Assembly (NCBI GenBank): GCA_028284905.1
Contig: JANQQU010000089.1
Span: forward strand, 1 to 64,000
Direction of reading: 5' to 3'
DNA length: 64,000 bases
Source: Calditrichia bacterium
GTDB taxonomy: Bacteria > Calditrichota > Calditrichia > RBG-13-44-9 > J075
Part shown: piece after piece, positions 1-64,000 of the stretch
Layout: the number at the start of each line of letters is the position of its first letter
Position numbering within the stretch: the first letter of the stretch is position 1
The notes under the pieces: generated by a model
Database searches by the model: none
Told to the model about the DNA's origin: nothing
Seen by the model: the letters and a program-made list of their open reading frames with translations, nothing else
Position numbers and translations under genes: made by a program

Positions 1-1
1 G

Positions 2-1534
2 CAGGAAGATGACAACAACGATAACACAGTTGATGTTTTCGCTCCTGATGACGATGATGAGTTCCAATATGATCTTACAGTCGGCCCTGCCGGCTCCGGT
101 GCAGACATCATTAGTGGCGGTGGCTGGCAGTTGGTTTCTATTCCCCTGGCAGACTTTTTTGATGACAATTCTATCTTCCAGGGAAACGATGTATATGATC
201 CATTCCTCAGCGGCAACGGTCAGTTAATTAATGTGGTTTTTGCCTATGAGGTTGACGGTGGTGAGACAATTGAACTCCGCACCGACAATTGGTTTTTTAG
301 CTGTGTAGATGGGTTCTGCAGTAGCTTGCAAACGGCCAGTGACATTATCAACGGAAATTTTTATCCGACCGAAGCAGCAAGTGATATCGCTGCTGCAGTT
401 GCAGATCTGAATGCTGCCGTGATCGATTGCGAAAACAATGATGTGCAGGAAGCATATGAAGATCTCGAAGATGCCATGAACGAACTAATGGATGCCGCCG
501 AAAATGGTGCGGATGTTAACGATGAAATTGAATACCTGCTCTTAGTCGCCGGAAGCGATGTCAATGGAGAATATGCAGATGCCTATAAATATAATGGCAT
601 CCCGGAGGTTGATAATTACATCAATAAAGCCAATGATTTTATTGCAGATGCCGCCGTCGTGGCTTCTGAAGGTGATTATAATTTGGCCATTCGCCGTCTT
701 GCCAGTGCTCGCAAGGAGTTGCAGCGTGCCATCCTTACCGGCAGAATCCTCACACTGGATAGTTTAATTGAAGATGATCTCTCTACTATTGCCGCCGGAA
801 TTCAGGACTTAATTGACAATGGTGGTTTTAGCAGTGATGCAGATGCTGAGCTACAGGACGCAATCGACGAATTAAACGATGCGTATGCTGATTTCAGTGC
901 TGGCAATGCCCGTAACGGCTTCAATGACTTGCAGGATGCCGTAGAGCAACTGCAGGACGCAGAAGCAGATGGCGCCAGCGCCACCGACGAGATTGACGCG
1001 ATTGTCAACCTGGCGAAAGTACTCGCTGAAATGAAAATTAGCGAAGCGCAGGATTTTGCCGGTAACCCGGAAACAGATAGCCGATTGGCTGCTGCACAGG
1101 CAGATATGAGCGATGCCGCTGATGAGATCGCCGATGGCAACCCCGATCGCGCCGTGAAAGAGTATCGTGATGCCTGGGAAGATGCCCGCATTGCCCAGGA
1201 GCATGGGCGTGGTCTTCGTAAGGTCGACGATGAGGTGACTACCGGTCTGACACCGGAGACATTCAGCCTGGCACAGAATTATCCCAATCCGTTTAACCCA
1301 TCTACCAATATCGCCTTTCAGATTGCCGATCCGGAATTTGTCGAACTAAAGGTTTATGACATCTCCGGCCGATTGGTGAAGACGTTGGTGAATGAAAATC
1401 GCGCAGCCGGCAACTACACAGAGCAGTGGGATGGCACGAGCAGCATCGGCCAAAAAGTCGGTAGTGGCATTTATTTCTATCAGATCAAAGCTGGTGAATT
1501 CCAGCAGATCAAGAAAATGATGCTGATTAAATAA
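2..1534 (+). CDS. Secreted acidic helical protein with T9SS sorting domain (5' partial)
   Basis: The reading frame is open from base 2, so the true start lies upstream of the window. The N-terminal part is very acidic (runs of D/N/E), followed from about base 360 by several alanine- and aspartate-rich helical segments of the type DLNAAV, DLEDAMNEL and ELQDAIDELN, which look like a repeated helical-bundle spacer. The last 90 residues are a Por secretion system C-terminal sorting domain: NYPNPFNPSTNI, then DISGRLVKTL, and the end GIYFYQIKAGEF with a basic tail. Established knowledge of this family indicates export through the outer membrane by the type IX system and cell-surface attachment or release. 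No enzymatic domain is seen; a structural or adhesive role is a guess. The sorting domain is close in DNA sequence to that of the gene at 9060-11300. Confidence 0.85.
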   Translation, partial: QEDDNNDNTVDVFAPDDDDEFQYDLTVGPAGSGADIISGGGWQLVSIPLADFFDDNSIFQGNDVYDPFLSGNGQLINVVFAYEVDGGETIELRTDNWFFSCVDGFCSSLQTASDIINGNFYPTEAASDIAAAVADLNAAVIDCENNDVQEAYEDLEDAMNELMDAAENGADVNDEIEYLLLVAGSDVNGEYADAYKYNGIPEVDNYINKANDFIADAAVVASEGDYNLAIRRLASARKELQRAILTGRILTLDSLIEDDLSTIAAGIQDLIDNGGFSSDADAELQDAIDELNDAYADFSAGNARNGFNDLQDAVEQLQDAEADGASATDEIDAIVNLAKVLAEMKISEAQDFAGNPETDSRLAAAQADMSDAADEIADGNPDRAVKEYRDAWEDARIAQEHGRGLRKVDDEVTTGLTPETFSLAQNYPNPFNPSTNIAFQIADPEFVELKVYDISGRLVKTLVNENRAAGNYTEQWDGTSSIGQKVGSGIYFYQIKAGEFQQIKKMMLIK

Positions 1535-1575
1535 TTTTCAGATGCACGGGAAAACTTAATTCCCGGATATTTTTC

Positions 1576-1615
1576 AAAACCCGTAGGAGAATTCGTGAAT
1601 TCTTCTACGGGTTTT
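1576..1615. repeat. REP-like palindrome, copy 1 (possible terminator)
   Basis: Long hairpin starting 42 bases after the T9SS gene stop. The arms are AAAACCCGTAGGAGAATTC and its complement with one G-T wobble, around a 2-base loop, followed by CTTTT. The inner core, GTAGGAGAATTC plus its inverse, recurs at 11314-11335 and 11368-11393 after the next T9SS gene. It may act as a terminator for the plus-strand gene and also for the minus-strand gene ending at 1659. Confidence 0.8.
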
Positions 1616-1658
1616 CTTTTGCCCCACCATAGATTTTCAAAACTCTAACAGGTATTGA

Positions 1659-4259
1659 TTATTTCAGATTTTCAATTTTCGCCTGCAGCTCGGCAATCTG
1701 CTTTTGCTGTTGCTGCACTACTTTTGTTAATACGGCGACAATATCCATCGGACTAAGGCTTTTTCGATTATTCGTCGCAACCAGATCGGGCACGTCTTCC
1801 GCGATAAAACCGACATACTCCTCATCCGGTTCGGATCGATAGTTGTATTTCTTCGGCTGCAGATCCTGCAAAGCTGCCATCGCCTCATCGCTATCCAAAT
1901 CGCGGATATTTTCCTTGTAATCCCGTGAAGACGCATTGGTCCAGGTACCACCAATAGTAACGTGGGCGCCGCTGGCCATTTCCAGCGGAAATCCCGGTAG
2001 TGGCACACCAATGCCGACTCTTCCCGAACCTTTGATAACAAAAGGGGTAGCGTCCCCATCCTGGTCATCTACACGAAAAGGATCACCAAGCGGTTCAACA
2101 ACATGAAGCCGACTGGAGGCGCCAATTTTACCTATGCCAACATTTCCTGTGGTTTGGTTAATTGTCAAATCTGCGTCACCGCTGGCCATTAGATAAAGAT
2201 CACTACTGGCAATTACTTTAAAAGGCTCTTCTCCATCGGTTAGTCCGATTTGGCCTTTTCGAAAACCACTGCGATAAAATTCAATCAATGGCTCATCATT
2301 GACGTTATTAGCATCGGAATCCGCTTCTATCCGTAAAATTGCATCACCAATCTTTCGGCTGATATGCACATCCGTCTCCGGCGCCGTGGTTCCGATTCCC
2401 AGGTCGATTCCATCAAAGGTCATAGCAGCACTCAATCCGCTCGGTTGGCGGGTATGAAAGTTCACCAGGGAATTGCTGGTTGCGTCGGCAATCTCGTTAA
2501 AGGAAGTTTCAATCCGGAAAGCGGTTCTTTCCAGCGCATCCGTATTCAGTCTATGCACCAGGCGAACCACATTGCTTGAATCTGCCGTGGCGGTATTGGC
2601 ATGCCGAATAGTTGTTGCGGCGCCGGCTTGATTGTCTTCTATATGCATAATTGCAACCGGTAAAGAAGTGCCGATACCGATATTGGTGCCGGGAGTCCCC
2701 AGGACCATGCTATTGCTGCTACCGACAACTGCATTCGCCCCGATTGCAGTGGCGTTGGTTAAATCACCGGCCGAAACATCGGCATTGTATCCGAGCGTAG
2801 TATTCAGGGTGCCGTCAATATTGCCATCAAGACCTAATGCGCCGACAGCCGTATTCTGGCTTCCCAACTGAGTACTGAAAAGCGCAGCTCTTCCCAGCGC
2901 GGTATTATTATCGCCACTTTGATTACCGACGAGTGCTGTAGAACCAACGGCTGTATTACCAATGCCTGTGTCGTTGCTGGTAAGGGCCGATTGCCCGACC
3001 GCAGTATTTTCATTACCACTATTATTTTGCTTTAAGGCAAAGGCCCCGAAAGCAGTATTACTATTGCCGCCGGCATTTAGTTTAAGCGATTCCTCTCCGG
3101 CACCAGTATTTCCAATCCCGCTCATCGTCAGGTTCCCGGCATTCCCTCCGGCGAAGAAATTATTCGTCCCAAAACTGTGAAGAAAAGGTTTAGCATCGGA
3201 ATAAATGATACCTGTGCTTGCTGTCGTTGCCGGTAAACGAAAATTCCCGGTAATTTCCAACTGTTCCGAAGGCGTGGATGTGCCAAGACCAATATTACCG
3301 TTTGCTTCAATCCAAAGACGGGCAATACCATCGGTAACCAACCCCAGGTCAAAAGCATTCGTGTTGCCCAGGGATCGATTATAGGGAGCCGCCTCACCTC
3401 CTTCACTGAAATCCCCGCTGGATAATCCGGTTAATCCGGATCCATCCCCGATGAATGCTGCAGCTGTAATCGTCGCATCAGTTTCAACCTGGGTTACATT
3501 GGCATCACCGAGGCGGATCTTATTGCTGGCATCGACGACTGCATTGGCACCAATCGCGGTGGCATTGGTTAAATCGCTGGCGGCAACATCGGCATTGGCA
3601 CCGAGGGCAGTATTTCCTGATCCGGTAATATTAGCAAGTAGCGCAGAATCACCGACTGCGGTATTTTCATCACCATTTGTATTCGCCAATAACGCGTTGA
3701 ATCCTGCAGCAGTGTTTCCGGAACCATAACTGTTGGCGCCTAGTGCATTCGCCCCAACTGCCAGATTAGTATTGCCGGTAATAAGGTTGCTAAGTGCGTT
3801 TAAGCCAATCCCGGTATTATTGCCGGTACCGGCCATGGTTAAATTGCCGGCATTTTTTCCGGCAAAAATATTATTGTTACCAAAATTATGAATAAAGCGG
3901 TTGATACCGAAAAATATAATGCCTCCATTTGCCGTCGTTTCCGGTAGCCGGAAATTACCGGAAATCTCCAGCCGCTCATTGGGAATTGCAACACCAATAC
4001 CGACGGTGCCATTATCATTAATCTTCATTAAAGTAGTTGCACTGCTATTTACAAAACTGAAACCGCTCGAGCTGCCACTTTCAATGACCCCGCCATCATT
4101 AGCCCTACTGCCGGAATTGCTATTATTCGCCAGGGTTTGTGACTGCCGGGAGTTGCTTGCGCTATCGCTACTGCGCTGCTTGCTATCTTGCGCCCAGGCA
4201 GTTTGAAGTAGAAAAATAATTAAAATATTGAGGAGTGAATATTGCTTGATAAACTGCAT
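1659..4259 (-). CDS. Surface fibre protein: YadA-like head repeats with C-terminal S74 intramolecular chaperone
   Basis: An 866-residue secreted protein with a signal peptide (residues 1-23, ending TAWAQ). Residues of about 120-250 and 375-540 hold two blocks of GNNTALG/NATAIGANAVV-type repeats, as in trimeric autotransporter heads (left-handed beta-roll). Each block is preceded by a GNIGLGTSTPSEQLEI-type motif common in tail-fibre-like proteins. Residues 777-866 form a Peptidase_S74 (endosialidase chaperone) domain with SSRDYKENI, PKKYNY, YVGFIAEDV and a terminal coiled coil. In that family the domain trimerises the fibre and cuts itself off before the conserved serine. No T9SS sorting domain is present, so the export route is not evident. 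Likely a trimeric surface stalk or adhesin; the binding partner is unknown. The start is supported by the signal peptide. Confidence 0.85.
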   Translation of the reverse strand: MQFIKQYSLLNILIIFLLQTAWAQDSKQRSSDSASNSRQSQTLANNSNSGSRANDGGVIESGSSSGFSFVNSSATTLMKINDNGTVGIGVAIPNERLEISGNFRLPETTANGGIIFFGINRFIHNFGNNNIFAGKNAGNLTMAGTGNNTGIGLNALSNLITGNTNLAVGANALGANSYGSGNTAAGFNALLANTNGDENTAVGDSALLANITGSGNTALGANADVAASDLTNATAIGANAVVDASNKIRLGDANVTQVETDATITAAAFIGDGSGLTGLSSGDFSEGGEAAPYNRSLGNTNAFDLGLVTDGIARLWIEANGNIGLGTSTPSEQLEITGNFRLPATTASTGIIYSDAKPFLHSFGTNNFFAGGNAGNLTMSGIGNTGAGEESLKLNAGGNSNTAFGAFALKQNNSGNENTAVGQSALTSNDTGIGNTAVGSTALVGNQSGDNNTALGRAALFSTQLGSQNTAVGALGLDGNIDGTLNTTLGYNADVSAGDLTNATAIGANAVVGSSNSMVLGTPGTNIGIGTSLPVAIMHIEDNQAGAATTIRHANTATADSSNVVRLVHRLNTDALERTAFRIETSFNEIADATSNSLVNFHTRQPSGLSAAMTFDGIDLGIGTTAPETDVHISRKIGDAILRIEADSDANNVNDEPLIEFYRSGFRKGQIGLTDGEEPFKVIASSDLYLMASGDADLTINQTTGNVGIGKIGASSRLHVVEPLGDPFRVDDQDGDATPFVIKGSGRVGIGVPLPGFPLEMASGAHVTIGGTWTNASSRDYKENIRDLDSDEAMAALQDLQPKKYNYRSEPDEEYVGFIAEDVPDLVATNNRKSLSPMDIVAVLTKVVQQQQKQIAELQAKIENLK

Positions 4260-4597
4260 CGTTAATACCTCCGTTCTTGGTATGGATGTAATTTTACCTG
4301 CTGATCTGAAAATGTTTGAAAACGAAATTTTCCTTTGAAATTCTTCCGCAGCAATTTATCCGCTGCTCAATTCAAGGTAGCGAATTGCGCTTTGCGCTGG
4401 CAAATACAGGGGGGACATTCTTTTGCACAATTGGGACGTTTAGGGGATTTCGGGGTGAATGGGACCACCGCTTGGGGCTCGCGCCCCGAGCTAATTATAG
4501 ACCGCCCTTGCAGGGCTAATATGAAATTTTCTGACAATCTAAGGTCCGCAGGACCGGTTCTAATTAGACCGGAGCATACAGCTCCGGGCCAATACCA
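4260..4597. other. Intergenic region with hairpin array
   Basis: 338 bases without a convincing gene. The left part would carry the promoter of the S74 fibre gene. The right part (4471-4587) is a run of five small hairpins described separately. An open frame crosses it, but its sequence is the translation of the hairpins and is not credible as a protein. Confidence 0.6.
4471..4587. repeat. Array of five short hairpins with 3-6 base loops
   Basis: Successive inverted repeats: CTTGGGGC/GCCCCGAG (4471-4490), GCCCT-tgc-AGGGC (4504-4516), GGTCC-gca-GGACC (4543-4555), CCGGT/ACCGG (4554-4572) and CCGGAGC-ataca-GCTCCGG (4569-4587). They are separated by AT-rich spacers such as TAATTATAGA and TAATATG. 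The arrangement resembles dispersed intergenic hairpin arrays known in many environmental bacteria. It lies just past the stop of the hybrid kinase gene, so it could also stabilise that mRNA. Confidence 0.65.
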
Positions 4598-8854
<4,257 letters not shown>

Positions 8855-8927
8855 CTCCTACCAGTAATCTCTCCGCACCCATGCAAATAATCCTTTATTA
8901 AGTTAACACGCTCGCAAAATGGGTGTT

Positions 8928-8955
8928 TTTGTCATTTTTACAAGAAAATGACAAA
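8928..8955. promoter_or_regulatory. Perfect palindrome between divergent genes (candidate operator)
   Basis: Arms TTTGTCATTTT (8928-8938) and AAAATGACAAA (8945-8955) around a TACAAG loop, in the 205-base gap between the hybrid kinase (minus) and the secreted T9SS protein (plus). An 11-bp perfect dyad between divergent starts suits a regulator binding site, for example of the AraC output of the kinase. A small hairpin in RNA is the alternative. Confidence 0.45.
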
Positions 8956-9059
8956 TTTTTGCAAGGAATCGCCAAGAAATCACCCCGTGGATTTCACGAA
9001 CTTATCTCAGGCTTTATGAACAAGCAGAAATCGTCATAGGATTAAAAAGGAGATAAGTC

Positions 9060-11300
9060 ATGCAAAGATATCATCAAGCCCTTTTGGCGCTTCAAAAATG
9101 TTTTATGCTAATAGTCATTTTTTCCGGAACGGCAATGGCGCAAACACAGTACTGGGAGCAAGTCAATGGCCCCCGGGGTGGCACTGCCATCGATATTAAT
9201 TATTATTCGGATACAGGCATGCTGGCAATTATGTCCGGCCCAACATTGTATCATTCCACCAATGGCGGAGAAGAATGGACGCAACTAACCCTTCCGGTTG
9301 ATTTCGAATTAAGAGAGGCAGCAGCGGATCCATCCGGGAATATCTGGATTGAAGATTTTAGCGCGAATCTTCACAGAAGCACAGACGGCGGGGAAAACTG
9401 GGATTTTGTTGTTCAGATTCCCGGTACTACCGTCGGTATAATAACTTCTCTTTTTAATGGTAGCGACACACTATTTTTTGCCGGCAGGCATGGCTTTTAC
9501 CGTTCATTTGATGGTGGGACAAACTGGCAGCTCTTTCAGGCCGGAAAATTCTTCCTGCATACTTATCAACTGAGCAACGGTGATTTGGCCGCTTATATTT
9601 ATGACTGGCGATCCAGCACCCAGCAAATCTTCATTTATACCTCCAGCGATAACGGGGCAACCTGGCAACCGACCACGGCCCTGGAAAACAATCCGGTGAC
9701 TTATTTCGCCGCTGATGGTGACGGGATATTTTATGCCTCCCTTTTAGATCAGGCAAAAGTATACCGCAGTTCCGATAATGGTGTTAGCTGGGAAGGGTTC
9801 TCGCAGGGGTTACCGGCAGATTTTTCGATTGAAAGAGTTGTCTGTTCAGATATTCCCGGTGATAACAATATATTTCTGTATGGACGTGATGGCAATTTCA
9901 ATTATCAATTCTATCATTCCACTAACAGCGGGGAAAGCTGGACGGCGGTTTCTAACGCCTTACAGCAGCAGAATGTGCGGGTATTAAAAATGAACCCGAC
10001 CGGGCAACTTTTCGCCGGACTGGAAAGCGGCATTTTTAAGTCTGCGGATAATGCAGCAACCTGGACGGAAATGAATCAGGGTATTATTTCCACCGGTGTA
10101 GAAGCGATGGCTGTCGATGCAAATAACCGCTTGCATGCCATCGTTAGCGGCCAGGGCATTCTCAGTTCTGATGATCAGGGCGCGAGCTGGCAAAAACGAT
10201 TTGAGACCAATCTCTTTCTAACCGATTTGAAAATTGCCGCGAACGGCATGATGTTCTCCACCATCTTCTTTGGCAACAAGCTCCTGCGTTCCACCGACCA
10301 GGGGGCCAGCTGGGAAGATATTATTTCCAATATGCCTGCAAACAGCACGGTATACAGTCTCGATATTCTTCCTAATGGGGATCTGATAGCCGGAGGCGCC
10401 AATCAAGTGCTGCGCAGTAGTAATAATGGTGATACCTGGACGTTTATGTCCAATATTCCCAACCCGCAGCCGGGCTATTATATCACTTACGCTGTTCAAA
10501 CCAATGCGAATGGTGATATCTTTTTATTTCCCTCTACATTTACCCCGGAAGGTATTTACCGCTCTACCGATGGCGGCAACAGTTGGCAGGAAATTGCCAA
10601 TGATATTTCCAGCCAGATATCAACATTCTATATCGAGGATGACGGGACAATCCTGGCGGGAATGTCGGTTTATGGTGTTCCCAATAATGGCCCCTATCTT
10701 TATAAATCCACCGATAATGGAGATACCTGGAGCGCCAGTGATACCGGCATCCAGCTGGAGGATCAAGCGAAAGTCACTGCGATCATCAATGTTGCGGGTA
10801 TTTACTATGTCGGTACAACTAAAAATGTCTATCGTTCAATCAATAATGGGGAGAGCTGGGTATCGGTGAAAAATGGTTTGACCTTTACTTCCGTCTCCGG
10901 GGGGATTAAAGCATTTGCCGTCGATAACGACGGACAGGTATTTGCCAGCAATCTGGGATTCGGCATTTACCGCGGATTAAACGCTTTAACACCGATTGAG
11001 AGCCAGTCTCCGGAAATACCCGGCAATTTCTCCCTGGCACAGAATTATCCCAATCCGTTTAACCCGAGCACGAGCATCGCATTTCAAATTGGCAAAACCG
11101 GATTGGTTGCATTGAAAATTTTCGATGCCAGCGGCAGATTGGTGAAAACGTTGGTTAATGAAAATCGCGCTGCCGGTAATTATACCGAGCGCTGGGATGG
11201 CCGCAATAACAGCGGACAGATGGCAAGCAGCGGCATTTATTTCTACCAGATCAATGCCGGGTCATTCCAACAGGTGAAAAAAATGATTTTGCTGAAATAA
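9060..11300 (+). CDS. Secreted BNR/VPS10-like beta-propeller protein with T9SS sorting domain
   Basis: A 746-residue protein with a signal peptide ending in AMAQ (about residue 28). It carries a dozen or more sialidase-type Asp-box repeats (STNGGEEWT, STDGGENWD, SSDNGVSWE, SADNAATWT, STDNGDTWS), which fold as one or two beta-propellers. The C-terminus is a T9SS sorting domain (NYPNPFNPSTSIAF, DASGRLVKTL, GIYFYQINAGSF). ATG 9060 follows a clear AAAAGGAGATAAGTC ribosome site. Asp boxes alone do not show sialidase activity and no catalytic residues were recognised; a carbohydrate- or protein-binding surface role is likely. It is divergent from the hybrid kinase, whose DNA-binding output could control it. 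Confidence 0.9.
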   Translation: MQRYHQALLALQKCFMLIVIFSGTAMAQTQYWEQVNGPRGGTAIDINYYSDTGMLAIMSGPTLYHSTNGGEEWTQLTLPVDFELREAAADPSGNIWIEDFSANLHRSTDGGENWDFVVQIPGTTVGIITSLFNGSDTLFFAGRHGFYRSFDGGTNWQLFQAGKFFLHTYQLSNGDLAAYIYDWRSSTQQIFIYTSSDNGATWQPTTALENNPVTYFAADGDGIFYASLLDQAKVYRSSDNGVSWEGFSQGLPADFSIERVVCSDIPGDNNIFLYGRDGNFNYQFYHSTNSGESWTAVSNALQQQNVRVLKMNPTGQLFAGLESGIFKSADNAATWTEMNQGIISTGVEAMAVDANNRLHAIVSGQGILSSDDQGASWQKRFETNLFLTDLKIAANGMMFSTIFFGNKLLRSTDQGASWEDIISNMPANSTVYSLDILPNGDLIAGGANQVLRSSNNGDTWTFMSNIPNPQPGYYITYAVQTNANGDIFLFPSTFTPEGIYRSTDGGNSWQEIANDISSQISTFYIEDDGTILAGMSVYGVPNNGPYLYKSTDNGDTWSASDTGIQLEDQAKVTAIINVAGIYYVGTTKNVYRSINNGESWVSVKNGLTFTSVSGGIKAFAVDNDGQVFASNLGFGIYRGLNALTPIESQSPEIPGNFSLAQNYPNPFNPSTSIAFQIGKTGLVALKIFDASGRLVKTLVNENRAAGNYTERWDGRNNSGQMASSGIYFYQINAGSFQQVKKMILLK

Positions 11301-11313
11301 ACCACCACCCCGC

Positions 11314-11335
11314 AGGAGAATTCACGAATTCTCCT
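11314..11335. repeat. REP-like palindrome, copy 2
   Basis: AGGAGAATTC, loop AC, GAATTCTCCT: a perfect 10-bp-arm hairpin 13 bases after the T9SS gene stop. Same core as 1583-1608 and 11368-11393. Confidence 0.8.
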
Positions 11336-11367
11336 ACGGCATTGCAAAAACATTTGGTAGCAACCCG

Positions 11368-11393
11368 GTAGGAGAATTCATGAATTCTCCTAC
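11368..11393. repeat. REP-like palindrome, copy 3
   Basis: GTAGGAGAATTC, loop AT, GAATTCTCCTAC: perfect 12-bp arms containing two EcoRI-type GAATTC sites. With copy 2 it forms a pair 33 bases apart, in the 3' region of the T9SS gene. Confidence 0.8.
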
Positions 11394-11440
11394 TACGATA
11401 TATCCAACATCATTTAATCGATACAACAAAGGCGTTAACA

Positions 11441-11478
11441 CAAAAGGCCGGATTCAAATAAATCCGGCCTTTTGTTTG
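11441..11478. terminator. Bidirectional intrinsic terminator
   Basis: A 14-bp perfect stem (CAAAAGGCCGGATT and its complement) with loop CAAATA, flanked by A-run and T-run sides (AAAAGG... CCTTTTGTTT). It lies between the convergent genes ending at 11300 (plus) and 11538 (minus) and can stop transcription from both sides. Confidence 0.85.
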
Positions 11479-11537
11479 AATCATGTAATGAACGCTATCG
11501 AATAATTGATCGACATTCATCTAAATACCTAAAGCGA

Positions 11538-13712
11538 TTACTTGAGCATCAGCATCTTTTTCACTTCCTGATAGTCTCTGCTTTGCAGTTGATAGAAATA
11601 CATACCACTAACCACTTTCAGACCATTTTCATCGGTGCCGTCCCAGGTAAAATTGTGACTGCCAGCGCTGAAGCTGCCGTTTGCCAGGGTACGAACCAGC
11701 TGACCGTGGATGTTGTAAATGCGTAATGACACCGTCGCATCTTCCGGTAAGGCAAAACGGATGGTCGTGGTCGGGTTAAACGGATTCGGGAAGTTCTGGC
11801 TCAGTTCATAGCCATCCGGTAGCAGGCTGCCTTCATCGGCATTGAGGTCCTCTTTATAAATGGCCCGTGCTCTTGCACTGGCTTCTGCCGGGGTCATCAG
11901 GGATTGATGATTGACCACGACCGCCGTTTTCTGAACATCGACGGCGCGGGCACAAACCGCCCCTTTAAAGAAGCTGCGCTTCTGGAAGCGCACTTCCGCA
12001 TCCGGCGCAATTAAATTACAGCCGTTAAAAACCACATCATCGCGTACTTTGATGCTGCCATCGTCAGTAGACCAGACCGTTACTTTTTCGGTGGGATTCG
12101 CCCCATCAAATGCGTTGAAAACTGAATTGCGGATAAAGCTCAGTTCACCATCGACATAAATGTTCACTTCCCCGAGAGAAGCGTCGACATTCATCGTTGC
12201 TCTTTTCCCTAATTCCAGGGATGCGAAGTAATAATCGCCCGAGCTGCCGTCGTGCGCGAGATTGATCGTAGCATCATCACGGACTTTAACGCCGGCATAA
12301 GCACCGGGGTCGAGATCACTTGTTTCATCCTTTTTCACCTCCACAGCTTCGCTGCCGGTGCTGAAGGCGGCAATGGCCGGCAGGTCTACCATATCGACCG
12401 CGTCGACCGTGGCAGTGCCGCTAATGTTGCTGGCGCTCGCCCCGCCTTTATAATCGAACGCCGGGGCAGTGGCATCGCCATCGATCATGGATTGGCGGTG
12501 TATGACGATTTCGTTGTAAACAGCGGCATTACCAATTTGCATGCTGCGTCTTTTGTATTCCGCATCGCCGTTGGAATGGACATCGCCTTCTACATAAGCA
12601 TCTTTTTGCAGGGTAACTTCTTCCGCGGCCAGGATGGTAAAAGGATGTTGAGATTGTCTTGGCTGCAAAACAGCAGGCGCGAAAGCAACCCCGAGAGCAC
12701 TAGAAATTGAAGCACCGGTAATCGAGGTAATAAACGCCAAAGTGCTGGCGTCATAAACATCCAGGGAAGCGTTTTCAGAAACATACAATTTACTTTGATC
12801 CGGACTGAGGGCAATTTGATCTACCCCGAAACTGGCAGGTCTAGCGCCCACAGATATCGTCGCTAATGGTGTGGCGCTTAATTCCCCGGTAGCGGCATTA
12901 TAGCCGAACATATCGATACTCCCTGGGTTCAAACTTCGTACATAAACCCGGTCCCCGGCAGCATTAACGACGGCGCAAAACCCATTATTTCCGGAAAGTG
13001 ATCGACTTTCTGCGAGGGTTAAGCCAGGAAGAGTATAAGAGATCAAATTTCCGGGACTGTAATTCACAACAATGCCATGATTCCCACCTGGAATAAAATA
13101 AACGTTCATCGGAAGAGTTGAACCTAAAGACAGCACTTCACCTGTATTGGTCAGGTTCCCGGCACCATCAATAGTAAACCGTCGCACATTACCAGCGTTA
13201 GAAGAAGCCAGCACAGAGCCATTGTTGTCAACATCCACTGAGAGAAAAGAATTTCCCAAAGCAATAGTACTAATCTCTGTACGGGTAGCAATATCTATTA
13301 ATGAGACTGGATTATTACCACCAGCGCCGTCAGTTACTAACAAATATTTCCCATCGGGAGACGTCGCGAGATCTTCCGCGAGTATTGAAACAGGGATCGG
13401 GTTTATTCCCGTAGCCAAGCTAAGTGTTGCCATATCGATGACATAAACGTTGAAGGAAAAATCCGTTACAAATCCCAGCGAACCATCCGGAGTTATCGCA
13501 CAGTCAAATTGTTGCCTATTTCCCGGGATCGCTACCGAGCCTAAAACCACGTCCGTATCAGCGTCAAAAATCGTTACCAGGCCTGTGCCGCCATTATTAG
13601 CTAACAGGCCAACAGTTTGCGCGCCGGCAGTTGTAAAACCGAGTGTTACCATTAGTAAAACCAGCACTGCGGCCAGCTTACTCAATTTGTGAGTCGTCAT
13701 TTTTGCTTGCAT
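11538..13712 (-). CDS. Secreted YVTN-type propeller and polymer-forming repeat protein with T9SS sorting domain
   Basis: A 724-residue protein with signal peptide (AGAQ near residue 32). Residues of about 33-345 form a seven-bladed YVTN/lactonase-like propeller (TIFDADTDVVLGSV, ATSPDGKYLLVTD, ALSPDQSKLYVSE). Residues of about 360-620 are a beta-solenoid/polymer-forming region (KDAYVEGDVHSNGDAEYK, VKVRDDATINL, IKVRDDVVFNGCNL, FQKRSFFKGAV), suggesting a right-handed helix seen in surface-layer or cell-shape scaffolds. The end is a T9SS domain (NFPNPFNPTTTIRF, GMYFYQLQS). ATG 13712 has GAGGAGAG upstream. A structural surface protein is most likely; no active site was seen. Confidence 0.9.
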   Translation of the reverse strand: MQAKMTTHKLSKLAAVLVLLMVTLGFTTAGAQTVGLLANNGGTGLVTIFDADTDVVLGSVAIPGNRQQFDCAITPDGSLGFVTDFSFNVYVIDMATLSLATGINPIPVSILAEDLATSPDGKYLLVTDGAGGNNPVSLIDIATRTEISTIALGNSFLSVDVDNNGSVLASSNAGNVRRFTIDGAGNLTNTGEVLSLGSTLPMNVYFIPGGNHGIVVNYSPGNLISYTLPGLTLAESRSLSGNNGFCAVVNAAGDRVYVRSLNPGSIDMFGYNAATGELSATPLATISVGARPASFGVDQIALSPDQSKLYVSENASLDVYDASTLAFITSITGASISSALGVAFAPAVLQPRQSQHPFTILAAEEVTLQKDAYVEGDVHSNGDAEYKRRSMQIGNAAVYNEIVIHRQSMIDGDATAPAFDYKGGASASNISGTATVDAVDMVDLPAIAAFSTGSEAVEVKKDETSDLDPGAYAGVKVRDDATINLAHDGSSGDYYFASLELGKRATMNVDASLGEVNIYVDGELSFIRNSVFNAFDGANPTEKVTVWSTDDGSIKVRDDVVFNGCNLIAPDAEVRFQKRSFFKGAVCARAVDVQKTAVVVNHQSLMTPAEASARARAIYKEDLNADEGSLLPDGYELSQNFPNPFNPTTTIRFALPEDATVSLRIYNIHGQLVRTLANGSFSAGSHNFTWDGTDENGLKVVSGMYFYQLQSRDYQEVKKMLMLK

Positions 13713-14607
13713 AAAACTCTCCTCGTTATGCGTTCATGGTGTATAAAGTAATTCGATTAATGCCCGTGCACCTGTCAAATTGTAATATCATACGTATCCG
13801 GAATTTGGCAAAACGGCCTGCCCATTCTCGCTCCATTCCTGTTCCTGGTCAAGCATTTTAATTGCAGAATGTCAGCAGGTACACTGCTTTCAGCAATTTT
13901 CCCTAATCGCTTATGCGGTTAGGGGAAACAGCAGAAATTCAGGCAGAATTTTCGCTATTTAGCAATTTGAGATTTAACTGTACTGAACAATTCAAACGGC
14001 CGGATGCTTCAATCGGAATTTTAGTGTGGCGATTTTTGGTGGTGGCACCTGAGGAATGGCGGTTACGCGCCTGATTAAGGGTTGCTGTGAATTAACGGGC
14101 TGGGCAGCATCTTTCCTTAAACAATAAACGCCATTGCCGGCAGGGCAAAAAGTCAACTAAAATTCAATCATTTTCATCGCAACAAAACCAGAGGTAGTAT
14201 TAACTCGGGTTGGCTTTTTGTTTTTCGAAGAACCGGGTAAAGGTATGTTTTATAATAGCATGAAGGTTTTTAAAGGCCGTTGATAAAAGTCACCAGCTTA
14301 CTACTTAACTAAATTTTTCACTTAAATTTTTGGCAGTGTTAACATGTAATGCTGAAAATTGTACATGCTGTCATTGCGAGGCGCTTTTGCCGAAGCAATC
14401 TCCAAAAGTGCATACAACGAAGGGATCGCTTCGGCAAAAAAGCCTCGCGATGACAAAGCTGATATCATTACATGTTGAACACTATCAAATTTTTCAATTC
14501 ATATTTTCTGCCCCGCGAAGGATTTTCGAAACATTTTCCAGCAAGATTTGGTAGCATTAGCAACGACTTATTACCCAATGGTTTCATCACCAACCCCCGG
14601 GAGTGCC
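13713..14607. other. Long intergenic region (895 bases)
   Basis: No credible gene. It contains the divergent upstream regions of the propeller protein and the permease, a GC hairpin (CCCTAATCGC-TTAT-GCGGTTAGGG, 13901-13924) without a T-run, and a MITE-like element at 14335-14483. A TATAAT box at about 14249 could belong to a promoter of the permease. The rest shows no structure that I can name. Confidence 0.5.
14335..14483. mobile_element. MITE-like element, copy 1
   Basis: A 149-base element with terminal inverted repeats AGTGTTAACATGTAATG on the left and, inverted, AGTGTTCAACATGTAATG on the right. Inner inverted segments are TGTCATTGCGAGGC and GCCTCGCGATGACA, with GCCGAAGC/GCTTCGGC. A related copy with the same AATGCTGAAAATTG left segment lies at 29653-29806. 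The TGTCATTGCGAGG core is known in dispersed repeats of many bacteria. No coding capacity. Confidence 0.75.
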
Positions 14608-16989
14608 ATGCTATCTAATTATATCAAGATCGCTTTGCGGAATTTATGGAAACATAAGAATTATGCGCTAATAAATACGGTCAGCCTTTGTTTGGGCATC
14701 ACCTGTTTTATCCTGATTTTTCTCTACGTCCGGCACGAACTGGGCTACGACAAATATCATCATGATGCGGAAAATATTTATCGCCTGGAAATGCAGAACT
14801 GGGCGGCCACGCCCCTCTCTGTGGCGCCGTATATGCTGGCACATTATCCCGAGGTGGAGGCAGCGGTGCGCTTTTACCGGCCTTCCAATCCGCAAACCTT
14901 CCGCCAGGATGATCGCGCCTTTACCGAACCGGGGCTGCTTTTTGCTGATTCCACAGTGTTCGAGATGTTTAATTACACGCTACTGGAAGGCGATCCGAAA
15001 ACAGTCTTAACCCGTCCAAACACCCTGGTCATCACTGAAGACATGGCCCGGAAATATTTCCCGGACAGTAATACGCCAGCTGGATACCGCAACCCTTTAG
15101 GAGAAAAGCTGCAGATCAATGATGATGAGTTTCAGATCAGTGGTTTAATGGCAAACGTTCCTTACCAATCCCATTTTCGCTTCGACTTTCTTACGTCTTT
15201 CGCCTCGCTAAAATTCCCGGCGGAGAATTTCCGAATTCAATGGCGCATCTCTATCGTTTACACCTATCTGCGGCTCAATCCCAATGTAAATCTTGTTGAG
15301 CTGCAAGAGAAAGTATGTCGCATGTACGAAGAACGGGTAGAGGCAGATTCCGGTCAATATCAGGCGAACTTAAATCCTTTGCTCGATATCCATCTGCATT
15401 CGAATGCGGAAAAAGAGTTGTCGGCAAACAGCAGTATCGCCTATATCTACATCTTTACCAGCGTGGCCATTTTTGTGCTGTTGGTTGCCTGCATCAACTT
15501 TATGAATCTTGCCACCGCCAGTTCGATCAGCCGGGCGAAAGAAGTGGGTATGCGAAAAGTGCTTGGTGCGAAACGTCCGCAATTGATTTTACAATTCCTG
15601 GGAGAGTCTTTCCTGCTCACCTTTATCGCCCTGCTACTGGCGATGCTGCTGGTAGCGTTGCTGCTGCCGCACTTCCGTGATCTATCCGGACTGCCACTCA
15701 CCGCTAATTATTGGGAAGATGGTGTATTGCTCCCACTGCTCCTGGGAGTTTTGACCATCGTCAGTTTATTTGCAGGCAGCTATCCCGCTTTTTACTTATC
15801 CCGCTATCAACCAGTGAAGGTCTTAAAAACAGCCCGTTTTAAAGAATCAGTCAACTCTGGTGTCAACTGGCTGCGAAAAGGGTTGGTGGTTTTTCAATTT
15901 GTCGTCTCGATTGTCTTGATTATCGGCTCCGGCATTATCGTCAGTCAACTGGATCATATTCGGGATATGGATTTGGGGATGAACAAGGACCAGGTGTTGG
16001 TGGCGAGTATGAATCAGGAAGTGCGGGAAAATTATCAGACGCTGAAAAATGAGCTGCTGGCGCATCCGGAAATTTCCCATGTCACCGCTTCCTTTAGCGT
16101 GCCCAGCAAACGAATCATCGTCGAATATCTGCTTCCCGAAGCAACCCCGGAAGATGGATACGCCACCCGCCTGATGCTGGTTGATTTTGATTATGTCGCT
16201 ACTTATGGGCTGAACCTCCTGGAAGGTCATGGATTTTCCCGGGAACTGCTGGGCGATTCTGCGACCGCCTTCATTTTAAATGAAAGGGCAAAAGCGCTAT
16301 TCGGCTGGGAAGATGCATTGCATAAACAAATTAAGTTCCCCGCCTTTGAAGCTGAAGGCAATGTTGTCGGGGTTGTTAAGGATTTCAATTTTGCCTCTTT
16401 ACACTCGGAAGTAGAACCGCTGGTCATCTTGTTGGTGCCTAATACCGGCATGAAGCAGCACCTCTCCATTCGCTTCGAAGCCGGTAAAGTAGATGAGGCG
16501 TTGAATACCTTAAAAAGCACCTGGGCGAAGCTTTATCCCATGCATACCCTCGATTACTTTTTTCAGGATGACAATTTCGCCCGAATGTATCAGGCGGAAA
16601 GCAAGATGAAAGAGATTGTCAGCTATTTTACGATTCTCGCTATCATCATCGCCTGTTTGGGATTATTTGGCCTTGCTTCTTTTACGGTCGTTCAACGCAC
16701 CGGGGAAATTGGCATTCGCAAAGTGCACGGTGCATCGGCGATTGGCATTGTTGGATTGCTGTCTAAGGAATTTATTCTGTTGGTGCTCGTGGCCAATATC
16801 ATCACCTGGCCGATTGCCTGGTATGCGATGGATCAGTGGTTGGCAAATTTTGCCTATCGGGTAGATATCTCCTGGTCGATATTTGCCCTCGCCGGCGGCC
16901 TGGCATTAACGATTGCCTTGCTGACTGTCAGCACACAAGTCATCCGTACAGCATTCGCTAACCCGATAGAAAGTTTACGGCATGAATAA
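14608..16989 (+). CDS. ABC transporter permease, MacB periplasmic core plus FtsX
   Basis: A 793-residue membrane protein of the MacB_PCD/FtsX double-permease kind common in Bacteroidota relatives. N-terminal LRNLWKHKNYALINTVSL with a transmembrane helix; periplasmic core (about 50-270); first FtsX block (about 285-430) with KEVGMRKVLGAKRPQL; a second MacB core; second FtsX block (670-790) with GEIGIRKVHGASAIGIVGL. ATG 14608 is preferred over the in-frame codon at 14548 because GGGAG stands 5 bases upstream and the family begins with M-x-x-x-Y-x-K-x-A-x-R. Such permeases pair with a separate LolD/MacB-type ATPase to move lipoproteins, peptides or drugs. No ATPase gene lies next to it. It converges on a paralogue at 17595-19979. 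Confidence 0.93.
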   Translation: MLSNYIKIALRNLWKHKNYALINTVSLCLGITCFILIFLYVRHELGYDKYHHDAENIYRLEMQNWAATPLSVAPYMLAHYPEVEAAVRFYRPSNPQTFRQDDRAFTEPGLLFADSTVFEMFNYTLLEGDPKTVLTRPNTLVITEDMARKYFPDSNTPAGYRNPLGEKLQINDDEFQISGLMANVPYQSHFRFDFLTSFASLKFPAENFRIQWRISIVYTYLRLNPNVNLVELQEKVCRMYEERVEADSGQYQANLNPLLDIHLHSNAEKELSANSSIAYIYIFTSVAIFVLLVACINFMNLATASSISRAKEVGMRKVLGAKRPQLILQFLGESFLLTFIALLLAMLLVALLLPHFRDLSGLPLTANYWEDGVLLPLLLGVLTIVSLFAGSYPAFYLSRYQPVKVLKTARFKESVNSGVNWLRKGLVVFQFVVSIVLIIGSGIIVSQLDHIRDMDLGMNKDQVLVASMNQEVRENYQTLKNELLAHPEISHVTASFSVPSKRIIVEYLLPEATPEDGYATRLMLVDFDYVATYGLNLLEGHGFSRELLGDSATAFILNERAKALFGWEDALHKQIKFPAFEAEGNVVGVVKDFNFASLHSEVEPLVILLVPNTGMKQHLSIRFEAGKVDEALNTLKSTWAKLYPMHTLDYFFQDDNFARMYQAESKMKEIVSYFTILAIIIACLGLFGLASFTVVQRTGEIGIRKVHGASAIGIVGLLSKEFILLVLVANIITWPIAWYAMDQWLANFAYRVDISWSIFALAGGLALTIALLTVSTQVIRTAFANPIESLRHE

Positions 16990-16995
16990 GTACAG

Positions 16996-17029
16996 TTGAC
17001 AGTTATCAGTGAACAGTTATCAGTTATCA
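16996..17029 (+). repeat. Left 34-bp inverted repeat (GTTATCA family)
   Basis: TTGACA followed by the heptamers GTTATCA, GTGAACA, GTTATCA, GTTATCA. Exact inverse of 17558-17591. Related units also occur at 5776-5855. Confidence 0.9.
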
Positions 17030-17066
17030 ATAAGCTGAGAGTAAAGATAGCTGATCACTGTCTACT

Positions 17067-17432
17067 CTAGTTATTTTGTTTTTTTATTCTGTTGGTTTTA
17101 AGGATCTTGAATAGGATTTTTGAGATTTCATCTGCAGCATTATAGAGGCGATGAAAGGTTGTTGTTTCGATGTAATCAGTATCTTTTAACAGGGATAGCC
17201 AATATTTGGTTTCCAGGCTCTCTTTATAAGCAATGGATATTTTGTAGAAAAAATCGGCTGGAGAAATAGCACCGTTTGCTTCTGCAATGTTAGCACCCAC
17301 GGATGTGCCACTTCGCAATATCTGTTTTGCCAGAACAAATTCTTTCTTTTCTACTATTAGATATTTGTAAAGTTTGACGATTTCTATGGCAAATGGATAA
17401 GCCTTCTCATTAAATATTTTACTCTTAACCAT
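17067..17432 (-). CDS. Four-helix-bundle protein of the 23S rRNA IVS / S23 family
   Basis: A 121-residue, all-helical protein with the family marks YPFAIEIVKLYKYL, KQILRSGTSVGANIAEANG, ADFFYKISIAYKESLETKYWL and a C-terminal LYNAADEISKILFKIL helix. ATG 17432 follows CAGGGGGACGAT and gives the usual family length of about 115-125 residues; the longer frame to 17513 has no support. Relatives occur inside 23S rRNA intervening sequences, as Avd accessory proteins of diversity-generating retroelements and as stand-alone genes of unknown role. Here it is alone between perfect inverted repeats. Probably forms a pentameric bundle that binds nucleic acid, by family analogy only. Confidence 0.9.
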   Translation of the reverse strand: MVKSKIFNEKAYPFAIEIVKLYKYLIVEKKEFVLAKQILRSGTSVGANIAEANGAISPADFFYKISIAYKESLETKYWLSLLKDTDYIETTTFHRLYNAADEISKILFKILKTNRIKKQNN

Positions 17433-17557
17433 ATCGTCCCCCTGTTCAGACAGTAATTGTTCTAATCTCCTTCCTTTTAAACCACCCAACCTAATATTAC
17501 CACAAGGTAGCAATATTCAGAAAATTTCGTTAATTACCATCAGCGACAACTGTTCAC

Positions 17558-17591
17558 TGATAACTGATAACTGTTCACTGATAACTGTCAA
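17558..17591 (-). repeat. Right 34-bp inverted repeat (GTTATCA family)
   Basis: Exact reverse complement of 16996-17029. A further GTGAACA unit continues inward to 17549. Confidence 0.9.
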
Positions 17592-17594
17592 GTC

Positions 17595-19979
17595 CTATTC
17601 ATATCGCAAAGATTTAACCGGATTGGCAATCGCCGCCCGAAAAACCTGATTAATAATGGTCAGCAGCGCAATCGCCAGGGTAATGCCTCCAGCAGCGATA
17701 AATACCCAAACGGACAAATCGATTCGGTAGGCAAAATTTTGCAGCCATTCGCTCATCGCGAAATACGCCAGTGGCCAGGCAACCAGATTAGCGACCAGAA
17801 TGAGCAGCAGAAAATCCCTTGATAGTAAACCAACTATACCGGCAATATTTGCGCCGAGTACTTTCCGGATACCGATTTCCTTGGTGCGTTGCTGTACGAT
17901 AAGCGCGACCAGTCCGTATAAACCGAGTCCGGCGATGACCAATGCGACCACAGAGAAAATCGTAATCAGCAAAGAGAAATTCTGTTCGGCGTTATACATT
18001 CGGGCAACGTGGGCATCCAGAAAGGTGAAATGAAACGGCTGCTCGCTGGCGACCATCTGCCAGTCTCTTTCCAGCGACGCCAACGTTTCCGCCACATTTC
18101 CTGCCCGTACTTTTATATAGACGTTTTCCACCAGATCGGTCATAAACATCGCCAGCGGCTGTATTTCGCTGTGCAAAGATGCGAAATGAAAATCCGCAAC
18201 AACGCCGATTATTTCCCCATCTACCAGGCGCCCGATACGCATCTTTTTCCCCACCGGATTTTCAAAACCGAGCAGCTGTGCCGCTTTTTCATTGATTACG
18301 ATACTTTCCGTGCGGTCTGTCGCAAAAGCTTCGTCGAAGGTTCTGCCTTGTAGCTGTTCGATATCCAGCAACTCGTAAAAGTTGTAGCCAACGCCATAGA
18401 TGTTTGCCACTAAAGGTTCATCATCTTCCTGCCGCCCCTCCGGGAAAATTGGCTGAGAGCCATTGTCTCCGTCCATCATTCCTGAACTGGCACTGACGGC
18501 AATTACCCGTGGATTATCTAACAAGCGCTCCTGCAGACGGCTAAAACGCACATCAGAGCCATCCCGCTGCATATGAAGCGCAATCACCTGTTCGTCATTA
18601 AACCCAAGATCTTTCTGACTGATAAAATCTACTTGCTGACTCATAATTATCGTAGAGGCAATTAAAGCAATCGCGATACAGAACTGGAAAACCAGCAATG
18701 CTTTTCGCACCACACGTCCGCTGGCGCTGGCTTGAAACTTCCCTTTCAATACCTGCACCGGGCGAAAGCGGGAGATAATTAATGCGGGATAGCTACCGGC
18801 AATTACACCGACGATAATCGCAGTGGCCAGTCCGTAAAGATAAAGCGCCAGATAATCTGCACTGCTATTCAGCAGCGCTATACCAAAGTATTCGTTCAGC
18901 CAGGAAAATATTTGTTCCATAAATGCTGCAGCAAGCAGGTAACTGATAACCGCGACTAAAATTGATTCTCCTAAAAACTGGCCCAGTAAGCTATTCTGGC
19001 GGGCGCCGATAGTTTTTCGGATGCCGACTTCTTTCCCCCGGGAAAACGAGAGTGCAGTGGCAATATTGATGTAATTCGCAGCAGCCAGCAGCAGGATAAA
19101 GATCCCCACAACCAGCAGGCTATAAGGCAGCATGGGATTCGCCCCGGCAACATCGGTATTTTTTGGCTCCCCGAGATAAATTTCTTGCAGCGGCTGTAAA
19201 CTCAGCGTGAACCGCCCGGCACGTTCGGGCATATGTCGCTCCAGGAAACCAGCCAGTTTATCCTGCATGGCTTCAGAATTAGTATTATCACTCAGCTTGA
19301 GATAGGTGTGAAATGAAATCCAGGCCCAACTCTCCAGAGTCACCGGATAACCGGTCGGCACACGAAAAGTGGAGAAAGAGACCAGTGCATCGAAGCGTAA
19401 ATGAGAATTTTTTGGTAGTTCGGCGAGAACGCCGGTAACCTGGAGCGCAACTTCATTATTCAGGGTAATCGTTTCCTGCAGTGGATTGCTGTCACCAAAA
19501 TATTTTTCCGCCATTCCCGCAGTTAATACAACGCTATTTGGTTGAAAGAGCGCCGCCTGCGGATCTCCGTATTTCAGCGGAAAATCGAAGAAATTAAAGA
19601 AGGATGAATCCGCATAAACAATATCGTCTTCGAAGAAACTTTTCTCATTGTAGTTTAAAATATCATTCTCGGAAAAACGCAAGCGCAAGAAGGCCTCTGC
19701 TTCCGGATAATCCGCTACCAGCGCTGGTCCCATGGGAGGACTGGACGTCGGCAAATGCCGTCCGCCCTCTCCGCGCACCGGACGTTCATCATAATTTAAG
19801 CGATAGATATTGTCTGCATTGGGATGAAAGCTATCGTATCCCAATTCGTAACTCGAATAGAGGAAAATTACCAAACTACAGGCAAGGCCCAGTGCCAGGC
19901 CAAAAATATTAATAGCAGTAAACCCTTTGTAACGCAACAGGCTTCGCAGGGAAATTTTCAGAAAGTTTTTAAGCATCAT
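17595..19979 (-). CDS. ABC transporter permease, MacB periplasmic core plus FtsX (paralogue)
   Basis: A 794-residue paralogue of the protein at 14608-16989, of the same layout. N-terminal LRSLLRYKGFTAINIFGLALG helix, MacB core (about 50-265), first FtsX block with KEVGIRKTIGARQNSL, second core, and last FtsX block with KEIGIRKVLGANIAGIVGL. Both end in an NP-(I/V)-(E/K)-SLR-x-E tail. GCGGAG precedes the tandem ATGATG start. It is convergent with its paralogue, with the repeat-flanked IVS cassette squeezed between the two stop codons. Partner ATPase not in the window; the substrate is unknown. Confidence 0.93.
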   Translation of the reverse strand: MMLKNFLKISLRSLLRYKGFTAINIFGLALGLACSLVIFLYSSYELGYDSFHPNADNIYRLNYDERPVRGEGGRHLPTSSPPMGPALVADYPEAEAFLRLRFSENDILNYNEKSFFEDDIVYADSSFFNFFDFPLKYGDPQAALFQPNSVVLTAGMAEKYFGDSNPLQETITLNNEVALQVTGVLAELPKNSHLRFDALVSFSTFRVPTGYPVTLESWAWISFHTYLKLSDNTNSEAMQDKLAGFLERHMPERAGRFTLSLQPLQEIYLGEPKNTDVAGANPMLPYSLLVVGIFILLLAAANYINIATALSFSRGKEVGIRKTIGARQNSLLGQFLGESILVAVISYLLAAAFMEQIFSWLNEYFGIALLNSSADYLALYLYGLATAIIVGVIAGSYPALIISRFRPVQVLKGKFQASASGRVVRKALLVFQFCIAIALIASTIIMSQQVDFISQKDLGFNDEQVIALHMQRDGSDVRFSRLQERLLDNPRVIAVSASSGMMDGDNGSQPIFPEGRQEDDEPLVANIYGVGYNFYELLDIEQLQGRTFDEAFATDRTESIVINEKAAQLLGFENPVGKKMRIGRLVDGEIIGVVADFHFASLHSEIQPLAMFMTDLVENVYIKVRAGNVAETLASLERDWQMVASEQPFHFTFLDAHVARMYNAEQNFSLLITIFSVVALVIAGLGLYGLVALIVQQRTKEIGIRKVLGANIAGIVGLLSRDFLLLILVANLVAWPLAYFAMSEWLQNFAYRIDLSVWVFIAAGGITLAIALLTIINQVFRAAIANPVKSLRYE

Positions 19980-20253
19980 TCACTCCGCTGGTATTATTGC
20001 TACGGTTCTCTCAAAAATCAATGATATAACAACGAAAGAGACTATTATCCGACTCCGTTTAATCTGAATATTCAAGAACCGTACCATTGCGGAAAAGGTA
20101 CTTAAAACAGCCATTATTGTAAAATAAATGCAGGGAGATGTCCGTTAGTAAGCATTAGGTGTTCAAAAATGGACATCCAATTCAGCCGATTGATTATCAC
20201 AATATCGCCAGCTTCTGATGTTATTTATTCGGCCGCTTATTCATGGCCATAAT

Positions 20254-20832
20254 CTATTCTCTTGCCGGGAGATATCCTTCCTGAGCAATTACTTTCGGCG
20301 TTTTTTTCTCCTGCGCTTGTTCCAGAATATAAATATTTTTACCGCCATTATTAGCCCCGGCGGCTATTCCGGCCATACAAATTGCTGAACCGCCAGCTAT
20401 GCCGACAAGCACAGTCTCCAGACCGCTATAATCCAGGAAACCATCATTGTCCTGGCTATTAGCGATCGCCACCGATGCCCCCAAAACCAATAGTCCGCCG
20501 GCAAAACCGACCAAGAATCCTTCTCCCGCACCTCTAACGCGATCCGGGGTAGTAACAGATAGAACAGCCTCGCGGGGAAGTGCCGTTTTCATTTCGCTGC
20601 TCTCATCCAAATAACGCAAAGAATCTGCTGCGATATGAATATTCTTTCCCCATATTTTTGCATTGGCAGTTTTAATCATCGCTGATTTGTTCTCCAGTCG
20701 CTGATTTACTTCTGCCATTTCATCGGGAGAGGCAGTGCTGGCAATATACTGCCGGTGGGCACAGCCGGAAATCATCAGGAAAAGTACTGTCATGCAAAAA
20801 AGTTTTCGGATAAATAAACTTAGCGCATTCAT
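20254..20832 (-). CDS. Small lipoprotein with C-terminal glycine-rich membrane segments
   Basis: A 192-residue protein with an N-terminal lipobox (LMISGC, Cys at 24). The middle holds a short beta-rich segment (KIWGKNIHIAADSLRYL, REAVLSVTTPDRVRGAGEG), followed by two hydrophobic, glycine/alanine-rich stretches (FLVGFAGGLLVLGASVAIA and LVGIAGGSAICMAGIAAGA) like the glycine-zipper hairpins of small envelope proteins. A strong AAGGAGCAAAA site stands before ATG 20832. Function not recognised. It probably heads its own transcript, with the next gene 98 bases upstream on the same strand. Confidence 0.75.
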   Translation of the reverse strand: MNALSLFIRKLFCMTVLFLMISGCAHRQYIASTASPDEMAEVNQRLENKSAMIKTANAKIWGKNIHIAADSLRYLDESSEMKTALPREAVLSVTTPDRVRGAGEGFLVGFAGGLLVLGASVAIANSQDNDGFLDYSGLETVLVGIAGGSAICMAGIAAGANNGGKNIYILEQAQEKKTPKVIAQEGYLPARE

Positions 20833-20930
20833 TTTTGCTCCTTCCTGTTTATATCTTTTCGAGACATATAATCTCCAGGCTATAAGCTAAACTCATAGAT
20901 ATTTAATTTTCCTTCCTGCTCAAATAAATT

Positions 20931-21449
20931 CTAATCTCCCCAATAGGCGATTCTCAGATACCCGTTTCCCTCTCCTAAACTGAATGCCGGATCGTCACCG
21001 AAAGACAAAAATCCATAACTACTGGCGGAAAAATCTGCTTCCCAACCAGAATTCCCTACAGGTTCAAAGTGAATCCACCCCTTCCATGCATCTGCCGCCA
21101 ACCACTCTTCCGCTTCGCTAAAATATGTATTCGTAAGGTGATAGATGCCGTGCTGAGAAATCGAATAAGTGGTATCAAGAATAGGGTGATATACATCTAC
21201 CTGCATTCTGAATGAGCGATCGGTATTTAGCTTTAAAAAGCTTGTTTCCAATGCTGAAACCATCTGTCCACTATTGGCGTTGGGCTCGGTCACATAGGCT
21301 GTCAATCGCTTATATTCTTTGCAAAGAAATTCGTTAAGGGGAGGATATTCCGGTCGCCCTGGATAGTCTCTGCAATTGCTAGCTAACACCATGAATAAAA
21401 GATAAGCTATTAGCAAAAAGCGCTGCTTCAGGTAATTATTTACAATCAT
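20931..21449 (-). CDS. Hypothetical exported protein
   Basis: A 172-residue protein with a hydrophobic N-terminus (FLLIAYLLFMVLASNC). The cysteine could carry a lipid, but Asn before it departs from the normal lipobox. The rest is a polar domain rich in Tyr and Trp (EEWLAADAWKGWIHFEP, SSYGFLSFGDD), beta-like in character, reminiscent of DUF-type lipocalin-like envelope proteins but not recognised. ATG 21449 is chosen because GGAGGTTATC precedes it; the longer frame to 21476 has no ribosome site. Confidence 0.65.
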   Translation of the reverse strand: MIVNNYLKQRFLLIAYLLFMVLASNCRDYPGRPEYPPLNEFLCKEYKRLTAYVTEPNANSGQMVSALETSFLKLNTDRSFRMQVDVYHPILDTTYSISQHGIYHLTNTYFSEAEEWLAADAWKGWIHFEPVGNSGWEADFSASSYGFLSFGDDPAFSLGEGNGYLRIAYWGD

Positions 21450-21644
21450 GATAACCTCCATTTGCCAATCGGACATCTTCCAAGTCTATTTACTTTATAG
21501 ATGGCAAATAGTTAGCCAAGCGTAAAAAATGGCCTTAATTCTAAAATTTACAACATTCAAGTGCAAAAGGAAAAATGAATGGATGAACAGATGGAGTATG
21601 GTTTTATCGACAGGTGTATAATAAAGAGTACTGAGGAGGGTGGT

Positions 21645-22388
21645 TTATTTCTCTGGCTTGCGGGCAATAAAGAGCTCACGATCGAATTGATCCTGAAAGG
21701 TGGTAACTGTAAAGCCTGTGTCTTTTAATAAGCTTATCCAGGTATCCCGGGGAAAAAGGCCAAAAGTGTGAGTATCGTGATAAACCCGGGTAGCATCGCC
21801 TTTTTTACGGATCATAATGGCGAATTCCATTTTGCAGGTAGTGTCATTCGGATCAGGGGCATGATTCCACTCCAGGTAACGCACGCTGCCAGCGTCGCCA
21901 TCATGCCCCCCTTTACTGGTGCCCGGTTGATAATTTTCCCGGGTGCAATCCGGTGCCAGCAATACCACGCCTCCATTCCGGCAATGTAGATAGGCGCTTT
22001 CAATTGCCTGCTGCAAGTCATTCTCGCTTAGCATATACATAATGGCGTCATGAATAAAAACCGCATCAAATTCCCTGTTCAGACGCACTGAACGCATATC
22101 GCCCTGCAGGTGTTCACAATCGGGATTCAATTCCTCACTAACCTTGAGCATTTCTGGGGATAGATCCACTAAGGTCATCCGGAAATCCTTTTTCAGGAAC
22201 AGGGTATTATTCCCTCCGCCGCTACCGAGCTCCAACATTGTTTTTACTGACATTCGCGCATTTTCCAGGATCAGTTTGCGAAAGACTGCCGCTTCCGCTT
22301 CATAATCGGCTGGTGCAGAAAATAACGGCCACCATTCAGCCAGCTCTGAATAGAGTTTATTGAAAGAAACAGGTAAGGATTTACTCAT
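21645..22388 (-). CDS. Class I SAM-dependent methyltransferase
   Basis: A 247-residue soluble enzyme with a Rossmann methyltransferase fold: motif I MLELGSGGGN (about 51-60), acidic residue at the end of strand 2 (LVDLS), motif near GDMRSVRL and motif IV FDAVFIHDAIMYM, then an unusual insertion (TRENYQPGTSKGGHDG) before the last strands. Related to the Methyltransf_25/11 families, which act on small molecules. Substrate not evident and neighbours give no hint. No Shine-Dalgarno sequence is seen before ATG 22388. Confidence 0.85.
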   Translation of the reverse strand: MSKSLPVSFNKLYSELAEWWPLFSAPADYEAEAAVFRKLILENARMSVKTMLELGSGGGNNTLFLKKDFRMTLVDLSPEMLKVSEELNPDCEHLQGDMRSVRLNREFDAVFIHDAIMYMLSENDLQQAIESAYLHCRNGGVVLLAPDCTRENYQPGTSKGGHDGDAGSVRYLEWNHAPDPNDTTCKMEFAIMIRKKGDATRVYHDTHTFGLFPRDTWISLLKDTGFTVTTFQDQFDRELFIARKPEK

Positions 22389-22451
22389 GAGTTTTACGAA
22401 TTATTAGATTAACAAGACACTTTTTTATCCATGGATGACAGCAAAAGTTTC

Positions 22452-23618
22452 TCAGGGGCTCTGCGCCGGTATTTGGGTCGCGCTACCATTATTTGGCCGC
22501 CACTGCAGATTTACATCCAGGGCATCGATTCCGCCATCAATATTAAAATCACCCAGGGTTGTATAAGTCCAGGTGCCGCCATTTTCTACCCGCCAAACAT
22601 CGTTTTTATCCAGGGCATCTACCCCGCCATCGCTGTTTCCGTCTCCGGCAGCCATTGCAAAAACGCCGGCCTCCATCATTCGCTGAGGATTTGTCCCATA
22701 TGCCTGTCCCTGGGCAGTAGAAAAATCATATAACGGACTGTTGCTACTCAAGACCTGCCGGGTGGCACTCATAATGCCGAGGTGATTCCGCTGACGAACG
22801 ATAATAAAAAACGTGTCTTCCGGAACGCTGATGAAGCGTATTGTCTTACTATCATTTGTATCCACCACGCGGCCATCCGCTTTTAAAAATGCGGCCCGGC
22901 TGGCGACTGTCGGTCCATCCGTAGTTTCGCGAAGTTCCAGCAGTAACCAATCCACCGTGCTATCCGGTAGACTCGCAACAGACTCTGTTCCGGCATAATT
23001 CCAGGGAGAACCACTATAAGGCTGCGACAACGGCAATAGGGTGTTTTCGCCTAAATAATCATTCATCAAATCCGTTGTGGTATCGTAGGGGCCCTGGAGA
23101 AACAGCTTCAGATTAACACTAATATAAGTCACGATAGTCATTATACCATCATTGCCGTTGACTGTCAGGTTGGAGAAATCGGCAGCAGTTGCGGAAAGTA
23201 CACTGAATTCAAGATCGACATCGGTGCTATCGGCGACGCCATTGTTAACCAGAAAACGTAAGGTTACCAGCACGCCATCCTGGGTAATATTGCCATCACC
23301 AAAGTTTACGAATGCAATTCGGATGCTATCGGAAGTTATATCATTAACGCTGAAAGATGCGCCGGGTATAATTGTGCCAGCGCTAAAATCATGAAATGTC
23401 AGTGCGCTTCCCTGTGCTTTAAGCGCAGCGCCCAGCGAAGAGATATCATCACCACCGCGGCTTAGGTTAAGCGTTACTGTCACCGTATCACCGGGTGATG
23501 CTGATGCAACCGTTGTAACGTCAAGCGTTACGGCTGCCTGCAAAGGGGCAACTGTTAGCAAAAAGCAAAAAATTATATTCCGGCAATGAGTAAAAAAGGT
23601 TGCCTGGGATTTCCTCAT
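22452..23618 (-). CDS. Secreted protein with cohesin-like domain and C-terminal dockerin-like repeats
   Basis: A 388-residue protein with signal peptide (to PLQA, about residue 28). Residues of about 30-165 look like a cohesin-type beta-sandwich (ASPGDTVTVTLNLS, AFVNFGDGNI, LVTLRFLVNNG). Residues of about 170-310 are a conserved surface module (LFLQGPYDTTTDLMNDYL, VDWLLLELRETTDG, FIIVRQRNHLGIMSA). The end carries two dockerin-like calcium loops (GDGNSDGGVDALDKNDV and GDFNIDGGIDALDVN). ATG 23618 is chosen because GGAGATCTCAT precedes it. It lies 37 bases downstream of the 1,901-residue T9SS protein on the same strand and probably shares its transcript. No T9SS domain; it may bind its neighbour through these modules. 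Confidence 0.8.
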   Translation of the reverse strand: MRKSQATFFTHCRNIIFCFLLTVAPLQAAVTLDVTTVASASPGDTVTVTLNLSRGGDDISSLGAALKAQGSALTFHDFSAGTIIPGASFSVNDITSDSIRIAFVNFGDGNITQDGVLVTLRFLVNNGVADSTDVDLEFSVLSATAADFSNLTVNGNDGIMTIVTYISVNLKLFLQGPYDTTTDLMNDYLGENTLLPLSQPYSGSPWNYAGTESVASLPDSTVDWLLLELRETTDGPTVASRAAFLKADGRVVDTNDSKTIRFISVPEDTFFIIVRQRNHLGIMSATRQVLSSNSPLYDFSTAQGQAYGTNPQRMMEAGVFAMAAGDGNSDGGVDALDKNDVWRVENGGTWTYTTLGDFNIDGGIDALDVNLQWRPNNGSATQIPAQSP

Positions 23619-23655
23619 ATGAGATCTCCATTCCACACAATAATTAATCACTGAT

Positions 23656-26600
23656 TTATTTCAAGAGCATCATTTTAAAAGTTCTGCTGAATTGCCCGGT
23701 TTGACCAACTGCCTCCAACCGGTAAAAGTAAATGCCACTGGCAACCGGTTTTTCCTGAAAATCCCGGCCTTGCCAGGCGACTTCATAATATCCCGGCGAT
23801 TGCGTTACATTTTTTACCAGCGTGGCAATTTTCTGCCCCAGTGTATTATAAATCGCCAGCGATACCCGGGCATTTTCCGGCAATTGATAACGGATGGTGG
23901 TCACCGGATTAAACGGATTCGGATAGTTCTGCGCCAAATCGTATGTTTCCGGCAGTTCCGTTACCTTCAGCAGTTTTGTTTCCCCGCTAGCGGCAACGGT
24001 AGCAAATTTCCCACCACTATTTTTTCCAGCCGTTTTGTTATCCAGCAGCGGATTGATTACCGATGCACTTACATTGCGGATCGTAATTGGAATTTCACTC
24101 TGGGGCGTAATATCGGCAGATAAACGCCCGTGGATTTTCACCAAATTACCGCCGTGTGTGATGCCGGCTGAAGTCGTGGTAAATCCTCCCAGCCTCAGAA
24201 CAGTCTCATTCATCATACTTTCTGCTGTCGGATCGTCTTGCATTTCCGAAGATATCAAATTGTAGCCTTTTTGAAATCCTTCCTGGGGTAAAATATCACT
24301 CCAGGCAACATCCACAACAGAAAATTGTGAGGCATTGAAGACAATATCCACCCCGAAAGCTTGCAGGGATTGCTGCATTGCCGGGCCCCCCACCCAAACG
24401 TGCCAGGAAATCTCCCCATTACGCGGTGAAACCGTTCCTGCGCTGATCTTAAAAAATATCTTATATGCTTCGGATGCTCCAGCGGATTTTGCCAACGTAC
24501 TGGGATTTACCAGCGGCGTGGGAGGATTCCAGTCCAGATTGACATCCCCTTTTAAAACCGCAATAAAATCCTGATCCCACTGGCTAGCGGAAAGATTATT
24601 GTAGGACAATAATGATGGCGCGTTTGCCCAGGCAGCATTGTTTGCATCGATATTATAATTTGCCGGAAATACCCGCCAGTCATCAATAGGGAAGCTGCTG
24701 ATGACCTCCAAATAACGATTAAAGATGAGTAATGCATCCGCAGGGTCGATGGCTAAAGAGCTGTCAACATCGCCGGCCAAATTCTGTATGCCATTCAGGG
24801 TGTTATTACCGAGAAAAGCATCGAACGCCAGCAAGGCATCGGTGGGATTGATAATAGTGCTGTTTCCCCCATCAGCCTTATCCAGCCAGAGATTATAATC
24901 GCTGCCATTGTTCAAATCCATAAAGGAAAACTGCCCACTGCTATTACTGGTTGTCGACTGCGTCGCAGCAGAAACTTCTTCCAGATAGGCAGCTAAATTT
25001 TCGACAGGTTTACTATTATCAGCCCCGCCCCCGACACTTCCGTAGTTTACCTTTCCACCAATGCCCAGGCTGTTAACAACTGTTAAATGCACTGGAACAG
25101 CAACGGTGGCATTTTCCGGGTCATTACTGTTGATATTCAATAATGCCGTATAGATGCCATCGGATAATCCTTCGGAAAAAGTTTTAACGGTTAAGTTGCT
25201 GTTATTCTGTGGATCCGTGCTGCCACTGGCAGGCGCGACACTTAGCCAGGGAACGATATCATTAAAAGCATCGGAGATATTGACATCATCGACAAACCAG
25301 CCGGGATTTGAATTGGCAATGCCATCATCCGTATCAAAATAAAAACGAATTTGCAATTGTTCGCCGACGTAAGCAGAGAGGTCCAGATTGGTGTTTACCC
25401 AGCCCCCGCTGTTGCCGGAAGGAGCTGCACCGCGGCCACCGCGCAAGGAAGTCCAATTAGAGCCGCCATCTGTAGAAGCGTCGACCATGCAATAATCCCA
25501 ACCGGATTCAGTATCATAATTTTCCGCAAAACTTAAAGTCACCGGTGCTACGACACTACTTAAATCGACAACTGGCGAAATCAGCGCGGTATTAATTTGA
25601 CTGCCGGTATTATAATTTCCCTGCCCAACAACCCCACACCACCAGCTCGTCGTTGCGCTATTTGCATTTGTCGTCGTTTGATGCCAGAGGTCATCGCTGC
25701 TGCCTCCAATCAATTCGGTTGTCCAGCCATTGGTGCCACTTTCCATATCGTCATTAAAGAGCACGGTTTCCAATCCACTCACCTGGCTTACTGTAACGCG
25801 ATAGTTGTCATTTGCTACAGGCCGCTGTTTGCGATGCCGTTTTTCATTTGCCGGCGGTATATTCGATGCTGCTTCTACGACCGACCAATCGAGTGTTTGT
25901 CCGCCGGCTGCGACTGTATTACTTATAGTCAGGATAGTTTCCCCACTATCGCCATTGGAAAGTGTAAATGGTAAAGAATCCGGTGCTACATTAATGGCCG
26001 GCGGTATCTCTGTGGTCATCGAAACGTCATCAATCAGCCAATGATCGAACTGACTGCTGCTACTTTGCGTACCGATGTTACGGAAGCGGAACTGGAAACC
26101 ATTGTAGAAAAAAGTGGCACCGCTACCGGCATTTTCCGATGCGATATCGATATTTTCCTCCACAAAAGGCACCTGGGTTGTGCCCGGCCAGCCACGCACT
26201 TTCTTCCACTGCCCCAAGCTATTGAGAAAGTCCACAGCTAAACTATCACCCGTTTCCGGCGCATTCCCACTACCCTGCGGTTGATAGGAAAATTTCAGTT
26301 TTACATTATCATTCTCAAGGCCGGAAAGATTTATCGGCCGAACGGTAACCGTCTCACCACCACTTGGCAATCCATCCAGACTTAATACATTCGGAGAAGA
26401 AGGCGGGTTTATCCCGACAGTATTTACTTCAGCTGTAGTATTGATCCAGATTGCCGGGTTCGGGTCCGGTGTTGTTGGGAACTCGTCGCTAAATGGAATA
26501 ATAAGCGGCGGAGAGGCTGTAGCACTGGCAACGCTCTCATTCAGCGGATTTTCGTTGTCAATCGCGGTAAGATGGTAAGAATGCAGACCAGTGTTTCCGG

Positions 26601-29361
26601 TGAAAATCGCCGAATCATTTTTAGCGGAATCCCCACTCGTTCGCGCGAACATTTGTAAGAAGATGCCATCTTCATACAAGCGAATACCGGCAAGATCATC
26701 CATTGGGGTATCGTCGATATTTTTTGCCGGATTGGTCCAGAATATTTCCAGAGTGTTTGCTTCCGTTGTCGATTCCTGAATACTGACATTGGTTGGTGCC
26801 TGTGGTTCTGCGGCACCGCCGGCCGTCCAGCCGGCATCGACACCTCCACTGAGGCTATCGTCATTATCTTTTGTATATATCGTATATTTGTATTCCTGCC
26901 CGTCGGTTAAACCATTGTCAGTATAACTTTCCGCGCCACTGCTTCTCGAAGTAACAAATACATCATCCCGATAGATTTCGATGGTAAAGTTGGTTAGTGG
27001 CTCGCCATTGAAATAGGTCGTTGGATCCGTCCAGGTCAATTGCATGCCAGTGGGACTTGTATAATCGCTGTAGGCGAGAAAATTTTCCGGCGGATTGGGA
27101 TCATCAGCATCCGCAGGCGGTTGCAGGGCGGATTCCCAAAGCCCACGGCCATAAGTCGCCGCGCGTAATTTGCCACTGGCTTCATGCACCTCGAGCTCGG
27201 AAACAATGACATTCGGTAAGCCATCATTGTATAATTCCCAATCATTTTTATTGTTATCACGATAATAAATGCCGATATCCGAGCCAATATAAACTGCGTC
27301 ATTGCTGTTTGGCTGATAGGCTACGCAGTTCACCGGTAAGTTCGGAAGCGTTCCGGAGATATTGCTCCAGTTTGCACCACCATCAGTAGAGTTGAAAACT
27401 TTATTACCGGATGAGTAACCGGAAAATGTTACCCAGACTTTTAAGGGATCATCCCGCGCAATTGCAATATAAGATATGGCAGCGCTACTCGTTGGCAAGC
27501 CGCTACTAATGTTATTCCAGCTGCTGCCGCCATTCGTCGTTCTCCGCAGCGTTGATGTTGTTGCGGTATAAATGTAATTGTTATTCGAAGGGGCAACTGC
27601 CAGCGATCGCAGTGTGGAAGATCCTCCAAATGATGAGATGGTTGACCAGGAGGAACCGCGGTTTTCCGATTTCCAAACATTCACAAAACCGGCATAAAGC
27701 GTTTGAGAATCATTTGGGTCCATAACAAACGGGGTTACCCAATATCCATTTTCGCTAATGCCGCTGGTGATGCTGCTAAAGGATGCACCGCCATTCAGCG
27801 ATCTTCGCAGGCCGCCATTTTGAATACATGCATACATTGTTTGCGGATTATTGTAGTCGATCATCGCTTCCATGCCATCCGCGCCGAGCACGTGAGTCCA
27901 AGCACCGTCAAAGCGCATGGTGCCATTATCCTGTGCTCCGGCGATAACCAAGCTGTCGTCCCCAGGATATCCTCCCATGCGATAGAACTGCGTATTGGCG
28001 ATACCGGCACTGAGATCCGTCCAACTGCTACCGCCATTGGTTGTTTCGAAAATACCACCGTCGCAACCGGCGAGCAGGCGATTGTTGTAGAATTCCAGGG
28101 TATGAATATCCGCATGCACATAAGGAATGCTGGTGGTAAAGTAGTACCAATAAGCATTGATGGTCCAACTGGTTCCCCCATTAGTGGACTTCCAGATATT
28201 GATTCCACCAACATAGACATCTTCCGCATCAGTGGGATCCACGGCAATTGCCAGATCGTACCAGCTCTGTCCCCCACTGGTGGCACCGGTTTCAGAATAA
28301 CCGAGGATATTGGGCGATGTCGAGCGGGTTGTAAACGAAACACCGCTGTTGCTCGATCTATACAAGCCCTCGAAACCGGAATCGGATGAGCTTCCTCCCA
28401 GCAAATAAACGTAATTGCTGTTATCCGGGGAGACGGCGATTGCCAGTCGGTTGACTGCCGTGGGAATTCCGGATGTAACTTGAGTGAAGCTGTCTCCGGT
28501 ATTCGTCGAGCGATAAAATGTTGTGCCGCAAACATAGACCGTCGATGGATCGCCCGGCTTGAATTCCATATCTTTAAAGTTGCCGGATTGAGTGAGGTTC
28601 CAGCTGCTCCCGCTGTCAGTCGACTTATAAACGCCCACATTCGTGGCCGCGAGAAGAATCGTGGAATTGGAAGGATGAATCAACAACTTACTTATCTGGC
28701 GAAACTGCGTCACCGTCCAGTTTAGCCCGGTTGGGCTCCAGTTGGCACCTCCATCAACCGACTTCAATACCCCGATGCTATAAGTATCCGATCCATCGCC
28801 ATCCCCGGTGCCAATGTAGATGGTGTTCGAGTTCGCCGGATCTATCGCAATGGCAGAAACGCCCAACACAGTTAGATCATCCGTACTGGTTTCCCAGTTA
28901 TTCCCGCCATCTGTCGATTTCCAGAAACCGCCGGATGGCGCACCGACATAAATGATATTACTATTTGCCGGATCCACAGCAGTAACGTTTACTCGCCCAA
29001 TTCCCGGATTATAACTGACGGTTGTCCAGTCGTACGGCCCCAGTGGCGTCCAGTTTGCGGCATTATCAACCGGTAAATCGTATTTGGCCTGATATGTCTG
29101 AAATTCCCGGGCGGCCTGGTTCGGCGCAAAACGTTCTCCGCTGGGATAAACCCGTGGCTCCATGAAATATTCCCAGCGTTTAAAGGGCTTCCAACCCGCA
29201 CCCTTCGGAATTTCTTTCCCTTGCCAATATTCCTGAAACTCCCGTTGAACTTCATAAAAGTTCACATTGGGATCTTCCATCTTCTTTACCCATTCCTGCG
29301 CAAACATCATGCTGCTTAGCAATGAGAAGATTAATATATAGTATGCAATTTTGATTTTCAT
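23656..29361 (-). CDS. Giant multidomain T9SS cargo: BNR propeller, FN3, jelly-roll, dockerin-like, cohesin-like
   Basis: A 1,901-residue secreted protein; ATG 29361 has GAGGCTGGA upstream and starts the signal peptide MKIKIAYYILIFSLL...FAQ. Residues of about 90-740 are Asp-box/VPS10-like propellers (STDGGNNWE, STDSGSSWN, STNGGTSWT). Then come two fibronectin type III repeats (about 760-960), a jelly-roll of the MAM/choice-of-anchor type (about 1000-1160), a second one (about 1240-1400), a dockerin-like calcium module (DVDSSLAIDPADALLIFN), a cohesin-like sandwich (about 1600-1770) and a T9SS sorting domain (NYPNPFNPVTTIRY, GIYFYRLEA). Likely a surface adhesin or scaffold. No catalytic motif recognised. 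The pair with 22452-23618 shares cohesin/dockerin-like modules. Confidence 0.9.
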   Translation of the reverse strand: MKIKIAYYILIFSLLSSMMFAQEWVKKMEDPNVNFYEVQREFQEYWQGKEIPKGAGWKPFKRWEYFMEPRVYPSGERFAPNQAAREFQTYQAKYDLPVDNAANWTPLGPYDWTTVSYNPGIGRVNVTAVDPANSNIIYVGAPSGGFWKSTDGGNNWETSTDDLTVLGVSAIAIDPANSNTIYIGTGDGDGSDTYSIGVLKSVDGGANWSPTGLNWTVTQFRQISKLLIHPSNSTILLAATNVGVYKSTDSGSSWNLTQSGNFKDMEFKPGDPSTVYVCGTTFYRSTNTGDSFTQVTSGIPTAVNRLAIAVSPDNSNYVYLLGGSSSDSGFEGLYRSSNSGVSFTTRSTSPNILGYSETGATSGGQSWYDLAIAVDPTDAEDVYVGGINIWKSTNGGTSWTINAYWYYFTTSIPYVHADIHTLEFYNNRLLAGCDGGIFETTNGGSSWTDLSAGIANTQFYRMGGYPGDDSLVIAGAQDNGTMRFDGAWTHVLGADGMEAMIDYNNPQTMYACIQNGGLRRSLNGGASFSSITSGISENGYWVTPFVMDPNDSQTLYAGFVNVWKSENRGSSWSTISSFGGSSTLRSLAVAPSNNNYIYTATTSTLRRTTNGGSSWNNISSGLPTSSAAISYIAIARDDPLKVWVTFSGYSSGNKVFNSTDGGANWSNISGTLPNLPVNCVAYQPNSNDAVYIGSDIGIYYRDNNKNDWELYNDGLPNVIVSELEVHEASGKLRAATYGRGLWESALQPPADADDPNPPENFLAYSDYTSPTGMQLTWTDPTTYFNGEPLTNFTIEIYRDDVFVTSRSSGAESYTDNGLTDGQEYKYTIYTKDNDDSLSGGVDAGWTAGGAAEPQAPTNVSIQESTTEANTLEIFWTNPAKNIDDTPMDDLAGIRLYEDGIFLQMFARTSGDSAKNDSAIFTGNTGLHSYHLTAIDNENPLNESVASATASPPLIIPFSDEFPTTPDPNPAIWINTTAEVNTVGINPPSSPNVLSLDGLPSGGETVTVRPINLSGLENDNVKLKFSYQPQGSGNAPETGDSLAVDFLNSLGQWKKVRGWPGTTQVPFVEENIDIASENAGSGATFFYNGFQFRFRNIGTQSSSSQFDHWLIDDVSMTTEIPPAINVAPDSLPFTLSNGDSGETILTISNTVAAGGQTLDWSVVEAASNIPPANEKRHRKQRPVANDNYRVTVSQVSGLETVLFNDDMESGTNGWTTELIGGSSDDLWHQTTTNANSATTSWWCGVVGQGNYNTGSQINTALISPVVDLSSVVAPVTLSFAENYDTESGWDYCMVDASTDGGSNWTSLRGGRGAAPSGNSGGWVNTNLDLSAYVGEQLQIRFYFDTDDGIANSNPGWFVDDVNISDAFNDIVPWLSVAPASGSTDPQNNSNLTVKTFSEGLSDGIYTALLNINSNDPENATVAVPVHLTVVNSLGIGGKVNYGSVGGGADNSKPVENLAAYLEEVSAATQSTTSNSSGQFSFMDLNNGSDYNLWLDKADGGNSTIINPTDALLAFDAFLGNNTLNGIQNLAGDVDSSLAIDPADALLIFNRYLEVISSFPIDDWRVFPANYNIDANNAAWANAPSLLSYNNLSASQWDQDFIAVLKGDVNLDWNPPTPLVNPSTLAKSAGASEAYKIFFKISAGTVSPRNGEISWHVWVGGPAMQQSLQAFGVDIVFNASQFSVVDVAWSDILPQEGFQKGYNLISSEMQDDPTAESMMNETVLRLGGFTTTSAGITHGGNLVKIHGRLSADITPQSEIPITIRNVSASVINPLLDNKTAGKNSGGKFATVAASGETKLLKVTELPETYDLAQNYPNPFNPVTTIRYQLPENARVSLAIYNTLGQKIATLVKNVTQSPGYYEVAWQGRDFQEKPVASGIYFYRLEAVGQTGQFSRTFKMMLLK

Positions 29362-29847
29362 TCCAGCCTCACGCATCTGGTGTTGCTCCAAGAAATGTTT
29401 TGTTTGTTTAATATACAGCAGTTGAACACACTTCCCTACAAATATACTAACGCAGATACAACTCCCCCAAATAATTGACTGACGAATTTACAAAAACCGG
29501 ATTGTTTTAGGAGTTTCCCTAGTGTTCTCGCTTCATCACAGATTTTTCAATTCATCACAAATTTATTATTATCTTCGGGCATCCTTAGTAATAACTTTAA
29601 AGCAGAAAGACGTTTTTAAATCGAAATCTTTAATAAGATTTAAATTTATCGTAGTATCTAACAGATAATGCTGAAAATTGCTCTTGCTGTCATCGCGAGG
29701 AGTGCAGCGACGAAGCGATCTCTTTGTCCCCTGCAACTTTGAGATTGCTTCTCCCGGCGATCCGGGATCGCAATGACATATCAAGTAACATTGCCTATTT
29801 AACACTACTCAAATTTTGGTGCGAACTAATTTCAATTGAGGACTCAC
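29362..29847. other. Intergenic region of 486 bases with MITE-like element
   Basis: AT-rich spacer between the divergent giant T9SS gene and the hydrolase gene. Both promoters should lie here. The only clear structure is the MITE-like copy at 29653-29806. Confidence 0.5.
29653..29806. mobile_element. MITE-like element, copy 2
   Basis: A 154-base relative of 14335-14483, in the same orientation. Shared left segment AATGCTGAAAATTG, core TGTCATCGCGAGG with inverse GGATCGCAATGACA, and degenerate ends AGTATCTAACAGATAATG versus inverted AGTGTTAAATAGGCAATG. Non-coding. Confidence 0.75.
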
Positions 29848-30675
29848 ATGCAAAGATACTCACTTAACCTTTCAGCTTTTTATGTTACGATAATTTGGGG
29901 AATTTTCAGCATCCTTCCAATCCTGGCCCAGCCTGTTAAAATTACCTATATCGCCAATGAGGGCGTTATGATCAGCGCCGGAGAACAGCAAGTGCTGATA
30001 GATGCGATTCACAAGGAATATTATCCACAATATCTGGCGACAGATGAAACGATTTTGAAGAAGATGTTTGCCAAAACACCCCCATTCGCCAGTGTTGATG
30101 TTGTATTGGCTTCACACATCCACCGTGATCATTTTCATGGAAAAACGGTTGCTGATTATTTGAAAAAGATTGACTCAGCCGATTTCTTTGCCACCGCCCA
30201 GGTTATCGATAGCGTTCGGCTATTTTTAAAGGACACGGAGATTAATGAAAAAAGGATCATTTCCGCCGGCTATAAGACCGGGGAAAAATCTGTGTACGAG
30301 AAGAATGACATCCGGATAACGAATTTCAAAATTGATCACGGATCAGAGCGGTTTTCCTGGATAGAAAACAGTGGGCACCTGATTGAAATTGAAGGGAAGA
30401 AGATTTTACACATTGGGGATCCGGCATTTGGGGCGAAAGATATTGAGGCGGCTGGCCTTGTCGCAGAGAAGATTGATCTCGCGATTCTCCCCTACTGGTT
30501 TTTGATCAACGAAAATGGGCGTTCAGTGATCGAACAGTGGATTCAACCCCGGCAGATTATTGCCGCGCATATTCCGCCCGCCCGCAACGCGGATGCGGCT
30601 GCAGAGATAAAAAAGCACTATCCGGCAGCGGTTATTTTTACCGAGCCAATGAAGGATTTCCTTATTCTCCAATGA
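29848..30675 (+). CDS. Exported metallo-beta-lactamase-fold hydrolase
   Basis: A 275-residue protein with signal peptide (to PILAQ) and an MBL fold of the UlaG-like kind: strand ITYIANEGVMIS, metal motif SHIHRDHFHG (HxHxDH), further ligands ITNFKIDHG and HIGDPAFG, and a late histidine in IIAAHIPPA. ATG 29848 is preferred over TTG 29836 because TTGAGGACTCAC forms its ribosome site. Proteins of this group hydrolyse phospho- or amide esters; the substrate is unknown. The end overlaps the end of a small convergent gene (30662-30817). Confidence 0.85.
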   Translation: MQRYSLNLSAFYVTIIWGIFSILPILAQPVKITYIANEGVMISAGEQQVLIDAIHKEYYPQYLATDETILKKMFAKTPPFASVDVVLASHIHRDHFHGKTVADYLKKIDSADFFATAQVIDSVRLFLKDTEINEKRIISAGYKTGEKSVYEKNDIRITNFKIDHGSERFSWIENSGHLIEIEGKKILHIGDPAFGAKDIEAAGLVAEKIDLAILPYWFLINENGRSVIEQWIQPRQIIAAHIPPARNADAAAEIKKHYPAAVIFTEPMKDFLILQ

Positions 30676-30817
30676 ATCCACTAACGATAATGCCGGCACA
30701 GATGCACCAGAAAACCAGCATGAGATCCACTTGTAAATTCATGAATGTTGCCAATACCATGTAAACACAGGCACTTTTTAATCCGGTGGTTAGCTGCAGG
30801 GAGAGTCTTTCCGACAT
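30662..30817 (-). CDS. Small membrane protein (51 residues)
   Basis: Read directly from the bases: ATG 30817, preceded by GAAAGGTAAAAC, encodes MSERLSLQLTTGLKSAC followed by hydrophobic segments (VYMVLATFM, LMLVFWCICAGIIVSGFIG) and stops at 30662. It would span the membrane once or twice. The stop region overlaps the 3' end of the hydrolase gene by 14 bases. A 9-bp inverted repeat lies just upstream. It follows the oxidase gene by about 150 bases on the same strand. Family not recognised. Confidence 0.5.
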   Translation of the reverse strand: MSERLSLQLTTGLKSACVYMVLATFMNLQVDLMLVFWCICAGIIVSGFIGE

Positions 30818-30822
30818 GTTTT

Positions 30823-30863
30823 ACCTTTCGAGTGTTGAAAAAATATATCAAGATTCGAAAGGT
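30823..30863. promoter_or_regulatory. Inverted repeat upstream of small membrane gene
   Basis: ACCTTTCGA (30823-30831) and TCGAAAGGT (30855-30863), 23 bases apart. The left arm includes the ribosome site of the small gene, so pairing in RNA would hide it; a DNA operator is the other reading. A second dyad, GACAACAG/CTGTTGTC, lies at about 30894-30928. Confidence 0.4.
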
Positions 30864-30967
30864 AGTTTCTTATCAGCACGGGCTGGTGATGCCGACAACA
30901 GATTTTCCGAGAAGAACTCTGTTGTCGATTCAAATCTATATTGGAGATTGCCTTTTAGGCCGGACAG

Positions 30968-32101
30968 TTAATGGAAGCGCTCAATTCCGAGAAAACCGAT
31001 ATCATGCTCACTGGCGCCGTTTAATGCCAGTGATGAGATAATCTCCCCGACAACCGGGGCAAATTTGTATCCATGCCCGGAAAATCCACAGGCAATGGTA
31101 ATACCATCAATTTCCGGATGCTGATCGATAATAAAATGATGATCCGGAGAAATGGTATACATGCAAAATTTATATGCCAATGGCTTCGTATTTAAATCCG
31201 GCAGATAATTTTCCAGTAGTACATTCATGTTAGTTGTTTCTTCATTGGTAAGCGGCATATTCCTTTCGAAGGGATCGGTCAGCTTCAACGGCACATCATG
31301 CTCCCCCAGCTTCAGGCCGCTTTCATTGATTGCCGGGCAACCATAATAGCAATAGGGGCTGTTCTCATCGTTGATGACAAAAGAGGGAAATTGATCCGGG
31401 TAGTATGGGGCCATATCTTTGCAGTCATGCCAAAAAATTCCCCTTCGCCAAATCTCCAGGGGAATATTCAATTTCGCCATCATATCCACCGCCCAGGCAC
31501 CGGTTGTAAAAACAATTTTCTCTGTCGTAATTAGGCGTTTGCTGGTTTTCAACAAGAAGTTATCCTCAAATTTTTCCCAGCCTAAAAGCACTTCTTCCCC
31601 ATAGAAGACCGCGCCGTTTTCCAGAGCTGCCGATATATGACTGTGCACCCCTTTTTCAACATACACGATGCCGCCTTCCGGGTCGAGAAATCCGGCAAAA
31701 TCATCCGGTAAGTGAAATTGTGGAAAACGATCTTGCAGCGCCTGTCGATCCAAATATTGATTATTTACATCATACTTGTCCGCACCCTCCTGCACTTTGG
31801 AGAGGTAATCCCCCTCTGAACTTCCGCAGACCAGAAACCCGCAAAGATTTAACAAAGTTTCTCCACTCACCATTTCCAGGTTTTTCCAAAGTTCGTAAGA
31901 GCGATTCAACAAAGGTATGTAGTCTGGTGCTTCCGGATATGCTTTTCGAATCACCCGGGTATCGCCGTGAGAACTGCCTTCTCCATGCCCCGCCGCAAAC
32001 TGCTCGATCCCGCAAACCTTTGCCCCACTTTTCGCCAGGTGATAAAGCGCAGCACTCCCCATGCCCCCTACACCGATAACAGCAATGTCAAAATTTTCCA
32101 T
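30968..32101 (-). CDS. FAD-dependent N-methyl amino acid oxidase (sarcosine/N-methyltryptophan oxidase family)
   Basis: A 377-residue flavoenzyme, the usual length for monomeric sarcosine oxidase or SolA. N-terminal dinucleotide motif IGVGGMGSAALY (9-20), the flavin-linked GSSHGDTRVIRKAYPE segment, the covalent-flavin motif CMYTISPDHHFIID (Cys as in MSOX) and the C-terminal CGFSGHGYKFAPVVGE. It would oxidise an N-methyl amino acid to the free amino acid, formaldehyde and hydrogen peroxide in the cytoplasm. Exact substrate cannot be told from sequence. No strong ribosome site precedes ATG 32101. Confidence 0.9.
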   Translation of the reverse strand: MENFDIAVIGVGGMGSAALYHLAKSGAKVCGIEQFAAGHGEGSSHGDTRVIRKAYPEAPDYIPLLNRSYELWKNLEMVSGETLLNLCGFLVCGSSEGDYLSKVQEGADKYDVNNQYLDRQALQDRFPQFHLPDDFAGFLDPEGGIVYVEKGVHSHISAALENGAVFYGEEVLLGWEKFEDNFLLKTSKRLITTEKIVFTTGAWAVDMMAKLNIPLEIWRRGIFWHDCKDMAPYYPDQFPSFVINDENSPYCYYGCPAINESGLKLGEHDVPLKLTDPFERNMPLTNEETTNMNVLLENYLPDLNTKPLAYKFCMYTISPDHHFIIDQHPEIDGITIACGFSGHGYKFAPVVGEIISSLALNGASEHDIGFLGIERFH

Positions 32102-32195
32102 AAATTGATTTCGTTATGGGTTGATCGTTTATCGTTTATTGTTAACCAAATTTATGTGTTTATGCATTATTCGATATTCAACTATGTGCTTAGAG

Positions 32196-32218
32196 TTGCC
32201 CATTTGCCCATTTGCAAA
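32196..32218. repeat. GCAAATGG octamer repeat (inverse orientation)
   Basis: TTGCCCATTTGCCCATTTGCAAA: 2.5 units of an 8-base repeat, the reverse complement of the longer array at 42616-42648. It lies in the 240-base gap between divergent genes. Confidence 0.6.
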
Positions 32219-32341
32219 CTTATCTACTCCCCTGCCCACATTTCTAAAATTCTTTCTATGCGATTGATGACCGTGAACATTTGCAGGTTGAGATGCGTAG
32301 ATTTATTTTGTATTATTACAGCCTTAAAATGAAGGATATTA

Positions 32342-33340
32342 ATGGAAAACGGGCAATTATACAATCAAAACGAGGATTTTCATCCGGCACCTCCTCCCCC
32401 ACTGCCACCGTTAACTTTTAAACAAACCCGCGTGCATATTTTCCTGTTTATCATCACGATATTTGCTACGATGATGGTCGGCGCGGCAAATCTAGGGTAT
32501 CCCTGGGAATCTATGGCAGATGACTTTATGATCATATTCCTGGGGTGGGAATATTCTCTGGCGGTACTCTTCATTCTAACCTGCCATGAGATGGGCCATT
32601 ATCTCGCTGCCCGCTGGCACCGGCTGAATGTTACGCTGCCTTTCTACATCCCACTCCCGATTCCTTATCTATTCCATTTTGGGACGATGGGCGCATTTAT
32701 TCGCATTAAGTCTCCCATTCCAAATCGCATCGCATTGATGGATGTCGCTGTGGCAGGTCCACTTGCCGGATTCGTCGCCACGCTTATCTGCCTCATTTAC
32801 GGATATGCAACTTTACCCGATGCCGAAACTGTAAATGCATTTATTGAAACAGTACATATGCGCGCCGGCATCTTGCCGGATATGGATTTAAATTTTACTC
32901 TGACAATGGGCAACTCCCTGCTTTTTTATTTCTTTAACGAAATTATTGGCGGGGGTTATGTGCCAATGAGTGAAATCTATCATTTTCCCTACATCTTTGC
33001 CGGCTGGATCGGTTTCTTTATCACTGCGTTAAATCTTATCCCGATCGGACAGTTGGATGGCGGGCATATCGTTTACGCGCTTTTTGGACAAAAGGCCAGA
33101 CAAATAAATTATGCCGCATATGCTGCATTGGGCCTTCTCACCGTCTACCTTATCATGACACTCGGCGTTATCGGTTCTTTCTGGATATTGTGGATGGTTA
33201 TACTTAAATTTATTGGGCTGCGGCATCCTCCAACCCTTTATGATGCCATTCGAATTCCCGCCGAGCGCAGCAAACTGGGATGGGCCTGTATTGCTATTTT
33301 TGTTTTGTGTTTTATTCCATTACCGATCTACATAGCCTAA
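32342..33340 (+). CDS. Membrane-embedded site-2-type zinc metalloprotease (M50)
   Basis: A 332-residue polytopic protein with a proline-rich N-terminus (PAPPPPLPPL). Zinc motif CHEMGH (His82, Glu83, His86) lies in a transmembrane helix, and the third-ligand motif ALNLIPIGQLDGGHIVYALFG lies near 230-248. Between them is a re-entrant segment PFYIPLPIPYLFHFGTMGAFI typical of bacterial S2P proteins such as the EGY family. It cleaves membrane-bound substrates within the bilayer; no PDZ domain is present. AAGGATATTA precedes ATG 32342. Likely first gene of the run with 33351 and beyond. Confidence 0.92.
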   Translation: MENGQLYNQNEDFHPAPPPPLPPLTFKQTRVHIFLFIITIFATMMVGAANLGYPWESMADDFMIIFLGWEYSLAVLFILTCHEMGHYLAARWHRLNVTLPFYIPLPIPYLFHFGTMGAFIRIKSPIPNRIALMDVAVAGPLAGFVATLICLIYGYATLPDAETVNAFIETVHMRAGILPDMDLNFTLTMGNSLLFYFFNEIIGGGYVPMSEIYHFPYIFAGWIGFFITALNLIPIGQLDGGHIVYALFGQKARQINYAAYAALGLLTVYLIMTLGVIGSFWILWMVILKFIGLRHPPTLYDAIRIPAERSKLGWACIAIFVLCFIPLPIYIA

Positions 33341-33350
33341 GGACGAATGA

Positions 33351-33953
33351 ATGATTTTGTGGACGATCGCAATTGTTTTAACAGTTATTTTCCTTGCCCT
33401 GCTACTCTTAACCTTGTTACGCAAAGTGCAGTTCGATGCCATTCACCAAAACTTTCTCGATATTGAAGATGCGCTTGGTGGACAGGTAATACGCAACGGA
33501 TTTGCCATGCGGCCGCGCTTTGCCGGTCAATTCGGCAAAAATGATTATTCAATTTCCATCACCACAGAGGGCGGCAAGAAAAAGGAAGATCGCAAATACT
33601 ATATCTGCGTTTCCTTTCAGGCAGATTCGCCGATAAGTTTCAGTGTTATGTCTGCAAACTGGCTCGGTGATAAAGCTGCCGATCAGGATGATGAGCGTTT
33701 TATCGTTCCGATTATGAATAAAAAATATATGCTGGAAACAGCGAATCAGCAGCGAATGGATCAGCTCAATCTAAAAAAAGTAGAGAAAGTAATACGTCAG
33801 CTGGAACCGTTTGCCTATATTTTGGTAGGACCGAAGCGCATCTTACTGGAGCGTATTTCCGAGAATGTTATCCAGGATACGAAGATAGAACATCTCCAAC
33901 CATTACTGGAAGGCATTGATGCCGTTACTAAAATGGTTAAATCGGTTAAGTAG
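33351..33953 (+). CDS. Hypothetical membrane-anchored protein
   Basis: A 200-residue protein with one N-terminal transmembrane helix (residues 3-24, IAIVLTVIFLALLLLTLL) and a cytoplasmic or periplasmic alpha/beta domain (GGQVIRNGFAMRPRFAGQF, FSVMSANWLGDK, KVIRQLEPFAYILVGPKRI). Not recognised. It starts 10 bases after the protease stop with AAGGACGAATGA in front of ATG, so the two are co-transcribed and possibly functionally linked. Confidence 0.8.
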   Translation: MILWTIAIVLTVIFLALLLLTLLRKVQFDAIHQNFLDIEDALGGQVIRNGFAMRPRFAGQFGKNDYSISITTEGGKKKEDRKYYICVSFQADSPISFSVMSANWLGDKAADQDDERFIVPIMNKKYMLETANQQRMDQLNLKKVEKVIRQLEPFAYILVGPKRILLERISENVIQDTKIEHLQPLLEGIDAVTKMVKSVK

Positions 33954-33999
33954 AACATTTCCATAAATTAAGCATCTCTTAATAAGCGGACAGAAAAGA

Positions 34000-34905
34000 A
34001 TGGCAAAAAACGCCGACAAATTTCGCGCAGGCTATGTAACTCTGCTCGGTTTACCCAACACCGGTAAATCCACATTACTGAATCAATTACTCGCTCACAA
34101 AATTTCTATCGTCACCCACTTACCGCAGACGACCCGAAAAAATGTTACCGGTATTCTAAATGGTCCCGATTACCAGATTGTCTTTATCGATACGCCGGGC
34201 ATCCTTAAACCGCGCTATAATCTCCAGCGGGAAATGATGAAGAACGTCACCGGTGCGATCGCTGATGCAGATGTCCTTCTCTACATGGTTGATATCAACG
34301 ATAAACGCCAGAGTCCGAAGGATGTGCAGCATCAGCTGGCCGGAGCAAAAGAGAAGCCGGTCATTCTCCTCATGAACAAGATCGACCTGGTGAAGAATAA
34401 GAAAGATTTGCTTCCTTACATGAGTACTTATGCCGCTTTGTACCCCTTTAAAACGATTATTCCAATCTCTGCCGAGAAAAATGATGGCATGGATTTAATC
34501 GTGAAGGAATTAATACCGGCGATGCCATTTAGCCCGCCATATTATCCCACAGACTATATTAGTGATCAGCAGGAAAGATTTTTTGTCGCGGAGATTATCC
34601 GGGAAAAAATCTTCAAATTATTCAAACAGGAAGTGCCTTACTCCTGCCATGTAGAGATAGAAGCATTCCAGGAACGGCCGGGGGAAAAAGATTATATCCG
34701 TGCAGCCGTCATCACTGAGCGCACTACCCAGAAGTCGATTCTTATCGGTAAGCAGGGCGAATCGTTGAAAAAAGTGGGAGAGTATGCTCGGGAAGATATC
34801 GAAAGATTTCTCGACCGCCCGGTCTATTTGGAGCTGTTTGTAAAAGTAACCCAGGATTGGCGAAAAAAAGATCAGCAGCTACGCGATATGGGATATAGTC
34901 AATGA
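34000..34905 (+). CDS. era: GTPase Era
   Basis: A 301-residue protein of normal length for Era. G1 GLPNTGKST (17-25), G2 TTRKNVTG, G3 DTPG, G4 MNKIDLV and G5 SAEK are all present, followed by a type II KH domain (ILIGKQGESLKKVGEYARED) and the tail KVTQDWRKKD. In established families Era binds the 3' end of 16S rRNA and assists assembly of the small ribosomal subunit. Its end overlaps the next gene by ATGA, so translation is coupled. Confidence 0.97.
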   Translation: MAKNADKFRAGYVTLLGLPNTGKSTLLNQLLAHKISIVTHLPQTTRKNVTGILNGPDYQIVFIDTPGILKPRYNLQREMMKNVTGAIADADVLLYMVDINDKRQSPKDVQHQLAGAKEKPVILLMNKIDLVKNKKDLLPYMSTYAALYPFKTIIPISAEKNDGMDLIVKELIPAMPFSPPYYPTDYISDQQERFFVAEIIREKIFKLFKQEVPYSCHVEIEAFQERPGEKDYIRAAVITERTTQKSILIGKQGESLKKVGEYAREDIERFLDRPVYLELFVKVTQDWRKKDQQLRDMGYSQ

Positions 34906-35603
34906 ATCATTCCCGCTTGTTGCTGTTCGATATTGACGGCACTTTAATCAGCTCCGGGGGGCGTGGAAAAAATGCGATGTTGGCTGCCATCGGCGCATTA
35001 TTTGGCAAAACGCCGGAAAACTTTTCATTTAAAGATTTTGCCGGTTCCACAGATCCGCTGATTGTTCGGACACTTATTCAAAAAAATGGTATTCAATCCG
35101 TTGATCCGGACACAACATATGAAAAAGTTTTGCCGCATTATATTGCTTTCCTAGAGAGGGAACTGAATGATCACCCGGAACCGGTGAAAGTATTACCAGG
35201 CGTAAAAAAATTGTTGGACTTACTACAATTGGATCAGCAGTGCTGCCTCGGTCTGGTTACCGGTAACATTGCCGAAGGGGCGAAAATGAAATTGCAGTCG
35301 GCAGGGTTGACAGATTATTTCTCCATCGGTGCATATGGCAGTGACGCGGCGAATCGAAACTTGTTGCCGCCGGTAGCAGTGGAAAGGGCCACTCGCAAAT
35401 TCGATCGCCAATTTTCTCCGGAAAACATCTGGGTAATTGGTGATACTCCCCGGGACATTGCCTGTGCAAAAGCGAATGAATTCCGTAGCCTTGCAGTCGC
35501 TACCGGCGGATGGTCCACGGCACAATTGCAAGCACATCAACCTGACGTAACATTGCCGGACCTCTCCGATAGTCAAAAAGTTTTGCAGTTACTAAAGAAC
35601 TAG
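34902..35603 (+). CDS. HAD-family phosphatase (phosphoglycolate phosphatase-like)
   Basis: A 233-residue haloacid-dehalogenase hydrolase with motif I DIDGT (10-14), an alpha-helical cap, motif II LVTGN, the conserved lysine region and motif IV VIGDTPRDIACAKA. The fold matches Gph/PpaX-like enzymes that cleave small phosphate esters. It overlaps era by 4 bases, which is an operon sign. Substrate not determined by sequence. Confidence 0.9.
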   Translation: MNHSRLLLFDIDGTLISSGGRGKNAMLAAIGALFGKTPENFSFKDFAGSTDPLIVRTLIQKNGIQSVDPDTTYEKVLPHYIAFLERELNDHPEPVKVLPGVKKLLDLLQLDQQCCLGLVTGNIAEGAKMKLQSAGLTDYFSIGAYGSDAANRNLLPPVAVERATRKFDRQFSPENIWVIGDTPRDIACAKANEFRSLAVATGGWSTAQLQAHQPDVTLPDLSDSQKVLQLLKN

Positions 35604-35622
35604 TTACTGGTGAGAATGAGAA

Positions 35623-36063
35623 ATGAAAGAGTTATACGAACAGTTTATCGGTCATAAAAAACTGATATCAATACTTGTTCTATTTACCGCTTTTCAATTT
35701 TTTCCAATCCAATTGGCCGCGCGTAATTATTCTTCATGGTTTTATCTGTACGAAATTACCTTGTTGTACGCCGTAACCAGCGCTGCAATGAACATTTTCA
35801 GTCATGATGATCTAAGCACCATGCTTCGGGATTATGCAGTTATTCTCATTCTGTTTTCAGTTATTAACACCGCTATTTTCTTTACCTACCCAATAGTTAC
35901 TCAATTTTCCGAGCTACATGAACAGTACCTGGCGGTTATCAATCAGGAGCTATTTGTAAACGTGCAACACCTGCCCTTTTTTCACTTACTCGGCACAGAT
36001 ATCATATTAACGATTTGCATGTTGATTCAACGAAATCGCATTCGCGCTACCCGTACGGCTTAA
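35623..36063 (+). CDS. Hypothetical polytopic membrane protein
   Basis: A 146-residue protein with four predicted transmembrane segments (KLISILVLFTAFQFFPI, LYEITLLYAVTSAAMNIF, YAVILILFSVINTAIFFTY, FFHLLGTDIILTICML). GAATGAGAA precedes ATG. No family recognised. Same strand and 19 bases after the HAD gene, therefore probably in the same transcript. Confidence 0.75.
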   Translation: MKELYEQFIGHKKLISILVLFTAFQFFPIQLAARNYSSWFYLYEITLLYAVTSAAMNIFSHDDLSTMLRDYAVILILFSVINTAIFFTYPIVTQFSELHEQYLAVINQELFVNVQHLPFFHLLGTDIILTICMLIQRNRIRATRTA

Positions 36064-36084
36064 CAGAAAGAGGATCGTTTTAAT

Positions 36085-36891
36085 ATGCCTTTTACTGTTG
36101 CACACCCGGTAGCAATTCTCCCACTACAGCGTTATCTCCGGCCATACCTTGCTTTTTCCGCATTAATTATCGGTAGCATGATCCCGGATATCGATCACTT
36201 TATTCCGCTGTATTTTCTAAACATCTTTACACATACCGTACCGGGCATCTTTTCTGCGGCAGTGCCACTGGGTTTGCTATTTTTCTGGATATTTCAACAT
36301 CATTTGAAACGCCCGGCAATTTACCTGATGCCCCGCTATATTCAGTCCCGCCTGGTCCAATTCGAAACACCATTATCTTTACGAAAGAACTTCTTTAAAG
36401 TAATCTTTAGCCTTATGATGGGCGCGTTTACCCACATACTTTGGGATGGATTTACCCACTTAAATGGCATTGGTGTAAAACTATTTCCGATACTTCAATA
36501 CTCAGTATTCCAAATTTCCGGCTATGACGGGGCGATTTACAAAATCCTTCAACATGGCGGATCCATCGCTGGGCTTTTCATTCTTGCTTATTCTATAATG
36601 GCCTGGCTAAAGACGCAGCAGCCACGGCCACTCAGGCAGCAGGTTCATCTGTCAGATAAAAAGAAAGGACTTTTTTGGCTGGGTATTTCTCTTTTTTCGC
36701 TGCTAACCGGTTTAGCAGTCGCTTTCTACTTCAATGGTTTTCCCGAGGAATATAATCATTTCCGGCTTTTTACCAGATCTTATGTTGTCGGCACAATGGC
36801 AAGTTTTGCTGTGATGTATCTGCTAATAGGCTTTAGTTGGAAATTACTCCCCATTTCCGCAGTCTCCCGCTTGCCCAAGAAAAAACGCTGA
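36085..36891 (+). CDS. DUF4184-family membrane protein
   Basis: A 268-residue membrane protein starting MPFTVAHPVAILPL with IGSMIPDIDHFIPL shortly after, the hallmark of DUF4184. The H-x-P, D-x-D-H and later FTHILWDGFTH motifs recall metal-dependent membrane hydrolases (YdjM-like), which suggests an intramembrane metal site; that is inference. Six or so membrane spans. AGAGGATCG precedes ATG. Role unknown. Confidence 0.85.
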   Translation: MPFTVAHPVAILPLQRYLRPYLAFSALIIGSMIPDIDHFIPLYFLNIFTHTVPGIFSAAVPLGLLFFWIFQHHLKRPAIYLMPRYIQSRLVQFETPLSLRKNFFKVIFSLMMGAFTHILWDGFTHLNGIGVKLFPILQYSVFQISGYDGAIYKILQHGGSIAGLFILAYSIMAWLKTQQPRPLRQQVHLSDKKKGLFWLGISLFSLLTGLAVAFYFNGFPEEYNHFRLFTRSYVVGTMASFAVMYLLIGFSWKLLPISAVSRLPKKKR

Positions 36892-36989
36892 ACCACATCG
36901 TTCTTCCCTTTTCTGCCGAACTTATTTTCATCAACTTCCACGATCTTGCTTAACATCTATTAATTTCAGCATTTTCTGGGAAATTTACG

Positions 36990-37018
36990 TTGATTTAGGC
37001 AGGGGGCGTTCCTATATT
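36990..37018 (+). promoter_or_regulatory. Candidate sigma-70-type promoter of the aro operon
   Basis: TTGATT (36990-36995) and TATATT (37013-37018) with a 17-base spacer. Transcription would start around 37025, giving a very short leader before ATG 37035. No Shine-Dalgarno sequence stands there, so aroB may be translated from a near-leaderless mRNA or from ATG 37059. Confidence 0.5.
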
Positions 37019-37034
37019 TTCTTCCCAAAATACA

Positions 37035-38144
37035 ATGATTAAACGAACGACATCAGGCATGCAAAAACTTCCGGTTCAGCTAACATACTCCCCACATCGA
37101 TATTTTTTCTACTCCGGGCAAAATTTATGGAAAATTATGACTGATTATATTCAGGAATTTTTCCCCACGCACAGCTGTTTCGTCATTGCCGATGATACCG
37201 TTGCTGGTCTTTATGGCAATCGCCTGCAGCAGGCTTTTACCGATCTGCAATCTTTTCGGGGAATCCTGGAGTTTCCCGCCGGGGAAGCCAGCAAGAATCG
37301 CCAACATAAGGATGCACTGGAAGATCAGCTCCTGGTAGAAAAAGCCGGCAGGGATTCTCTCATTATCGCAATGGGCGGCGGTGTTACCGGGGACATGGCC
37401 GGATATATCGCTGCCACCCTCCATCGTGGCCTCCCGCTGATTCATTTGCCCACCAGCCTGCTCGCCCAGGTAGACAGCAGCGTTGGCGGAAAAGTCGGTA
37501 TTAACCACCCCAGCGGGAAAAACCTCATTGGCGCATTCTACCAGCCCCAGGCCGTTTTTGCTGATATGGATTTCTTGAAAACACTTTCCGACGAAGAGTT
37601 CTTTAACGGCATGGGGGAAGTCATTAAATATGCGGTGATTCTTGATGATGAACTTTGGCAAATATTGGAAGACGAGTCTGCCGCTATCATCGATCGGGAT
37701 CCGGTTCTGCTTCAGGAAGTGGTGACGCGATGTGCAGCATTAAAGATTCAGGTTGTCGAAGCAGATGAAAAAGAATCCTCGTATCGCAGTATTCTCAACT
37801 ATGGCCATACTGTGGGGCACGCCATTGAGCAGCTTGGGCAGTATAAACTGAAACATGGCTTCGCGATTGCCGCCGGTATGCGCATTGCAGCCAAACTGTC
37901 CGAAAGCGTGTTGGGCTATCCGGCATCCCGTGTGGAACGCCTCAACAAGCTTCTGGATACCTACCATCTCAACCAGGTGGATTACCGCGATTACAATTTT
38001 GAAGCCATTTGGGAATGTCTGAAAACAGATAAGAAATCCCGACAGCAAAAACCAAAATTCTCTCTGATGAATAAAGATAACCAACCAGAGTTGTTGTATC
38101 CCATTGAAAAAGCGGAGTTGCACGATGTCTTCTTCGGCGAATAA
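37035..38144 (+). CDS. aroB: 3-dehydroquinate synthase
   Basis: A 369-residue enzyme that turns DAHP into 3-dehydroquinate, step 2 of the shikimate pathway, using NAD and a divalent metal. Visible marks: EFPAGEASKN, IAMGGGVTGDMAGYIAATLHRG, PTSLLAQVDSSVGGKVGINHPSGKNLIGAF, NGMGEVIKYAVI, and the zinc-ligand region LNYGHTVGHAIE with KHGFAIAAGM. Start could be ATG 37035 or 37059; neither has a good ribosome site. The end overlaps aroDE by 20 bases. Confidence 0.97.
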   Translation: MIKRTTSGMQKLPVQLTYSPHRYFFYSGQNLWKIMTDYIQEFFPTHSCFVIADDTVAGLYGNRLQQAFTDLQSFRGILEFPAGEASKNRQHKDALEDQLLVEKAGRDSLIIAMGGGVTGDMAGYIAATLHRGLPLIHLPTSLLAQVDSSVGGKVGINHPSGKNLIGAFYQPQAVFADMDFLKTLSDEEFFNGMGEVIKYAVILDDELWQILEDESAAIIDRDPVLLQEVVTRCAALKIQVVEADEKESSYRSILNYGHTVGHAIEQLGQYKLKHGFAIAAGMRIAAKLSESVLGYPASRVERLNKLLDTYHLNQVDYRDYNFEAIWECLKTDKKSRQQKPKFSLMNKDNQPELLYPIEKAELHDVFFGE

Positions 38145-39609
38145 ATTATGCATTAGCCTGATGCCCACTTCCCTCCCCCAGTTAAAAGAGTGGATTCCGG
38201 AATCACAAGATGGTGACTTGATAGAAGTGCGCATCGATCATCTGCCGAAAACAAATATGAAGAGTCTGCGCAAGATGACCGATCAACCCCTGATCGTAAC
38301 GTTGCGCAGCGAAGATGAAGGCGGTTTCTGGCAAGGAGATGCGGCGAGCTGTCAGAAAATTTATCAGTCTGCCTGTAATGCCGGCATTGATTATATCGAT
38401 GTGGAACTTCAAACCGCGGAAGCAATTCTGGATGGTCTGAAGAAAAAGGAAACCGGTATCGTTCTTTCCCGGCACATCCGCACCAATAGCCTGCAAAAGC
38501 TAAAGCATACCCTGGCCCAAATGCTGAAAATTCCTGCGGATGTTTACAAACTCATTTTTACAGCTACCGCGCTAAAAGACAACCTTGCAGCTCTTGCCTT
38601 GATCAATGAAGCACAAACCCAGGAAGTGCCTTTTGTTATCCACGCCATGGGCGATGCTGGTAAAAATTCCCGCCTGATTGGCGCGATTAAAGGGAATGCC
38701 TGGACATATGTCGCCCGGGAATTTAACGAAACAACCGCTTCCGGACAGATAACTATTCATGAAGCAGAGCATTATTATAACCTGAAAAATAAGCGGCCAA
38801 ACACCCGCCTCCTCGGTTTAACCGGATCACCAATATCCCAAAGCAAAGGCTGGCGTTTACATAATCAGCTCTTTCGGGAAAAACTCGATCCTAAATCCGA
38901 AGAAGATTATCTTTACCTGAATTACCCGGCCGAGGATTTCCAGGAGTTCTGGGAGGCATGGCAGCTACATCTTCATGGATTAAGTGTGACTATTCCTCAC
39001 AAAGAGTCCGTGGTAGATATACTCGATGAAATTACTACAGAAGTAAAGATATCCGGCACCTGCAATACTATTGTTCGCAGTAACAATGGATGGAAAGGGT
39101 ATAATACCGACTTAATGGCAATTGAAATTTTACTGCGCCAGCATCGGGAAAAAATTCGGGATGGCGGGCTGGTTATCGGCACCGGCGCAACCGCGCGCAG
39201 TGCGTTGGCTGCACTCAAGCGACTGGAAGTAAATCCGATTTTTATCGTTGGGCGTAATGAAGAACGGGGCCGCTATCTGAATAGCTTGTATGGTGCCGAA
39301 TATCTATTGGAAGATGAGATTCATTACGCTACCGCCTCAGTTATCATTCAAACCACACCGGTGGGAATGGTGCCTTATACAGATCAGCATCCTCCCGGCA
39401 CATCCCTCTTCCGCAAAAACCGCATTGTCATGGATGTTATCTACAATCCGTTAGAAACGAAATTCCTCAGCATTGCCCGGGAACGCGGTTGCATTACCAT
39501 CAATGGCATGGAAATGTTTCTCCTGCAAGCGGCAAAGCAATTTGAAGTATTTACCGGCACGCCACTCACTCCGGAAGAGATTCAAAACGTCTGGAACACT
39601 ATTAGTTGA
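38125..39609 (+). CDS. aroDE: Bifunctional type I 3-dehydroquinate dehydratase / shikimate dehydrogenase fusion
   Basis: A 494-residue fusion. The N-terminal half (about 1-220) is a type I dehydratase: IEVRIDHLP, VTLRSEDEGGFW, YIDVELQ, catalytic His in VLSRHIRTNS, Schiff-base Lys in DVYKLIFTATALKD, and HAMGDAGKNSRLIGA. The C-terminal half (about 230-490) is shikimate dehydrogenase: LTGSPISQSKGWRLHN, SVTIPHKESV, NTIVRSNNGWKGYNTD, the NADP loop VIGTGATARSALAAL, and QTTPVGMVP. It carries out steps 3 and 4 of the pathway, as in plant DHQ-SDH and chlamydial AroDE. ATG 38125 follows GCGGAGTTGCACG inside the end of aroB. Confidence 0.96.
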   Translation: MSSSANKLCISLMPTSLPQLKEWIPESQDGDLIEVRIDHLPKTNMKSLRKMTDQPLIVTLRSEDEGGFWQGDAASCQKIYQSACNAGIDYIDVELQTAEAILDGLKKKETGIVLSRHIRTNSLQKLKHTLAQMLKIPADVYKLIFTATALKDNLAALALINEAQTQEVPFVIHAMGDAGKNSRLIGAIKGNAWTYVAREFNETTASGQITIHEAEHYYNLKNKRPNTRLLGLTGSPISQSKGWRLHNQLFREKLDPKSEEDYLYLNYPAEDFQEFWEAWQLHLHGLSVTIPHKESVVDILDEITTEVKISGTCNTIVRSNNGWKGYNTDLMAIEILLRQHREKIRDGGLVIGTGATARSALAALKRLEVNPIFIVGRNEERGRYLNSLYGAEYLLEDEIHYATASVIIQTTPVGMVPYTDQHPPGTSLFRKNRIVMDVIYNPLETKFLSIARERGCITINGMEMFLLQAAKQFEVFTGTPLTPEEIQNVWNTIS

Positions 39610-40130
39610 AACGGCTCAATCGCATTGTTTTAATCGGGTTTCGCGGGGTTGGTAAAACAACCGTGGGGAAGGCGCTTGCCCCGCGCATGAGCTGGCCCTA
39701 TTTTTCCACTGATGAAGCGATTGTAGCGCAAATTGGTATGCCGATCAATACATTTGTGGAAGCAAATGGCTGGCCGCCGTTTCGCGCCGTAGAGCAACAA
39801 GTTATTGCAGATTTACATGACAAATCCAATTTGATAATCGATACCGGTGGTGGTGTCATTGAGTATCCGGAGAATATGGCAATACTCTGCAAAAACAGCT
39901 TGACCATTTGGGTGGATGCCGCGCTTCAGGATATTTTTCAACGCCTGGAAAAAAGTGGCGACCGGCCGCTGTTAAATGACACCGATCTTCGCCGGGACAT
40001 AGAGAGCAACTATCGCCGCCGTGCTGATTTATACCGGCAATACGCCCAATTTTACGTAAATACATCCCGTGATAATATCGATTCGATTATTGACACAATT
40101 TTAGAAAGATGGCAGGCAGACGTTTCCTGA
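39606..40130 (+). CDS. aroK: Shikimate kinase
   Basis: A 174-residue P-loop kinase: Walker A GFRGVGKTT (11-19), substrate motif STDEAI (S-x-D), GGVIEYPEN after DTGGG, and the arginine region GDRPLL. Start is TTG 39606, overlapping the aroDE stop as TTGA, so it is translationally coupled. It phosphorylates shikimate in the step after AroE, completing an aroB - aroDE - aroK operon. Shorter alternative starts would cut strand 1. Confidence 0.95.
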   Translation: MKRLNRIVLIGFRGVGKTTVGKALAPRMSWPYFSTDEAIVAQIGMPINTFVEANGWPPFRAVEQQVIADLHDKSNLIIDTGGGVIEYPENMAILCKNSLTIWVDAALQDIFQRLEKSGDRPLLNDTDLRRDIESNYRRRADLYRQYAQFYVNTSRDNIDSIIDTILERWQADVS

Positions 40131-40216
40131 TTAACGCTTTCTGAAATTAGAACATCTCACTATCTTCAATAAACTCCATGCTTGCAATACTGGAAATAAT
40201 TATCGTAAGGAATAAG

Positions 40217-41041
40217 ATGGTTTCGGCATTCTTCAGCATCCTTCTTTCAATCATTTTGGTTAGCAGCCAAAGTGTTGCCCAATCCCAGGCGGATACAATC
40301 TGGCAGCAAATTGACGAAGGATTGCACATCGCCAGTTTTTCCGTTCAGGAGAACCCATTAACCGGGGATGGCCGTATTCAGATTATCCGTATAAACCCCG
40401 CAAACTATCAACTGACGATTTTAAGCGCAGCCAATGCTCAGCACGGTAATTTAACCGCGGATGCCTGGTGCAAAAAATATCAACTGGTCGCTGCAATAAA
40501 CGCCGGCATGTTTCAAACCGATTATCAGTCCAATGTTGGCTATATGAAGCATTATGCGTATGTGAATAATGGCAGGAAAAATGCTTATCAATCCGTTGCC
40601 GCATTTAATCCCGTGGACAGCAGCGATGCAGCGTTCCGTATCTTTGATCTCGATACAGTCCCGTTTACCGAGATTACCGCTGCCTACCAGAGCGTTATTC
40701 AAAATCTGCGGCTGATTAAACGGCCGGGCGAAAACCGCTGGTCCCGCCAGGAAAAACGCTGGAGCGAAGCGGCTTTAGGGGAAGATGAACAGGGGAATAT
40801 CCTTTTGATATTTTCCCGCACGCCTTTCAGTATGCACGAGTTTAACAAGATCCTCCTGGGGCTGCCAATCAACCTGCAATGCGCACAGCACCTGGAAGGC
40901 GGACCGGAAGCCTCCCTGTATTTTTCTCATCAGAATGTTGAAATATCCGAAATGGGTAGTTATGAAACCGGCTTTAACGAATCAGACAACAACCGTCATT
41001 TCTGGAAATTACCGAATGTGATTGGCGTTTTAAAGAAGTAA
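40217..41041 (+). CDS. Exported phosphodiester glycosidase-family protein (NAGPA/DUF2233-like)
   Basis: A 274-residue protein with signal peptide (to SVAQ). The NAGPA-type fold is shown by AAINAGMFQTD near the start of the domain and HLEGGPEASLYF near its end, with a KRWSEAALGEDEQGNILLIFSR strand pair between. ATG 40217 has AAGGAATAAG upstream. Family members remove a phosphodiester-linked sugar cap or bind cell-wall glycans; activity here is inferred only. It ends the plus-strand block and converges on the ABC cluster. Confidence 0.85.
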   Translation: MVSAFFSILLSIILVSSQSVAQSQADTIWQQIDEGLHIASFSVQENPLTGDGRIQIIRINPANYQLTILSAANAQHGNLTADAWCKKYQLVAAINAGMFQTDYQSNVGYMKHYAYVNNGRKNAYQSVAAFNPVDSSDAAFRIFDLDTVPFTEITAAYQSVIQNLRLIKRPGENRWSRQEKRWSEAALGEDEQGNILLIFSRTPFSMHEFNKILLGLPINLQCAQHLEGGPEASLYFSHQNVEISEMGSYETGFNESDNNRHFWKLPNVIGVLKK

Positions 41042-41063
41042 GAATGGTTCGAAGTATTTAATG

Positions 41064-42572
41064 CTATTCCGTAGTTAAATGATAAATACTTTGCGGGGGG
41101 ATCATCGTATCAAAAATCTCTTCGTTGTGGGAAATCATCAAAATGCCTTTCCCTTCCTTTTGCTTTTGTTGCAGGGCAGCAATCACCTTGCTGATACTGA
41201 GAAAATCCAGTCCGTTCAGGGGTTCATCCATAATAATCAGATCGGTATCGAGAATAAGCGTGCGCAGCAAATTAAGGCGCTGTTTCTGGCCACCACTCAA
41301 CAGTTTTACCGGTTTGTTCAAAAATGACTCATCGATTTTAAAATCGAACAACCGCTTCAGCTGTTCGCGAATAAAAGCAGCCGTAATCGGCGTTTTCGAT
41401 GGTAATCCGGCAAACACTTCTTCTACCGTGGCATTTAGATTGAGCGCTTCATCTGCGTGTTGAAAGACCATTCCGATCTTTTTTGCCCAAATGTGTTTTC
41501 GCCAGGCAGCAACCGGCGTATCATCATTAATTTTCTTTTCATCGATGATCATCTTTAGCCCTTTGCATTGCTGCAGCCCCATAATAATTTTTGCCAGCGT
41601 CGTTTTGCCAACCCCGCTTGCTGCTTTTACATAAATCATCTCACCCCGATGAATGCGAAGCTCACCGCTGCTCTTTTCATCCATTTTCTTTTGGTTCGCT
41701 TCGTTGATGATGCGCATTCGCTTGCCAAAGATTTCGTAACCGCCCTTTACCCGTAACAGCACATCACTTTTCCCGGCAGTAATGGTTTTGGCAGTCTTTT
41801 CACCCTTCAACCATTCCAGGTATGCTTCCGGGGCAAAGTCGTTCATCTGCAAGCCATCATCACTGCGCGTCAATTCTTTAAAGGTCACGCTTTTCTTCAG
41901 ATCTTTATGGGACTGGTATATTTCACTGATAATCGAATAATCGTGGGTAATCAGCATCGCCGTAAATGGCTGTTCCCGGAAGGCATCAAACAGCAGTGAG
42001 AGAAAACGGTTCCGGAAATGATTGTCCAGACTGCCACTCGGTTCATCAAAGATAAACAGGCTATCGCCGGCGATCCCACGCTGCTGCATTTGCTTCAGTT
42101 TCTTAAAAGCCATTGCCAGCAAAATACGCTGCTTCTCTCCCCCGCTCGGGCGATAAGGCTGGGGATAGACCGGCAAAAGTTTCCGAAAAGGCTGGTCATC
42201 TTCGCTATCCCATAAATGCCGTAATATTGCTTCCTCATCATCGCTGGATTTTAAGCTACCTTCGCGAATTTGCGTTTTCAGCGTCAATAAGGGATTGAGA
42301 TGCGTGGAAGGCTCCTGAAAAACAAAAAAGCCATTTTGCTGAATCAAGCGGGTATTCGTTGCCTGCAAATAATTACGGTATGTCTTCCCATTCATGTTCA
42401 CATCCAAACGAGCGGGATCCAGCAATCCATATACCGCTTTGGAAAGAATTGACTTCCCGATACCGGATTCACCAAAGAGAAAGGTGATTTTCTGGCGGGG
42501 AATCTCGAAATGATCAATCGAGATAAAGGTGTTGCCATGTTTTGCGATTTCGATATCGTATTTGAAAGTCAT
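41064..42572 (-). CDS. ABC transporter ATPase with two nucleotide-binding domains (oligopeptide type)
   Basis: A 502-residue tandem ATPase. Domain 1 (about 1-235): Walker A GESGIGKSIL, signature PSGGEKQR, Walker B LFIFDEPSG, H-loop LITHDYS. Domain 2 (about 260-500): Walker A ASGVGKTTL, Q-loop MVFQHADE, signature LLSGGQKQR, Walker B LIIMDEPLNGLD, H-loop MISHNEE. This equals a DppD-DppF fusion. It closes the nine-gene minus-strand cluster and is separated from its permease by a 134-base gap that holds an octamer repeat. Confidence 0.93.
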   Translation of the reverse strand: MTFKYDIEIAKHGNTFISIDHFEIPRQKITFLFGESGIGKSILSKAVYGLLDPARLDVNMNGKTYRNYLQATNTRLIQQNGFFVFQEPSTHLNPLLTLKTQIREGSLKSSDDEEAILRHLWDSEDDQPFRKLLPVYPQPYRPSGGEKQRILLAMAFKKLKQMQQRGIAGDSLFIFDEPSGSLDNHFRNRFLSLLFDAFREQPFTAMLITHDYSIISEIYQSHKDLKKSVTFKELTRSDDGLQMNDFAPEAYLEWLKGEKTAKTITAGKSDVLLRVKGGYEIFGKRMRIINEANQKKMDEKSSGELRIHRGEMIYVKAASGVGKTTLAKIIMGLQQCKGLKMIIDEKKINDDTPVAAWRKHIWAKKIGMVFQHADEALNLNATVEEVFAGLPSKTPITAAFIREQLKRLFDFKIDESFLNKPVKLLSGGQKQRLNLLRTLILDTDLIIMDEPLNGLDFLSISKVIAALQQKQKEGKGILMISHNEEIFDTMIPPQSIYHLTTE

Positions 42573-42615
42573 AATCTGTTATTTGATTTTTTGTCAGCCA
42601 GGTATTTAGCTATCA

Positions 42616-42648
42616 TTTGCAAATGGGCAAATGGGCAAATGGGCAATT
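42616..42648. repeat. GCAAATGG octamer array
   Basis: Four successive copies of an 8-base unit GCAAATGG (last incomplete) in the gap between permease and ATPase genes. The inverse of 32196-32218. Tandem copy number may vary between strains. Confidence 0.7.
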
Positions 42649-42706
42649 AATAGAGAAGAATAACTGGCTTAATGATCGTCTAAATATTTTTTGTCCAATT
42701 TCTTTT

Positions 42707-43558
42707 TTACAACTCATTTCTTCTGGCAAAACCGTTGGAGATTTTATAAATACATAACAGGGTAAAAACAATCAGAAATGCGACGGTGATTCCCTGTAAA
42801 TGCTCAAAAAATAATTTCGGAAAATATCCGGGATGGGTAATGAAATACCCAATGGCGAGAATGTCCTGCTTACTATCAATTTTCGCCAGCAGGCTACCCA
42901 ATGTTACCGGCAGATTCACTGCGCTGACGCTGGTGGAAAGCCCAACTGAAACAATAAAATCGATACTGCATAGCAGAAAAACGGTGATACCAAAAACAGC
43001 GATTAGCTTATTAAAAATATGAGCAACGCTATTTTTCCAGAGTATTTCCCGGTTCACAATTTGCCATTCGGGAATACCGCATACCAGCATGGCATTGTAA
43101 AAATCCCGGCGGCGAAAGTAAGTAATCCGTTCCCGCACAAGGTCGCTAATTTCAATAAAAACAAAGAGACTGATAACAAAGGCAATAATAATCATGATAT
43201 AAAAAGTGCTGCTGAGCGAACCGTCCTGGATCATCACAGTGATGATAATGTATCCAACCAGAATGCCAACAATCTGCGGCACGGAACGGATAATATTCAG
43301 GAAAAATGTCACCGTCAGGTAAGGAATTTTGCTGGTCGCTTTTTCCAGAAAATAGCTGCCAACCCCGCTGATCCAACCGAGCATTGCAGAAAACACGATT
43401 ACCAATGAAGAGATAAAAAAAGTATTCAGCAAGCCACTCTGCACTTTCGCCTGTGCGGGTTTGTTGAGAAAGAGAAGATTCCATCCCCAGAGCAGGAGCA
43501 ACCCTCCCAGCCAGATGAGCAGCCAGAGCTTATCTTTTTCCCGGTAAAGTTTCATCAT
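42707..43558 (-). CDS. ABC transporter permease (DppC-like)
   Basis: A 283-residue inner-membrane permease with about six helices. The EAA-like loop reads NAMLVCGIPEWQIVNREILWKN, placing it in the BPD_transp_1 (DppBC/OppBC) family. GGAGCGGAGGC precedes the tandem ATGATG, and the start overlaps the end of the other permease by 4 bases. Shorter conserved signals than classical DppC, so it is a divergent member. Confidence 0.85.
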   Translation of the reverse strand: MMKLYREKDKLWLLIWLGGLLLLWGWNLLFLNKPAQAKVQSGLLNTFFISSLVIVFSAMLGWISGVGSYFLEKATSKIPYLTVTFFLNIIRSVPQIVGILVGYIIITVMIQDGSLSSTFYIMIIIAFVISLFVFIEISDLVRERITYFRRRDFYNAMLVCGIPEWQIVNREILWKNSVAHIFNKLIAVFGITVFLLCSIDFIVSVGLSTSVSAVNLPVTLGSLLAKIDSKQDILAIGYFITHPGYFPKLFFEHLQGITVAFLIVFTLLCIYKISNGFARRNEL

Positions 43559-44691
43559 GCCTCCGCTCCTTCCTCGTTGGCATAACGGCGGGCATCCCGG
43601 GCAATCCAGCTATCAGTGAATATTTCCGTGGCTTTTACTACCAGAAAAATCCCCAGCACAATTACCAGCACAACATCAAAGCGGCGATAAAGAATATTCT
43701 GCATCAACTCGTAGCAGAGATGTCCCTGAATATTTAGAGCCATTTCGATAATGACCAGACCGGAAATCAAAAATGACGCCTGTTCCTTAATTGCCGCTAG
43801 ATACTGTTGGTGAGCGTTGATATAAATATGTTCAAATACATGTCCCGGGAACGCTTTTCGCAGGGCAAAAATATTTTTTAGTGGAATGCCGGACTTTTCA
43901 TTGGTGCTGTAATCATTATGGAGATTTTTCACCACGGCGGTCTCCACATATCCTTTCCGGCTTTCCCCAACCAGGAAGGTGAAAAACTTTTGAGCGTAGG
44001 TAATCAACAGGCCATTGGAAATTACCCCGAGCAGCACCATAAAGAAGAAGCTATCCGTATCGAAGCGGGTCTTGAAAGAATAGGCAATAACATAGGCCGG
44101 TGAAAAAAGAATAAAATAGAGCAGCCCTTTTGCACAGGCTTTTCCAAGATAAACAAATATTTTTAGCGGGTTTATCGCTACCTTTTTCTCTTTGTTGCGC
44201 AGGGCTTGTAAATATGTCCATAGCTCAGCCAGGTAGGATTCCCGCTCCTGTTTCATGCGGGTAAAGCGAAAAATGGCCAGGGTTTGCACACCATAGTAGG
44301 TAATGCCCATCACCAACACATAGACCAAAATAAAACTGAGCAGCATGCCAAAAATTTCCAGCAGCTTACTACCATCGAGCGCACTGCCCGGCGTTTTCGA
44401 AGAGATTGACGCAGCGGTTTCCCCGGCCAGGTAGCGCTGAATTTCCAGCACCAGCGCTTCATTGTTTCCCTGGTTTTCCGGGAAATAAATATCGAGTGTC
44501 TCTTTCAACAATGCCCGCTGTTGGGGATCGCGAAAATCCACGCTGCCCGCCGGGGGCAAGTATTGCTGCAAGGCAGTATTGCGGGCATCGACAGCTTGCC
44601 GGGAATCAACACCGAAATTGATAATCATCCCGATAAAAACGGCAGTAACCACCAGGATGCTTAAAAGATGTTCGTTACGTTTGCTCTGCAT
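43555..44691 (-). CDS. ABC transporter permease (DppB-like, divergent)
   Basis: A 378-residue protein with one N-terminal helix, a periplasmic segment of about 85 residues (to KTPGSALDGSK), then five or more helices. The C-terminal part (FLISGLVIIEMALNIQGH, MQNILYRRFDVVLVIVLGIFLV) matches the end of DppB/OppB permeases. The EAA loop is weak (NAHQQYLAAIKEQ). ATG 44691 is used; an in-frame TTG two codons earlier is possible. Partner of the permease that overlaps its end. Confidence 0.82.
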   Translation of the reverse strand: MQSKRNEHLLSILVVTAVFIGMIINFGVDSRQAVDARNTALQQYLPPAGSVDFRDPQQRALLKETLDIYFPENQGNNEALVLEIQRYLAGETAASISSKTPGSALDGSKLLEIFGMLLSFILVYVLVMGITYYGVQTLAIFRFTRMKQERESYLAELWTYLQALRNKEKKVAINPLKIFVYLGKACAKGLLYFILFSPAYVIAYSFKTRFDTDSFFFMVLLGVISNGLLITYAQKFFTFLVGESRKGYVETAVVKNLHNDYSTNEKSGIPLKNIFALRKAFPGHVFEHIYINAHQQYLAAIKEQASFLISGLVIIEMALNIQGHLCYELMQNILYRRFDVVLVIVLGIFLVVKATEIFTDSWIARDARRYANEEGAEA

Positions 44692-44711
44692 TTTCAACTT
44701 TGTTATTCAGA

Positions 44712-45671
44712 TTATCGCTTCGGTCGAATTTCAAGCACATTCTCTTTTTGCGTAGCATTGTAGCCGCTACCGAGCAAAATATTTTCAATGTCGTTTACCA
44801 AATAGCGGGAGCTCTCAGCCAGGTCTGTTTGATAAATGGCAGGCTGCAGCACACAATCCAACCCCTCATCTGTCTCGAGAATTTGCCATTTTGGCAATTC
44901 ACGGGTTTGCCCGCGCAGACTATTGTAATGAGTAAACAACACTTGCAGTTGCCGGTTTACGGCTTCGACGTTGGCGCGTATCCGGTCAATCCTTTCCGGA
45001 GATAGACCAGTTGTCGACATCGTCTCTGCTTTATCCGGGTAATACCAGGATATGTTTTCCCGCTGGCTATTAAGAAAAGCCCAACCGTAATCTTTTTTCC
45101 CGTCCAGGGTTTCAACGTAATAGAAGGACTGCTTTTTCGGATGAGAAAACCAGCGGCGCAGGCGGGTGTTTTCTGCTAAATAATAATGGCGGGATGCCGG
45201 CGTTTTTTCAAATGTTGCGACTTTTACCAGGAATAGCCGGTTGGGCACTTTTACTGCGACGGTATCGCCAATAAAGAGGCGTTCGGAAAAATATTCCTGC
45301 TGACCGGCCCGATCACCATTGATTAAACCAGATTCGTCTTTCAATAAATAATAGCGTTGATGGTCTATCTCCAGATGCATACAGGCGGTAAAATTATCGC
45401 TCAGGAAACCATCACTTTCCAGCACTCGCAATGGTTGATAAGGCAAAAACCGGCGCTGGTCACGCTCTTCAATCTGTTGCTCATATTTATTATAGATACG
45501 AAGCACGCCGGGATGTTCGACAACCAGATAATCGCTGATCTCTCCCGGGGACTGTCCGTAAAGCATCGGGAACATGAGCATGCCGAAAATGCAGCTGATG
45601 AAATAGGGTATTTTTTTCAATGGATATATTTTTCTGCGCTGAATGTTTTTGCTGTTCCGGCATCGGAACAA
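44712..45671 (-). CDS. Hypothetical exported protein in the ABC/MBOAT cluster
   Basis: A protein of up to 319 residues. Only TTG codons are available as starts (45671, or 45620 which would give a tidy signal peptide KKIPYFISCIFGMLMF...LYGQ). The mature part has a small SH3-like barrel pattern (RFLPYQPLRVL, QRYYLLKDESG, GDTVAVKVPNRLFLVKV) and a helical C-terminal section (SPERIDRIRANVEAVNRQLQVLF). Family not recognised. It stands 14-20 bases before the permease genes and belongs to the same transcript. Confidence 0.7.
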   Translation of the reverse strand: MFRCRNSKNIQRRKIYPLKKIPYFISCIFGMLMFPMLYGQSPGEISDYLVVEHPGVLRIYNKYEQQIEERDQRRFLPYQPLRVLESDGFLSDNFTACMHLEIDHQRYYLLKDESGLINGDRAGQQEYFSERLFIGDTVAVKVPNRLFLVKVATFEKTPASRHYYLAENTRLRRWFSHPKKQSFYYVETLDGKKDYGWAFLNSQRENISWYYPDKAETMSTTGLSPERIDRIRANVEAVNRQLQVLFTHYNSLRGQTRELPKWQILETDEGLDCVLQPAIYQTDLAESSRYLVNDIENILLGSGYNATQKENVLEIRPKR

Positions 45672-45686
45672 TCATTGGAAAATTTC

Positions 45687-45866
45687 TTAGCCCATCCAGA
45701 AACCTTTTCGATGGGAAATGCCCAGGGCTTTCTTACATTTCGAGCAAAAGTATAAATAACGACGCCCGAAGTTACTCTTCAGCTCCTTAAACCAGACTTC
45801 TGCCAGCGGCTCATTACAGTGCGGGCAGAGTGGGGTTTCATCAAACTTCTCTTTCAGATTGATCAT
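45687..45866 (-). CDS. Small zinc-ribbon protein (59 residues)
   Basis: Read from the bases: ATG 45866 to TAA 45687. It has two CxxC knuckles, CPHC (14-17) and CSKC (41-44), with a beta-rich middle (AEVWFKELKSNFGRRYLYF), as in rubredoxin-like zinc ribbons. GAGGACTAAGCG stands before the ATG, and the start lies 3 bases after the stop of the SGNH gene, so it is clearly part of the operon. Possible DNA-, RNA- or protein-binding role; not assigned. Confidence 0.85.
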   Translation of the reverse strand: MINLKEKFDETPLCPHCNEPLAEVWFKELKSNFGRRYLYFCSKCKKALGISHRKGFWMG

Positions 45867-45869
45867 CGC

Positions 45870-46889
45870 TTAGTCCTCTTTTTTGACGATGGATTTTGCC
45901 GGGGAGATGATATTTCGTTTCACTAATTCTTTAATTAATGCCCGATTAAAACGGCGAACCCCTTCAGGATTCAGATGATCACTATCTTCAAAATGCAAAT
46001 AGCTGTCGAGAACATTATACTTATTAAAATCCAGATATGGAACATCGTATAAACTTGCGATACTATTTATTGTTTTTTCTACTTCCTCATAGTTGCTGAT
46101 TTGAGCCAAATAAGCTTGCGGCACTGGTTGCGTCACCAGGATTGCACGCGCATTCTTTTGAGATACCAGTTTTAGTATTTTATGGACGTAAGATATTTGC
46201 AGATCGAGTAATTCAACTTCCCGCATTTCCTCCGGTGCAAATTCGGTTTGATAATTCGGATGCTGCATATCTACCGGCATAATCTTCGGCTTCGACTGGG
46301 AGTATTCAACATAACCACCCGCTACATATGCTTCTCCGGAAAAATCTTTTTGCTTCACCGGGGGGGCGATACCAGTGACATGCTGCACCCATTTTTCAAC
46401 GATCTTGTTATATGCGTGAGGGCTATTGATTGCAAATGCCATTTCCACCAATTCCTGGGAAAATGGGGTATTTGTCGCCAAATCATAAAAACTTTCCAGC
46501 CCATCCCGATCCAGAACCCCGGTATACAATTCGAGAATAACCCATTTCGGGTTTACATCGTCGATGTGTTTCTTTAACAAATAATAACTGTTTAGCGGCG
46601 TCTGGTTGGGAGAGCCCATGTTAAAGGTCTTCAAACCATAATCTGCATACAAACGATTATCGAAAGTACGGTAGGCATGGGAAGAACCGAGAAAAAGAAT
46701 GTCGACATCACCATAGTGTTGAATTTCCTGAAAGCGCTGGAAGGAATGACCGAATCCTCCGGCAACCACCGGATTCCGAGTGGAAAGGTCCATCAGCGAT
46801 TTATTCTGAAAACGGATGTTCAAAAAAACAAACACCAGCACCAGGTATATAACCGGTATACTGAGGAAAAATTTGATTATCCGTGACAT
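45870..46889 (-). CDS. SGNH-fold envelope acyltransferase/esterase partner
   Basis: A 339-residue protein with one N-terminal membrane helix and a periplasmic SGNH domain: block I DILFLGSSHAYRTFD (catalytic Ser), NMGSPNQTPLNSYY (Gly/Asn blocks) and block V DSDHLNPEGVRRF (Asp-His). Such proteins (DltD, AlgX/AlgJ, PatB types) receive acyl groups from a neighbouring MBOAT and hand them to a glycan or teichoic acid. GGAGAAAAGAC precedes ATG. It lies 17 bases after the MBOAT gene. Confidence 0.88.
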   Translation of the reverse strand: MSRIIKFFLSIPVIYLVLVFVFLNIRFQNKSLMDLSTRNPVVAGGFGHSFQRFQEIQHYGDVDILFLGSSHAYRTFDNRLYADYGLKTFNMGSPNQTPLNSYYLLKKHIDDVNPKWVILELYTGVLDRDGLESFYDLATNTPFSQELVEMAFAINSPHAYNKIVEKWVQHVTGIAPPVKQKDFSGEAYVAGGYVEYSQSKPKIMPVDMQHPNYQTEFAPEEMREVELLDLQISYVHKILKLVSQKNARAILVTQPVPQAYLAQISNYEEVEKTINSIASLYDVPYLDFNKYNVLDSYLHFEDSDHLNPEGVRRFNRALIKELVKRNIISPAKSIVKKED

Positions 46890-46906
46890 GTCTTTTCTCC
46901 GATAGA

Positions 46907-48364
46907 CTAAAACTGGAAATAAATGAACTCGGTATGTTCAAATACCCCGAAAAAAATAATGCTAAACAAAATAACATAATCGAAAACTAATTTTAGTGAC
47001 CCAGCGCGTTTATAAGTTTGTAAACTTTCCGGTTTAATTTTGGTTTCAAACCAATCTACTACTACCAGGAATAAAATTGATAAACAGGCGATGATAAACT
47101 CGCCCCACCCGAGATTTTCAATATTTATATCGAGAAATCCCGCCCAGCTTAAATCCAACATGGTCATTTGTTGCAGAATAAAGAATGCATCTCCGATAGA
47201 ATTCGCCCGGAAGAATACCCAGGCGAGCAGTACAAAATGAAAGGTGATTATCACACTAATCGTTCTCTTTAGCGCGGGCACACGATCTATCCGAAAAAAA
47301 GCACGGATGCGTTTCCGAATATCTGCAGTAATTATCGAAATAAACAGATAGGCGCCATGAAGCCCTCCCCAGAGCACGAATGTCCAGTTGGCCCCATGCC
47401 AGAGGCCGCTTACCAGGAAAACTGCCATCAGGTTATAATACCAGCGCCACTTTGCCACCCGATTCCCTCCGAGGGGAATATAGAGATAGTCCTTGAACCA
47501 GGTGGAAAGGGAAATATGCCAGCGCTTCCAGAATTCCGAAATCGATTTGGAAAAATAGGGTTGGCGAAAATTAAGCATCAGGTCATACCCCATTACGCGG
47601 GCAGTACCTATGGCGATGTCGGAATAACCGGAAAAATCGCAATAGATCTGAAAGGCAAAGAAGTATGTGGCTACCAGTAAAGTGAGGCCGGAATGTTCGC
47701 CGGGATAATTAAAGGCTTCATTGACATAAATTGCCAAGCGGTCCGCAATCACCAGCTTCTTAAAAAATCCCCAAAGCATCAGGCGCAATCCGGAAACAAC
47801 CCGCTCATACTGAAAGGTAACCGGCTTTTCAAACTGCGGTAATAATCGCACTGACCGCTCGATCGGGCCAGCCACCAACTGGGGAAAAAATGCAACATAG
47901 AGTGCAAAACGACCGAGGTGATATTCCGGCGTTTTCTCTCCCCGATAAACATCGATAGAGTAGCTGAGACTTTGGAATGTGTAGAAAGAAATGCCCACCG
48001 GCAACAGCCAGTCGAAGAGCGGCGTTTCGTAAAATATATTCAGCTGTTCCAGCCCAGCTCGCAGGGATGTGCTAAAAAAATTCGCGTATTTAAATGAAAA
48101 AAGAATACCCAGGTTTGCCAGTAAACTGAGGTAAAGATATTTCTTCCGCTTGCGCTGCTCAGCAACTTTGCCCATCTGAATACCGGCAAAGTAATCTATC
48201 AGCGTGGAGATGATAATCAATACCAGGTATTCCGCTTTCCAGCACATGTAAAAATAGTAGCTGGCCGCCAGCAGAAAGGCCCAGCGGAATCGGTGTGGCA
48301 TTATAAAGAAGAGAATGATCACTGTCGGGAAAAAGACAGCAAATTCAAAAGAATTAAATAACAT
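46907..48364 (-). CDS. MBOAT-family O-acyltransferase (AlgI/DltB-like)
   Basis: A 485-residue multi-spanning protein starting MLFNSFEFAVFFP, the normal beginning for AlgI/DltB relatives. Core motifs are ERSVRLLPQF, DFSGYSDIAIGTARVMGYDL, WKRWHISLSTWFKDYLYIPLGGNR and the catalytic-histidine motif SGLWHGANWTFVLWG. ATG 48364 has CCAAGGATTGCA upstream and fits the family; the longer frame to 48379 does not. It moves an acyl group, usually acetyl, across the membrane to its SGNH partner. Confidence 0.95.
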   Translation of the reverse strand: MLFNSFEFAVFFPTVIILFFIMPHRFRWAFLLAASYYFYMCWKAEYLVLIIISTLIDYFAGIQMGKVAEQRKRKKYLYLSLLANLGILFSFKYANFFSTSLRAGLEQLNIFYETPLFDWLLPVGISFYTFQSLSYSIDVYRGEKTPEYHLGRFALYVAFFPQLVAGPIERSVRLLPQFEKPVTFQYERVVSGLRLMLWGFFKKLVIADRLAIYVNEAFNYPGEHSGLTLLVATYFFAFQIYCDFSGYSDIAIGTARVMGYDLMLNFRQPYFSKSISEFWKRWHISLSTWFKDYLYIPLGGNRVAKWRWYYNLMAVFLVSGLWHGANWTFVLWGGLHGAYLFISIITADIRKRIRAFFRIDRVPALKRTISVIITFHFVLLAWVFFRANSIGDAFFILQQMTMLDLSWAGFLDINIENLGWGEFIIACLSILFLVVVDWFETKIKPESLQTYKRAGSLKLVFDYVILFSIIFFGVFEHTEFIYFQF

Positions 48365-48409
48365 TGCAATCCTTGGCAAATGCGAGCCGGCATTTATCCC
48401 TGCCGCCAG

Positions 48410-48454
48410 GCGTGAACATGAAAAACAAGATAGAATAATTCGTCATGTTCACGC
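48410..48454 (-). promoter_or_regulatory. 12-bp inverted repeat between cluster genes
   Basis: GCGTGAACATGA (48410-48421) and TCATGTTCACGC (48443-48454), in the 110 bases between the solute-binding and MBOAT genes. No T-run follows, so it is not a normal terminator. It could be an RNA processing or attenuation structure separating the two halves of the cluster. Confidence 0.5.
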
Positions 48455-48474
48455 TAACGGATAGGATAAACTAT

Positions 48475-50217
48475 TTAACGATCGCGTTTTTCATCCCACT
48501 TTTCAATCGTTGACAGTTGCGAGGCGACCCCATAAAGATCGATCGTGCGGGCATCAAATTGAGTGCTAAAGTATGCCAGCGAAGGCAGGGAGAACAACCA
48601 GGCGCCCAGCGCCAGCGATTGCTCGGAGTCCGCTGCAAACTGGGCATAGAACTGCTTATCCCCGACATAATTGGCATACATGAATCCATACATATTTTCC
48701 AGAAATTTCAGAACATCCTGCTGGTCCGGCCCCAATGCGGCGGCGTCCAACCGGCAAAAGTTGTTAGCAGCCTGTAGCGATGCGGCCGTTGCCCGAGTTT
48801 CCCCGGCATTATTGGTTTCTGTTTGCAGATTAATCTTCTGAACAGAGAGATCGGGCTGGCGAAGGAAAATGTTGTAAAGATCGAAGAGAAATGTGCTTTT
48901 GTAACCATCAATCGCGATCAGCAAAGCATCATAATCGCCACTCTTGATCACTTCATTATCTACAGCAAGTGCGCGGATTTTATTTTTGGAGATAGCCGGA
49001 TCGTTAAAGATTTCCAACAATTCGCTATACTCTTCCCGGTGACCATGGTTAATGCTGGCAACCAGCTTAACGCTGTCCGGCAGCACTGCCAGATTCGCCG
49101 CAGGACGCTCTTTATTGACCACAACGATATCTTCTTCCACATAATAGCTGGAAGAGGGAAAAACGCTGTAATTGAGATAATCGTTGTAGTTATCATTATT
49201 GCCGCGATAGTCGGTGATATGCCGCTGCTGCGGGGTGTTTACCTTAAAGAAACGATTGAGAATTGCCCGGTTATCGATCAGGTTGCGCAGTTCCCGGCGT
49301 TGCTCCCGGTTTAACCGCTGGGTATTGAAGAGCACTGCAAAAAATGTCGTGCTGATATTTGACTTCACAAAAAAGTCTTCCTCATCCTGTAAGATCGGGG
49401 AAAGACCGCCAAACGGGGTATCCAGTAAAACATTGATATTAGTGTTTTTCAATTCGGTAGTAAAAGTGCTGTTATCAACAAACGGCTTTAACATCACATT
49501 GGCCAGTTTGGCGGTACTGGAAGGCGTGTAATAATAGCTGGTAACTTCCGTATCGCCATTCACCGCCAGATACGGACCGCTACCGACCAGGTAGTTTTCT
49601 GCCGTCAGCGGAGAGTTGGCCGGAATAATCTTGAAGGAAAGAATTTCCTTTACATCGGTTTCCGTCCAGATGCGATCATCCTTAAACTGAAAACGAATTT
49701 CATTATTATTGTCCGGACCTTCAAAGTCAAAAGATTTTAGTGCCTGGGAAACCAGCACGTAATCCGGCGAAAGACTGCCCAACTGCTCGATGCGCCGCAA
49801 TGTAAAGTTCAGATCCTCAGCGCTAAAGAATTTCCCTTCCGCTTCGCTGATTTTCACCACATCATCTTCATTGGTGACGGTATAGCTGCTGTGCCATTTT
49901 TTATCCGGTTTCAGGCGAACAATGATTTCATTATCCGGACGGATATCGATCAGCTCACCAAGGCCATCCTCATAAACGATGCCGCTGGCATTCGCGGAAA
50001 TATTAAACAGACCTTCGAAAAGCACTTCATCCAGTTTATCGGATAACGCCACGGCATGGGGTAAATGTGGATCAATCTGCGGCTGTTGATGGGCAATAAA
50101 GGGAATAACAATCTGGTTAGACAAATCCTTGCGCAATACAAACCACAATGCCACCAGTAATACGATCAATCCAGCTACTCCGGCGATAATATACTTGTGC
50201 GTGCGTGTGAGAGTCAT
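48475..50217 (-). CDS. Membrane-anchored solute-binding protein, family 5 (oligopeptide type)
   Basis: A 580-residue protein with an uncleaved N-terminal helix (residues 9-28, YIIAGVAGLIVLLVALWFVL) and a periplasmic SBP_bac_5 domain: DKLDEVLFEGLF, LKPDKKWHSS with KFFSAEDLNFTLRRI, VGSGPYLAV, TTFFAVLFNTQRL, and LRNLIDNRAILNRFF. These are the standard landmarks of DppA/OppA proteins. Being anchored rather than free or lipidated is less usual. It supplies the binding component for the permeases and ATPase at 41064-44691. Confidence 0.88.
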   Translation of the reverse strand: MTLTRTHKYIIAGVAGLIVLLVALWFVLRKDLSNQIVIPFIAHQQPQIDPHLPHAVALSDKLDEVLFEGLFNISANASGIVYEDGLGELIDIRPDNEIIVRLKPDKKWHSSYTVTNEDDVVKISEAEGKFFSAEDLNFTLRRIEQLGSLSPDYVLVSQALKSFDFEGPDNNNEIRFQFKDDRIWTETDVKEILSFKIIPANSPLTAENYLVGSGPYLAVNGDTEVTSYYYTPSSTAKLANVMLKPFVDNSTFTTELKNTNINVLLDTPFGGLSPILQDEEDFFVKSNISTTFFAVLFNTQRLNREQRRELRNLIDNRAILNRFFKVNTPQQRHITDYRGNNDNYNDYLNYSVFPSSSYYVEEDIVVVNKERPAANLAVLPDSVKLVASINHGHREEYSELLEIFNDPAISKNKIRALAVDNEVIKSGDYDALLIAIDGYKSTFLFDLYNIFLRQPDLSVQKINLQTETNNAGETRATAASLQAANNFCRLDAAALGPDQQDVLKFLENMYGFMYANYVGDKQFYAQFAADSEQSLALGAWLFSLPSLAYFSTQFDARTIDLYGVASQLSTIEKWDEKRDR

Positions 50218-50321
50218 GAGAGGTCCTTGTATTTAAGTTTTACAATCAAATGATTACGCTTTCTTCGGCCGGCGAAGTTTTAATGTGATAGAATTATCCG
50301 CCGGCGAAGCGAATTTGTCTC

Positions 50322-52682
50322 TTAATTTTTCTTTAAAATCGGTCGTTGGGACATAACGCTCACTTCCAATACCTTGAAGGCGTCATGACTAAAACGCACC
50401 TCCAGAATATTATTGCCGGTCTTCTTCATCTGAACCGGGGTAATCTGGCAGGTATAGTCGTTATCGCGCGTCGGTGCAGCGATCGTAAATCGGCCTTCGT
50501 TTTTCAGCACATTGCCATTCATGGTAATGCGATCATACCATTTCTGGCTACCAGCGGAATTAGCTACTTCCCGCGGCAGCTTGATGTTCACATCAAATAC
50601 CGGGAATTGCGCATCCGAGGGAATCTGAATATTCATTTTAAAAACGTATTCATTGCTGGCCTGCTGGGCATCGTTTACCGGCAGCACATACACTTTCCGG
50701 TATTGCTTTGCTTTGGTAATCCACTTCGGTACGAGCGGGTCGCACTCGGCTATAAGATTTTTGATCTTTTTGTTGTCACCTTTGTAATACTTTCCGTGAA
50801 TCGCTACCGCTTTCCCTTTTGCGACACCTTCCGCACGGGTATCCCGCACAAAATCCTTGTAGAGATTTTCAATCGAATTGCGGGGGAAGCTGTCATACTT
50901 GAAGCCATCAAGATATTGCTGCACTTTGTTGTTGTATTGTTCGACCATCAGTGCACCGCCAGCCGAGTAGGACATGACGTGAACCGGTGTAAAAGCCGGA
51001 TCGTTATATAAGGCTTCGACATTTTGGAAAGCGTTTTTATTGGCATCGATAAACGCATTGATGCGCTCCCGGGAAGCCCGTTCGATTGCGGATACCAACT
51101 TGTTTTCGGCATCTTTCTGAATGCGTTGTTTCCGGGAAGCGATCGCAGAATAGTTGATAAAATTGCGATCTTCCGCCAACTGCCGCAGCCGTTGCTCTGC
51201 CAATGCCCACTGACGATTATCCAGGGCCTTATCAATTTCACCGGACTGCTGATCCAGGGATCGCTGATCGAGATTTGCGTATTGCTTTATCAGGAAATCC
51301 AACTGGCGATTGTTGTTCAGCAATTGCACGATACCACGGAAATCCCCGCGGGCACGCAGGCGATTGATTTGCGGGACAATCTGCCCGGCACGCTGAAAAT
51401 TGCGCTGTGCCGTGCTAACGTCCTGATTAACCGCACGGGATTGTTGATTGAGTTTCCGCACCGCTTCCGTATTGGAAAATTCCCCATAGGAACTACCAGA
51501 AGTGCTGGGCAGTGAGGAAGATAGGCGATTCAGTTTTGGCATCAGCCCGGAATAGAAATTGTCGGAGGGCCAGTCGCCGCTGTTTTCGATCTGCTTCATC
51601 ACATCGGATAGACCGCTGCGGGCGGATGCCAGCGCTTCGGCATTTTGATTGAATTCCCGGGTAAAGCGGGCGACACTGTTAAACTGACTATCGTTTCCGG
51701 CGCCGCTTTCATCGTATAACTTTTCTAAATCGTCTACCGGAATCGCGACCGGAGAAACATCGCGCTTCTGACGAATCTGGTTAGCGAGATACGGGCTAAG
51801 CTCCGCAAGGCGGGTTCGCATCACTGCTTTCGCTTCGCTGACCACATTTTCCGGATAGCGATTCTGATTCGCAAAGAAATCGTTGTAAGTATCCAGAGAC
51901 GCCAGAAAATTACTGTTGTTCGAGCGGGTATCTTTTTCCTGCTTAAAATAGTTCAAGGTAGCCTGATAGTCTTCGTGGAAAGCAAGCTCGGATTCCAATT
52001 CGGATTTTAACCCCTGGTAATCCAGATATGCTTTATCGTCGGAATTTCGGATAGATGAAGGGAAGATGGATTCAATCTCCAGCAATTCCCCCTGAATCGC
52101 TTTCAGGTTATCATTCTTGCGGCGTAAATCACTCAGCTCATCTTCCAGGCGAATATCGCTTAAACGAACGCCATTGCCAAGATTATCATAATTCTCCCGC
52201 TCAACCTTATTACGGGCAAGAATCGTCTGGAATTTGGCATTCCGGGTCTCAAACTCAAATCGCCAGATCGGCATATAGCGATAGTCCATATCCAGGCCCA
52301 TCTCCCGGGAAACATCTTCGATCACCCAGGTAAAGGTCTGCACGGTGCGATCCAGCTTGTAGACGAGTAAATCATCGCTGGCATCGGTTTCGTCGGAAAT
52401 TTTAATATCCCCTTTTCCCTTGGTGAACTGGCGGGTGAGGTGGGAATTAAGTGCATCCTGACCGGCGACTTTTAATACCAAATAAAAGTTTTCTTCCTGA
52501 ACTGCCGGAAATTCCATGTAGTATTTCTTTCCGGACTCTAACTGAAAATATTTCTCTTTGTCCAGAATACGAATATAATCCGATTCCCGGGCGAGGACCT
52601 CCGGTTTCGGTTTCAACATCTTGTATTTTCCGCAGGATGCCAGAAAGACAAGTATCAGGGTGGCAGCTATTTTAAGTTTCAT
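50322..52682 (-). CDS. Large coiled-coil lipoprotein
   Basis: A 786-residue protein with signal peptide and lipobox FLASCGKY (Cys 17). Residues of about 30-160 are beta-rich (YYMEFPAVQEENFYLVLKV). The centre (about 170-600) is mostly helical with coiled-coil stretches (LEDELSDLRRKNDNLKAIQ, DAENKLVSAIERASRERI). A further beta domain ends it (NEYVFKMNIQIPSDAQFPVF, NILEVRFSHDAFKVLEVS). Not recognised. It is the first gene of the nine-gene cluster, 104 bases before the binding protein; GGGATGAATA precedes ATG. A periplasm-spanning scaffold is a reasonable guess. Confidence 0.8.
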   Translation of the reverse strand: MKLKIAATLILVFLASCGKYKMLKPKPEVLARESDYIRILDKEKYFQLESGKKYYMEFPAVQEENFYLVLKVAGQDALNSHLTRQFTKGKGDIKISDETDASDDLLVYKLDRTVQTFTWVIEDVSREMGLDMDYRYMPIWRFEFETRNAKFQTILARNKVERENYDNLGNGVRLSDIRLEDELSDLRRKNDNLKAIQGELLEIESIFPSSIRNSDDKAYLDYQGLKSELESELAFHEDYQATLNYFKQEKDTRSNNSNFLASLDTYNDFFANQNRYPENVVSEAKAVMRTRLAELSPYLANQIRQKRDVSPVAIPVDDLEKLYDESGAGNDSQFNSVARFTREFNQNAEALASARSGLSDVMKQIENSGDWPSDNFYSGLMPKLNRLSSSLPSTSGSSYGEFSNTEAVRKLNQQSRAVNQDVSTAQRNFQRAGQIVPQINRLRARGDFRGIVQLLNNNRQLDFLIKQYANLDQRSLDQQSGEIDKALDNRQWALAEQRLRQLAEDRNFINYSAIASRKQRIQKDAENKLVSAIERASRERINAFIDANKNAFQNVEALYNDPAFTPVHVMSYSAGGALMVEQYNNKVQQYLDGFKYDSFPRNSIENLYKDFVRDTRAEGVAKGKAVAIHGKYYKGDNKKIKNLIAECDPLVPKWITKAKQYRKVYVLPVNDAQQASNEYVFKMNIQIPSDAQFPVFDVNIKLPREVANSAGSQKWYDRITMNGNVLKNEGRFTIAAPTRDNDYTCQITPVQMKKTGNNILEVRFSHDAFKVLEVSVMSQRPILKKN

Positions 52683-53669
52683 TATTCATCCCTTCATTCA
52701 ATCCATCGCGCATTTGTATTTTTAAAAGCTTATATGCAAAAATTATACTATAGGTTATTTTACAATATAATGTTTCATATTGTCAGTGTTTATCAGCATA
52801 GTAAGAAGGTATGTTCCGGGGTTTCGTTTACATTGATGGTTAAAAAGTGTGCATAATATGCAAAGATATATTATCGTAAGCCATCCGCAAATCTATACCT
52901 ATTTTTTTTTTCGGGCAATAATCAATTAAAATATCCTATCCTTCCTATGTTCCAGCCGCGTTAATATATCATCTTCCCGATTAAATGCATTGATATTTTG
53001 CACTTCTCATGATGAAAGCCACTTTTTTAGAAGCATCCCTCCTAAACAGCTAGTTGCCGGACCATCACCTCACCATAAAACAACGCTATTACTTTATTTT
53101 TAATAAGATTAGATCGATTACCAGATGTTATAATTTTTCGAACTTTTCTCAATTTTCATCTATTTTCAGTGATGCAAAACCACTTAAACCAGGAGAAATA
53201 TTCAGAAACATAAACACATCAAAAACAAAAGCTTATTGCTAAGCATTTTTTTCACATTGGATGGATATTTATTAAAAAGCATAAATATTAAGATGAGCCA
53301 TGAAACACAACAATTTTCCGGTTTTTAAATATCTTAATTTTGGAAGTTGGGTAACTCTCGTCTGGAAAAGCAGGCAAACTGATTTTTTATCAGTGACATT
53401 ACCTTCCACTACTGGTCTTAAAAAATGACAGGGATTGTCGAGAACTTCGGCAAGATCATAATGCCGGAATGTATTCAGTTTCGATAACATAATTATTCAT
53501 TTCGGGTTCATTCACCTGACATATAGCCCGAAAGACACATTTATCCAAATAAATGCATTACCGAAACGACCGGTATCAGGATTTACCGGTTATTCGAATC
53601 AAGGAACGATTCATCCGGGTCAGTTTCGGCTTAGTATATATAAACCCGTTAGTAGGAAAGGATCGTATC
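52683..53669. other. AT-rich gene-poor region (987 bases)
   Basis: Contains the promoter region of the minus-strand cluster, many A/T runs, and one uncertain short reading frame (53272-53490). No repeat family, tRNA or terminator was recognised. It could hold a small RNA, but nothing specific shows that. Confidence 0.5.
53272..53490 (-). CDS. Uncertain short open reading frame
   Basis: A 72-codon frame in an otherwise empty region. Its codons look balanced (DNPCHFLRPVVEGN, SVCLLFQTRVTQ), which favours a gene or gene remnant, but no ribosome site stands before ATG 53490 and no family was recognised. Confidence 0.25.
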   Translation of the reverse strand: MLSKLNTFRHYDLAEVLDNPCHFLRPVVEGNVTDKKSVCLLFQTRVTQLPKLRYLKTGKLLCFMAHLNIYAF

Positions 53670-54137
53670 ATGCAGCAATTACAACTCAGCAATATTGGCA
53701 GCATCTCAAGACGCTTCTTACAAAATTTTACTAAAAAGACCCACGGCAACGGTGGCACATTTTGGGATTTACGGGAGAATATCGAATGGCAGCATCAGTT
53801 AGTAATGGAAGCCTGTAATAATCAAATGCTATCTCCGGAAGTATATAGTGCTGTTTTCAAAATCCTCATCGAGATTTATGTTGCAGACAATCGTGAGCAA
53901 GCGGAAGAATTTCTTCTAGACATCGAGCCGCATGGCGAAATCAGTGATTTAACTGCCTGGCTGGCCGCTGCTCCGGAAAATGTCACCTATCTCTCAACCG
54001 TTATGAAGGAAGATAATATCCGAGATGCAGAAGCAGCGTTAGCAAAAGCGCACAAGCGTTATCTCGTCGATATCGGCACAAATCTCATCGACGCCCTGGA
54101 GCAGTATATCGCCCGGGAAGTTGTCTTATTCAATTAA
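53670..54137 (+). CDS. Hypothetical helical cytoplasmic protein
   Basis: A 155-residue all-helical protein without membrane segments (GTFWDLRENIEWQHQLVMEA, VYSAVFKILIEIYVADNREQ, DAEAALAKAHKRYLVDIGTN). ATG 53670 is preferred over 53553 because AAAGGATCGTATC precedes it. A strong terminator follows, so it is a single-gene transcript. Family not recognised. Confidence 0.7.
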   Translation: MQQLQLSNIGSISRRFLQNFTKKTHGNGGTFWDLRENIEWQHQLVMEACNNQMLSPEVYSAVFKILIEIYVADNREQAEEFLLDIEPHGEISDLTAWLAAAPENVTYLSTVMKEDNIRDAEAALAKAHKRYLVDIGTNLIDALEQYIAREVVLFN

Positions 54138-54163
54138 GCGAGTCTATTCATTATTATATATCG

Positions 54164-54206
54164 AAACGGGCGTTTGCAGCTGTTGGCAGACGCCCGTTTT
54201 GTTTTT
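54164..54206 (+). terminator. Intrinsic terminator
   Basis: AAACGGGCGT...ACGCCCGTTT stem (54164-54173 and 54190-54199) followed by TGTTTTT, 27 bases after the stop of 53670-54137. Confidence 0.9.
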
Positions 54207-54208
54207 AA

Positions 54209-54295
54209 AAGTTCAGGGTTCAAAGTTCCGCGTTCAAAGTTATGCTTTTCCCCTACCTTCAACTCTGAACTTTGAACACTGAACTTCGAACTTTC
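54209..54295. repeat. AGTTCAA-family heptamer repeat pair
   Basis: Left block 54209-54241 (AGTTCAG, GGTTCAA, AGTTCCG, CGTTCAA) and inverted right block 54259-54295, with an 17-base centre. Period 7 in both arms. The same family occurs at 57285-57343. Confidence 0.8.
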
Positions 54296-54393
54296 AAAAA
54301 TTGAGCCCCTCGTGATAACTTTGTAATATTTTCTTATTATACTCTTTCTGAATATTAGAAATTGATAAAGGTAATTGAAACGAGGAAAATTTG

Positions 54394-55962
54394 ATGCGAC
54401 AGCTGACCCCCTTTTTTTTAATCATTTTATTGCTTACCGGCAGCCTGGCTGCGGAAAACACCCCAGAAGACTTTTTTGGTAATGTTGATAAATTCCTTTC
54501 CCGCAATGTTTCTGCCGGCCTGGTAGATTATCAGGGCATCGCGAACAACTCCGGGCAACTGGATCAATTGGTAAAAGCGCTTGCTGAAATAGATTTAAGT
54601 CAACTTTCTGATCCCGCAGTTGAAAAAGCATTCTGGATTAACGCATATAATATTTTGGTAATCGATGCCGTTGTTGCCGGCTACCCCCTGAAATCCCCCC
54701 AGGACGTCGGTGGCTTTTTTGACAGAAACAAACACGTCGTTGGCGGCGAAGAGATGACCTTAAACGACCTGGAACGTAAGAAGCTTCTCGATAAGTTTCA
54801 GGATCCCCGCCTCCACTTCGTACTTGTCTGTGCAGCGGTGGGTTGCCCGCAATTAGTGCCAAATGCTTATACGCCCCGGGCATTATCCCGCCTGATCGAT
54901 GAACGGACACGGATTACGCTCAACAATAGCTTTTATGTTAATGTTAACAAAGATGCGAAATCCGTCGGTGTTTCCGAACTGTTTAAATGGTATAAGGATG
55001 AATTCACTGAGAATGGCACTTCGATCATTCAATACATCAATCAATTCCGCCGGATGAATATACCGGAGGATTATCAGGTTACCTATATTACTTACGATTG
55101 GTCTTTGAATGATAAGGCCCGGGAAAAGATGAGCGCCAGTGGTGCCGCTGCGACGGAGAATTTACAGGCATATACGCCTTCCACTTTGCTCCGTAGAGGT
55201 CAGATTGAATTTAAACAATTCAACAATCTTTATACCCAAACTGCCTTCTTTAATGGCGATGGCGAACGTCAGGATCAGGGAAGCCGCAGTAATTTTTTCA
55301 CCAGCATTAATAATTTCCTGGTCGGTATTTCTCCTCGCCTGAATGTCGGTGCGGATCTCCTCTTTAAAGCCGTCCGAAACGACAGCGAGGATAGTTCTCC
55401 CTTTGCAACTTTCAAATTTGCCAGCGATAATAACAGCCGGGTAGTATTATCCCACATTGGTCCGAAAATTAAAGCCACTCCTTTCGCTTCCCTCTCCAGT
55501 TTTGCTGTGCAGACCAGCTTACTCCTCCCCCTGGCCAGCGATCTGGACGGTAGCGAGAGCGATGCTTCTCCCTTCGTAGATTTTGATGATCTGCAGTGGT
55601 GGACGCAGTTCTTTTATGATCATAGTCTGAATGACAAGTTTCTGCTTTACCTGGAATCCGGCCTCTTTTTCCGCTTCGGTTCCGATTTCGAAGATTTTTA
55701 TACCCCGGTAAAAGCGCTGGTTAATTATTATCCTTCTGGAAAATGGACATTTTACTTTCCGCTGGAATTCACCCCTTTCTGGGATGTTAATCCGAGTGAA
55801 GGCAACAGCATTTGGAGTGGCTACTACGGTCAGGTCGGTGCAGGTTTAAAATACCAGTTAACCCCTAGTGTAGAACTGGAATCATTATATACCAACTTTT
55901 TATTTGGCGAGAATCAGGGTGCCGGACAAACTTTCAATCTTGGCTTTCGCTTGATTCGTTAA
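54394..55962 (+). CDS. DUF547 domain fused to a C-terminal outer-membrane beta-barrel
   Basis: A 522-residue protein with signal peptide (to LAAE). Residues of about 60-215 are a DUF547 domain: AFWINAYNILVIDAV, GGEEMTLNDLE, DPRLHFVLVCAAVGCPQL, FYVNVNKDAK and LFKWYKDEF. Residues of about 250-522 alternate polar and hydrophobic positions as beta strands (RLNVGADLLFKAVRND, LYLESGLFFRFG, WTFYFPLEFTPFW) and end NLGFRLIR, as in outer-membrane barrels. GAGGAAAATTTG stands before ATG 54394. DUF547 is of unknown activity; a fusion to a barrel is uncommon in my experience. Confidence 0.8.
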   Translation: MRQLTPFFLIILLLTGSLAAENTPEDFFGNVDKFLSRNVSAGLVDYQGIANNSGQLDQLVKALAEIDLSQLSDPAVEKAFWINAYNILVIDAVVAGYPLKSPQDVGGFFDRNKHVVGGEEMTLNDLERKKLLDKFQDPRLHFVLVCAAVGCPQLVPNAYTPRALSRLIDERTRITLNNSFYVNVNKDAKSVGVSELFKWYKDEFTENGTSIIQYINQFRRMNIPEDYQVTYITYDWSLNDKAREKMSASGAAATENLQAYTPSTLLRRGQIEFKQFNNLYTQTAFFNGDGERQDQGSRSNFFTSINNFLVGISPRLNVGADLLFKAVRNDSEDSSPFATFKFASDNNSRVVLSHIGPKIKATPFASLSSFAVQTSLLLPLASDLDGSESDASPFVDFDDLQWWTQFFYDHSLNDKFLLYLESGLFFRFGSDFEDFYTPVKALVNYYPSGKWTFYFPLEFTPFWDVNPSEGNSIWSGYYGQVGAGLKYQLTPSVELESLYTNFLFGENQGAGQTFNLGFRLIR

Positions 55963-56021
55963 TCGTGTATCCGCCATTATTTAATTGATGATCACAATTT
56001 CCTGCCGTATCTTTACACCGT

Positions 56022-57281
56022 ATGAAGGCAAAACTTATAGTTATCTGCTGCTTGATTTTTCAGGCAGCAGTTTTTTCGAACACAGAGACTATTCAGGATA
56101 TCCGTTTCGAAGGATTGCAAAAAACCCGTCCCTCGTACCTGATGCAATTCCTGGAATCGCGCGTTGGCGAAGTGCCAGATTCCCTGGTTATCCGCCGGGA
56201 TGTTCAGGTATTACGAAACTTACAGCTTTTCCTGGAAATAGATGCGGAGCTGACGATGTCTGCTTCCGGATATCAACTGGTTTTTCAGTGCCAGGAATTA
56301 ATCACGCTGTTACCAATCATCAACTTTGGCGGTGTTAGCAACAACTTCTGGTTTCAGTTAGGTGGCGCCGACTATAATTGGCGCGGAGAAGGGAATACAC
56401 TTGGCGGCTATTATCGCTACTATGATCGACATTCCTTCGCATTCTATTCCCAATTACCATATTTATTTAACAGGCACTGGGGACTCGGCTTCGAAGCGGC
56501 CAACTTTTCCACAACCGAGCCAGCTTATTTTGAAGATGTTGTCGCAGTTTACGACGTAGACCATCGGGTATTGATGGGATCGATCAATTTTAACCCCGAT
56601 TTTCGTAACAGCATTACCTTGAGTGCTGGTTACCTGGATGAGCAATACAAAAAAAATCCGCTTGAGAATGCACCTGGTTCACCTGGCCCGGATGATGTTA
56701 GTTTCGATAAAATGCTCTATAAACTGGCACTCCAACATCGTTACATCGACTATTTTGGCATTCGCTTGAATGGGTTCGCCAACGAGACCAATATCGAAAC
56801 GGTGAAAACCGGTGGGGAAAAGGAATTATTCTGGAAAGTGCTTAATGTTTCCCGCTGGTTTGCACACCTGGGTAAAAAAGGCAATTTGGCAATGCGGTTT
56901 CGGGCGGGTATTTCCACGAATAAAGACTCCCCTTTCGTCCCCTTCCTGCTCGATAGTTATTTGACCGTGCGTGGATCCGGAAACCGTGTCGCTCGCGGCA
57001 CAGCGGAATTTACTTTAAACGCTGAATATCGTCATACCCTTAAGCGCGGTCAAATGGGCGCTTTTCAATGGGTCTTCTTTAGCGACATCTCCGCCTGGCG
57101 GCCTGCGGCGCAGGCACTTTCCACCGCATTTCGGGAAGAAAACAATGTTACCTTTTTCGGCAGTGGTTTTCGGGTGCAGATTCGCCGCCTGAACAATTTC
57201 ATCTTTCGGATCGATTATGGATTTAGTGTTACTGAAGAAAAAGGACGGGGATTTGTTATTGGCGCCGGGCAGTATTTTTAG
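56022..57281 (+). CDS. Omp85/BamA-like outer-membrane protein with one POTRA domain
   Basis: A 419-residue protein with signal peptide (to AVFS). Residues of about 22-95 resemble one POTRA unit (IQDIRFEGLQKTRPSYLMQFL, VRRDVQVLRNLQLF-like), and residues of about 100-419 form a barrel. The loop-6 hallmark appears as TVRGSGNRVARGTAEFTLNAEYRH (VRG-F/Y equivalent), and the last strand ends FVIGAGQYF. Smaller than BamA, closer to TamA/patatin-type partners. Could insert or secrete a neighbouring protein. No strong ribosome site. Confidence 0.78.
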   Translation: MKAKLIVICCLIFQAAVFSNTETIQDIRFEGLQKTRPSYLMQFLESRVGEVPDSLVIRRDVQVLRNLQLFLEIDAELTMSASGYQLVFQCQELITLLPIINFGGVSNNFWFQLGGADYNWRGEGNTLGGYYRYYDRHSFAFYSQLPYLFNRHWGLGFEAANFSTTEPAYFEDVVAVYDVDHRVLMGSINFNPDFRNSITLSAGYLDEQYKKNPLENAPGSPGPDDVSFDKMLYKLALQHRYIDYFGIRLNGFANETNIETVKTGGEKELFWKVLNVSRWFAHLGKKGNLAMRFRAGISTNKDSPFVPFLLDSYLTVRGSGNRVARGTAEFTLNAEYRHTLKRGQMGAFQWVFFSDISAWRPAAQALSTAFREENNVTFFGSGFRVQIRRLNNFIFRIDYGFSVTEEKGRGFVIGAGQYF

Positions 57282-57284
57282 ATT

Positions 57285-57343
57285 AAGTTTAAAGTTGGAA
57301 GTTCAGCGTTCAAAGCTAAAGATATAAGTCAACGCTGAACTTA
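57285..57343. repeat. AGTTCAA-family repeat forming a hairpin between convergent genes
   Basis: AAGTTCAGCGTT (57299-57310) and inverse AACGCTGAACTT (57330-57341), preceded by AAGTTTA, AAGTTGG units. The right arm covers part of the stop codon of the minus-strand gene at 57341. It may act as a terminator for both genes. Confidence 0.75.
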
Positions 57344-57898
57344 ATTCCTCAAAAAGAGTGATATTCCCAAAACCAATCGATGCTCATTGAAGTTGCTGGT
57401 GGCAGCATTAAAGAGGCGTGTAAAGCGGTAACTAAAACGTATGGCACTTTTCCGGGAAATCATTGTTCGCATGGCAACTGCCCCTTCCAGCGGATACCAA
57501 TGTTTCTGGAAACTTCCCACCCATTCCTGCCGAATGCCGCTCCCTGCCGAAAAGATCAAATGAATCGGGCTGTTTTCCAGCGGTTGCTGCCAGGAAATTC
57601 TGCCGAGTAATGTCAGTTGATCCGCAGATCGCACATGGGCATAGTCCATCTCCACTTCCCCGGCAAACATGCCATCTCCAATTTTATGCCAGATTTGCGA
57701 CAAACGAAGCCCCAGGGCCATCGTAGTGATATCATCCGTGGCAGTCAGGGTACCTCCCACCCCGAGAATAATTGCACCATTACGCAATGACGGAAATGTT
57801 TGTAAACTATCGTTATTCCCATAAATGGGTGTTATTATCAACAAGAACAGCCACATCAACATCCGCAGTCGTTTGCTATTGCAAAAGAATCTATTCAT
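57341..57898 (-). CDS. Hypothetical outer-membrane beta-barrel-like protein
   Basis: A 185-residue protein with signal peptide (to PIYG) and alternating strands (GMFAGEVEMDYAHVRS, IHLIFSAGSGIRQEW, AIRFSYRFTRLF) ending in VLGISLFLRN, typical for a small barrel. Start overlaps the end of the glycosidase gene by 8 bases, so the two are translated together. Not recognised beyond fold. Confidence 0.75.
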   Translation of the reverse strand: MNRFFCNSKRLRMLMWLFLLIITPIYGNNDSLQTFPSLRNGAIILGVGGTLTATDDITTMALGLRLSQIWHKIGDGMFAGEVEMDYAHVRSADQLTLLGRISWQQPLENSPIHLIFSAGSGIRQEWVGSFQKHWYPLEGAVAMRTMISRKSAIRFSYRFTRLFNAATSNFNEHRLVLGISLFLRN

Positions 57899-59009
57899 TC
57901 AGTTTCCAGGCCTTATGCATTTCGTTTTCCGCAGGTTTTCCATGCGGTGTGTAATCCTGGTTAAAACTGCCGCCATCACCATTAGCCAGCCAATTCCACC
58001 AATACATGCCTTCTATCCAGCTAATTTCCCGGGTCGCTTCAAAAGCTGCCCAGTAGAGATCCGCCTGTTCCGCCAGGTCAATTTCCGCAACTGTTGTAAA
58101 ATCGGGAGGATTCATTCCCGCACCATCGATGCTGCGATAACCAATTTCCGTAAGCAGGATATTTTTCCCGGTTTCCCCTTGCAGCTGTGCCAGGCGATCC
58201 AGCCAGGGCTGCCAGCCTTTCAGGATTTCAAAGCGATCGGCATCTTTTCGGCTGCTGACCGGGAAGTAAAAATTTACCCCGATATAATCGAGCAGTTCCC
58301 AAAACGGCACAATTGCCGCCTCGTCCCAGGACGCAGCATAAATCAAATCTCCGTCAAAACGATTGCGAATACTATCAATCAGTGCTTCCCAGTGAAGCGG
58401 GAAGTCCAATGTGTTGCCGAGTTCAGTTGCCAAAATACATTGTTTCAGCTGTTTTTCGGCAGCGACTTCAAGATATGGGGAAATAAATGTAAGATAGGAG
58501 GCAAACCATTCATCCGGATTATCGGGGCGAATTAATCCGCTCCAGCCTCCAAACTCCAGGTTCACATGAAACTTCAGGGTCACATCCAGGCCTTGCTGCA
58601 AAGCCATATCAATACAGTTGGAAATTGCATTTACCCTTGGCGTCCGGAGATTCATAGCATATACATCGTTGCTGCTATGGCTATTCTGGTAGCCGGTAAT
58701 TACAATCGCCAGATGATTGGCGCCGGCATTCATGATCTGCCCTAGCTGTGCGGCAGCAGTAGAAGTACTGTAGCCATCTGCCGTCCAATCCGCAAAGGTA
58801 ACGCCGCGAAACGGCTTTAAGGCTGGGCGTTCATCCTGGGTAGGCAAGCGGTCACAATTATTTATAAACATTAAGCTTACCAACAACATTGCCAACAAAA
58901 GCAATCCGCGCGAACCCGAACTTTTTTTATTCGCTAGTGACCAATCTTTTTCTCGAAGGTCAAAATTCTTGAATATGGTATATATGATATTTTTGCCGAT
59001 TTTATTCAT
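57891..59009 (-). CDS. GH113-like glycoside hydrolase lipoprotein
   Basis: A 372-residue protein with an N-terminal hydrophobic segment and a possible lipobox (FINNC, Cys 52). The TIM-barrel domain shows RGVTFADWTADGY, LDVTLKFHVNLEFGGWSG, acid/base candidate in ILATELGNTLDF and nucleophile candidate in LLTEIGYRSIDG, then GMYWWNWLANGDGG. These fit the GH113/GTA-like beta-mannanase group. Likely cuts a beta-linked polysaccharide in the periplasm or on the surface. The start is uncertain (no ribosome site). Confidence 0.82.
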   Translation of the reverse strand: MNKIGKNIIYTIFKNFDLREKDWSLANKKSSGSRGLLLLAMLLVSLMFINNCDRLPTQDERPALKPFRGVTFADWTADGYSTSTAAAQLGQIMNAGANHLAIVITGYQNSHSSNDVYAMNLRTPRVNAISNCIDMALQQGLDVTLKFHVNLEFGGWSGLIRPDNPDEWFASYLTFISPYLEVAAEKQLKQCILATELGNTLDFPLHWEALIDSIRNRFDGDLIYAASWDEAAIVPFWELLDYIGVNFYFPVSSRKDADRFEILKGWQPWLDRLAQLQGETGKNILLTEIGYRSIDGAGMNPPDFTTVAEIDLAEQADLYWAAFEATREISWIEGMYWWNWLANGDGGSFNQDYTPHGKPAENEMHKAWKLNE

Positions 59010-59140
59010 TTTTTATGCTGCAAACAGTAACAGTAAGCGCTATTTCCGGATTTAGTAAATACTTCAGGAATATTTAGAGAATTAATTCTGCCTTGCTGCC
59101 TCTTTATACTCGTCAGGCATAAATGTGATCCTGGGAAAAT

Positions 59141-59737
59141 TTAAAGGCGAACAATTTTTCGCAGAAAGTTCAGCAACAGTTCCCGGTTCTCATAAAAATA
59201 AATTGCACCGGAAATTACTGTAAGGGCTGTTACGATAAGCATCGGTATGCCGATATAATCAAGGTATTGGGCAGTATATTTGCCCCCCTCAGGAGGAAAG
59301 TAGTGATGTATGTTTATAACGATCAGTATCAGAAAGATGGTTATCATTTGCGCGAAGGTTTTCCATTTCGCCAAAACATGGGTAATAATCGGCTTCCCTA
59401 CCTGCAGGGCAAATATGCGATTGGCGGTAATAATGCCATCCCGTATTGCAATCACCCAAACCATCCAGGGCATTACGTAGTCCAAAATGGCGAAAGCGAC
59501 CAACGCAGAGGTTACCAGCACTTTATCGGCCAACGGATCCATGAATTGGCCCAAGCGGGTAATTACCCCGAATTTTCGGGCATACCAGCCATCGTACCAA
59601 TCGGTAATAGCTGCAATGGTAAATATTGCCGATGCCAACATTTGCTCAAATGGCTTCGTTTTCAGGATCAGAAAAATAAACAGGGGGGTCAGCAATATGC
59701 GTAAAATCGTTAGCTGGTTCGGAATCGTTAACCGCAT
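59141..59737 (-). CDS. pgsA: CDP-diacylglycerol--glycerol-3-phosphate 3-phosphatidyltransferase
   Basis: A 198-residue membrane enzyme starting MRLTIPNQLTILRI. The CDP-alcohol phosphotransferase signature DG-x2-AR-x8-G-x3-D-x3-D is complete (DGWYARKFG...GQFMDPLADK). It joins CDP-diacylglycerol and glycerol-3-phosphate to make phosphatidylglycerol phosphate. ATG 59737 has AGAAGGTGTC upstream; the longer frame to 59758 lacks one. Confidence 0.95.
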   Translation of the reverse strand: MRLTIPNQLTILRILLTPLFIFLILKTKPFEQMLASAIFTIAAITDWYDGWYARKFGVITRLGQFMDPLADKVLVTSALVAFAILDYVMPWMVWVIAIRDGIITANRIFALQVGKPIITHVLAKWKTFAQMITIFLILIVINIHHYFPPEGGKYTAQYLDYIGIPMLIVTALTVISGAIYFYENRELLLNFLRKIVRL

Positions 59738-60134
59738 GACACCTTCTGGTTTTATCAAAGCGAAAAAGTTAATACGTAATCTCGCTCAATTGAAACTGTT
59801 TTTAAAAAGAAATCCAGCGCTTCTTAAATTATTAAATAATGAAGTGAACAGAAACACAATTTCAAGCATCAAATCTTGCTATTTTTGGTTTGTTGAAGAC
59901 ATGCAAGTATTAAAAACGCACTGTTTAAGCGTAAATTCGGTGTTCAAAAATAAGGATCTGAGTGAAAAAACGGCCGCATTTCATCTGTGAGTTGAATCAT
60001 AGGCAGGTATAGGCGGTTAACTATATTAAAAATCAAAGATGTAGTTTACATGGCGGAGCTACATCCAACCTGTTTCATTGAAATTCAGCTACTCAGATTT
60101 CTTAATTTCTATCGTTATAGAGGCGTAAAGTATT
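59738..60134. other. Intergenic region of 397 bases
   Basis: Divergent spacer between pgsA and the exopolysaccharide genes. It holds a 7-bp dyad GATGTAG/CTACATC (60038-60065), 70 bases before the sugar transferase, which could be a regulator site or leader hairpin. Nothing else seen. Confidence 0.5.
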
Positions 60135-61151
60135 ATGTTTCAGGCAAAAATTGATGGTACCGTTGATTTGTTAAAAAAATCACCATCGGGAGAAAATGTC
60201 GCATTACTGGGGATTAGCCGCGTGGCAGCCCAGGTATATGCAAACCTGTCCCAAATCACTGATCCGGGCGAGAATGTTATCGGATATATTAATGTCGATC
60301 CCGTTGACAAAAGCAGCAACGGATTTTCTCTGCCCCGGCAGTTAGGTGGACTAGATAATTTTCAGGAGATTATTAAGACGTACGGAATAAAAAGGGTTGT
60401 ATTAACTGTAGAACCAAGCGATATTGAACGGTTACAAAACTTGATTCAGCGTTGCGAGGCTGAAAAAGTTGAATATTCCCTGCTTCCGAAGACGTATATT
60501 GTTGGCAATGGCAAAAGCCAGGAATCCCAAGAAGAACCGGAAAGGCCGGAATTGAACGTACCCCCGGAAATATGGATTCAACGTCCCCTGGATCTGCTCA
60601 TCTCCCTGATGTTATTTCTTTTGTTTCTGCCCTCGTGGGTTTTTATTGCAATTGCAATCAAGTTAGAATCCAAGGGAGGCATTTTATATTCGCAGGAACG
60701 AGTTGGTCTTGACGAGCACACATTTCGCATTTACAAATTCCGCAGTATGTATACCGATGCGGAAAAACGCGGTGTGCCTCAGTTAGCGACCCAAAACGAC
60801 CCGCGAATCACGAAAGTAGGGTTGATTCTCCGAAAAACCCGATTGGATGAATTACCACAACTGGTAAATATCATCCGGGGTGACATGAGCCTTATCGGCC
60901 CCCGTCCGGAGCGTCCTTTCTTCGTGGAAAAATACAGCGATGACATGCCAAATTATAAGGACCGGTTGAAAGTAAAACCGGGATTAACCGGCCATGCTCA
61001 GGTAGAAACCGGGTATGATGAAAGCATTGAAGATGTAAGGATTAAACTGCAGCACGACCTGTATTATATTGAAAATCGTCATTCATATAAACTTTATTGG
61101 AAAATATGGCTGAAAACGGTTTGGGTGGTGCTGACAGCGAAAGGACAATAA
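60135..61151 (+). CDS. Undecaprenyl-phosphate sugar transferase (priming glycosyltransferase), short form
   Basis: A 338-residue bacterial sugar transferase. Residues of about 20-125 are a partial CoA-binding-like domain (NVALLGISRVAAQVYANL, IKRVVLTVEPSDIERL). After one membrane helix (RPLDLLISLMLFLLFLPSWVFIA) comes the catalytic part: LYSQERVGLDEHTFRIYKFRSM, TRLDELPQLVNIIRGDMSLIGPRPERP, VKPGLTGHAQV. The usual four N-terminal membrane helices of WcaJ-type enzymes are missing. It transfers a sugar phosphate to undecaprenyl phosphate to begin exopolysaccharide units. GAGGCGTAAAG precedes ATG. Confidence 0.93.
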   Translation: MFQAKIDGTVDLLKKSPSGENVALLGISRVAAQVYANLSQITDPGENVIGYINVDPVDKSSNGFSLPRQLGGLDNFQEIIKTYGIKRVVLTVEPSDIERLQNLIQRCEAEKVEYSLLPKTYIVGNGKSQESQEEPERPELNVPPEIWIQRPLDLLISLMLFLLFLPSWVFIAIAIKLESKGGILYSQERVGLDEHTFRIYKFRSMYTDAEKRGVPQLATQNDPRITKVGLILRKTRLDELPQLVNIIRGDMSLIGPRPERPFFVEKYSDDMPNYKDRLKVKPGLTGHAQVETGYDESIEDVRIKLQHDLYYIENRHSYKLYWKIWLKTVWVVLTAKGQ

Positions 61152-61155
61152 CCCT

Positions 61156-62007
61156 TTGGACACAGCTACCAATATTCTGTCATTTGATATTGAAGATTGG
61201 TTCCATCCGGAAATTTTTGCCGGTAAGTTCCCGCAATCGGGATGGGACCAATTAGAGAGCCGCGTAAAAGAGGAAACAGAATTGATTCTGAATTTTCTTT
61301 CTCGCAAGAAGCTAAAAGCAACTTTCTTTTTTCTCGGCTGGGTCGCGGAAAAGTATCCTGATTTAGTTGTGCAGACAGCAAAGGCAGGACACGAAATCGC
61401 TTCCCATGGATATTCCCATTCGATGATTACGAAAATGACCCCTACCGAATTCCGAGCCGACCTGCGTAAATCCCTGGACATTTTAAATGCTTTATCCGAT
61501 CACCCGGTGATCGGATTTCGTGCACCAACCTTTTCGGTAACCAAGCAGACCCTTTGGGCCTTACCGATTATGTATGAAGAGGGCATCCGTTACGATTCGT
61601 CGGTTTTTCCGATTTATCATGACCGTTACGGCATCCCGGATGCACCGCGTAAGCCCTATGTGATTTATGAACAAGGGGATAAGAAAATAATTGAATATCC
61701 AATGACGACCGTTTCATTAGGGAAATACAACTTACCCTGTGGTGGTGGCGGCTATTTTCGATTATATCCTTTATCCTTAACAATGCAGCTGATGAAGAAA
61801 TGCCAGCGAGAAGGACGCTCGATTATGTTTTACGCCCATCCCTGGGAATTTGACCCGGAAATCCCGAAAGTCGACCTGGATTATATGGGGAAATTTCGCC
61901 ACTATTCCGGCATCAGTAAGTTTTTACGGCGGTTAGACAAAGTTACGGATCACTTTCCGTTTACGTCTTTCCGCGATTCAGTATTGAGTCATAAATTATG
62001 TGCCTAA
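61156..62007 (+). CDS. Polysaccharide deacetylase (XrtA/EPS-associated type)
   Basis: A 283-residue deacetylase of the kind found in exosortase and EPS loci (DUF3473 C-terminus). Metal motif LSFDIEDWFHPE (Asp-Asp), H-x3-H motif SHGYSHSMI, catalytic RAPTFS, SSVFPIYHDRYGIP and late FYAHPWEFDPE. TTG 61156 is the start, with AAAGGACAATAACCC in front, 4 bases after the sugar transferase stop. It removes acetyl groups from the polymer or its precursors. Confidence 0.92.
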   Translation: MDTATNILSFDIEDWFHPEIFAGKFPQSGWDQLESRVKEETELILNFLSRKKLKATFFFLGWVAEKYPDLVVQTAKAGHEIASHGYSHSMITKMTPTEFRADLRKSLDILNALSDHPVIGFRAPTFSVTKQTLWALPIMYEEGIRYDSSVFPIYHDRYGIPDAPRKPYVIYEQGDKKIIEYPMTTVSLGKYNLPCGGGGYFRLYPLSLTMQLMKKCQREGRSIMFYAHPWEFDPEIPKVDLDYMGKFRHYSGISKFLRRLDKVTDHFPFTSFRDSVLSHKLCA

Positions 62008-62083
62008 AAGCAAGCTGTATTTTTGATGCGTTGCATCACAGACAGATTTAGTACAGACAATATCTTGCTTTCCGACTTTTTAA

Positions 62084-62100
62084 TGGGATAATTTGTCCCA
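62084..62100. promoter_or_regulatory. Short dyad upstream of STAS gene
   Basis: TGGGA-TAATTTG-TCCCA, a 5-bp dyad in the 209-base gap before the STAS fusion gene, followed by long T-runs and a TACAAT box near 62139. Candidate operator; weak on its own. Confidence 0.35.
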
Positions 62101-62216
62101 CGTCGTTTTTTTTTACGTTTTTTTGTCTTATACATGCTTTACAATTTAAAGTGCGGGCCAAACCGCCAGTAATTAAACCAGAAACCGAATAAAAAAATAA
62201 AGTTTCAACAACGAAA

Positions 62217-63263
62217 ATGAAAACTATGAGTGAGCAAGAAGGAATTAAAATTCAAACGGCAGTCGTCGATGAAACAACCCATGTAATGGTTGTTGAAATC
62301 AGCGGTTATGTCGATCAAGCCAATTGCCACGTGTTGCAGAAAACCATTACGGATTGTTTGGAGCATCAGTTTTACAATCTGGTTTTCAATTTGCAGAATC
62401 TGGTTTACATGAGCAGTGCTGGCTGGGGCGTATTAATTGGTGAAATCAAGCGCTTTCGGGAAAATGGCGGTGATATCAAACTGGCTAACATGGGTCCGGA
62501 AATTTATGAGATATACCAGATGCTGGAATTCTATCACATAATTTCCGAATATGCTTCTGTTGATGAAGCCCTGCAGAGCATGAATCTGAATGGCAGCGTA
62601 CCGAAGGTTGAGAAGCAAGTTTTCAACCCGGAGCCGGAGCCCACACCGGAGCCTCCGAAACCAACGCCAGCCCCTCCCCCGCCGCCGATTGAAACACCTC
62701 CGCCTGCACCGGAACCGGCACCAGAACCAATTAAGACACCGATTCCCATGCCAGAACCGGAGTCGGAAGCGACACCTGAGGAGCCGACTGAAGAAGTAAC
62801 ACCGGAACCGGAAAAACCGGAAGATATTGACAATAATAATTTTGATTTCTTTCAGCAGCAAAAAAATGAAGATGTACATGAGATTTTAAACGATCCGCCA
62901 GCCTCTAAACCCAAGAAGGATGACGATATCGTCTTTGAAGAAGAAATCAACATTAATATAGACGGCATTCTGGCCAACGAAGGTATTTCCAAATCTACCC
63001 AGAAGAGCAATAAGTCTAATTATATCGAATTTGATCCGGAAAAGTACAACCGGAAAACCAATATTAAAGTAATGCCCTTGCCGGATAAAATCCGTGACAT
63101 TGTTGCCAACGATCCTTCGCGGACGCCCTGGCAGATTCGGAAAATCTTACGGCTTGATGAATATGGAAATGTTAAAATCAGTTTCTTCAAATTAAGATCC
63201 ATTTTGAAGACCCTGGAATTAGATACAAAAGAAAAAAGATATCGATTTTATCGATCTGCCTAA
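62217..63263 (+). CDS. STAS domain fused to Pro/Glu-rich linker and a C-terminal domain
   Basis: A 348-residue protein. Residues 8-118 are a STAS (anti-sigma-factor antagonist) domain: VVEISGYVDQANC, YNLVFNLQNLVYMSSAGWGVL with the phosphorylatable Ser66/67 position, GGDIKLANMGPEIYEIYQML. Residues of about 138-206 are Pro/Glu-rich (PEPEPTPEPP and APPPPPIETP repeats). The acidic middle leads to a basic C-terminal domain (about 275-348, RDIVANDPSRTPWQIRKIL, KLRSILKTLELDTKEKRY) with a winged-helix look. It sits between polysaccharide genes, so phosphorylation-dependent control of export or transcription is likely but unproven. Start ATG 62217 or 62226. Confidence 0.82.
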   Translation: MKTMSEQEGIKIQTAVVDETTHVMVVEISGYVDQANCHVLQKTITDCLEHQFYNLVFNLQNLVYMSSAGWGVLIGEIKRFRENGGDIKLANMGPEIYEIYQMLEFYHIISEYASVDEALQSMNLNGSVPKVEKQVFNPEPEPTPEPPKPTPAPPPPPIETPPPAPEPAPEPIKTPIPMPEPESEATPEEPTEEVTPEPEKPEDIDNNNFDFFQQQKNEDVHEILNDPPASKPKKDDDIVFEEEININIDGILANEGISKSTQKSNKSNYIEFDPEKYNRKTNIKVMPLPDKIRDIVANDPSRTPWQIRKILRLDEYGNVKISFFKLRSILKTLELDTKEKRYRFYRSA

Positions 63264-63291
63264 AAAGCGTAAACTTGTTTGGAGGTTCACA

Positions 63292-64000
63292 GTGTTTGTA
63301 AATTTGAGAAATCGAAATGTCGGATCAGTTATTCTTCCCATTTTGTTGTTGTTATTGATGAGTGTAATGGGATTAGCCGATGAAAAGGCGTTGACAGGCA
63401 CAGGCGAAGATGAGAATGGAAGCTCAGATTTTTTACAACAAGGCAGTAGGCAGTCTGGTTTGGTTTTTATCCCCGGTGATGCAGTCTCTATTTCCACATT
63501 ACCGGACTCTTCCTCGTTTTTGAATAATGTATTTCCGATTGATGATCGCGGTTTTGTAGAATTACCGATCTATGGAAAAATCAAAATCTCGCATATGACT
63601 GCCGATCAGTTGGTAACATATCTGAGAGATCAGTTCGAGGAACAATTGATCTACAATGATATTCAGGTAAAGCCAATGATTCGTATCAGCGTATTGGGCG
63701 GTATTCCGCTGCCTGGCTTTTATTATGTTGATCCCGATCATTCTCTCTGGGAAGTTATGCGTCTTGTTGGCGGCACCCAGGATGAAGATGGTTTACGGGA
63801 TATGCGCTGGAAACGCAGTGGTGAGAATATCGAGGACGACCTGATTCCTTCCCTGCAAAGCGGAATTTCCCTGAAGCGGATGGGATTTCGTTCCGGAGAT
63901 CAAATTTGGGTAAGAACGCCCAACAAACCAGGCACGCTGGAAAAAGTTCGCGGTTACCTGAACTTAATTACCGCCACGGCATCTGCAGCAACCCTGATCA
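63292..64000 (+). CDS. Polysaccharide export protein, Wza/SLBB type (3' partial)
   Basis: GTG 63292 with GGAGGTTCACA in front; the frame is open to the window end (236 codons). Signal peptide (SVILPILLLLLMSVMGLA), then a Poly_export domain (VFIPGDAVSISTLP, FPIDDRGFVELPIYGKIKI, LRDQFEEQLIYNDIQVKP), an SLBB beta-grasp segment (ISVLGGIPLPGFYYVDPDHS, VMRLVGGTQDEDGL) and the start of a hydrophobic end (YLNLITATASAATLI). No lipobox cysteine is seen, so it may sit in the outer membrane without lipid. It forms the exit channel for the polymer made by this locus. Confidence 0.9.
   Translation, partial: MFVNLRNRNVGSVILPILLLLLMSVMGLADEKALTGTGEDENGSSDFLQQGSRQSGLVFIPGDAVSISTLPDSSSFLNNVFPIDDRGFVELPIYGKIKISHMTADQLVTYLRDQFEEQLIYNDIQVKPMIRISVLGGIPLPGFYYVDPDHSLWEVMRLVGGTQDEDGLRDMRWKRSGENIEDDLIPSLQSGISLKRMGFRSGDQIWVRTPNKPGTLEKVRGYLNLITATASAATLI

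What the first reader, a model, noticed from the sequence alone, without database searches (positions are those of the whole stretch)
16996..17591. Four-helix-bundle (IVS-type) gene framed by 34-bp perfect inverted repeats of heptamers
The two ends are exact reverse complements made of GTTATCA/GTGAACA units, and the only gene inside is an S23/IVS-family protein. The unit fills the gap between the stop codons of two convergent permease genes almost exactly. This looks like a minimal mobile or repeat-dependent cassette whose helical protein may act on the repeats. That link is my inference; the structure itself is visible.
Basis: partly seen in the sequence, partly recalled or inferred. Interest (0 to 1): 0.8.

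Follow-up and report, generated by a model that had tools for sequence, protein, structure and literature searches.

The report
Mobile four-helix gene between heptamer arrays
A 0.6-kb piece of DNA holds one small helical-protein gene between two mirror-image runs of seven-letter repeats; most genes of this protein family checked here are framed the same way, each with its own repeat word, which suggests a very small, widespread and little-understood kind of mobile DNA.

Summary
In detail: a perfect 34-bp inverted repeat of GTTATCA/GTGAACA heptamers (16996-17029 / 17558-17591) brackets one PF05635 (S23/IVP) gene between two convergent permeases. The underlying idea holds in a stronger form. Of 140 IVP genes compared, 67% lie between matching inverted flanks, against 1.4% of other ORFs in the same loci and 0.3% of 601 ORFs in this genome. 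The unit is nearly always 7 or 8 bases, and its sequence is private to each element lineage. In 864 kb of this genome the only tandem arrays have period 7 or 8, and 80% match the ends of the genome's own IVP genes (10% for IVPs of other genomes). Filled and empty sites exist in Nostoc plasmids, with loss of target DNA. The closest IVP, on a cyanobacterial plasmid, carries nearly the same array. The protein is under purifying selection. I read this as a small mobile element related to the IVS of 23S rRNA, whose pentameric protein probably acts on its cognate arrays. Binding and the chemistry of movement are inferred.

The parts
16996..17029 (+). Left inverted array: TTGACA + GTTATCA GTGAACA GTTATCA GTTATCA (3' array in the sense of the gene)
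   Evidence: perfect complement of 17558-17591
17046..17066 (.). Degenerate heptamers between the stop codon and the left array
   Evidence: 71% match to the array units
17067..17432 (-). PF05635 / TIGR02436 four-helix-bundle (IVP, S23) gene, 121 aa from the ATG; GGGGGA ribosome-binding-like stretch just upstream
17545..17591 (-). Right inverted array (5' array in the sense of the gene); outer 34 bp pair perfectly with the left arm
14548..16989 (+). Left neighbour, MacB/FtsX permease, ends 6 bp before the left arm
17595..19979 (-). Right neighbour, MacB/FtsX permease, ends 3 bp after the right arm
5778..5850 (.). Orphan inverted pair of the same heptamer family without an IVP gene (F 5778-5805, R 5823-5850)
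   Evidence: L064 1979-2006 F and 2024-2051 R

Best explanation
The unit is one copy of a widespread class of very small mobile elements, an IVS-type element outside rRNA: two inverted arrays of about five 7-mers (or 8-mers) around a single PF05635 four-helix-bundle gene. Each element lineage has its own repeat word. The element inserts between genes, at gene ends and sometimes inside genes, replacing some target sequence and often supplying the neighbour's stop codon. The protein, probably a pentamer as in solved relatives, most likely binds its cognate repeats, perhaps one unit per subunit, and helps host enzymes copy or re-insert the arrays. Dispersed arrays without a gene would be its non-autonomous derivatives. 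Shown: architecture, generality, lineage-specific repeats, matching dispersed arrays, filled and empty sites, purifying selection. Inferred: protein-array binding, movement in trans, chemistry of insertion.
For: 67% of 140 IVP genes have matching inverted flanks against 1.4%, 0.1% and 1% in three controls, and periods are 7 or 8. Only 2 of 601 ORFs of this genome reach the threshold, the window IVP being the strongest. Only period 7/8 arrays exist in 864 kb, and 80% match the ends of the genome's own IVPs against 10% for IVPs of other genomes. Filled and empty sites at a methyltransferase gene and between cas2 and cas1. The Euhalothece IVP (about 70% identity) has the window's array with four transitions in the same unit order. 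dN/dS 0.03-0.23 in most copy pairs. Solved relatives 2RLD and 2GSC hold five chains, and arms have about five units.
Against: No transposition or binding is shown. No near-identical copy pair limited to the element was found in one genome; the one near-identical pair is a block of about 1.9 kb. Orphan pairs have arms no better matched within a site than between sites. Two of nine own IVPs lack period-7/8 arrays (L033, L035). In other phyla only 6 of 17 loci reach the inverted-repeat threshold. Similarity of arrays follows protein identity only at close range.
Confidence: 0.66

Rival explanations
1. The arrays serve RNA rather than DNA: they form the terminal stem that RNase III cuts, so that the insertion is excised from transcripts as in 23S rRNA IVS; the protein acts on that RNA and mobility is incidental. 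It can be true together with the best explanation.
For: The element folds into a long terminal stem, z-score -8.9. The Coxiella IVS has a 28-bp terminal stem, is cut by RNase III and carries tandem heptamers before the S23 ORF (PMC4990558). Elements sit inside operons, for example between cas2 and cas1.
Against: A stem for RNase III does not need tandem 7/8-mers, nor the same word dispersed at 50-100 other sites. Orphan pairs show no site-specific matching of arms.
Confidence: 0.25
2. Retro-mobility: the protein works like the DGR accessory protein Avd and lets a host reverse transcriptase copy the element's RNA back into DNA.
For: PF05635 resembles Avd (PMC10053308). IVP and RVT_1 counts correlate weakly (rho 0.35).
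Against: Eleven genomes with four or more IVPs have no RVT_1 match, among them the single-contig genomes G017 and G008. No reverse transcriptase lies in the element.
Confidence: 0.1
3. A resident REP-type Y1 transposase recognises the hairpins formed by the inverted arrays and moves them; the IVP protein is a helper or a passenger.
For: Y1_Tnp is in 33 of 40 genomes and correlates with IVP number (rho 0.60).
Against: The correlation is no stronger than with genome size (rho 0.59), and G001, G018 and G025 have two or more IVPs but no Y1 match. Arrays of quite different sequence would all have to be substrates.
Confidence: 0.08
4. The arrays are ordinary host repeats or regulatory signals (slippage products, terminators, translational sites as proposed for TAACTGA), and IVP genes merely happen to lie beside them.
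For: GTTATCA arrays mostly lack an IVP. A regulatory role was proposed in Beggiatoaceae (PMC4679880).
Against: IVP flanks match each other left to right in 67% of cases but not between loci (1%), and other genes show no such framing. Array words of a genome match the ends of its own IVP genes. There is no clear preference for convergent gene pairs.
Confidence: 0.06

Closest known systems
Intervening sequences (IVS) of bacterial 23S rRNA with an S23p ORF (Coxiella, Leptospira; PMC4990558)
   Same: One S23/PF05635 ORF, about 0.45 kb, complementary ends that form a stem, tandem heptamers next to the ORF in Coxiella, low G+C, sporadic distribution.
   Different: Not in rRNA; ends are arrays of several units on both sides; same-word arrays dispersed in the genome; excision from RNA not tested.
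TAACTGA heptamer arrays of Beggiatoaceae, Cyanobacteria and Bacteroidetes (PMC4679880)
   Same: The same heptamer (TAACTGA is a rotation of TGATAAC), mostly intergenic; horizontal spread and a mobile repeat-binding protein were suggested.
   Different: Described as direct repeats with no protein identified and no IVP gene mentioned; here mostly inverted pairs and tied to an IVP gene.
GGGAATC heptamer arrays of Xanthomonas and Nostoc (PMC4692102)
   Same: Dispersed heptamer arrays, often as close convergent pairs in Xanthomonas.
   Different: Studied as G-quadruplex formers; no link to IVP genes made; not tested here.
MITEs and REP/REPIN elements
   Same: Short, inverted ends, many gene-less copies beside few gene-bearing ones.
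   Different: No transposase in the gene-bearing form; ends are 7/8-mer arrays whose sequence differs between lineages; target loss rather than duplication at the junction resolved.
Avd of diversity-generating retroelements
   Same: Homologous four-helix-bundle fold according to PMC10053308.
   Different: No reverse transcriptase or template and variable repeats next to the gene.

Membership tests
PF05635 / TIGR02436 (23S rRNA IVP, four helix bundle protein) | score above the curated cut-off | tested here: met
   97.7 bits against 33.8; 107.6 against 24; solved relative 2RLD at 5e-32
23S rRNA intervening sequence (IVS) | S23 ORF between complementary ends | tested here: met
23S rRNA intervening sequence (IVS) | located in helix 9, 25 or 45 of a 23S rRNA gene | tested here: not met
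   lies between two permease genes; none of 20 other IVP loci matched rRNA
23S rRNA intervening sequence (IVS) | excised from RNA by RNase III | not testable with these tools
   a stem is predicted; no RNA data
Insertion sequence / MITE | encodes a transposase, or has the ends of a resident transposase-bearing element | tested here: not met
   the only gene inside is the IVP gene; the repeat family's only other internal gene, in L075, is an unrelated membrane-like protein
Insertion sequence / MITE | target-site duplication | tested here: inconclusive
   none seen; the methyltransferase site shows target loss; the window copy has no empty site to compare
Insertion sequence / MITE | filled and empty sites | tested here: met
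   met for relatives in Nostoc and Anabaena plasmids; not testable for the window copy
Diversity-generating retroelement (Avd) | reverse transcriptase with template and variable repeats beside the gene | tested here: not met
   no RT beside the gene; the genome's RVT_1 match is on another contig
TAACTGA heptamer repeats | tandem TAACTGA units, mostly intergenic | tested here: met
   GTTATCA arrays at 52 other sites, mostly intergenic

The most novel reading that the evidence does not exclude
S23/IVP four-helix-bundle genes with inverted 7/8-mer arrays form a separate class of mobile element without a transposase or reverse transcriptase: a pentameric repeat-binding protein whose specificity co-evolves with a private repeat word and which spreads dispersed arrays in trans across many phyla. 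The rRNA IVS and the orphan heptamer arrays of Cyanobacteria, Beggiatoaceae and Xanthomonas would be its by-products.
Probability: 0.42. Interest if true: 0.92.

Novelty: new variant of a known kind. Interest (0 to 1): 0.82.

Why it matters
The function and origin of S23 proteins and of the IVS have been called unclear for over 25 years (PMC4990558), and orphan heptamer arrays in several phyla have no accepted origin (PMC4679880). A rule that ties each IVP gene to its own repeat word gives both a common explanation and direct tests. If the protein drives the spread of repeats without a classical recombinase, it is a new way for DNA to move, with a protein-to-repeat specificity that can be read off many natural variants.

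Tried and rejected
The same 34-bp end on all IVP genes: rejected, the other eight IVPs of the genome have other ends. Orthologous empty site for the window copy: not possible, the permeases have no ortholog above about 41%. Searches for close relatives of the protein in genome contigs and viral contigs gave one distant hit and none. A link of GTTATCA arrays to IVP genes in viral contigs: 1 IVP in 120 loci, with a different heptamer. Matching of arms within orphan pairs: no better than between sites. Recent copies inside one genome: the only near-identical pair is a large duplicated block. Reverse transcriptase or Y1 transposase as a required partner: not supported. IVP loci inside 23S rRNA: none in 20 tested. 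Terminator role between convergent genes: sites are convergent, tandem and divergent alike. Open-access literature searches found no report of the IVP-array association; subscription papers and preprints could not be searched.

Full report
OBSERVATION. The perfect 34-bp inverted repeat is real and at the stated coordinates. The arms consist of heptamers of the form GTNNNCA, mainly GTTATCA and GTGAACA. The right array is longer than the left and continues to 17545. The enclosed gene is a clear member of PF05635/TIGR02436. Alignment with homologues places its start at the ATG at 17432. The element is A+T-rich (35% G+C against 46% for the window). Both neighbours are paralogous MacB/FtsX permeases, a family with 66 matches in this genome, so their similar gene ends add a few base pairs to the stem by coincidence.

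THE REPEAT IN THIS GENOME. The genome (8.55 Mb, 93 contigs) has dozens of arrays of the same heptamer family. At the 52 other sites read, the units belong to one family of GTNNNCA words. Thirty-one sites have an F array followed by an R array, 21 have a single array, and none has the opposite order. Most sites are intergenic, and many arrays begin on the neighbour's stop codon, with GTGAACA or GTGATCA supplying TGA (the reading of the stop codon is mine). None of these sites holds an IVP gene; one (contig C54, L075) holds an unrelated 138-aa gene. Relatives in the same family have zero or one hit. The literal prediction that this end marks IVP genes is therefore wrong.

THE GENERAL RULE. The genome has nine PF05635 genes. 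The other eight have no GTTATCA arrays, but most have inverted arrays of another word: GAACTCT, ATTCCGC, CAAATGGG, GATGAGCA or TTAGGGG-like units. The same holds for plasmid-borne IVP genes from Cyanobacteria, Bacteroidota, Spirochaetota and Chloroflexota. I tested this on 140 IVP genes with usable flanks, from 40 genomes of the phylum, from plasmids and one other contig. The left 300 bp and the reverse complement of the right 300 bp align with a score of at least 16 in 67% of cases. The controls are 1.4% for 70 other ORFs in the same loci, 0.1% for shuffled flanks and 1% for a left flank paired with the right flank of another locus. The best period of strongly periodic flanks is 7 (60 left, 55 right) or 8 (18, 20), with few exceptions. 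Among 601 ORFs in 864 kb of this genome only two reach 16, and the window IVP is the strongest. In 17 loci from other phyla the best period is mostly 7, but only six reach the inverted-repeat threshold. Elements with strong repeats span about 470-790 bp (median 552), with about five units per arm (median 5.4 for 7-mers, 4.9 for 8-mers).

COGNATE ARRAYS. In 864 kb of this genome a scan for tandem arrays of period 4 to 12 finds only periods 7 and 8, and none in a shuffled control. At a slightly looser setting, 80% of 41 arrays share an 11-mer with the flanks of the genome's own nine IVP genes; for nine random IVPs of other genomes the mean is 10% and the maximum 37%. Exact counts in the whole genome are 128 for CAAATGGGCAAATGGGC and 17 for GAACTCTGAACTCTGAA, with 0 for the reversed-pattern controls; overlapping matches in one array count more than once. 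The repeats that surround the IVP genes are thus the dispersed repeats of this genome.

MOBILITY. Three Nostoc plasmids carry the element inside a DNA cytosine methyltransferase gene that is intact in three other plasmids. Homology stops and resumes within a few bases of the outer array ends, and about 330 bp of the gene is missing. In Anabaena and Nostoc the element lies between cas2 and cas1, which abut in two other plasmids; the tail of cas1 appears replaced. At the methyltransferase site the intact gene has a CAATTCG word next to the junction, the same word as in the array; this is a lead only. Several IVP pairs share sequence over the element but not outside it, for example L278 and L280 with identical AATTCGT arrays in different gene contexts. 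The closest relative of the window protein found is on a Euhalothece plasmid (about 70% identity, against 53% for the best in its own phylum), and its upstream array is the window's array with four transitions in the same unit order. Gene and array therefore seem to travel together between phyla.

THE PROTEIN. PDB 2RLD (E 5e-32) and, weakly, 2GSC are the solved relatives, and each entry holds five chains. dN/dS between copies is 0.03-0.23 where it could be estimated, apart from 0.37 for a pair that includes a broken copy, so the protein matters to the element. IVP domains are mildly basic (median pI 8.6; window protein 9.5). Array similarity follows protein identity only at close range, so the repeat word changes quickly.

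MECHANISM. Shown: a bracketed single-gene unit, its insertion, its private repeat and the dispersal of that repeat. Inferred: that the pentamer binds the repeat and promotes its spread. Insertion with loss of target, and tandem ends with no fixed terminal sequence, fit copying or repair by host enzymes better than a classical transposase. Reverse transcriptases and Y1 transposases are absent from several genomes with IVP genes, although many of these genomes are drafts. The RNA of the element folds into a long stem, so RNase III could remove it as it does the 23S rRNA IVS (PMC4990558). That could be why insertions in operons are tolerated.

KNOWN WORK. Coxiella's IVS has tandem heptamers next to its ORF (PMC4990558). 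TAACTGA repeats, the same word as here, were described without a protein, and a mobile repeat-binding protein was offered as a possibility (PMC4679880). Xanthomonas GGGAATC arrays in inverted pairs were described as quadruplex elements (PMC4692102). I found no paper that joins S23/IVP genes in general to inverted 7/8-mer arrays, within the open-access library. I therefore rate it a new variant of a known kind (the IVS), with a fair chance that it is a separate class.

LIMITS. The sample is one phylum, plasmids and a few other loci. Empty sites come only from plasmids. Orphan pairs show no site-specific matching of their arms. There are no binding, RNA or transposition data.

Noticed in passing
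L075 1655-2383 (own genome, contig C54): A heptamer-array pair of the window's family brackets a different gene, a 138-aa protein with a hydrophobic C-terminal stretch, again filling the gap between two gene ends (PHP-like gene and RtcB). Possible cargo capture by the arrays.
   Followed up: partly
window 5352-5399, 32198-32214, 42614-42650: Orphan arrays of other words (GAATTCG heptamers; CAAATGGG octamers) that resemble the ends of other IVP genes of the same genome.
   Followed up: partly
L276, L277, L279, L280, L281, L283: Plasmid IVP genes often sit inside defence or modification operons (between cas2 and cas1, after DISARM drmD, between helicase and methylase genes).
   Followed up: no
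L035 (own genome, C13:100914-101225): This IVP gene is bracketed by a much longer inverted repeat (score 112) of a larger repeated unit, not by 7- or 8-mers.
   Followed up: no
L367, L393, L358: A few IVP loci have arrays of other period (9 or 10, such as AAAGTGACT), so the 7/8 rule has exceptions.
   Followed up: no
window 14548-16989 and 17595-19979: The genome has an unusually large family of MacB/FtsX permeases (66 matches to one of them; 38 in the relative G003).
   Followed up: no
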